Source: a virus
Virus record (IMG/VR): IMGVR_UViG_3300044489_000550
Span: 1 to 29,765 of that record
Length of the DNA: 29,765 bases
Direction: 5' to 3' (one strand)
A program made the position numbers and the translations under genes. The notes below the pieces were generated by a model. It was not told the DNA's origin, did not search any database, and worked only from the letters and a program-made list of their open reading frames with translations. This document shows, one piece after another, positions 1 to 29,765 of this stretch; the stretch's first letter is position 1; each line of letters opens with the position of its first letter.

Positions 1-1800
1 ATGATTGAGCAAATCCTGCTCGAACAAATTGACGGCAATCCCTGGCAGCCGCGCACGAGCGTTGATCGAGAGGGCATTGCGGAGCTGGCGTTATCCATTG
101 CGCGGGATGGGCTGCTGCAAACGCCGGTCGGACGGCGAAACTCATACCCGGGCGAAACTGGAGCGGCATACCAGCTTGCGCTTGGACATCGGCGGCTGTT
201 GGCATACCGCCTGCTGGCCTCCATCCAGGCCGGGTTGACGGATGGCAACCGACCTGAGCTAGTAGATGAAGTGCAGAGGGCTGTCGCAGCCGGGGGCAGC
301 TTCGAAGCGATGCCGCTGGACATCCAGCAATTATCCGACCGCGAGATGTTCGAGGTGGCGGTCAGCGAGAACCTGCAGCGCAAGGATCTGAACCCGATCG
401 AGCAGGCGTCAGCCGAGAAAAGGTACATGGACGAATTCGGCGCGACGAGCGAGGAAGCCGGCCGTTTTTTCGGCGTGAGCGCCGCGACGATCCGAGGCAA
501 GGTGCGGCTATTAGACCTGCCGCAGGAGGCGCAAGAGAAATTGGCGTCAGGAGAGATGAGCGAGGGGATGGCACGTACACTGCTCACCATCCAGCGGGCA
601 GCGGGAGAGGAGCAGGTCGAACAGGCAATAAAAGCGATTTTATTGCCGAATGCCGATATCGAAAGAGTCGTCAATCGGGCATTGATCCAGAATGAGAAAT
701 CCATCGAGATGTGGCAATCCTGGCGGGATGATGAAGTTCCACTGGCCGGGACCGGCTTATGGCCGCTCTCCATGCCGGGAAAGGAATTCCCCAATAACCG
801 GCTGCCAGAGTTGACGCACAAGGATGCGCTGAAGGCGCTGGGGATGGATGAATTGCCGGATAATTTCGATGATTTGCTACTTGCATTGAATTATGGATCA
901 GAAGTCCCAGAGGGCTGGAACGAGACCATCGTCGAACACCTGAGATGCTTGATCGAGCCTCCGGGGTGCACGACTTGCAATTATTACGCGCGGATCGTAA
1001 AAGCGCACTATTGCACGTTCCGCGCCTGCCGTGAGCGCAAGATCAAAGCGTGGTGCCGGGCCGAATTGGAAACGCTCTCGCAAAGCACCGGGCTGCCGGT
1101 CTACGACCGGCAGTTACATGGGAAGGAGATCGTCGTCCTGAAAGAAGCCTGGGGCGAGGAGGGGAAAAAGCTGCAGGCGATCTACGATGCAAAAAAGGAT
1201 GTTTGCTTACAGCCGCATTACACATCCTCCCAATATGGCAGCCCAAAACATCCCTTTACGGGATCCTACTTAGTGCGGGCGGTCTTGACCGGAGCGACGG
1301 TGCATAACTTGGCGGAGAGGCAAAAGAAAGCCGCCGCGCGCAGCAAAGAAAAAGAAAAATCCTCGCTACGAAAATGGAAGATCGTAAATGCTTGCCGGCA
1401 GGCTGCGGATAGTTTCCTCGACCAGGTTGCCGCGCCGGTCTTTGCCCAGGCCTTCGGCGGCATGGCGCACATCGGCGCCATGCAGGCTTTGGTCGGCCAC
1501 GCTTACGATCTGGCCTACGACAAGCAGGAGAAAACCAGCCGGGGTAAGAATATCGAGCGGCTGCGCATCCTGCTGGCGCGCAAAGCATTGGGCAACGACC
1601 TCGATTGGGAGCTCAAAGAACGCGGTCCACTCGCGGTAGCAGCCTTCCTGCAACCTATCGCCACCACCTGGGGCGGCGTTGAGCTGCCTGAAGATTGGCT
1701 CGACCTGGCGAAACCCTATTGCGAGGGGCTGGAAGAATACGAAGGCCTGGACGGGAAGACGGTGATCGTTTCCGCAGAAACGGATTCGCAGGAGGCTTGA
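1..1800 (+). CDS. ParB/Noc-like DNA-binding protein, long form with Cys cluster
   Basis: This 599-residue protein has the ParB fold order. An N-terminal ParB/Srx-type domain covers residues ~1-130, with G62-H-R-R in the place of the usual GERR box and ENLQR at 123-127. It is followed by the 'DLNPIEQA' linker and a helix-turn-helix at ~145-180 (SEEAGRFFGVSAATIRGKVRLL). ParB proteins clamp on palindromic parS sites and bind CTP; Noc is the dispersed-site paralogue. At 599 residues it is about twice the usual ParB length. The extra part holds a probable zinc cluster (C316, C323, C326, C338, C343) and a basic stretch near 440-460. No ParA is visible beside it, though it could lie upstream. The ATG is base 1 of the window, so a longer N-terminus cannot be excluded. 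A GTTTC-N4-GAAAC palindrome lies inside its 3' end. Family is confident; role (partition, silencing or regulation) is inference. Confidence 0.8.
   Translation: MIEQILLEQIDGNPWQPRTSVDREGIAELALSIARDGLLQTPVGRRNSYPGETGAAYQLALGHRRLLAYRLLASIQAGLTDGNRPELVDEVQRAVAAGGSFEAMPLDIQQLSDREMFEVAVSENLQRKDLNPIEQASAEKRYMDEFGATSEEAGRFFGVSAATIRGKVRLLDLPQEAQEKLASGEMSEGMARTLLTIQRAAGEEQVEQAIKAILLPNADIERVVNRALIQNEKSIEMWQSWRDDEVPLAGTGLWPLSMPGKEFPNNRLPELTHKDALKALGMDELPDNFDDLLLALNYGSEVPEGWNETIVEHLRCLIEPPGCTTCNYYARIVKAHYCTFRACRERKIKAWCRAELETLSQSTGLPVYDRQLHGKEIVVLKEAWGEEGKKLQAIYDAKKDVCLQPHYTSSQYGSPKHPFTGSYLVRAVLTGATVHNLAERQKKAAARSKEKEKSSLRKWKIVNACRQAADSFLDQVAAPVFAQAFGGMAHIGAMQALVGHAYDLAYDKQEKTSRGKNIERLRILLARKALGNDLDWELKERGPLAVAAFLQPIATTWGGVELPEDWLDLAKPYCEGLEEYEGLDGKTVIVSAETDSQEA
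1768..1781. repeat. GTTTC-N4-GAAAC palindrome, site 1
   Basis: The site reads GTTTCCGCAGAAAC inside the 3' end of the ParB-like gene, flanked by C and G so that 16 bp have palindromic arms. It shares 18 identical bases (CGTTTCCGCAGAAACGGA) with site 2. It encodes V-S-A-E-T at residues 590-594. Confidence 0.75.
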
Positions 1801-1803
1801 TAT

Positions 1804-2097
1804 ATGAATATCCTGACCAGCATTCTATATAACATGCAACGGGCGGCGATTGCAAGACCGGCGCTGCCGGTTACACACAAATTCGGGCATGGCCTACGAG
1901 TGACAATCGTCTATTACCAGGCAACTCGCCAATTCAGCCTGGTGCTGGCGCGGATGGGAGTCTACCCATCGAGCCAGGAATGGGAGACGATCTGTAAGCA
2001 ATGGTCATATCCCGTCCATGCGCAGGCGCACACCGGCGAGCGGGATGGGCTGTATTACCTGGCCGGGATGATCCCCGGTCAGCCGAGAACACAATAA
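1804..2097 (+). CDS. Hypothetical protein, 97 aa
   Basis: This is a small soluble protein that I do not recognise. It starts at ATG 1804 with a GGAGG ribosome site at 1791-1795 (8-nt spacing), 4 nt after the ParB-like stop, so the two are almost certainly co-transcribed. The sequence is rich in aromatic residues and has no membrane segment or obvious metal motif. The reading frame is supported by its ribosome site and by tight packing between two plausible genes. Confidence 0.65.
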   Translation: MNILTSILYNMQRAAIARPALPVTHKFGHGLRVTIVYYQATRQFSLVLARMGVYPSSQEWETICKQWSYPVHAQAHTGERDGLYYLAGMIPGQPRTQ

Positions 2098-2109
2098 CTG
2101 GAGGCAGGC

Positions 2110-2529
2110 ATGAGTGATGTCTATGACAATCTCCTGGCAGAACTGAACGCCGGGGAGCTGACGATCATCGAGCGACGGGTATTCGATGCGCTAAAAAGTT
2201 TCCCGGTAGGGTTGCGTCGGCAGCAACTGGTGGCGATCGTGTTCAACGAGCTCACGCCGGCCGGCGGGATGAATAACAATAACACCAAAGACCGAAAGGT
2301 ACGCAAAGCTATCGAGTCCTTGCGCGGGCGGCTGGTGCCAATCGTCTCATCATCCGGCGAGGCGGGATACCGGTTGGATATCAGCGAGGATGGGAGGCGG
2401 GCAATGGTGCGCGAATTGATAAGCCGGCGCAATAAGCTGAACGACCTGATCGCCCGCGCCGCGAAATTCTACTCCCTGCCGGCGGAGTACATTGCTCCCC
2501 AGGCAGTTGAGCAGCAGAGGTTGATCTGA
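2110..2529 (+). CDS. Small winged-helix-like DNA-binding protein
   Basis: The 139-residue protein looks like a winged helix. A helix-rich segment (residues ~17-45, TIIERRVFDALKSFPVGLRR) is followed by a recognition-like helix (~58-72, DRKVRKAIESLRGR) and a wing-like strand pair (IVSSSGEAGYRLDIS, ~76-91). This is the usual pattern of phage wHTH proteins that read a 'variable region then EAGYRL' wing. A GGAGG site at 2100-2104 precedes the ATG. Its stop overlaps the next start as TGATG. A regulatory or replication-accessory role is inferred from the fold only. Confidence 0.65.
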   Translation: MSDVYDNLLAELNAGELTIIERRVFDALKSFPVGLRRQQLVAIVFNELTPAGGMNNNNTKDRKVRKAIESLRGRLVPIVSSSGEAGYRLDISEDGRRAMVRELISRRNKLNDLIARAAKFYSLPAEYIAPQAVEQQRLI

Positions 2530-2765
2530 TGCCGATCACTCGCTGTACCGTCTGTCACCGGCGACTGACCGACCCGTACTCAGTGGCGGTCGGCGTCGGG
2601 CCGGAGTGTCGAGGGAAGTATCCGAAGAACCACTTTCCGAAGCCGCGCTGGCGGGTGCGCCGCGGAAAGATGGAATTGGTGGACCTGATCCCGCAAGGAA
2701 ACTCGACCTGCGGAAACCGCGATGAAGGAGACGAAGAAACGGAGGCAGAATCATGCCGGAATTGA
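2529..2765 (+). CDS. DUF6011-like small zinc-binding protein
   Basis: The N-terminus has the signature C-x2-C-x-R-x-L-T-D-P-x-S-x4-G-x-G-P-E-C (residues 6-27), which matches small DUF6011-type proteins found in many phages. The three cysteines suggest a metal-binding knuckle. The C-terminal half is acidic and unstructured-looking. The start overlaps the previous stop (TGATG), and the end overlaps the next gene by 13 nt. No function is established for this group to my knowledge. Confidence 0.7.
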   Translation: MPITRCTVCHRRLTDPYSVAVGVGPECRGKYPKNHFPKPRWRVRRGKMELVDLIPQGNSTCGNRDEGDEETEAESCRN

Positions 2766-2989
2766 TTGTTCTCAAACGCACCGCCGACCTGCCGAAAGAA
2801 GACCTATATCAAGCATCTCCCCTTTCGCCGGAGGAGGCGCAGGCGTGGGCGGCGCGCTTCCAGGCCGAGAAAGTCTATTACTGGGAGGCAACGCAAAGCG
2901 CATTCATTCGCCGGGAGCAGGATGTCCAGGGAATCGCTGGAGACGTGGCTGCGCTTGCAGGAAGCGACCACGGCCATCGTGGGACCTGA
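2753..2989 (+). CDS. Hypothetical protein, 78 aa
   Basis: This is an unrecognised small protein. It starts at ATG 2753 with GGAGG at 2741-2745 (7-nt spacing), inside the 3' end of the preceding gene. The N-terminal 60 residues look like a folded domain (LSPEEAQAWAARFQ, then KVYYWEATQSAFIRRE). The last residues overlap the next gene by 68 nt in another frame, so the C-terminus may be partly the result of that overlap. Confidence 0.55.
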   Translation: MPELIVLKRTADLPKEDLYQASPLSPEEAQAWAARFQAEKVYYWEATQSAFIRREQDVQGIAGDVAALAGSDHGHRGT

Positions 2990-3167
2990 CCGGCTGATCC
3001 TGGATGACGTGACGCGCTTTAGCCTGCGCCGGCGGCACATCATCCGCTTTGGCGATCTGCCCGACCTAGAGGCCTGGAGGAGCGCGGTGAAGGCGGCGCA
3101 AGTCTGGTCATGGACGTACATGGATAGGTATGAGATTGGACATTTATGGCTAACGTGGAAGGAATGA
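2922..3167 (+). CDS. Hypothetical protein, 81 aa
   Basis: The frame is open further upstream, but the upstream part is an arginine-rich shadow of the previous gene. I place the start at ATG 2922, which has GGGAG at 2913-2917. The resulting protein is helical and soluble (ESLETWLRLQEATTAIVG near the start, many Trp). Its stop overlaps the lipoprotein start as ATGA (3164-3167), which supports both the frame and the downstream start. Function unknown. Confidence 0.5.
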   Translation: MSRESLETWLRLQEATTAIVGPDRLILDDVTRFSLRRRHIIRFGDLPDLEAWRSAVKAAQVWSWTYMDRYEIGHLWLTWKE

Positions 3168-3868
3168 AGCGATTGTTGATCTACATCGGTTTGGCGCTCA
3201 TGCTCGCGGCGTGTGCGCCTGACCCGCGCAAGCAGGCGGAAGCGGATGCGACGCGGATGCAGGCAGAGAGCCAGGCGGCATCCGATGCACAGCAGCGTCA
3301 GTTTGCCCAAGATGCCCACGCTCTTGATATGCAGGTGGCGCAGGCTGAAGTCGCCGGACGGCAGGCCACCGCAGCGGCGCAGGCAGCCGCCAGGCAGCGG
3401 GTGATCCTGTGGACCTCGATCTTTGGCGTGGTCGGACTGTGCGCAATGATTGTATTAGCGGCATACGGTTTCGGCAGGGCCTTTGTCGGTCTCGGCCAGG
3501 CGGCGGCGATCTACGCCACGCGGCGTTCGAAGCTGATGGCGAACATAATCCCGCTCGACCAGGTAACGCGGCAATATCCTCTGCTGATGCAACGCGTGGG
3601 AGGGGGGGAATATGCGCTGGTCAATCCGAACGTGGGCAGCGTAATGTTGCTCAATATACGCAAGGTGGAAGATCGCCAGATGATCGCCGCTGCCGGCGCG
3701 GTGCAGTTCGCCGGGGCGCTGGCGCACGAGGCGCGGCAATCCTCCGACCCGGCGGCGATGTCCATGATCACGGCGCCAATTGTGGGAGCAATACAGCCTA
3801 AATTGGATATTGGATTATCTACCACAAATGCTCTTCGATCACTGGAAGGAGTTGGAGATGAGCAATAA
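3164..3868 (+). CDS. Phage-encoded lipoprotein with an additional membrane helix
   Basis: Start ATG 3164 is chosen over 3146 because it has GGAAGG directly upstream, an ATGA overlap, and then begins directly with a type II signal peptide. The sequence is MKRL, a hydrophobic core, and the lipobox L-A-A-C near residue 16. A charged, Ala/Gln-rich coiled-coil-like stretch (~25-80) follows. Next comes a membrane helix (~85-105, ILWTSIFGVVGLCAMIVLAAYG), then a cytosolic or exposed C-terminal domain of about 110 residues. Lipidation plus a second membrane anchor would tether it at the cell envelope. Its position among early genes suggests host-envelope modification or superinfection exclusion rather than virion assembly; that is inference. 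Confidence 0.65.
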   Translation: MKRLLIYIGLALMLAACAPDPRKQAEADATRMQAESQAASDAQQRQFAQDAHALDMQVAQAEVAGRQATAAAQAAARQRVILWTSIFGVVGLCAMIVLAAYGFGRAFVGLGQAAAIYATRRSKLMANIIPLDQVTRQYPLLMQRVGGGEYALVNPNVGSVMLLNIRKVEDRQMIAAAGAVQFAGALAHEARQSSDPAAMSMITAPIVGAIQPKLDIGLSTTNALRSLEGVGDEQ

Positions 3869-4532
3869 GTATTTAGCACAAACGCAAGAACCTTTTGTCT
3901 CCCCGGCAGGCTTCCAGCCGGGCGCCAGGCCGTACTTGCATACCATCGAGGCCGGCATGAAATTGCCGCTGATGCAGAGCATGATCTGGGGCTTGCTGGC
4001 GATGGCGGTGGCATTGGTGATCGTCCTTTCAGGTAGCCCGATCTGGCCGGACTCGCTGGTCTACCCGGCGGGCGCATTTATCGCCGGGGCGGCGCTGGCC
4101 TGGTGGAATTACCAGGCGCATTGGTTCAAGCTTTCAAACATCGAGAAGTTCACTGGACTGGACCTGAACCGGGATGGAAAGATCGGTAACGAAACGCCGC
4201 TACCCAGGCGTGTGATTCCGGTGCAGATCAACGAGATCACCGCGCAGGGGCATTTGCGGGTCAGTAAGATGTTCGATCTACCGGCCACGCCGGAGCAGAT
4301 GGAGATGCTGGCCTATGGCCTGCTGCGGCAGAATATCCCGTTCACGTTCCGCGAATGGAGCGGGAAGGGAAAGCCGTTCAGCGATAATGAGTTCGAGAAT
4401 TTGCGCTCGGAGATGATCAAGCGCGGGCTAGTGGCGGCTTCCGGCGCTGAGGCACGGCGCGGGCTGGTATTGACCGTGATCGGGCGGCGCGTGATAGCGG
4501 ATTTCCTGCCAGAAAGGGCACAAAATGGGTAG
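3858..4532 (+). CDS. Membrane protein with EF-hand-like loop and winged-helix-like tail
   Basis: Start ATG 3858 lies inside the lipoprotein's 3' end with GGAG just upstream; the open frame further 5' is a shadow. The 224-residue protein has two membrane helices (~residues 41-60 and 70-90). Next is a D-x-N-x-D-G-x-I-G calcium-loop-like motif (GLDLNRDGKIGNE, ~104-116). Last is a C-terminal domain with wHTH-like character (PEQMEMLAYGLL, then SDNEFENLRSEMIKRGLV). The 11-nt overlap with the lipoprotein implies translational coupling, so the two may act together at the membrane. Function is unknown. Confidence 0.6.
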   Translation: MSNKYLAQTQEPFVSPAGFQPGARPYLHTIEAGMKLPLMQSMIWGLLAMAVALVIVLSGSPIWPDSLVYPAGAFIAGAALAWWNYQAHWFKLSNIEKFTGLDLNRDGKIGNETPLPRRVIPVQINEITAQGHLRVSKMFDLPATPEQMEMLAYGLLRQNIPFTFREWSGKGKPFSDNEFENLRSEMIKRGLVAASGAEARRGLVLTVIGRRVIADFLPERAQNG

Positions 4533-4538
4533 AAATTC

Positions 4539-4582
4539 TGTGTGTGTCGGTGTGTGTGTGTGTGACGCCCCCGTCACACACA
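4539..4582 (+). repeat. TG-dinucleotide tract with perfect 11-bp hairpin
   Basis: Just after the membrane protein gene is a TG-rich tract, interrupted once by CGG. Its 3' half pairs with a CA tract: TGTGTGTGACG (4557-4567), a CCCC loop, CGTCACACACA (4572-4582). There is no T-run after it, so it is not a typical intrinsic terminator. It could act as an RNA stability element or a slippage hot spot upstream of the next gene. Confidence 0.6.
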
Positions 4583-4619
4583 GGGATTCCTGCTCCGGTA
4601 GGGTGGGGGAGGGTTGAAA

Positions 4620-4976
4620 ATGCCAGCGAGCGAACGGCGATTCTGGCCGGGTTCGTTCCAGGATCATCATATCCTGGGAGAGGTGAAGTATGTCAATGTC
4701 GGCGAAGCCCGCGTGCGGGCGCTGATGCTCTATGAGCAATCAATAGGGCGCGGTGTAGAGCCGACTGAGGATGTTCTCCTGCGCGGGCGGGTGATCGGGA
4801 GCATGGATGCGATCCGCTGTACGATCTGCGGGCGCGTCCACAATTGGATCATCGGGCAGGATGCGATGGATGCGTTTATGGAAAGTCTGGGAATATTGGG
4901 TCTGGACATGCCGGCAGATCGGCGGCCTACTGATGAGCCAGAAACATCATTGAAACAGAAAGGAAAGGAACAATGA
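4620..4976 (+). CDS. Hypothetical protein with CxxC motif, 118 aa
   Basis: I use ATG 4620, which has a strong G-rich ribosome site (GGGGGAGGG, 4605-4613). A TTG two codons earlier is also possible. The protein contains R-C-T-I-C-G-R-V-H-N-W near residue 70, a CxxC with a nearby His that could bind a metal. The N-terminal part looks folded and the tail is charged. The stop overlaps the next start (ATGA at 4973-4976). No recognised family. Confidence 0.6.
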   Translation: MPASERRFWPGSFQDHHILGEVKYVNVGEARVRALMLYEQSIGRGVEPTEDVLLRGRVIGSMDAIRCTICGRVHNWIIGQDAMDAFMESLGILGLDMPADRRPTDEPETSLKQKGKEQ

Positions 4977-5644
4977 AGGCAAAAATGAAATGGCTGAACA
5001 TAGATGGCGGCAAGCTGCTCCTGGTCGTCGCGGCGCTGGTGCAAGGCGCGCAGTATGCCCAGGCGTTCCTGATGGTGCATACAGCCCTGGGGAATTATGC
5101 CCTGGCCGGCGGAATCATGGCCGGGCTGGTGGTAGTGGGCGCGGTGGCATACGTAGGTAACCGCCTTCCCAGGGTCGCCAGCAAGAGGGCGCGCTCAGGC
5201 GGTACTATCTTATTCGTCCTTGCATTGGTGCTTTCGCCGCTGGTGCTGACGCCGGTCAACTGGTACGGTATGGATGCCGGCCTGCGGGCAGCCATCGGCA
5301 GCTATGCCTGGGTGCTGGCCGGGCTGGTCGCCAGCCTGCCAGAACTGGCAATTGGCATGGTGGCGCTGGTGGACCGGTCGCTGATCAGTCTTTCTGCGGC
5401 GCAGCCTGCGGGCAGCTACGGCGCAGGCCAAATTTCTGCGGCGCAGGCTGCGAAACCTGCGGGCAGGCTGCGGGCAGCTACGTCGCAGGCTGCGAAAACC
5501 TACGAGTGCATAGTCGCAGGCTGCGGATATTCTACGGGAAGCCAATCCTCATTTGCGGCGCACATGAGCCACCATAACCGCAAGGCGCGCCGGGATGCAC
5601 TCGCAGGAGCATTGTTCGGAACGACCGGAAAGGAGAAGGTATGA
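4973..5644 (+). CDS. Multi-pass membrane protein with C-terminal C2H2 zinc finger
   Basis: The 223-residue protein has four hydrophobic segments in the N-terminal two thirds (~14-32, 43-62, 77-95, 108-138). A low-complexity Ala/Gln/Gly linker follows (~143-178), encoded by short GC-rich DNA repeats. It ends with a C2H2 finger (residues ~182-204: C-x4-C-x12-H-x3-H). ATG 4973 has AAAGGA upstream. A zinc finger tethered to a multi-pass membrane protein is unusual for a phage; membrane tethering of DNA or of the replication complex is a reasonable inference, because the next gene encodes the initiator and also has a zinc finger. ATGA overlap with that gene. Confidence 0.65.
   Translation: MKAKMKWLNIDGGKLLLVVAALVQGAQYAQAFLMVHTALGNYALAGGIMAGLVVVGAVAYVGNRLPRVASKRARSGGTILFVLALVLSPLVLTPVNWYGMDAGLRAAIGSYAWVLAGLVASLPELAIGMVALVDRSLISLSAAQPAGSYGAGQISAAQAAKPAGRLRAATSQAAKTYECIVAGCGYSTGSQSSFAAHMSHHNRKARRDALAGALFGTTGKEKV
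5390..5530 (+). repeat. Imperfect GC-rich short repeats in a protein linker
   Basis: Variants of TCTGCGGCGCAGSCTGCG and GCGGGCAGCTACGBCGCAGG recur several times here and encode the SAAQ/PAG/AAK-type linker of the membrane/zinc-finger protein. The repeats are imperfect and look like local duplication by slippage rather than a mobile element. Confidence 0.55.
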
Positions 5645-6768
5645 CCACACTGTTGCCCACGTCGGAATTGGCGATGATCCGCTCGATCAAGGGTGCGGCG
5701 CTTGTGCTGCTGGTCATGCTGCGCCTGGATGGTCTCTACCCGGGACGGGCGATCTCGGATTACGAGCTCGCTGACATTCTGGAAATAGACCGGCGCACAG
5801 TAGCCAAGCAAATGCGGTCACTTTCGGCGGCGAACCTGCTGCTGGAACAGCGATCAGGACGGTACGTGGTCACGCTGGCTGGGCGGAATACGCTGTTCTG
5901 GCCGAATCGCCAGCCAGGGAGTCTTTCCATAGAAGAAAGTGGGGTTCCGAGTGCGCAATCGCTTTTGAATGCACAAAATGTGCTTAATGATGAGGATGAG
6001 GAGGATTCAATTAATGATTCTGATATTAATTCATCCTCATCCTCAATCAAGAGCGCACAAAATGTGCAAATTCTGGATGAAACCTGGCGATTGTTTGGCG
6101 CATCGGTTTCAACGGCGGGATTATCGGCGGAAGTCCTGGACTTCTTCGAGCCAGAGTGGGCGCTGGCCTGGGTGGCCAAGGCTTACGCCGACCGCAACTC
6201 GCTCCGCAATCCGCAGGGGTTGATCTACCAGCGGCTTAAGCGGCTCGAAGCGCCATCGGCGACGATCATGGCTCAATATCCGATCAGCAGCCTGCCGGCG
6301 GAATACCTGGATGCAATCGAAAGATATGAGCAGGTTTGTCCACGATGCCGGGCAACGTTCACCTCCTTGGTAGGATATCAGCAACACCAGGAGCATTGTC
6401 TCATGACACCGCTGGAGGATGGCAAGCAGTACGATGATCAAGCTGAGATGATCGCGGACGAGACAGTGCAAAAGGAAATTCCTGGCTCTCCGTTTACCGC
6501 TGAGCAAGCGTGGAAGCACGTGCTTGAGCAGCTCGAGAAAGAAATGCCAAGTGCATCTTTTAAGACCTGGGTGGCTGATACGCAAGCGCTGCATTTTGAG
6601 GCAGACTGCATCCAGGTGGGTGTGCGCAACGCTTACGCGCGGGATTGGCTGGAGAGCCGGCTGCAAAGCACGATTGTGAAGTTGCTTCAAGGTCTAACGA
6701 ATCAAGGAAGTATGACCCTTGTATTCATCATTGGCGGTGGCGTTTCCGCAGAAACGGAGGGAGAATGA
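5641..6768 (+). CDS. Phage replication initiator: wHTH, C2H2 finger, DnaA N-terminal-like domain
   Basis: Domain order in the 375 residues: an N-terminal winged helix (~15-80, 'ISDYELADILEIDRRTVAKQMRSL' with an 'RSGRYVVTLAG' wing); an acidic and Ser-rich linker (~95-140); a central helical region (~147-205); a zinc-finger-like C233-x2-C236...H249...H252/C253; and a C-terminal DnaA domain-I-like module (~283-363), with spaced Trp/Phe and 'VGVRNAYARDWLESRL' resembling the DnaA 'VPNxFxxDWLE' motif. DnaA domain I recruits helicase, so the protein probably binds the phage origin and loads the host replicative helicase. AAAGGAG precedes ATG 5641. Palindromic repeats in the linker DNA suggest the origin is inside this gene, as in lambda O. 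Confidence 0.75.
   Translation: MTTLLPTSELAMIRSIKGAALVLLVMLRLDGLYPGRAISDYELADILEIDRRTVAKQMRSLSAANLLLEQRSGRYVVTLAGRNTLFWPNRQPGSLSIEESGVPSAQSLLNAQNVLNDEDEEDSINDSDINSSSSSIKSAQNVQILDETWRLFGASVSTAGLSAEVLDFFEPEWALAWVAKAYADRNSLRNPQGLIYQRLKRLEAPSATIMAQYPISSLPAEYLDAIERYEQVCPRCRATFTSLVGYQQHQEHCLMTPLEDGKQYDDQAEMIADETVQKEIPGSPFTAEQAWKHVLEQLEKEMPSASFKTWVADTQALHFEADCIQVGVRNAYARDWLESRLQSTIVKLLQGLTNQGSMTLVFIIGGGVSAETEGE
5971..6067. other. Candidate replication origin inside the initiator gene
   Basis: Two identical 13-bp palindromes GCACAAAATGTGC (5971-5983 and 6055-6067) flank a symmetrical block. The block is TGAGGATGAGGA at 5991-6002, an A+T-rich centre (6006-6033), then its inverse complement TCCTCATCCTCA at 6034-6045. 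Repeats around an A+T-rich stretch in the linker of the initiator gene mirror lambda ori within O. The repeats are seen; the origin role is inference. Confidence 0.5.
6742..6755. repeat. GTTTC-N4-GAAAC palindrome, site 2
   Basis: GTTTCCGCAGAAAC lies at the 3' end of the initiator gene and is identical to site 1, including both flanks. It encodes V-S-A-E-T at residues 368-372 of 375. Confidence 0.75.
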
Positions 6769-7370
6769 GAGCCGGTGTCATCCAAGAGCGCATGGTGAAT
6801 TTCATCCAAGAACATAGCAATTATGAGACGAGTCGGTCTTATTTGAGCATGAGCAAAATCGGGCATTGTCCGTTCCAGCAGTATAGTGATTTTGTGTACG
6901 GGATGCCTGCCTCACAAGATAGCCATCTGGGTGCATTCCTCGGTTACAGCTATGAGCGTATGGTCAAAGACATCCTGATCGGTGCTCAGGTCATGCGCAC
7001 TGCTGCAGGAAGGGAGTTAAAAGCGGAGTGGGATGAACGTTTGCGTGGTCATACCGACGGTGAGACGGTAGATGGCGACTTGATCGAGATCAAGTCGGTT
7101 AATAGGCACAGATTCGAGATCATCGAGCGAGAGGGGCGAGCGTTGCATGATCATTTCGAGCAGGTGCAGATGTACATGCACTTCGGCAAATATCAGCACT
7201 GTGAGATCGTGTATGTTTGTCGGGAGGATTTGCATATTATGGTGGTGCATGTCAGTTACCAGCGGCAGGTGGCGGAGGAGTTGGTTAGTAAGGCAAAATA
7301 TATTCTGGATGCGATTGATCGCGAGTTGCCGCCCCATTGCAACTGTGGAAAGTGTAAGGCGGCAAGATGA
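6765..7370 (+). CDS. PD-(D/E)XK nuclease, Cas4/RecB-like
   Basis: I start at ATG 6765 (GGAGGGAG upstream, ATGA overlap with the initiator stop) rather than at an upstream start in shadow sequence. The 201-residue protein shows the nuclease core: H-T-D-G-E-T-V-D-G-D-L-I-E-I-K-S at ~97-112, where D, E and K are metal and catalytic residues. It also has the C-terminal Q-V-Q-M-Y-M helix typical of RecB/Cas4-like enzymes, and a C-N-C-G-K-C tail. Such phage nucleases process DNA ends in replication or recombination. The early Cys and the tail Cys residues could hold an iron-sulfur or zinc site, as in Cas4; that is inference. Confidence 0.75.
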   Translation: MRAGVIQERMVNFIQEHSNYETSRSYLSMSKIGHCPFQQYSDFVYGMPASQDSHLGAFLGYSYERMVKDILIGAQVMRTAAGRELKAEWDERLRGHTDGETVDGDLIEIKSVNRHRFEIIEREGRALHDHFEQVQMYMHFGKYQHCEIVYVCREDLHIMVVHVSYQRQVAEELVSKAKYILDAIDRELPPHCNCGKCKAAR

Positions 7371-7382
7371 ACACTGAAAATA

Positions 7383-7394
7383 AGTGTATACTTG
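7383..7394. promoter_or_regulatory. Possible operator beside promoter 1
   Basis: AAGT-GTAT-ACTT is a small inverted repeat directly at the -35 region of the 7392-7421 promoter, preceded by another ACACT...AGTGT inverted pair (7371-7387). It may be a repressor or activator site; there is no partner to compare it with. Confidence 0.25.
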
Positions 7395-7421
7395 TGAAAG
7401 GAGATGCGCAGGCAATATAAT
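7392..7421 (+). promoter_or_regulatory. Promoter for RNA element copy 1 / holin operon
   Basis: A perfect TATAAT at 7416-7421 has TTGTGA at 7392-7397 (18-bp spacing, 4 of 6 bases of the -35 consensus). A transcript would start near 7428, about 17 nt before the structured RNA. Confidence 0.55.
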
Positions 7422-7444
7422 CAACTCAACAACCTCATAACTTT

Positions 7445-7488
7445 TGCAGTCCTGGTGTAGACCGGGACAATTGATCGGACATGATGCA
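7445..7488 (+). ncRNA. Duplicated structured RNA element, copy 1 (upstream of holin)
   Basis: The first 24 nt are identical to copy 2 at 13647. They are TGCA followed by a 7-bp hairpin, GTCCTGG, loop TGTAGA, CCGGGAC, which includes one G-U pair. After a variable 6-nt linker come TCGGA, two variable bases and TGATGCA. The flanking TGCA at each end can pair to close the element. It sits promoter-proximal and is followed at once by an intrinsic terminator. I do not recognise it as a known riboswitch or sRNA class. A cis antiterminator, an attenuating leader or a short independent RNA are all possible. Confidence 0.65.
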
Positions 7489-7520
7489 CCCGACGCTATC
7501 TTGGCGTCGGGGTTTTTGTT
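7489..7520 (+). terminator. Intrinsic terminator after RNA element copy 1
   Basis: Stem CCCGACGC (7489-7496) pairs with GCGTCGGG (7504-7511), with a 7-nt loop, followed within two bases by TTTTT. It lies between the RNA element and the holin ribosome site, so holin expression must read through it or start elsewhere. Confidence 0.8.
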
Positions 7521-7539
7521 AACTCGAAAGGAGTCTGTT

Positions 7540-7905
7540 GTGAATATCAACCCTGATGTGCTCAATATTGCTGTCACCATCTTGCTGGGTTTTGCCTCAC
7601 TGCTGGGGATCAGCAAGCTGATCGCTGCGCTGATCAACGTGCTGAAGCTGGTGGGCGTGGTCAAAGATGGCACGTCATCGCGCTGGTCCGCTGCGCTCAA
7701 CCTAGTGGCCTTCATTGCGTTGGTGGCCGTGGGCGTGTTTAAGCCCGGACTGACAACTGAATTGCTCGATGGCTATGCCGGCCAGATCGCTGCGGTGCTG
7801 CTCTTTATCCTCGGCTTTCTGACGCAGATTGTCGGGTCAAAGTCTGGACATGATGCGCTCAGTGATGCCGGCGTGCCGCTCATCGGCAAGTCATTCAGCA
7901 AGTAA
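7540..7905 (+). CDS. Holin-like membrane protein
   Basis: I choose the GTG at 7540, which has AAAGGAG at 7527-7533 (6-nt spacing); the frame runs 5' through the RNA element and terminator, which is not plausible coding. The 121-residue protein has three hydrophobic segments (~residues 6-27, 47-66, 76-97) and a short polar tail, a class I holin-like topology. Holins permeabilise the membrane at lysis. It precedes an HNH gene and the terminase block. Assignment is by topology and context, so it could be another small phage membrane protein. Confidence 0.55.
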   Translation: MNINPDVLNIAVTILLGFASLLGISKLIAALINVLKLVGVVKDGTSSRWSAALNLVAFIALVAVGVFKPGLTTELLDGYAGQIAAVLLFILGFLTQIVGSKSGHDALSDAGVPLIGKSFSK

Positions 7906-8264
7906 TGCCACAGCGCCCCCCACATCCATGTGCAGTGCATGGATGTCCCAACCTGGTCTATGAGGGCAGCCGGTGCCGATTGCATCGGCTGCCGTCTCCG
8001 CCTCGGGATACACGTCCCAGCGCAGGACAACGCGGCTATGGATGGAGTTGGAAGCGGGATGTGCGCGATCCATTCCTACATGCGCATCCATATTGCACCA
8101 ATCCATATGGTCTGCACGACTACCGCGTTCTGGCTGTGGTGGTGGATCATATCCTTCCAAGGCGGCGAGGAGGAACAGATGAATGGTCTAATTTGCAAGG
8201 ATTGTGTCGCAGGTGTGATAACACAAAACACTATCGCGATGGCTCGAAAATCTCGAAGGGGTAG
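7905..8264 (+). CDS. HNH endonuclease (terminase-associated)
   Basis: The 119-residue protein has an N-terminal Cys pair region and the HNH core near the C-terminus: V-V-D-H-I-L-P-R-R-R-G-G (~78-89), N95-L, then G-L-C-R-R-C-D-N-T-K-H, giving D-H...N...H-type catalytic residues with a CxxC zinc pair. HNH nucleases next to small terminase genes are required for packaging-site cleavage in several HK97-like phages. The start overlaps the holin stop (TAATG). A longer frame overlapping in another phase is a shadow. Confidence 0.85.
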   Translation: MPQRPPHPCAVHGCPNLVYEGSRCRLHRLPSPPRDTRPSAGQRGYGWSWKRDVRDPFLHAHPYCTNPYGLHDYRVLAVVVDHILPRRRGGTDEWSNLQGLCRRCDNTKHYRDGSKISKG

Positions 8265-8366
8265 GGGGGTAAAAATGTTTTTACGCGGGCTTCCGAACCG
8301 GCCGGGCAACCGTCCTCGCGCGTCCGCGAAATTCAGCAGGGGGGGGTAGATGATAAGTAGGCTATC
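8265..8366 (+). other. Intergenic region before small terminase 1; possible cos/packaging site
   Basis: The 102-bp gap holds G-runs (8264-8269 and 8339-8346), an inverted repeat GTAAAAATGTTTTTAC (8269-8284) and GC-rich short palindromes. In HNH-carrying HK97-like phages the cohesive-end site often lies between the HNH and terS genes. I cannot identify a nicking site, so this is a positional suggestion. Confidence 0.25.
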
Positions 8367-8846
8367 ATGCGTGGAAGGCGTCCCAAGCCGACCAGCCTGA
8401 AACGGCTGGAAGGTAATCCAGGAAAGCGCGCGCTAAATGACTCGGAACCGCGACCGAGAATCGTTCTGCCGCGTCCTCCTGCGCATTTGAGCGATGAGGA
8501 AAAGGAGAAGTGGAAATCTATCGTCCGTGAGTTGCATCCGCTCGGTCTAGTAACTGTCCTTGATCTTGATCAGCTTTCGATTTACTGCGTTCTGTGGATG
8601 CGCTGGGTGAAGGCGGAACGGATGGTTCGCGAAAAAGGTGAGATCATAAAAACCGCGGCAGGGAATATCATCCAAAACCCTTATTTATCCATTGCCAATC
8701 GCACGCTCGATCAACTGAATAAACTCGGTGCAGAGTTTGGAATGACACCTTCGGCTCGCTCGCGCGTCAAGGCGGAGCCGCCTGATGCGGAACACGAGCT
8801 CGAGCAACTTCTGTTTGGGCAGAGAGTGACAATTGCTAATGACTGA
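8367..8846 (+). CDS. Terminase small subunit 1, P27 family
   Basis: The 159-residue protein begins R-G-R-R-P-K-P-T and G-N-P-G-K-R-A-L-N, the hallmark N-terminus of P27-type small terminases. A helical middle and the conserved F-G-M-T-P-S-A-R-S-R-V tail near residue 130-140 follow. Small terminases recognise the packaging site and load the large subunit. A second full-length P27 small subunit sits at 11407. This copy is separated from the large subunit by two methylases, which is unusual. Overlaps the next start by 8 nt. Confidence 0.9.
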   Translation: MRGRRPKPTSLKRLEGNPGKRALNDSEPRPRIVLPRPPAHLSDEEKEKWKSIVRELHPLGLVTVLDLDQLSIYCVLWMRWVKAERMVREKGEIIKTAAGNIIQNPYLSIANRTLDQLNKLGAEFGMTPSARSRVKAEPPDAEHELEQLLFGQRVTIAND

Positions 8847-10185
8847 CGAACTCGAGCTCTCCTACATTGCCGAAAGCTTGCGCGGATTGGCTGTCCCGAT
8901 TGATGACCTGCACCTCGATCCGGCCAACACGCGCACCAATCATGCTCTGGATAGGATTGCCGCCTCGCTCAAGGCCTATGGCCAGCGGAAGCCCATCATT
9001 GCCAATCGTCAGCAGAACGGCAAGATCGAAGCCGGTAATGGAACTTGGCTGGCGGCTAAAAAGTTGGGATGGAATTGCATCGCCGTGGTCTATGTTGATG
9101 ACGACCCGGCGACCGCGGCTGCCTATGGCATTGCCGACAACCGCCTGAGCGAACTGAGTACTTGGGATCTCGACGCTCTCGGCGCGCTCATCCCGACGGT
9201 GGACGACCTGTTTACAGGCTTTACCCCTGGCGAAATCCGCGATCTTCTCGGAGAACGTGGAGATGGCCTGATGGTGGACCCAGGGCCACAAGACGAGCAA
9301 CCGGACAAGCTGCCAGAATTGCGCGGAAAGTGGAAAACGGAACTGGGACAAACCTGGCAGCTCGGACGGCATACGCTTTTCTGTGCGGATACCACCGCGC
9401 TGGATGTCGAAGGTTTGGGTTGGCAAGGAATTGCCGTTCTGACCATCACCTCCCCGCCTTATTGGGTGGGCAAGGATTATGAGCGCGAGAAATCCGAAGC
9501 CGAGATCGACCAATTCGTCGAGCGCGCCGCGGCTGTGATGGCGCACGTCACGCGCGTGGACGAGTCCCGCATCGTCATCAACACCGGCACCGGCTTCACC
9601 ACAGCCTTCGAGAAGCGCAAGAAGCGACAAGTGTTATTGCTGATTGACAAGTGGATGAACGCCCTCTACCCGCTCGGCTGGAACCTGCGCCACATCCGCC
9701 ATTGGCTGAAGGAAGGACAACTCGCCGCCGTTGCTCCCAAGACCGACTTACTCGATCAGCATTGTGAATTCATCGAAACTTTTGAAGCTGATGACGGCCA
9801 ACCGATAGACTTTACCGACACGCTCAATGAGCGCGATGTGCAGCTACTCGAAACCTACTATAACCGGGCGGGCAAGAACCGCGGCCAGGAACGCACCAAA
9901 CAGAAATGGGCGCTGCGCTCCTACTGGGACGATGTAAAAGGTACGGCCAGCGCCAACAGCCACGTGGCTGCCTTCCCGCTGGAAATTCCGGCGCGGCATA
10001 TTCTGCTTTATACCCAGCCCGATGAGATCGTGTTCGACCCATTCTGCGGATCCGGAACTACGCTGATTGCCTGCGAGATCCTGAATCGCGTCTGCTGTGC
10101 CGTGGAGATTGATCCAGGCTATGTGGCAGCATCCCTTGAGCGATGGCATGTGATGACCGGCGAGACCCCCAACAATTATGACTGA
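8839..10185 (+). CDS. ParB-domain DNA methyltransferase, TSPPY type
   Basis: The start is ATG 8839. Residues ~15-140 form a ParB/Srx-like domain (R-I-A-A-S-L-K-A-Y-G-Q-R-K-P-I at 39-53, E-A-G-N-G-T at 64-69, D-D-D-P-A-T-A-A-A-Y-G-I-A-D-N-R). Residues ~165-445 form an amino-methyltransferase with T-S-P-P-Y at 204-208 and F-D-P-F-C-G-S-G-T-T at 399-408, order beta-type. The TSPPY form is common in N4-cytosine enzymes, but N6-adenine cannot be excluded. Such fusions are frequent in phages and are usually orphan methylases for self-protection. Residues ~300-350 are an insertion. Its N-terminal domain is closely similar to that of the next gene. Confidence 0.88.
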   Translation: MTDELELSYIAESLRGLAVPIDDLHLDPANTRTNHALDRIAASLKAYGQRKPIIANRQQNGKIEAGNGTWLAAKKLGWNCIAVVYVDDDPATAAAYGIADNRLSELSTWDLDALGALIPTVDDLFTGFTPGEIRDLLGERGDGLMVDPGPQDEQPDKLPELRGKWKTELGQTWQLGRHTLFCADTTALDVEGLGWQGIAVLTITSPPYWVGKDYEREKSEAEIDQFVERAAAVMAHVTRVDESRIVINTGTGFTTAFEKRKKRQVLLLIDKWMNALYPLGWNLRHIRHWLKEGQLAAVAPKTDLLDQHCEFIETFEADDGQPIDFTDTLNERDVQLLETYYNRAGKNRGQERTKQKWALRSYWDDVKGTASANSHVAAFPLEIPARHILLYTQPDEIVFDPFCGSGTTLIACEILNRVCCAVEIDPGYVAASLERWHVMTGETPNNYD

Positions 10186-11410
10186 TCTATTTTGCATCTC
10201 AGAATCATTACGTCCCTTGGCAGTGCTGCTCAGCGATCTGCATGAAGACCCTGCCAATGCGCGCGTGGGCCATGACGTGGATCGTATCGCCGCATCGCTC
10301 AGAGCCTATGGCCAACGTAAGCCGATTGTGGCAAATCGGCTGCAGGGCGGGAAGATCGAGGCGGGGAATGGCACTTACCGGGCCGCCAAGCAATTGGGTT
10401 GGAGTCATATTGCCGTTGTCTTTGTGGATGACGATCCAGCCACGGCTGCCGCCTTTGGCGTGGCCGACAACCGAGTGGGCGAACTCAGCCGCTGGGATGC
10501 TGATGCTTTACGAGAGATTGCCAGCACCACCGGCGACCTCTTTACAGGCTTTGAAGCGGCGGAGTTGGAGGAGTTGGTCGGGGCTGCCGTTTCCACAGAA
10601 ACACCCCCGGTTACAGAGGATTTCGGCACCGAGTTAGATCGAGCCGAAGAATTGTTGATCAAATGGCAGGTAAAGCCGGGACAGGTTTGGCGCGCCGGTC
10701 TGCACCGGCTGATGTGTGGCGATTCCACCCAACGGGCGAACGTCGACCGGCTCATGGATGGGAATCTGGCGCAGATGATTTGGAGCGATCCGCCCTGGAA
10801 TGTCGCCTATGGGGAAGGCGATCATCCCGCTTATGGTCACCGCACCATGAATAACGATAACCTGGGCGAAAAGTTTACCGCCTTTGTGGACCTATTTGTG
10901 ACACAGTTCCGCAGCTTCTGCCAACCGGGCGCGCCCATTTATCTGGTGATGGGTGGCCAGGAATGGCCGGTGATCGACGCAGCACTGCGTAGGATTGGGT
11001 TTCACTGGTCGAGTACCATCATCTGGGTTAAGGATAGTCTGGTCTTGTCTCGAAAGGATTACCATACCCAGTATGAACCGATGTGGTATGGCTGGGATAA
11101 TCGCGGCCCTCGCTTAGTGGGGCTGGCGGACCGGAAGCAGTCTGATGTTTGGATGATCAACCGGCCAAAAAGGAGCGAAGAGCATCCGACCATGAAGCCG
11201 TTGGAATTGGTGGAGCGTTCGATTGCCAATTCCAGCCAGCCTGGTGCCATCGTGATGGATTTGTTCGCCGGGTCCGGGACGACTCTACTTGCTTGCGAGC
11301 AACTGGGCCGCGTTTGCCGCACGATGGATAACGACCCCAAATATCTCGCAGTCTGCCTTGAACGTTGGAGCCTTGCGGCCGGTCAAATGCCCAAGTTGGA
11401 GGAGCCATGA
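10178..11410 (+). CDS. ParB-domain DNA methyltransferase, DPPW type
   Basis: The 410-residue protein has the same kind of ParB/Srx-like N-terminal domain (R-I-A-A-S-L-R-A-Y-G-Q-R-K-P-I at 36-50, E-A-G-N-G-T at 61-66). Its catalytic domain differs: D-P-P-W at 204-207, H-P-T-M-K-P at 336-341, D-L-F-A-G-S-G-T-T at 361-369. The DPPW motif indicates N6-adenine methylation. The start overlaps the previous gene by 8 nt. A linker (~135-150) contains palindrome site 3. Together the two genes should give the phage two different methylation specificities. Confidence 0.9.
   Translation: MTDLFCISESLRPLAVLLSDLHEDPANARVGHDVDRIAASLRAYGQRKPIVANRLQGGKIEAGNGTYRAAKQLGWSHIAVVFVDDDPATAAAFGVADNRVGELSRWDADALREIASTTGDLFTGFEAAELEELVGAAVSTETPPVTEDFGTELDRAEELLIKWQVKPGQVWRAGLHRLMCGDSTQRANVDRLMDGNLAQMIWSDPPWNVAYGEGDHPAYGHRTMNNDNLGEKFTAFVDLFVTQFRSFCQPGAPIYLVMGGQEWPVIDAALRRIGFHWSSTIIWVKDSLVLSRKDYHTQYEPMWYGWDNRGPRLVGLADRKQSDVWMINRPKRSEEHPTMKPLELVERSIANSSQPGAIVMDLFAGSGTTLLACEQLGRVCRTMDNDPKYLAVCLERWSLAAGQMPKLEEP
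10589..10602. repeat. GTTTC-N4-GAAAC palindrome, site 3
   Basis: GTTTCCACAGAAAC lies in the linker-coding part of the second methylase and encodes V-S-T-E-T at residues 138-142. The integrase site at 28961 is its exact reverse complement. Confidence 0.75.
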
Positions 11411-11886
11411 CACGCGGGAGAAAACCCAAGCCAACTGCACTCAAGGAGTTGGCAGGCAACCCAGGTAAGCGTGCGTTGAATCATAAGGAGCCGAAACCTG
11501 TAGCAGGCATCCCAGCTTGTCCCAACCATTTGAGGGGCGCAGAACGCACGGAATGGAAGCGTCTCATTGCGGAATTGGATGAAATGAAATTGCTCTCCAA
11601 AGTAGATCGTGCTGAGTTGGCGCTTTGCTGCTCGGCCTGGGGCATGTACGTGAAGGCCTGCAATAAAATCAAAAAGCAAGGCGAAGTTATCATCAGTGAT
11701 CAGGGCGGCATGTATCAAAACCCGTGGATCGCTATTCGAAACAAAAGCATGGAGCAAGTACATCGGTTCTACACGGAATTCGGGCTCACGCCATCGAGCC
11801 GGGCGCGCGTGAAGGTGGACGCGCCGAGCGAGGAGGAAGAATTGGAGAAAATGCTCTTCGGCGGCAACGTGAGCGTTGGTAAATAA
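11407..11886 (+). CDS. Terminase small subunit 2, P27 family
   Basis: I use ATG 11407, which overlaps the methylase stop as ATGA and has GGAGG just upstream; the upstream extension is a shadow. The 159-residue protein has R-G-R-K-P-K-P-T, G-N-P-G-K-R-A-L-N and E-F-G-L-T-P-S-S-R-A-R-V, the P27 signature, and is the same length as the copy at 8367 but clearly diverged (roughly 40% identical by eye). Being directly upstream of the large subunit, this is the likely standard packaging partner. Confidence 0.9.
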   Translation: MTRGRKPKPTALKELAGNPGKRALNHKEPKPVAGIPACPNHLRGAERTEWKRLIAELDEMKLLSKVDRAELALCCSAWGMYVKACNKIKKQGEVIISDQGGMYQNPWIAIRNKSMEQVHRFYTEFGLTPSSRARVKVDAPSEEEELEKMLFGGNVSVGK

Positions 11887-11887
11887 A

Positions 11888-13588
11888 ATGACTGATTATA
11901 AACAGAACGAGAATCTGCATCCCGCAGAACAATATGCGAAGGATGTGACAGAAGGGAAAATCATCGCTTGCAAATGGGTGAAGTTAGCATGTGAGCGGTA
12001 TTTTCACGATTTGCAGCATGGTTCTAAGCGGGGACTCTATTTTGACCGCGAGGCCGCTGAGCGCAAGATCAAGATGACCAGCTTGCTGAAGCATAGCAAG
12101 GGTCAATGGGCAGGGCAATACTTTCATCCCGAGCCGTGGCAGCAATTTATCTATTGGAATGTTTTCGGCTGGAAGCGCGCTGATGGAACGCGGCGATATC
12201 GGACGTTGTATGAGGAGGTGGCGCGCAAAAACGGAAAAAGTACCGATGCAGCCGCGACAGGAATCTACCTCGCTTTTTTTGATGGCGAAGCGGGCGCGGA
12301 GGTCTACAGCGCCGCGACCAAGCGTGATCAGGCGTGTATCGTCCATTCCGAAGCGGTCCGCATGGTCAAGAAAAATAGCACGCTGAAAAAATATATCCGA
12401 ACGTACAAAGACAATTTGCTCATGGAATCTACGGCCAGCAAATATGAACCGCTGGGCGCCGACGCGGACAGCACCGATGGCTTGAATGTGCATGGTGTGA
12501 TCGCCGATGAGCTCCACGCATGGAAAAGTCGTGAATTGTGGGATGTACTTGAGACAGGAACAGGCTCGCGCCGTCAACCGTTGATGGTGGCGATTACTAC
12601 AGCAGGTATTGACCGGCAATCGGTTTGCTATGAGAAACACGAGTACACCTGCAAGATCCTCGAAGGCTTCCAGGATGGTTCATTTGTAGACGATACTTGG
12701 TTCGGAATTATTTACACTATTGACGAAAACGATGATTGGCGAGATGAACGGATATGGCCAAAGGCGAATCCCAACTTGGGCGTAGCGAAATTCTGGGATG
12801 ATATGCGCATGAAGGCGAAACGCGCCGATAAAATGCCCGCCGCACTCAATAACTTCCGCCGCCGCGAACTCAACGTCTGGGTGCATGGTGAGACCAAATG
12901 GATGGATATGGAGGCATGGCGCGCGTGCGCTGGCGGCGCTTCAGCCAAAGAGATTGCCATTCGATGTAAGAAACATATTGGCTTCGGCGGCCTTGATCTA
13001 TCTTCAACGTCCGATACTACTGCATTCTGCATGGTCTTCCCTGCAAAGGATGGCTATTATGATGTGATAGCGCACTTCTGGCTGCCCGAAGATGTTATTC
13101 GGCCTCGCACGCAGGAGGGCACGCATTATGAGGAATGGGTCCGTGAGGGTTGGATCACTGCCACGGACGGGAACGTGATAGACTATGATTTCATATTTGA
13201 CGAAATCGAACATGATGCGGACATTTATGATATTCCACAAATTGCTTTCGATCGCTGGGGAGCGGCACGCGTCGTTCAGGTGCTCGAGAAAAAGGGCTTG
13301 AAAATGCTACAATTTGGACAAGGCTATGCTTCGATGTCACCGCCGATGAAGGAATTGGAGCGGCTTATTATGGCAGGCAAAATCCGTCACGGCAATAATC
13401 CCGTCCTGATCTGGATGATGGATAACGTGGTGGCGCGCATGGACCCCGCAGGCAACATCAAGCCCGACAAAGAAAAATCGAAGGAAAAGATAGATGGCGT
13501 GGTGGCATTGATCATGGCGCTTGATCTGGCGCTGCGCAATCCGGTAAATGATTTGTCGGGTATTCTAGATAAGGATTGGGGCATGTGA
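11888..13588 (+). CDS. terL: Terminase large subunit
   Basis: The 566-residue protein has an ATPase with Walker-A-like V-A-R-K-N-G-K-S-T (111-119), Walker B V-I-A-D-E-L (204-209) and coupling segment (A-I-T-T-A-G). Its RNase-H-like nuclease has D370 (GLDLSSTSD), D455 (AFDRWG) and D536 (KIDGVVAL). This is the Terminase_1/HK97-like family that drives DNA packaging into the prohead. ATG 11888 follows the small subunit stop directly; an earlier TTG is inside that gene. Length is typical. Confidence 0.95.
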   Translation: MTDYKQNENLHPAEQYAKDVTEGKIIACKWVKLACERYFHDLQHGSKRGLYFDREAAERKIKMTSLLKHSKGQWAGQYFHPEPWQQFIYWNVFGWKRADGTRRYRTLYEEVARKNGKSTDAAATGIYLAFFDGEAGAEVYSAATKRDQACIVHSEAVRMVKKNSTLKKYIRTYKDNLLMESTASKYEPLGADADSTDGLNVHGVIADELHAWKSRELWDVLETGTGSRRQPLMVAITTAGIDRQSVCYEKHEYTCKILEGFQDGSFVDDTWFGIIYTIDENDDWRDERIWPKANPNLGVAKFWDDMRMKAKRADKMPAALNNFRRRELNVWVHGETKWMDMEAWRACAGGASAKEIAIRCKKHIGFGGLDLSSTSDTTAFCMVFPAKDGYYDVIAHFWLPEDVIRPRTQEGTHYEEWVREGWITATDGNVIDYDFIFDEIEHDADIYDIPQIAFDRWGAARVVQVLEKKGLKMLQFGQGYASMSPPMKELERLIMAGKIRHGNNPVLIWMMDNVVARMDPAGNIKPDKEKSKEKIDGVVALIMALDLALRNPVNDLSGILDKDWGM

Positions 13589-13601
13589 GGCGAAAGAAGA
13601 A

Positions 13602-13631
13602 TGACAAAACGTACAAAAATTGTGCTATAAT
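13602..13631 (+). promoter_or_regulatory. Promoter for RNA element copy 2 / lysis-portal operon
   Basis: An extended -10, TGCTATAAT (13623-13631), lies after an ATGACAA stretch at 13601-13607 that can serve as -35 (18-19 bp spacing). Transcription would start near 13638, about 9 nt before RNA copy 2. It lies in the gap after terL. Confidence 0.65.
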
Positions 13632-13646
13632 GAAAGTAATAATCTA

Positions 13647-13689
13647 TGCAGTCCTGGTGTAGACCGGGACGCCAGTCGGAAGTGATGCA
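13647..13689 (+). ncRNA. Duplicated structured RNA element, copy 2 (upstream of GH25 fragment)
   Basis: The first 24 nt (13647-13670) match copy 1 exactly, including the 7-bp hairpin with a TGTAGA loop. A 5-nt linker differs in length and sequence, and TCGGA and TGATGCA are then conserved with two variable bases between. The terminator directly downstream is in the same position as at copy 1 but has a different stem sequence. Conserved unpaired parts with a changed terminator stem point to selection on RNA structure rather than to a recent simple duplication. Confidence 0.65.
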
Positions 13690-13720
13690 ACCGGCCTCTA
13701 TTCGAGGCCGGTTTTTTGTT
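13689..13720 (+). terminator. Intrinsic terminator after RNA element copy 2
   Basis: Stem AACCGGCCTC (13689-13698) pairs with GAGGCCGGTT (13704-13713), with a 5-nt loop and a run of six T (13712-13717). It lies directly between the RNA element and the GH25 fragment, so the portal and capsid operon must be read through it if this promoter drives them. Confidence 0.85.
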
Positions 13721-13733
13721 TTCCAGGAGTGGA

Positions 13734-14039
13734 ATGGTCCTGCTCGGATTGGATGTAAGCCATTGGGATAAGGGTACGAAGGTTCCGCTCATTGATTGGG
13801 CGCAGGCCTCGTCTCTTTTCAAATTTGCCTTCATGAAATGCTCAGAGGGTGACTATTACCGCGACGATCTGTTCAAGGCGCAATGGCGCGCCGCCGAGGG
13901 TCACGTGATGCGGGGCGCTTACCACTTCTTCCGGGGGGCATGTAACGCGATCAAGCAAGCCCAGTTGATGATCGAGATGGTGGGCGGCGACTGGGGCGAG
14001 TTGCCGCCGGTGCAGAACGCCGAATGCGTGGAGGAGTAG
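13734..14039 (+). CDS. Truncated GH25 lysozyme (N-terminal half)
   Basis: The 101-residue protein matches the first half of a GH25 muramidase: G-L-D-V-S-H-W (5-11), F-A-F-M-K-C-S-E-G (~32-40), G-A-Y-H-F-F-R (~61-67), then L-P-P-V. Family members are about 190 residues. Here the normal catalytic D-x-E after LPPV reads N-A-E, and the protein stops six codons later. The remaining half is not visible downstream. It is therefore probably catalytically weak or dead, either a remnant or a short peptidoglycan-binding derivative. ATG 13734 has GGAG at 13726-13729. Confidence 0.7.
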   Translation: MVLLGLDVSHWDKGTKVPLIDWAQASSLFKFAFMKCSEGDYYRDDLFKAQWRAAEGHVMRGAYHFFRGACNAIKQAQLMIEMVGGDWGELPPVQNAECVEE

Positions 14040-14285
14040 ATGACCAGCAACGTAGAGAATTACATCGGTTTGCTCATTCAAGTTCCGCTCGTCGGAATCT
14101 TTGTCTGGTTTGCATTATCGCTCATCAAACAGTTCAACGAATCCATGAACAAACGCGACGAAGCCTGGCGTGAATTTTTGAAAGAGATCACGAATTCGAC
14201 CAATGCTGCCATTGCTCGCATTGCCGAAGAGGTCAAGGGCCTCGGGCGCGAAATTTCCGAGATGCGCGGTAGGAACGGACAATGA
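14040..14285 (+). CDS. Small membrane protein with coiled coil, BhlA/holin-like
   Basis: The 81-residue protein has one N-terminal membrane helix (~8-28, IGLLIQVPLVGIFVWFALSL) followed by a long charged helix (~30-75). This is the topology of BhlA/UviB-type or XhlA-type holin-associated proteins. Its ATG directly follows the GH25 stop and its stop overlaps the next start. The neighbouring GH25 fragment supports a lysis role, but the assignment is topological. Confidence 0.6.
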   Translation: MTSNVENYIGLLIQVPLVGIFVWFALSLIKQFNESMNKRDEAWREFLKEITNSTNAAIARIAEEVKGLGREISEMRGRNGQ

Positions 14286-14455
14286 AACGGGTACGCAATT
14301 ATTTACGGAAATACGCCGAGGAGATATTGATCCTAACTGGCTTCATTCTTATCTTGGTCGGCGCCTGCCATATCCAGCCGCTGGCTGCCTGGTTCGTTGG
14401 CGGCGCGGAGTGCATCATTTATGCGATATTGCTCGGTTGGAGCAAACGGAAATGA
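14282..14455 (+). CDS. Two-helix membrane protein, 57 aa
   Basis: This short gene overlaps its neighbours on both sides with ATGA junctions (start 14282-14285; stop 14452-14455 at the portal start). The translation begins MKRVRNYLRKYAEE, has two membrane segments (~15-29 and 32-52) separated by a short turn, and ends in a basic tail (WSKRK). Small two-helix proteins with a positive tail fit class II holins. The paired overlaps are strong evidence that it is real. Confidence 0.65.
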   Translation: MKRVRNYLRKYAEEILILTGFILILVGACHIQPLAAWFVGGAECIIYAILLGWSKRK

Positions 14456-15705
14456 TCCTGACGAAAGCCTTTTCGGCCCGCAAGCCAAAGATCGTCAACA
14501 GCGTGGTCCGCAAGAGCGAAGGCATCAGCCTGCCTGAACTGGTGAACACGCTCGGCGCGGCGACCGGCGCGGGTCAAATCGTGACCCCTGAAAGCTCGAA
14601 GAACATTGCCGTGGCTTATCGCTGTGGCAACATCTTGAGCGACGATATTGCCAAGCTGCCCTTACAAGTCTTTGTCTCCCGACAGGATGGGGAGGCCGAC
14701 CGGCAGCGTCCTGATTCGTACCGCCAGAACCTGGCTTGGCTGCTGGAGCGCAAGCCCAACCGCTGGTGGAGTCCATTCCAGTTCAAGAAGCAATTGGCTC
14801 AATGGCTTATATTTTGGGGCAACAGCTACGTATGGGAGCCGCCGACCTACCCGCGCGAGCACTTCATCCTACCTGCCAATGTGACCTTCCCTGTATTCGA
14901 CCGTGCAGGCGAGCTTTGGTATGAGACGACCTTCCGCAATAACAAGCGGGAATACCTGCCTGATGTGGAAGTGGCGCATTTCCTGATCAATCCTGACGAG
15001 ACCGGTTTCAATGGGCGTGGTGTGGTGCAGTATGCCCGCGAGACCTTAGGGCGGCAATTGGCCGCCTACAGCTCGCAGAATTCGCTTTTCAAAAATGGCC
15101 TTTCGGCGGCGGGCATCTTGTGGCTCAATGGTGAATCCACGCCGGAAATCCGACAAAAGACACGCGAGAAGTACGAAGAAGTAATGAGCGGCACGGCGAA
15201 TAATAGCCGGATTGCCGTTCTGGATAACAAAGTCAGCAAGTTTGAGCCGGTCACAATGAATCCACGTGATGTTGAATTCTTGAGCCTGATCCAGGAGAAT
15301 GACATTGCCGTAATGAATTTCTTTGGGATGCCGGCATACAAACTGAATACCGGCAAGCAGGCTTACAACAGCAACGAGCAGCAGAACAATGATTATCTTT
15401 GCACCACGCTCGATCCCTATTTGGTGCAGATCGAACAAGTGGGCGCGTTGAAATGGCTTACCGAATTAGAGCAGGGTTATACCTACCTGCGCTTCGAGCG
15501 CAGCGCCCTCTTCCGCACCAATGCCAAAGAGCGCGGCGAATATCTCAACGCCGCCATCCAGAGCGGGCGTCTGCGTCCCAATGAGGCGCGCCAGATCGAG
15601 GACCGCCCGCGCGACTCCAATCCGGCTGCCGACCTGCTGTATATGATGGCCAACGTCCAACCATTGGGCGCGCAGGCCCAGGACGCCCAAGGAGCAACCC
15701 CATGA
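14452..15705 (+). CDS. Portal protein, HK97 family
   Basis: The 417-residue protein has the HK97-type portal pattern: N-S-x-V at the N-terminus, A-V-A-Y-R-C-G-N-I-L-S-D-D-I-A-x-L-P (~46-63), L-L-x-x-K-P-N (~94-100), W-G-N-S-Y (~118), G-x-G-V-V-Q-Y-A-R (~184), and an F-F-G-M-P segment (~286). It forms the dodecameric entry ring of the capsid. ATG 14452 overlaps the previous stop; an upstream open frame is a shadow of the two small membrane genes. Confidence 0.93.
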   Translation: MILTKAFSARKPKIVNSVVRKSEGISLPELVNTLGAATGAGQIVTPESSKNIAVAYRCGNILSDDIAKLPLQVFVSRQDGEADRQRPDSYRQNLAWLLERKPNRWWSPFQFKKQLAQWLIFWGNSYVWEPPTYPREHFILPANVTFPVFDRAGELWYETTFRNNKREYLPDVEVAHFLINPDETGFNGRGVVQYARETLGRQLAAYSSQNSLFKNGLSAAGILWLNGESTPEIRQKTREKYEEVMSGTANNSRIAVLDNKVSKFEPVTMNPRDVEFLSLIQENDIAVMNFFGMPAYKLNTGKQAYNSNEQQNNDYLCTTLDPYLVQIEQVGALKWLTELEQGYTYLRFERSALFRTNAKERGEYLNAAIQSGRLRPNEARQIEDRPRDSNPAADLLYMMANVQPLGAQAQDAQGATP

Positions 15706-16487
15706 CCCAAGCGATTCGTTGTTTCGATGGAAACGCCCAGCCGCACCAACCGTTCTGGATCTTCCGCAACGCCGCCCAAAGCGAGAGCGGCGAGACTGAG
15801 CTGGAAATCTATGGCCCGATCTCGGAATTCTCGTGGTGGGGCGATGAGATCACGCCCAAGCTGTTCAAGGACGAGCTCTACGCCAAGGGTCAGAACGGAC
15901 CCGTGACGGTGCGGCTCAATTCCTATGGCGGCGACCTGGTGGCTGCCTCGGTGATCGCTGCAACCCTGCGCGATTATCCTGGGCGCGTGACGGTCAAAGT
16001 GGATGGCATCGCAGCCAGCGCTGCAGTGATGGTGGCGATCGCCGGTGAGCGCACGCTCATCCAGGCCAGCGCTTACATGATGATCCATAATCCCATGCTT
16101 GGCTTGCTGGGTCTCTATAGCGTGGATGATCTGAAAGGTTTCATCACCGACCTGAAGGTGATCAAGGATGGCATCATTGAAGGCTACCAGGCCAAGACCA
16201 AGCAGGATGCCGAAAAATTGGCCAAGCTGATGAATGACGAGACATGGATGACGGCCAGCGAAGCGGTCGCCCTGGGCTTTGCCGATGAGGTGATCACCGA
16301 ATCGAGCAAAGCCGCGGCCATCCAGAAAACGGCTGAGCTGGTGAATTACCTAAAATCTACATATACCAACACCCCGCGCGCGCTGCTGGAATTGTCCAGC
16401 AGCCAGCAGCCGCCCGCGGTGTCCGAAGCCGAGCGCAAGGCGAAGCGCCTCTCCGCTCAGGCACGCATGTATCTCAAAAAGGAGTAG
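15702..16487 (+). CDS. ClpP-like prohead protease
   Basis: The protein belongs to the S14 serine peptidase (ClpP) fold. It has N-S-Y-G-G-D (~73-78), nucleophile Ser106 in G-I-A-A-S-A-A, His129 in M-M-I-H-N-P, and a probable acidic partner near N-D-E-T (~178-181). In HK97-like phages it matures the prohead by cutting the capsid N-terminal scaffold domain. The last ~60 residues are a charged tail that may target the scaffold. It overlaps the portal stop by ATGA and precedes the capsid gene by 3 nt. Confidence 0.92.
   Translation: MTQAIRCFDGNAQPHQPFWIFRNAAQSESGETELEIYGPISEFSWWGDEITPKLFKDELYAKGQNGPVTVRLNSYGGDLVAASVIAATLRDYPGRVTVKVDGIAASAAVMVAIAGERTLIQASAYMMIHNPMLGLLGLYSVDDLKGFITDLKVIKDGIIEGYQAKTKQDAEKLAKLMNDETWMTASEAVALGFADEVITESSKAAAIQKTAELVNYLKSTYTNTPRALLELSSSQQPPAVSEAERKAKRLSAQARMYLKKE
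15721..15734. repeat. GTTTC-N4-GAAAC palindrome, site 4
   Basis: GTTTCGATGGAAAC lies near the 5' end of the protease gene. The arms are perfect. The core GATG departs from the YRYR pattern of the other sites, so this one may be weaker or accidental. Confidence 0.6.
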
Positions 16488-16490
16488 ACC

Positions 16491-17744
16491 ATGAACCTGA
16501 AAAACCTGTATGATCGTGTCATGAAGGCCAACGCCGAGCGCGGCCGCATTGCGGCCGAGGTGGTGCGCCTGAACGACGAGGACAAGTTCCAGGAGGCGCT
16601 TGCATTGCAGGAAAAGCTGGATGCTGCCAATGCTGAATATGAGAGCGCCAACAAGTTGTATTTGTCCGCGTTGGCGGCGAGCGAGGGCAGCGCAGATCCC
16701 GCTTCTCGTTTCATTCCACTGGGCAGGCAGCCCGACGCGCTGGAGATCAAAGACCTGCGCGCCAGCCCGCAATACATGCAGGAATGGCTCAAAGCCTTCC
16801 GCATCGGCGCCACGCCCAAGACTGTCAAGGGCGGCCAGCACAACGCCGAGCAGTTCCCGCTGCTGATCAATGCGCTGACCGAAACCGGCGGCGAACCGGC
16901 GGGCGAGGAAGGCGGGTTCCTGGTGCCTGTGGACTTCGACAACCGCATCCGCGAGTTGATGCGCTCCTACGTGGACCTGGGCGACTACGTCAACGTCGAA
17001 GATGTCAACACGCTCTCCGGCTGGCGCGTCATCGAGCAGTTCGCCGCCGCTGAACCTTTGACCAAGGTCACAACAGAGCTGGAGGTCAAGGGCGATGACG
17101 ACGAGGGCGAAGCGCCCAAGTTCAACAAGGTTGACTTCGCGCTGGATGAGTACTTCGATTTTATCCGCGTGGGCAACAGCCTGATGCAGGATACGCCCAT
17201 CAACCTGATGAACTACCTGGCGGGCTGGTTCTCCAAGAAGGTGGTGCTGACGCACAACAGCCTGGTGCTGACGCTCGTCAATGCCATCACTGGCACGGCG
17301 GTCACAGATTACAAAACTTTGCTGGCGGCGATCAAGACCGTTCTCAACAAGACCCTCGATCCGGCCTTCAGCGCCTCGGCCAACATTTTTACCAACCAGA
17401 GCGGGCTGGACCTGCTCGACCAGTTGGACGATGGCACAGGCCGCCCGTTGCTGCAGCCCGATCCGAGCAACGTCACTGCCTTCCGCGTCAAGGGCCGTCC
17501 GGTGATCGTGCTGAGCGATGCGCACTGGGCCAACATGACCGGCCCGTCCCGCGCCCGCATTGCCATTGGCGATGGCCGCGAGTATATGACCATCTTCCGC
17601 CGGAACGCCTTCGAATTTGCCAGCACCAACATCGGCGGCTCGGCCTGGCGCTCGAACAGCACCGAGGTGCGCGGCATTGCCCGCTTCGACGCCCAGGAGT
17701 TGGACGCCGAGGCGATGGCCGTGCTGAAGGTGACTTTGCCATAA
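16491..17744 (+). CDS. Major capsid protein, HK97 fold
   Basis: The 417-residue protein has a coiled-coil scaffold (delta) region (~1-60) that the upstream protease would remove. The HK97 core follows, with G-G-F-L-V-P ('EEGGFLVPVDFDNRI', ~140-154), F-x-K-V...Y-F-D-F-I-R-V (~208-226) and the P-domain Y-M-T-I-F-R-R (~361-368). A strong AAAAAGGAG precedes ATG 16491. The long antisense frame here is a coding shadow. Confidence 0.94.
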   Translation: MNLKNLYDRVMKANAERGRIAAEVVRLNDEDKFQEALALQEKLDAANAEYESANKLYLSALAASEGSADPASRFIPLGRQPDALEIKDLRASPQYMQEWLKAFRIGATPKTVKGGQHNAEQFPLLINALTETGGEPAGEEGGFLVPVDFDNRIRELMRSYVDLGDYVNVEDVNTLSGWRVIEQFAAAEPLTKVTTELEVKGDDDEGEAPKFNKVDFALDEYFDFIRVGNSLMQDTPINLMNYLAGWFSKKVVLTHNSLVLTLVNAITGTAVTDYKTLLAAIKTVLNKTLDPAFSASANIFTNQSGLDLLDQLDDGTGRPLLQPDPSNVTAFRVKGRPVIVLSDAHWANMTGPSRARIAIGDGREYMTIFRRNAFEFASTNIGGSAWRSNSTEVRGIARFDAQELDAEAMAVLKVTLP

Positions 17745-17754
17745 GGAGACTGCC

Positions 17755-18330
17755 ATGACCTACCCTGTTACTGAAAACCGCATGGAAGATGGCGGCGACA
17801 AGTGGGTGATCGGCGCAGGCGGCACGCTGGAGTTCGAGGACGGCGCCACCGTCACCGGGCTCGATAGCGCGGCGACGTTCGCGTCCAACGCCGAGGCCCT
17901 GACCGGCACGGTCAGCGATAAGAATATCGCTCCCTCCAGCCTGAAATATGTCCTGGATGCGATCCTGGGTGTGCAAGGCGCGACGATCACCGTCGGCGCA
18001 GAAGCCAACGACGTGATCAATGTAGCCATCCAGCTCAAGGATTACAGCGGCGACGATCTGGCCGTGCGCGGCTCGGTGCAGGCATTCCTGACGGATGCCA
18101 GCGCCGGGGAAGCCGAAACAGCCACCGTCCCGGATGGCGGCGTGGCTATTGGCACCGACGGCGGATGCATCCCGCTGGTCGCCGACAAGGTGTTCCTACT
18201 GACGAGCGAGGCCGATGGTGACATTGACCTCGACATCGAAGAGTCCGGCGCGGGAACCTGGTATTTGGTTATCGTCCTGCCGAATGGCAAGCGCGTCGTC
18301 TCCGGCGCGATCACCTTTGCCGGTGCGTAA
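17755..18330 (+). CDS. Probable capsid decoration/head-fibre-like protein
   Basis: The 191-residue protein begins with a short repetitive region, then a beta-rich domain (~75-190, NVAIQLKDYSGDDLAVRGSV...WYLVIVLPNGKRVVSGA) resembling the Ig-like domains of decoration proteins. It directly follows the capsid gene with AAGGAG, the usual place for decoration proteins. Sequence similarity alone is not enough to name it; the call rests on beta-rich character and position. Confidence 0.55.
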   Translation: MTYPVTENRMEDGGDKWVIGAGGTLEFEDGATVTGLDSAATFASNAEALTGTVSDKNIAPSSLKYVLDAILGVQGATITVGAEANDVINVAIQLKDYSGDDLAVRGSVQAFLTDASAGEAETATVPDGGVAIGTDGGCIPLVADKVFLLTSEADGDIDLDIEESGAGTWYLVIVLPNGKRVVSGAITFAGA

Positions 18331-18336
18331 CTTTTT

Positions 18337-18379
18337 CCAGTTCAGGGAGGGGCGGCCCTTCCCCGCTCCTCCCTGCTGG
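18337..18379 (+). terminator. Strong stem-loop after the decoration gene
   Basis: CCAG-TT-CAGGGAGG-G-GCGG (18337-18355) pairs with CCGC-T-CCTCCCTG-CTGG (18363-18379), making about 16 paired bases. No T-run follows. It more likely acts as a partial terminator or 3' mRNA protector for the abundant capsid transcripts than as a full stop. Confidence 0.55.
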
Positions 18380-18382
18380 CTT

Positions 18383-18396
18383 GTTTCTACGGAAAC
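18383..18396. repeat. GTTTC-N4-GAAAC palindrome, site 5
   Basis: GTTTCTACGGAAAC lies in the short gap between the stem-loop and the connector gene. It is the only perfect site outside a gene, so protein coding cannot explain it. Confidence 0.75.
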
Positions 18397-18424
18397 GATC
18401 CAATCCTAAAGGGTGCGCTTCGTT

Positions 18425-18934
18425 ATGGCCAATATTTTGACCGCTGGTGAAGCTGCCAATTTCATCCGCTCGACAGCGGACGATGCGATCATGTTGCAAT
18501 ACCTGCCACTGGTGGATGAATACCTGAAGAACGCCAGCGGTCACGATTGGGCAGCCGACTCGACCAAAGACCCGACAGCTAAAACTGCCGCCGGGATGCT
18601 GCTTACATTTTGGTATGACAATCCCGGCATGGTCGGCCAGCCGCCTGCGTCTTTGACCGCCCTATTGGTGCAGCTCGAAGGTAAGGCGCTCAAGTGGCGC
18701 AAATACTGCTTCAATGGTGGGAACGGCGCCGGGTCACTCTCTCTGCCCGGTGCGCGCACCGGCGATGCAATAATTTCTGTGACTGGCGTATATCTCTCCA
18801 CCGGCGACCAGCATACAGCTTTCGAGACGACAATTAGTGTGGACGATTGCATCCAGCAAGTTTCGGCGAGCAATCTTACGGATCACCAGTACGTCGCGAT
18901 ATTGAAGCATCCGGCGGACGATTTGAGCGCGTGA
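18425..18934 (+). CDS. Head-tail connector, gp6-like
   Basis: The first ~100 residues are helical in the manner of phage gp6-like connector/adaptor proteins ('LQYLPLVDEYLKNASGHDW', 'AAGMLLTFWYDNPGM'). A beta-rich C-terminal addition (~110-165) follows, which is not typical of the minimal family and resembles a small Ig-like fold. I take ATG 18425 as the start; a GTG 12 nt earlier is possible, as AAAGG lies 12 nt before the ATG. Confidence 0.75.
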   Translation: MANILTAGEAANFIRSTADDAIMLQYLPLVDEYLKNASGHDWAADSTKDPTAKTAAGMLLTFWYDNPGMVGQPPASLTALLVQLEGKALKWRKYCFNGGNGAGSLSLPGARTGDAIISVTGVYLSTGDQHTAFETTISVDDCIQQVSASNLTDHQYVAILKHPADDLSA

Positions 18935-18935
18935 T

Positions 18936-19289
18936 ATGGCCGATTACCAGGTCAATGCTGGCGAACTGCGCACGAAGATCACTCTCCAGTCGCCGACCAT
19001 ATCGCAGGACGTGGGTGGGGCGCAGGTCGCAAGCTGGGCGAATGTAACGATTAATCCTACCGTGAGGTCGCGCTGGGTGAACATCCACGGCCAGGAAACA
19101 GCCAGCGAAGCATTGAAGTCGGTGCAGCGCGCGGCGGTGACGGTGCGTTACCGTTCCGATGCGGCGACCACGTGGCGCATCCTGAAAGTGGACGATGGCA
19201 CGTATTGGCAGATCATTTCGGTGGACCAGGTGCGCGGCCAGCGGCGCTGGACGGAACTACTCGTCGAGCGCGCGAAAGGCACGGTGTAG
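18936..19289 (+). CDS. Head-tail joining/head closure protein
   Basis: The 117-residue protein fits the Phage_H_T_join/SPP1 gp16-like family: G-E-L-R-x-K-I-T-L-Q-S-P at 9-20, a W-x-N-V...R-x-R-W-V-N centre, G-Q-E, then R-Y-R and W-R-I-L-K-V near the end. It caps the connector and joins the tail. It follows the connector by 1 nt. Confidence 0.85.
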   Translation: MADYQVNAGELRTKITLQSPTISQDVGGAQVASWANVTINPTVRSRWVNIHGQETASEALKSVQRAAVTVRYRSDAATTWRILKVDDGTYWQIISVDQVRGQRRWTELLVERAKGTV

Positions 19290-19292
19290 TAG

Positions 19293-19688
19293 ATGAAAGC
19301 GGGCTGGGAGATTGATTTCTCGCTCTATGAGGATGCGCTGGCCGAGGCCGGTGCAAACGTGAACGCGGTCTCCCGTGAAGCCCTGGCCGAATCTGCACAA
19401 ATCTTGCAAGCGGCTATGGAGGCGGCCTGCCCCTCGGAGAAGTTGCGCCCATACATCAAGATTTTTACGCCCCAGGGTGAGGGCGATTACAACTACGTGG
19501 CAATCGGATATGTGCGTGATCTGGCTTACACCCCCCCGGAGATCGCCGTGGCTGCCAACTCGGTGGAATTCGGTTCGGTTCACAATGCGCCCATGCCGCA
19601 CATCCGGCCAGTCGTGCGCAGGCTGCGTAAAAGCGTCAATGAGTTGATTGCCGGCCGCTTGAAGGCGGCTGGATACGTGGATGGATAG
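19293..19688 (+). CDS. Tail completion protein, HK97 gp10-like
   Basis: The 131-residue protein has a long N-terminal helix region (Y-E-D-A-L-A-E...V-S-R-E-A-L-A-E-S-A) and the family pattern V-E-F-G-S-V-H-N-A-P-M-P-H-I-R-P-V (~90-106), which matches the E-F-G-T...P-H-P-F-x-R-P motif of gp10-like neck proteins. It sits between head closure and tail terminator, the standard order. Confidence 0.85.
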   Translation: MKAGWEIDFSLYEDALAEAGANVNAVSREALAESAQILQAAMEAACPSEKLRPYIKIFTPQGEGDYNYVAIGYVRDLAYTPPEIAVAANSVEFGSVHNAPMPHIRPVVRRLRKSVNELIAGRLKAAGYVDG

Positions 19689-19693
19689 CAGCA

Positions 19694-20047
19694 ATGGCGA
19701 CCATCTTCGAGCGTGTGTCTACGGCCTTATCTTCTCTTTCTCCGAGCATCCCCAACGCTCTTGGGCAATACCTTTCAGCCAGCGGCGCGGAATTGCCGGA
19801 TATGTTCATCGTTTACAGCCTGATCTCCGGTGCGCCAGAACAGCACGCCGATGACGCCGAGACGCTGCGCACTTACGAAGTGCAGATCTCGATCTTTGCC
19901 CGCGGCGGGCTGATTGCGCTCCCCAGCGTGGATGCGGCCATGCTCGCCCAGGGCTTCGCCAAAGGTCCCGAACGCCAATTGCCCTATGACCGGGAGACCC
20001 GGCACTTTGGCCTGGCGAAGGACTATTACTATCTCGAACAACAGTGA
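19694..20047 (+). CDS. Tail terminator-like protein
   Basis: The 117-residue protein begins with an amphipathic helix (F-E-R-V-S-T-A-L-S-S-L), then strands (F-I-V-Y-S-L-I-S, T-Y-E-V-Q-I-S-I-F-A-R) as in phage tail terminator proteins that cap the tail tube. The gene position between gp10-like and tail tube supports it. ATG 19694 follows the previous stop by 5 nt. Confidence 0.75.
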   Translation: MATIFERVSTALSSLSPSIPNALGQYLSASGAELPDMFIVYSLISGAPEQHADDAETLRTYEVQISIFARGGLIALPSVDAAMLAQGFAKGPERQLPYDRETRHFGLAKDYYYLEQQ

Positions 20048-20059
20048 AAGGAGTAACAC

Positions 20060-20971
20060 ATGTCTACTTTAGATGAGCAACGTTCGGTGATCGGCCTGCG
20101 CGACCTATACATTGCCCTGGTGACGCAGGATGACGCCGACGCCTACGCGGCCGATACGCCGCAGGCTTTCGCGCCGGCGGTCAATGCCAGCCACAAGCCC
20201 AAGGTCAACAAGAAAGTCCAATACGCCGACGACCGGGTGTTCGACACCACCTTAGGCAAGGGCGAGACCGATTTCGACCTGGAAGTGACCAATATCCCGC
20301 TCGAAATGCAGGCGTTGGTTCTCGGCCAAACCTACGACGCTGCCACTGGCCGCATCTTCGACAACGCGGGCAGCACGCCGCCGGATGTGGCGCTGGGTTT
20401 CCGCGCCCAAAAGTCGAATGGCTCGTACCGGTACTACTGGTTCCTGAAGGGCAAATTCTCCCCGCCGGACGAAGAACACAGCACCAAGGCGGATACACCC
20501 GAACCAAAGAACCTGAAGATCAAGTTCACCGCCACCGACACGATCTACGCGTTCGACCTGGGCGATGAGACCGACAGCGCCCGCAGCGTGATCGGCGACG
20601 AGGATATCAGCGGCTTCGATGCGGATGGCTGGTTCGACGCGGTCCAGGTGCCGGTGGCCGGCAGCCCAGACGCCTTCACCTGCACGCCCGATCCGCTGGA
20701 CGGCGCCACGGGCGTGGCCGTCTCCAAGACGATTACCCTGACCTTCTCGAACCCGCTGGCCGGCGGAGCGGAGGTTGGCATCCTGCTGACCAAGGACGAT
20801 GGCACGGTCAAGGCTTGCGCCAAGAGCATCAACTCGGCGCGCACGGCGGTGACGCTCGACCCGAGTACGAACCTGTCCAGCGCGACTGATTACCTGGTGA
20901 CGCTGGCTGGCGTCGTGGATGTTTACGGCCAGGAGCTCGGCGATACGGTCTACAACTTCACCACGGCGTAA
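20060..20971 (+). CDS. Major tail tube protein with C-terminal Ig-like domain
   Basis: The N-terminal ~190 residues follow the phi13/TP901-type major tail protein layout (V-G-L-R-D-L-Y-I-A near the start, a central 'GKGETDFDLEVTNIPLEM'). The last ~90 residues (~208-303) form a Big_5/SbsA Ig-like domain: D-P-L-D-G-A-T-G-V-A-V-S-K-T-I-T-L-T-F-S-N-P-L then V-D-V-Y-G-Q-E-L. Such added domains project from the tail tube and may aid cell-surface adhesion. AAAGGAG precedes the ATG. Confidence 0.88.
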   Translation: MSTLDEQRSVIGLRDLYIALVTQDDADAYAADTPQAFAPAVNASHKPKVNKKVQYADDRVFDTTLGKGETDFDLEVTNIPLEMQALVLGQTYDAATGRIFDNAGSTPPDVALGFRAQKSNGSYRYYWFLKGKFSPPDEEHSTKADTPEPKNLKIKFTATDTIYAFDLGDETDSARSVIGDEDISGFDADGWFDAVQVPVAGSPDAFTCTPDPLDGATGVAVSKTITLTFSNPLAGGAEVGILLTKDDGTVKACAKSINSARTAVTLDPSTNLSSATDYLVTLAGVVDVYGQELGDTVYNFTTA

Positions 20972-20985
20972 ATCTGCCCCCCCCT

Positions 20986-21034
20986 GCGCCCTGCGGGCGC
21001 GTCCCCCCCATTTTCAAAGAACGAAAATGGGGGG
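20986..21034 (+). terminator. Two tandem hairpins after the tail tube gene
   Basis: The first is GCGCCC-TGC-GGGCGC (20986-21000). The second is CCCCCCATTTTC (21004-21015), a 7-nt loop, then GAAAATGGGGGG (21023-21034), a perfect 12-bp stem. There is no T-run. They may reduce downstream transcription or stabilise the tail-tube message, keeping tail chaperone levels low. Confidence 0.55.
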
Positions 21035-21061
21035 AGAGAGATCAAAAGAAAGGAAGGATCC

Positions 21062-21379
21062 ATGCCGAAAAGCACGGCGATCGCCATCACGTTATACGGC
21101 GAGAATGACGAAAAGAAGGCCGAACACCGGCGGCTGATCGTGCCTTGGGGCTTTCTTAAGCGCGCGGTCAAGCTGAGCAAATCCATCGGCGAGGGGCAGG
21201 AGATCGGCGAGGAACAGGTGGACGAGATCAGCGACCTGCTGGTGGCATTCTACGGTAACGCCTTCACCCGGGAGGAACTGGAGCAGGGCGCGGATGTGAG
21301 CGAGATCCTGGCCTGTTTCCAGAGCATCGTCGCCAAGGCGCGCGGCCTGCTCCCAAACCCGCCTCCCCCGGCCGCTTAG
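21062..21379 (+). CDS. Tail assembly chaperone, short (G-type) form
   Basis: The 105-residue protein has the TAC pattern: basic N-terminus, L-Y-G-E-N-D (~11-16), R-L-I-V-P-W-G-F-L-K-R-A-V-K-L (~25-39), then helical 'VDEISDLLVAFYGNAFTREELEQGAD'. It assists tape measure folding and tail assembly and is not in the virion. The frame ends at TAG 21377-21379, inside the loop of the frameshift hairpin. GGAAGGA precedes ATG 21062. Confidence 0.85.
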   Translation: MPKSTAIAITLYGENDEKKAEHRRLIVPWGFLKRAVKLSKSIGEGQEIGEEQVDEISDLLVAFYGNAFTREELEQGADVSEILACFQSIVAKARGLLPNPPPPAA

Positions 21380-21567
21380 GCGAGCCGGGGGAAGATAGCG
21401 ATTGGATGCTGGACATCGAGCGCATCCTGGCCGAACGGCTGAACTGGAGCCTGTACGAGATGGACCGCACCGACATCGAGAGCCTGATCCCCTTCGTGCT
21501 GCATTTATCCGAGCGCGGCGCGCCCCATCGCCGGGCAGCCTACGCCGACGAGGTGGCTTGGCTGTAG
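21062..21567 (+). CDS. Tail assembly chaperone, long (G-T) form made by -1 frameshift
   Basis: Slippage at CCCAAAC (21352-21358) continues translation in the -1 frame from 21358 to the stop at 21565-21567. This gives about 168 residues (99 from the first frame, 69 from the second). The T part has no stop and reads like a real domain: D-W-M-L-D-I-E-R-I-L-A, W-S-L-Y-E-M-D-R-T-D-I-E, then H-R-R-A-A-Y-A-D-E-V-A-W-L. It ends 18 nt before the tape measure gene, the normal place for a GT protein. It has no independent ribosome site that I can see. Confidence 0.82.
21352..21392 (+). promoter_or_regulatory. Programmed -1 frameshift signal
   Basis: The heptamer C-CCA-AAC sits in the correct phase for X-XXY-YYZ slippage. 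A 5-nt spacer is followed by a perfect 9-bp hairpin, TCCCCCGGC (21364-21372) with GCCGGGGGA (21384-21392), around an 11-nt loop that contains the zero-frame stop. This is the canonical arrangement of heptamer, spacer and stimulator. Confidence 0.85.
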
Positions 21568-21585
21568 GCGTTTCAGGGAAACACC

Positions 21586-23916
21586 ATGACCAATGCACTT
21601 GGCGCCAAACCGGTTGTAGATACCAGCGAATTCAAATCGCGCTTGAAGGATATGAATGCCGACCTGCGCGTCCTGGAATCGGGCTTCCGCGCCTCTACCG
21701 CTACGATGGGTGATTGGGCCAGCCAGGGATCGGGGCTGGAGACGCGCATCAAATCGCTGAATGACCAGATCGGGGTGCAAAAGGATAAGGTCGCCCTGCT
21801 CAAAGATCAATACGAGAAGATCAAAGCCGAGAAGGGCGAGGATGCCCTGGCGACCAAGAACGCCGAGGATGATTACAACAAGGCGACCGAAACGCTTGGC
21901 AAGATGCAGTACGAGCTTGGCGAGAACACCGCTGCGCTCGAAGAGATGGCAAACGGCGAACAGGAGGCGGGGGCGGGCGCCAACGAGCTGGGCGAGAAAA
22001 GCGAGGAAGCCGGCGGCAAGCTGGAAGATTTCAAGGCGGTGTTGGGCGGCGTGGGGGCGGCAGCCAAGGGCGTGGTGATCGGCCTGGCGGCGGTGGCCGC
22101 GGCAGCCGTCGCTGCAATCGGGGCGATGGCCGGCCTGGCGCTGAAATCGGCGGAGAACGCCGAGGAATTGTCGGACATGTCGGTCAAGACAGGCATCAGC
22201 ACCACTCGATTGCAGGAGTTGAAATATGCAGGCGAGATCGTAGGGACTTCATTGGATACGATCACGGGGGCGAATACGCGCTTGATTCGTTCGATGAGCC
22301 AAGCAAGAGACGGGTCGGGTGCGCAGGCGGAGGCGTTTAAGACGCTGGGTATATCGGTGACGGATGCCCAGGGCAACTTGCTCGACAGCCAGAGCGTATT
22401 CGACCAAACAATTGATGCGCTGGGGAAGGTTACAAATCCCGCCGAGCGGGATGCGCTGGCGATGCAGCTATTCGGCAAGAGCGCTCAGGAGCTCAACCCG
22501 CTGATCGCGGCCGGGTCGAGCGGGCTGGCACAGCTTGCCACCGAGGCGCACAACATGGGGGCGGTGATGGATGAAGAATCGGTGAAGGCGGCAGCCAATT
22601 TTCAAGACCAACTCGATGGCTTGAAGATGGGGCTGACAGGAGTTGGCGGCACGATCGGCTCGCTGCTCATGCCGGCGCTTTCGGGCATTGTCGGCCAGGC
22701 GCAGGGATACCTGCAGGACCTGGTGGGGATCGTGCAAGGCTCTGGCGGTGATATCAATAAGATGCTCAATGGCTGGTGGGAAGTGGACGATGAAGGGCAG
22801 CAAGTGCTTCACGATGGCATCCTCGGGCTGGTGCAGGGCATTATCCAAGATATTGCGGCGCAGGCGCCGAAAATGCTGCAGGCGGGGTTGACGATCCTTC
22901 AAACCATACTCAAGGCTATCCAGGGGGCGCTGCCGACGCTGTTACCGGCGGCGGTCTCCATTCTGAATGCACTCATTAGTTTTCTTATTTCCGCACTGCC
23001 ATCGCTGATGGAGTCGGCAGTGCAGATCTTGCTGACATTGGTCACGGCGATCATGGACAATCTGCCGAAATTGATCGGGGCGGCGTTCCAGATGATCATC
23101 ACCCTGGTACAGGGGATCGCAGCGGCGCTGCCGAAGCTGATCCCGGCAATTGTTGATATGCTGGTGATGATCATCCAGACGATCATCGAAAACCTACCGC
23201 TGCTGCTGCAGGCGGCATTACAACTTGTCTTGGGTCTGGTGCAGGGTCTGGTCGCGGCGCTGCCGAAGCTGATCGCAGCCGTGCCGCAAATCTTACAAGC
23301 AATTGTGAATACGTTGATTTTGATGCTGCCAGTACTCGTAGAGATGGCGCCACAGATATTGTCTGCATTGATCAATGGCATTATTTCTGCCTTGCCCGAT
23401 CTAGTGGATGCCATTGGGCAGATCATCCAAACGATCATCGAAGTAATTATTGGTTTGATACCTGAAATCATAAAGGCTGGGGCGGACATCTTGACCGGCA
23501 TCTGGGCGGGAATCGAATCCAAACTGGAATGGTTCTGGGCGAAAATCAAGGAGTTTTCCGAAAATATCTGGAAAAAAATTAAAGATTTTCTAGGGATTAC
23601 GTCGCCCTCTTCAGTGTTCGCCGACGAGGTGGGTCGGTGGATTCCAGCGGGAATTTGGGAGGGCATCGCCAGCGGGATGCCGGCGCTTCAGCGCCAGTTC
23701 TCCGAGGCGATGCGCGGGCTGGCGATCGGTTATGACATCACGACCGGCGGGCGTTTTGCGGCGCTGGGTGTTTCCACGGCAACGGCGGGCGCCATCCACA
23801 CTATCCAGGTAGGCGATATCATTATTCAGGTTGGCAACAATGCCAGCCCGCTCGAGGTGGGTCGAGCAGCCGAGAATGGTGTGCTGCGCGCCTTGCGGGC
23901 GGCAGGAGCAGCGTAG
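21586..23916 (+). CDS. Tail tape measure protein
   Basis: The 776-residue protein has an N-terminal coiled coil (~40-150) and a TMP-like hydrophobic block (~160-190). A conserved TP901-type region follows (A-E-E-L-S-D-M-S-V-K-T-G-I-S-T-T-R-L-Q-E-L, A-M-Q-L-F-G-K-S-A-Q-E-L-N). Next is a long hydrophobic array (~425-640) built on repeats of about 20 residues of the type 'AALPKLIPAIVDMLVMIIQT'. The C-terminal part has G-I-T-S-P-S-S-V-F. It sets tail length and may enter the host membrane at infection. GTTTC-AGG-GAAAC just before the ATG is a variant of the palindrome. Confidence 0.92.
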   Translation: MTNALGAKPVVDTSEFKSRLKDMNADLRVLESGFRASTATMGDWASQGSGLETRIKSLNDQIGVQKDKVALLKDQYEKIKAEKGEDALATKNAEDDYNKATETLGKMQYELGENTAALEEMANGEQEAGAGANELGEKSEEAGGKLEDFKAVLGGVGAAAKGVVIGLAAVAAAAVAAIGAMAGLALKSAENAEELSDMSVKTGISTTRLQELKYAGEIVGTSLDTITGANTRLIRSMSQARDGSGAQAEAFKTLGISVTDAQGNLLDSQSVFDQTIDALGKVTNPAERDALAMQLFGKSAQELNPLIAAGSSGLAQLATEAHNMGAVMDEESVKAAANFQDQLDGLKMGLTGVGGTIGSLLMPALSGIVGQAQGYLQDLVGIVQGSGGDINKMLNGWWEVDDEGQQVLHDGILGLVQGIIQDIAAQAPKMLQAGLTILQTILKAIQGALPTLLPAAVSILNALISFLISALPSLMESAVQILLTLVTAIMDNLPKLIGAAFQMIITLVQGIAAALPKLIPAIVDMLVMIIQTIIENLPLLLQAALQLVLGLVQGLVAALPKLIAAVPQILQAIVNTLILMLPVLVEMAPQILSALINGIISALPDLVDAIGQIIQTIIEVIIGLIPEIIKAGADILTGIWAGIESKLEWFWAKIKEFSENIWKKIKDFLGITSPSSVFADEVGRWIPAGIWEGIASGMPALQRQFSEAMRGLAIGYDITTGGRFAALGVSTATAGAIHTIQVGDIIIQVGNNASPLEVGRAAENGVLRALRAAGAA

Positions 23917-23918
23917 AT

Positions 23919-24782
23919 ATGTACCGGCTTATCAGCTTTTGCGGCGTCAATTTGGAATATGCCAATCAGGTCGAGCCAGTGGGCAGCGGTCCCACGCCAA
24001 CGGCATACATGCCACTGATCGGCGGCGGCGCATTGGATGGGTTTGGTAACCGGCAGCAGGCGCCAGGGGCGGTAGAACGGGTCAAGTCGTTCTGTCTGCG
24101 AGCCAAAACGCCCCAGGATCTCCAAGATCTATATTCCGGCTTGCTGGCACTGCGTGGTAAACGCGGCGCGCTGGTGCGGCGCATGATGAACGGGGATACG
24201 CATTGGCAATATGCACGCCTGGCGGAGGTGGCCGCGGCACGTGATTACCAGAACATGTTTCCGATGGCTCAGGACGTAGACTTACGTTTTGCTCTCCAGG
24301 AATCCACTTGGCGTGGCACGCTCATCAATAGGACGTTGAATGCCAAATGGTATCTGAACGACGGCGCCTATTTCAACGCCGGCTTGTTGCTCAATGGCGA
24401 ACTAAATCTGGATACGCCGAGCGCGATTACGCTCTCCCTCGGCCAGGCCGAGGATGCGGGTCGCGCGCCTGTGCGGGCGATCAAAATCGAAATCACCGCG
24501 GGAGACGAGGACTTGACAGCATTGTCCATCGCTCGAACCGACGGAGAAACCCTGGAATGGGCTGACGTGTTGCCAGCGGGCAAGAGCCTGGCAATTGATA
24601 CCGGCATCTTGCAGGTGACCAAAGATGGTGTGGGGGCATACGATGAGATGATCTTCTCGCCCACGGCAGACATGGCGACCTGGTTTAGCTTGCAACCCGG
24701 CGATAACGAAATCACGATCGAGCGCACTGGCGGCGGCGATGGCGCGGCGATTAGCTTTCAATATTATGAGGCCTGGTACTGA
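23919..24782 (+). CDS. Distal tail (Dit)-like protein
   Basis: The 287-residue protein sits between tape measure and tail-associated protein, the Dit position. Its N-terminal ~135 residues match the ring-forming half of distal tail proteins (G-A-V-E-R-V-K-S-F-C-L, T-P-Q-D-L-Q-D-L-Y). The C-terminal half is beta-rich and ends G-D-N-E-I-T-I-E...A-I-S-F-Q-Y-Y-E-A-W-Y, a pattern common at Dit C-termini. It forms the baseplate hub. The stop overlaps the next start (TGATG). Confidence 0.75.
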   Translation: MYRLISFCGVNLEYANQVEPVGSGPTPTAYMPLIGGGALDGFGNRQQAPGAVERVKSFCLRAKTPQDLQDLYSGLLALRGKRGALVRRMMNGDTHWQYARLAEVAAARDYQNMFPMAQDVDLRFALQESTWRGTLINRTLNAKWYLNDGAYFNAGLLLNGELNLDTPSAITLSLGQAEDAGRAPVRAIKIEITAGDEDLTALSIARTDGETLEWADVLPAGKSLAIDTGILQVTKDGVGAYDEMIFSPTADMATWFSLQPGDNEITIERTGGGDGAAISFQYYEAWY

Positions 24783-26374
24783 TGGAGATCTGCAACTTCT
24801 GGGTTGATATCGAGAATGCCGCTGGCGTGCGACAGGGTGCCGGACCGTTGCGGGCGCGCGTCTTCAACGTCTCCACGCCGCTCTCGGCAAGCGGCGAGTT
24901 CTCGTTCGAGGTAAGTATTGCAGATCCAAACATCGGCGCGTTGGCGGAAAAGCGGTCAGCCATCTGCCGGTATATTGATCGAGAAGGTGCCATTCAGACC
25001 TTCGGTGGCGGCGTCATTGATTCGATTGTCACGACGATCGCTGCAGACGGTTCGACAATTCTAACAGTCTCGGGTAATGATCTTGGACGGGAGTTGACTT
25101 ATCGTTCAGTAGGGGCACTCGTTCTGGCCGGATCGAGTCCGGTTATGGATGGACCGCAGCAAATCATGGAATTGGCGCCGGATGGTTGGACACTTCAGGA
25201 AGGAATAACAGCAAAGGATGTCTATCTTGGCTTCGACGGCGAGAGTGTGCTCAACGCATTGACGCGGGTCGGCCAGGCTATTGGGGAACACTGGCGAATC
25301 GAGGCGGGGAGAGTGGTGAACTGGCTTGGTCCAGCTACCGGCTTTGCGGCGTCTGGCATACGCGCCATACAACACGTCAATGACGTGGTGGGCATCGAGG
25401 ATATAGATGGGATCGCAGTGATCACGGGGCTGAAGGTGAAAAGCGACGCGGCTGGATTGGCAACAAGGGTAATACCGCGCGGCTCGGGCAACGGCAGCGC
25501 GATCACGACGCTGGAATTCTGCACAGACGCCGCGCCGGAGGGATACACGCTCAATGCTGCTGATAATTATGTAATGCACAATGCGGCTGAGGATGCTTAT
25601 GGGCGCATTGAACGGCCAGTCCAATTCAAGGAAGTGGGACCGCTGGAGAACACTACAGAAGATATCCAGCAGGCAGCCAACATGCTGCTCAATATGGCGG
25701 TGGAGTACTTAAGAGGAATTTGCGCTCCGCAGAAGTTCTATGAATTATCCCTGGCGCACGTGAATCAGTTGCTTTTGCCAGGGACAACGATCTATGTAGT
25801 TTACCGGGAATTGCTGGACGGGGCAGTTGTCTATGACCTAGACGATGACTTTATCATCAACGAATCCAAAAATAGTATCGACGCCACCGGCCTGCATACT
25901 ACCAGCATCACCGTCTCGACGATAGACCGGCTGCCGATATCGGATAATGCCTTGCTCTCCGGCCACATGCAGGAGATACGCATCCTGGCGACACACCAGC
26001 AGCCAGTTGCGAACGTGGACACGTTGACCTGGCGGGACGAGATAGATGCGAGTCATGCAGCCAGTTTCTACTTCCGGCTGGGGGATGATTATCTATCCAT
26101 CCCGCGGGCGCTGCTGCGCTTTATATTCAGTCCATTGGCGCTCGAAGATTTGGTAATCAAGCTCAATGGCGGCGACGATCTATCCAGCCAGGTGGTGGAT
26201 ATCGGCAACGACTGGTATGAACTGGATCTGACCGGCGAGTTGATGGATGAGACCTTCCGGCCTGCGTATGAAAACAATATGATCGAAATATCCACGGAGG
26301 CAAACGAAAGTGCGCAGATCGAAGCGCAATTAAACCTCCGTGCTGTAGTACAGGCAATTTATACCAACGATTAG
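24782..26374 (+). CDS. Tail-associated protein, ReqiPepy6 Gp37-like
   Basis: The 530-residue protein has the hub/Tal N-terminal layout (F-S-F-E-V-S, then G-G-V-I-D-S-I, V-S-G-N-D-L-G-R-E-L) resembling siphovirus Gp37-like tail proteins. Its C-terminal ~110 residues (from ~425) look like a separate beta-rich domain. No peptidase motif is visible, so cell-wall cutting is not supported. It likely closes the tail tip beneath the fibre. Confidence 0.75.
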   Translation: MEICNFWVDIENAAGVRQGAGPLRARVFNVSTPLSASGEFSFEVSIADPNIGALAEKRSAICRYIDREGAIQTFGGGVIDSIVTTIAADGSTILTVSGNDLGRELTYRSVGALVLAGSSPVMDGPQQIMELAPDGWTLQEGITAKDVYLGFDGESVLNALTRVGQAIGEHWRIEAGRVVNWLGPATGFAASGIRAIQHVNDVVGIEDIDGIAVITGLKVKSDAAGLATRVIPRGSGNGSAITTLEFCTDAAPEGYTLNAADNYVMHNAAEDAYGRIERPVQFKEVGPLENTTEDIQQAANMLLNMAVEYLRGICAPQKFYELSLAHVNQLLLPGTTIYVVYRELLDGAVVYDLDDDFIINESKNSIDATGLHTTSITVSTIDRLPISDNALLSGHMQEIRILATHQQPVANVDTLTWRDEIDASHAASFYFRLGDDYLSIPRALLRFIFSPLALEDLVIKLNGGDDLSSQVVDIGNDWYELDLTGELMDETFRPAYENNMIEISTEANESAQIEAQLNLRAVVQAIYTND

Positions 26375-26383
26375 GAGTATGCC

Positions 26384-28336
26384 ATGACAACATACAATCA
26401 CACCCCTCTCGATGAGGTAAATCCGATACCGGCATCCGGCGCCACGATCAATGCACCCCTGGCGCAGCTCGACGCAGCCATCGGCGACCTGACCGGTCTT
26501 GGCACGACGCCGAAAAGCAGCGTGGCCGGGGCCTTGGGAACACCGGCCTTGACCACGGCTGCCAAGACAGTGCTGGGGGCATTGAACGAACTGGATGCAG
26601 ATGTCGGTTCGCCTGCTGCTCTGCAGACCGTCAACAAAGAGTCTTTGGTGGCAGCTATCAACGAGCTGATGAGTTACATCCAGCTCTACGATATCTCCTG
26701 GAATGCCCTACCGTTTGCGCTGAAGGTGATGGGCGTGGCCGCGGGCTTGATTTCTTACTGGCGGCTGAATGAGCTAACCGGTGATTTCCTGGATACCAAG
26801 CGCAATGTTACTGCCGCCCGATCCGGTGTGATCACAACCACACAAGGTCCGGGCGACGGTTATCCTGGATCGAGTTTCGACGGGGCCGGGTACATCGACA
26901 TCTATTCCAGCGATTTTGCCAACCAGCTCAACGTCAATGAAGGCTCGATCTTGCTGCACATCCGGCAGTCTCCGGCAGAAATCGAGGAAAACGTCATCAG
27001 AAGGATAATCTACCTGAGCCGTTCTGACGACTCCGCACGGATCATCGTGCAAAAGCATAGCAGTCCCAAACGTATCTATTTCTATTACATCGCCGGCGGC
27101 GTAACAAAATCCGTATCGACGACCTATCACGTCAGCGCGGACTACGTGGATTATGTCTTCTCCTGGAGCAAAAGCAGCGATTTCATTCACGTTTATCGTG
27201 ATAATGTCCTGGTAGGCTCCACGTCTGGTCTGGGGACCTGGGCAACACCAACGATCCAGAAAGCACTCATCGGCGCTTACAATACCGGTCTTACCGACCC
27301 CCTCAAAGGCGATCTGGCCAACATCGCGTTTTTCAATACGCCCTTGAGCGATGCCAACCGGAACGCGCTTAAGTATCTGAAATATCCTTGCTATGCGGCG
27401 TTCCTGGGAGGGTCTATTACGAAAGGCTCAGCAGCCTCCGACCTGGCGCACCGCTTCACGACCCTGGCATACAACTGGCTCAACGTGACCACCTATCCCA
27501 ACGCCTTCGATGGCAGCGAGGTTTCCGCTATCTCGGGGTCTCATTCTTGGCAGAATCTCTTCCGGCTCGGTTCGTTGATCGCCAAGCGGCCGCGTATCAT
27601 CGTCATAGACAGCGCGGTCAATGACGAAGATAACAATATCAGTCGGCTGGCGGCGGAGGCAGTTGTCCGGCAAATCCGCGTCGCGTTGCCCAACACAAAA
27701 ATTGTCAGTCTGCTGAACATCCGGGTGAACGATCCGAATGTTAATGACACAACCAACGTAAATCAGCAGACTCACAATGACTGGGCGGCGCTCGATTTGC
27801 AGTACAATATCGTAGAAGCAGATTTTGCAGCCGAAGTGCAGGCGAAGGTGCCTGGGACGCACAACCTAAACTGGTATCTTTCCGACACTGTACACCCGAC
27901 GGATAACGGTCATGCCACCATTGCGACATTGGTCGAAGCGCAGCTTGCCAGCCTGCAACCATACGCGGGCGCGCTTCCGGATCGGCTGAGGAGCGGCAGC
28001 GCAGATTTCGAGGCGACGCCCGTGCGAGTGCCGGCGACCTCCTGCACACGCACCGGCACGTGGACGCTGGATGCGAACGGCGCATACGTTTCCACCGAGG
28101 TCGGCGCCACAATGTCGTTGGCCTCCGCCCTGGTATTTCGCTCGCTTGGGATTGATGATGGCGTACCCGGCGACTCGCCCTTGTCCGACACGCTGGGATT
28201 GAGCATCAATGGCGGCGCATTCTCGAACGTTTTCTTGTGGGAAAACGGCTACGATCTGGGCAGTATCGCGAGCCGGACGGTCACGATAAAGGTGCTTTCA
28301 GGTACGGTGCGGGTGAAGGAGTTCATGTTCATTTAG
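26384..28336 (+). CDS. Tail fibre/receptor-binding protein with LamG and SGNH-hydrolase domains
   Basis: Domain order in the 650 residues: an attachment-type N-terminus (~1-105); a LamG/concanavalin-like lectin domain (~118-330, 'GLISYWRLNE' to 'GDLANIAFFNTPLS'); an SGNH/GDSL-type esterase (~338-525); and a beta-rich tail (~540-650). The esterase has block I G-G-S-I-T-x-G with Ser344 (GGS replaces GDS), oxyanion Asn413 in V-N-D, and D501-x-x-H504 in D-T-V-H-P. Such enzymes deacylate surface polysaccharides, so this protein probably binds and trims host glycans. GGAG precedes ATG 26384. Last gene of the late operon; the integrase converges on it. Confidence 0.85.
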   Translation: MTTYNHTPLDEVNPIPASGATINAPLAQLDAAIGDLTGLGTTPKSSVAGALGTPALTTAAKTVLGALNELDADVGSPAALQTVNKESLVAAINELMSYIQLYDISWNALPFALKVMGVAAGLISYWRLNELTGDFLDTKRNVTAARSGVITTTQGPGDGYPGSSFDGAGYIDIYSSDFANQLNVNEGSILLHIRQSPAEIEENVIRRIIYLSRSDDSARIIVQKHSSPKRIYFYYIAGGVTKSVSTTYHVSADYVDYVFSWSKSSDFIHVYRDNVLVGSTSGLGTWATPTIQKALIGAYNTGLTDPLKGDLANIAFFNTPLSDANRNALKYLKYPCYAAFLGGSITKGSAASDLAHRFTTLAYNWLNVTTYPNAFDGSEVSAISGSHSWQNLFRLGSLIAKRPRIIVIDSAVNDEDNNISRLAAEAVVRQIRVALPNTKIVSLLNIRVNDPNVNDTTNVNQQTHNDWAALDLQYNIVEADFAAEVQAKVPGTHNLNWYLSDTVHPTDNGHATIATLVEAQLASLQPYAGALPDRLRSGSADFEATPVRVPATSCTRTGTWTLDANGAYVSTEVGATMSLASALVFRSLGIDDGVPGDSPLSDTLGLSINGGAFSNVFLWENGYDLGSIASRTVTIKVLSGTVRVKEFMFI

Positions 28337-29370
28337 GTCATCGAGCGCAATAAGGTCAAGATCTCATCCAGCTTCTCGTTCGGCAGGCCGGCGGGAAGCT
28401 GGTTTCTATTTCCCAGCCCGGTGATGGTTTGGCGCACGTCGTCATCCACCAGGCGGCCATAGATCTGATCGGTGATGGTGACGCTGGCGTGCATGACATT
28501 TTGCGAGATCGCCTTCATCTCGGCCATTGTGCGCGCCTGCTTGAGGGCATAGACCACGTGACCGTGGCGCAACTTGTGAGGAGAGAGATAGGGGATGCCG
28601 GCCCGGTTGCAGATGAGTTCCAGATCTTTGGCAACCTGGTTGCCGCGTCCGATAAACGCTCGGGGGGTCGGCAACAAGGTCATCCCATCAGTCGTGACGG
28701 GGCTGAACCAGAGTGCGGCAGGCGGCAGGTCCCGCAGACGACGATCCCAGCGTTCGACGACGGCCAGCAGTTCGGGGATTTCGAGCAAGTAGGTCAACGC
28801 TGCCTTGCGATTCTTGGTGCGGACTCCCAGCTCGGGCAATTGGCTGATCTGGCGGCATGCGAGGTCTACGCATGAGATAGGCAGGGAGGCAAAGGCGTCG
28901 GCGCGCATCCCGGAGAGGAACAACATACAGGCGGCCACCTGCGCCCGTTCCTGGCGCAGCGTTTCTGTGGAAACGCGGGCGATGCGGCAGATCTCTTCGA
29001 GGGTATAGAACTGGTGGACCGGCAGACGGGATTCCATGCGGGCGCCGCGCGGCGGCTGGAGCAGGGAAATCCAGGCCGACGAAATGCGCCGGTAACGCTG
29101 CGGCCAGTAATCCCTGGCAAAGGCGAAGAAATGCCGTGTTGCTTCAAGTCCCTTCTTGATCGAGGACGGCGAGAGGTGGCGACCGACGAGGTAGGCAGGC
29201 AGGGTTGGGGTGACGCCGGCCGCCCTGGGCAGCGCGGCTTCATTCGCCCATTCCAGGAGATGACGCAGATGCTTGCGCGTACGGGCGACGGTCTCGGGGG
29301 CGTTCTGGCGGACCGCCAAGATATATCGCAGGTAGAGCCGGACATCGAGCCAGTTCTGGCGATTGATCAC
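28333..29370 (-). CDS. int: Tyrosine recombinase (phage integrase)
   Basis: The start is GTG 29370, with GGAGGG four bases upstream and a GTGA overlap with the upstream stop; a TTG at 29418 is less likely. The 345-residue protein has an N-terminal core-binding region (~1-110) and a catalytic domain with R156 (S-G-M-R-A-D-A-F), H265-x-x-R268 (S-P-H-K-L-R-H), H294 (V-M-H-A-S-V-T) and nucleophile Y304 (D-Q-I-Y-G). The basic residue near K187/K189 may be the catalytic lysine. It integrates the phage at an attachment site that is not identifiable here. Palindrome site 6 is inside this gene. It overlaps the tail fibre gene tail-to-tail by 4 nt. Confidence 0.9.
   Translation of the reverse strand: MINRQNWLDVRLYLRYILAVRQNAPETVARTRKHLRHLLEWANEAALPRAAGVTPTLPAYLVGRHLSPSSIKKGLEATRHFFAFARDYWPQRYRRISSAWISLLQPPRGARMESRLPVHQFYTLEEICRIARVSTETLRQERAQVAACMLFLSGMRADAFASLPISCVDLACRQISQLPELGVRTKNRKAALTYLLEIPELLAVVERWDRRLRDLPPAALWFSPVTTDGMTLLPTPRAFIGRGNQVAKDLELICNRAGIPYLSPHKLRHGHVVYALKQARTMAEMKAISQNVMHASVTITDQIYGRLVDDDVRQTITGLGNRNQLPAGLPNEKLDEILTLLRSMT
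28961..28974. repeat. GTTTC-N4-GAAAC palindrome, site 6
   Basis: GTTTCTGTGGAAAC lies inside the integrase gene and is flanked by C and G. It is the exact reverse complement of site 3. In the integrase frame it encodes V-S-T-E-T (residues 133-137), the same peptide as site 3. Confidence 0.75.
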
Positions 29371-29765
29371 GAAACCCTCCGCCGGCCGCGATTGATGGTA
29401 GTCCCACAGATAGGGCAACTAGAGACTTGCAGCTCGATCACCCGGTTCAGGGGGCGGATGACCGGTGAGTGCATGTCCACCGGCCGATTGCAGCGTACGC
29501 ACCAGGCCTGGCCCTCCCAGAGTGGCTTCCGCTTCGATTTTTTACGGGCGATGGTCTCCCGCGCCCAGGAAGCGAAAGCAGGACCGTGGATCCAGATGCT
29601 GCCCTGGGCGTCGCGTGTGCTGGGTAGGCCGGCGGGAAGGTAAGATCGGTAGACGGTATCTACGGTGACGCCGATCTCCTCGGCGATCTCGGCAGGCCGG
29701 TAGAGCATGTCCAGCAATCGCCCGAGGCGGGCAATTTGAAGATGTTTCAGGTGGGGTTCACGCAT
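29367..29765 (-). CDS. HTH plus zinc-ribbon protein, excisionase-like
   Basis: The 132-residue protein reads from the window edge. Residues ~20-58 form a small HTH with a wing (Y-R-P-A-E-I-A-E-E-I-G-V-T-V-D-T-V-Y-R-S-Y-L), as in Xis/MerR-like proteins. Residues ~88-125 contain C-V-R-C and C-P-I-C, a zinc-ribbon pair. It is translationally coupled to the integrase by GTGA, so a directionality or integrase-regulating role is reasonable. The start codon is the last triplet of the window, so an upstream extension cannot be ruled out. Confidence 0.7.
   Translation of the reverse strand: MREPHLKHLQIARLGRLLDMLYRPAEIAEEIGVTVDTVYRSYLPAGLPSTRDAQGSIWIHGPAFASWARETIARKKSKRKPLWEGQAWCVRCNRPVDMHSPVIRPLNRVIELQVSSCPICGTTINRGRRRVS

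Follow-up and report, generated by a model that had tools for sequence, protein, structure and literature searches.

A covarying pseudoknot RNA in the leaders of both late operons of Chloroflexota (pro)phages is a probable transcription attenuator

Introduction

What does a short structured RNA do when it recurs within one viral genome, each time between a promoter and an intrinsic terminator? The question is raised by IMG/VR record IMGVR_UViG_3300044489_000550, a viral stretch of 29,765 bases that was analysed whole and is referred to here as the window. Its gene content includes ParB-like, replication, terminase, portal, capsid, tape-measure and integrase genes. The original prediction for this locus saw a near-identical RNA ahead of two lysis-type gene clusters, took the HK022 put RNA as its closest analogy, and named an attenuator leader or a ligand-binding RNA as the alternative. 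Sequence comparison now argues that the element is a transcription attenuator in both late-operon leaders of a group of Chloroflexota (pro)phages, a reading to which we assign a probability of about 0.7; the element would then probably decide whether the late genes are switched on. Chloroflexota are an abundant, mostly uncultured phylum, and we know of no described late-gene control in their phages.

Results

Two copies between promoter and terminator

Copy A lies at 7445-7494 and copy B at 13647-13695, each preceded by a sigma-70-type promoter and followed by an intrinsic terminator. The two begin with an exact 24-nt match, as had been claimed: TGCAGTCCTGGTGTAGACCGGGAC occurs at 7445-7468 and 13647-13670 (0 expected in the shuffled window), and TCGGA-N2-TGATGCA follows on its 3' side, after the linker, in both copies. 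The TATAAT hexamers end at 7421 (A) and 13631 (B), and the estimated transcription starts fall ~17 nt (A) and ~9 nt (B) 5' of the element, in agreement with the earlier range of 9-17 nt. The terminators expected directly behind each copy were likewise found, with hairpins at 7489-7511 (A) and 13689-13713 (B). The features, with the paired segments P1, P2 and P3 described below, are these:

4620-4976, +, protein X, 118 aa, CxxC, orphan family; candidate trans-acting late regulator (from homologues and position)
7392-7421, +, promoter of copy A: TTGTGA, 18 nt, TATAAT (consensus match only)
7445-7448, +, P1 5' strand TGCA, copy A; pairs with 7485-7488; T-A, T-G and C-G alternate among copies
7449-7468, +, P2 hairpin, copy A; 7 of 8 pairs changed on both sides (36 copies)
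7475-7478, +, P3 5' strand UCGG, copy A; complement of 7490-7493 (P3 covariation; predicted in the truncated nascent RNA)
7485-7488, +, P1 3' strand TGCA, copy A (covariation)
7490-7493, +, P3 3' strand CCGA, copy A, within the terminator 5' arm (P3 covariation)
7489-7518, +, predicted intrinsic terminator of copy A including T run (sequence prediction)
7540-7905, +, holin-like membrane protein, 121 aa; opens late operon A, as its homologues do in related phages
13601-13631, +, promoter of copy B: ATGACA, 19 nt, TGc-TATAAT (consensus match only)
13647-13650, +, P1 5' strand TGCA, copy B; pairs with 13686-13689
13651-13670, +, P2 hairpin, copy B (covariation)
13675-13679, +, P3 5' strand GUCGG, copy B; pairs with CCGGC at 13691-13695
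13686-13689, +, P1 3' strand TGCA, copy B (covariation)
13691-13695, +, P3 3' strand CCGGC, copy B, within the terminator 5' arm (P3 covariation)
13689-13719, +, predicted intrinsic terminator of copy B including T run (sequence prediction)
13734-14039, +, GH25 N-terminal fragment, first gene of late operon B (PF01183 positions 2-95 of 180)

The RNA structure is conserved through compensatory change

Comparison of 36 distinct copies gives an element of ~50 nt, made of one hairpin and a pseudoknot, with P1 (NGCA/UGCR), P2 (a hairpin of 7-8 bp) and P3. The leading TGCA of the original prediction is present; rather than being a loose flank, it pairs with the later TGCA to form P1. The predicted 7-bp hairpin with its TGTAGA loop is also present in both copies, but it can also be drawn with 8 bp and a GUAG loop, and since divergent copies carry other P2 loops (UUUAU, CUUGU, UUCAU, CUUUGU, GAAGA, AAUUUGU), UGUAGA is a lineage feature; as a universal recognition loop it was rejected.

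P1 and P2 covary. Among 22 copies 98.1% of the cells are paired and four pairs have changed on both sides (0/500 shuffles), and RNAalifold independently recovers identical P1 and P2 pairs. With P3 included and 36 copies aligned, 12 pairs have changed on both sides in 39 cells (0/500 shuffles), and slid controls score far lower than the true register, although the copies are mutually related, so that cell counts are not independent and pair counts overstate independence. In the prophages P2 has been replaced wholesale, for example by CCCTTGG/CCGAGGG, CTTTTGG/CCGAAAG and CTCCTGG/CCGGGAG. These sequence patterns strongly support selection on the RNA structure of the element, which had been suspected from the two window copies. 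A DNA operator was rejected as an explanation because the dyad retains an asymmetric T-G, the bulge covaries with the terminator, and the orientation to the terminator is fixed.

A pseudoknot shares bases with the terminator

The terminator carries CCGAN in its 5' arm, and this segment pairs with a conserved bulge, NUCGG, that lies after P2 and before the 3' strand of P1. This pairing, P3, crosses P1 and hence forms a pseudoknot. Because the plain MAFFT alignment misplaces the bulge in some divergent copies, P3 was also counted with fixed anchors. With the two segments anchored independently, 171/180 cells are paired, a value reached by 0/50,000 shuffles; when only the ten unique combinations are counted, 247/50,000 shuffles reach it and the test still holds. 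Compensatory versions include GUCGG/CCGAC, AUCGG/CCGAU, GAUGG/CCAUC and GACGG/CCGUC, together with the wobble GUCGG/CCGGC. GAUGG/CCAUC was seen in one record (L012) and again in another (L131) that had been reached via protein X and not via the RNA. P3 comprises only 4 bp in the window's copy A (win1) and in L022a, L118 and L005, while L116 and L022b show just 2-3 of the 5 pairs in the fixed register and need a shifted one. The terminator stems do differ in sequence between the copies, as the original prediction had noted, but they are not independent of the element: P3, which that reading missed, ties each of them to the bulge upstream.

The terminators begin at, or no more than 5 nt from, the P1 3' strand, and P3, in most copies also P1, shares bases with them. 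When the RNA is truncated directly after the P3 3' strand, the predicted minimum-energy structure of almost every copy comprises P2 and a P3 hairpin; the completed terminator, at -16 to -35 kcal/mol, is far more stable and outcompetes P3. Three copies (L003 3614, L016/L094 and L091) have no good T run 3' of the hairpin. Altogether, the element occupies the leader, 3' of the promoter and 5' of the first gene, together with an intrinsic terminator, and it has a terminator-excluding alternative pairing that is conserved through compensatory change. The covariation of P3 makes the pseudoknot antiterminator and the terminator mutually exclusive at the sequence level.

The element is found in a group of related phages and prophages

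Searching IMG/VR with a 20-nt core retrieved 19 stretches, relaxed patterns added a few, and the covariance model R2, run on whole records, reached divergent copies with UUUAU, CUUUGU, GAAGA and UUCAU loops. The element is now found in about two dozen related viral contigs and in prophages of four Chloroflexota genomes; a covariance-model search of the kind proposed earlier has yielded homologues with covarying stems (36 distinct copies compared). The order is constant: promoter, AT-rich stretch, NGCA, hairpin, short linker, NUCGGA, UGCR, hairpin/terminator, gene. Most of the longer records contain exactly two copies, on one strand and 3-8 kb apart.

In one record, G005, the provirus is flanked by cellular genes, and one of the proteins that these encode is 67-76% identical to proteins of one Chloroflexota genome clade; the assignment to Chloroflexota is by the phylum of a Thermomicrobiales MAG. 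In the family of the best genome, the covariance-model search found prophage copies in G600 (2), G751, G589 and G765; in G751 one contig has 2 copies, and a second contig carries a tandem pair at a spacing of 90 nt. A single match carries a Bacteroidetes label (L055); its phage is that of G005, and the contig has probably been misplaced. Among the relaxed-pattern matches in genome contigs L055 alone was real, most being chance occurrences in coding DNA, a match in L108/G603 was also judged to be chance, and nothing was found in 400 evenly drawn genomes of the phylum, nor the strict pattern in 301 genomes of an order.

The original prediction knew of no described class with this sequence, and none of the Rfam covariance models matched above its gathering score in the window and 13 further loci; a scan of copy A for weak Rfam matches gave only chance-level ones. 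We rate the element as a new RNA family whose kind of control is already known.

Both copies head late operons

Copy A is followed by the holin-like gene, an HNH gene, the small terminase, a methyltransferase and the large terminase. Copy B stands after the large terminase and is followed by small lysis-type/membrane genes, portal, protease, capsid and tail genes. In most longer records the terminase module is flanked by the two copies on one strand. The terminase and the portal-capsid-tail gene content identify both blocks as late operons; the earlier description as lysis-type clusters fits their starts, which are small membrane or lysis-like genes in both cases, but not their continuation into terminase (A) and portal, capsid and tail (B). 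The 121-aa hydrophobic protein after copy A has no Pfam or PHROG match. The GH25 fragment after copy B (101 aa) matches PF01183 with 1.6e-12 over profile positions 2-95 of 180.

A small CxxC protein accompanies the element

Homologues of protein X are present in 17/17 records that hold the early region. In about ten of these 17 the X stop codon lies 15-60 nt 5' of copy A; in some phages, the window included, X is 1.5-6 kb from copy A. In phage lambda the Q gene likewise stands at the end of the early region, just before the late block. Conserved residues of X are H17, G20, C67, C70 and W76 (window numbering), with a CxxC motif. A scan with X only brought in two new records, and both (2/2) carry the RNA element. 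The data thus support a linkage between the RNA element and X, and make X a candidate for a trans-acting switch on the element RNA. The protein has no family match in Pfam, PHROG or NCBIfam, and its predicted model is of low confidence (pLDDT 50). Profile matches to BIR domains in PDB (E 0.005 or worse) were taken as chance, and an alignment of all X proteins was too divergent for a scan of the collection.

Discussion

A default-stop attenuator as the preferred reading

The data support a conserved RNA in leader position, covariation of P1, P2 and P3, mutual exclusion with the terminator at the sequence level, and two copies, one for each late operon. Such an anatomy suggests an attenuator with stop as its default state, and of the possibilities named in the original prediction the attenuator leader fits best. 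In this attenuator, polymerase would start at the sigma-70-type promoter and P2 would fold first; NUCGG-CCGAN (P3) and NGCA-UGCR (P1) would then form the pseudoknot and so keep hold of the terminator's 5' arm. Left unstabilised, the pseudoknot would be displaced by the longer, more stable terminator hairpin and transcription would stop after ~80-130 nt. If it were stabilised in late infection, polymerase would read through into the holin/terminase and portal/capsid operons. We infer from sequence that the terminator is functional, that read-through is regulated, in which direction the switch works, and that X is the effector. An effector is assumed because the terminator is far more stable than P3, and the candidate stabiliser would be X, encoded last in the early region. 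The full two-part switch, in which an early-phase orphan CxxC protein recognises the nascent-RNA pseudoknot and blocks the terminator before both late operons, is a tentative proposal to which we give somewhat less than even odds.

Other explanations

The best surviving rival is a processive antitermination of the nut or Q kind, in which P2 and the bulge would load a protein of the phage, be it X or another, that converts RNA polymerase; the adjacent terminator would merely be the first one passed. X occupies the position of Q, the order regulator, promoter, terminator, holin is lambda-like, and one U-G pair of P2 is retained in 30/36 copies while other pairs vary. In addition, an AT-rich box resembling ACARYYGAATA, which may be a recognition or pause sequence, lies 5' of P1 in 25/38 copies, where shuffles give about 3 and control windows 2; however, it is missing from a third of the copies, X resembles none of the known Q or N families, and processive antitermination alone leaves the covariation between bulge and terminator arm unexplained. 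We consider this rival less likely than not.

A small-molecule riboswitch, a pseudoknot-type ON switch by which the phage would sense host metabolism, is decidedly improbable. A pseudoknot that overlaps and excludes the terminator is the architecture proposed for the crcB (fluoride) motif (PMC2864571), and a tandem pair of elements occurs in L118/L116. Unlike riboswitches of the crcB type, the element has no sequence or Rfam covariance-model match in the window and the 13 further loci, it is found only before phage late operons, and its core is variable: the stretch from P3 to the P1 3' strand ranges from 5 to 9 nt and varies in sequence, which would not be expected of a tight ligand pocket.

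Very little speaks for a phage small RNA gene, although promoter, ~50-nt structure and terminator form a compact unit that could yield an abundant trans-acting RNA: there are usually two copies per genome, each heading a late operon with a start codon close behind, and P3 and terminator are mutually exclusive.

Slighter still is the chance that the RNA alone renders polymerase terminator-resistant, as put does in HK022. The likeness that led the original prediction to put is real in that both RNAs are promoter-near and occur twice per phage, in two operons. Put, however, is an RNA of ~70 nt with two stem-loops that modifies RNA polymerase without protein in early operons and has no adjoining, overlapping terminator (PMC9378689), whereas here one hairpin and a pseudoknot of ~50 nt capture the 5' arm of their own terminator, in built-in competition with it, at the head of late operons; by its architecture the element is therefore not a put RNA.

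Ribosome-mediated attenuation by a leader peptide ending at the TAG of the P2 loop is the least probable of all, since the frame in copy A of the window (ATG...GTG TAG, starting just behind GGAG) and AAAGGAGG in several copy-A leaders are offset by the other loops listed above, which lack such a stop, and by copy-B leaders without a ribosome site and a start that is not conserved; in the leaders read, a conserved short ORF with a ribosome site is absent from copy B and from copies with other loops, and the leader peptide was rejected as a general explanation.

Significance and comparison with known systems

The attenuator reading gives a testable switch, composed of a defined RNA (P1, P2, P3 and terminator) and a candidate protein; with it, a pseudoknot attenuator would join the few RNA-based controls of termination in phages. 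The covariance model can also be used to locate late operons in fragmentary viral contigs and to match them as pairs.

The RAT antiterminators of the BglG/LicT type consist of one bulged hairpin. Like RAT, the element overlaps the 5' arm of the terminator and would presumably be stabilised by a protein; it differs in having the P2 hairpin and the P1/P3 pseudoknot in place of one bulged hairpin, and no CAT_RBD match turned up in the Pfam scan, which covered early and late proteins of the window. The general working proposed here is shared with RAT antiterminators and with pseudoknot riboswitches, with no kinship by the tests made. The conAn system of pLS20-type plasmids also combines a small protein with an RNA element heading a long operon of a mobile element (PMC8955417), a likeness by description; the conAn2 RNA is processive.

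In genome arrangement the locus resembles lambda Q with PR'-tR' and Pseudomonas AlpA, in which a late promoter and a close terminator precede holin/lysis and head genes and a small regulator gene lies directly upstream. Q and AlpA require a DNA site and a -10-like pause (PMC9371919). A GAATA-type AT-rich box precedes P1 in many copies when this pause feature is looked for. In the present element the conserved part is a pseudoknot of RNA, paired with the terminator; X and the other window proteins scanned have no antiterminator family match, and X is not recognisable as a Q by sequence. If the two-part switch is true, it would be an RNA-directed counterpart of lambda Q, unrelated to Q, N, put and RAT.

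Features beside the element

Near the conserved pseudoknot RNA, a second hairpin recurs. This hairpin, of the form GTGGCGG...CTTGCCCCCCTCAAGCC...GCCAC or similar, lies 5' of copy B, the copy heading the portal-capsid-tail operon, in the loci L004, L010, L011, L013 and L014, and its type is present too in L020, L023/L094 and L113; the order is often promoter, hairpin, element. Several leaders of copy A (L009, L088, L008, L107, L114 and window 7392-7405) carry GAAAGGAGG, which resembles a ribosome site, close to the -10 box; no conserved leader ORF was found with it in these leaders. In a Chloroflexota genome with prophage copies, two elements stand in tandem with a spacing of 90 nt (L118/L116, G751:C67:81124-81266), the terminator of the first being degenerate and lacking a T run, and that of the second being full.

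The phage contig L055 (JAGXRB010000420.1), from a Bacteroidetes MAG bin, is the same phage as the Chloroflexota provirus G005 and was probably misbinned.

Neighbouring genes

The first gene of the copy B operon in the window (13734-14039) is a truncated GH25 lysozyme gene that keeps only the N-terminal half of the protein (101 aa, matching profile positions 2-95 of 180). In other phages an altogether different gene stands first in this operon. Two ParB-like plus N6/N4 methyltransferase genes lie side by side at 8839-11410, flanked by small-terminase-subunit-like genes at 8367-8846 and 11407-11886. The protein encoded at 5641-6768 combines an HTH-like region with a DnaA_N domain at its C terminus (PF11638, 2.8e-11) and resembles a replication initiator.
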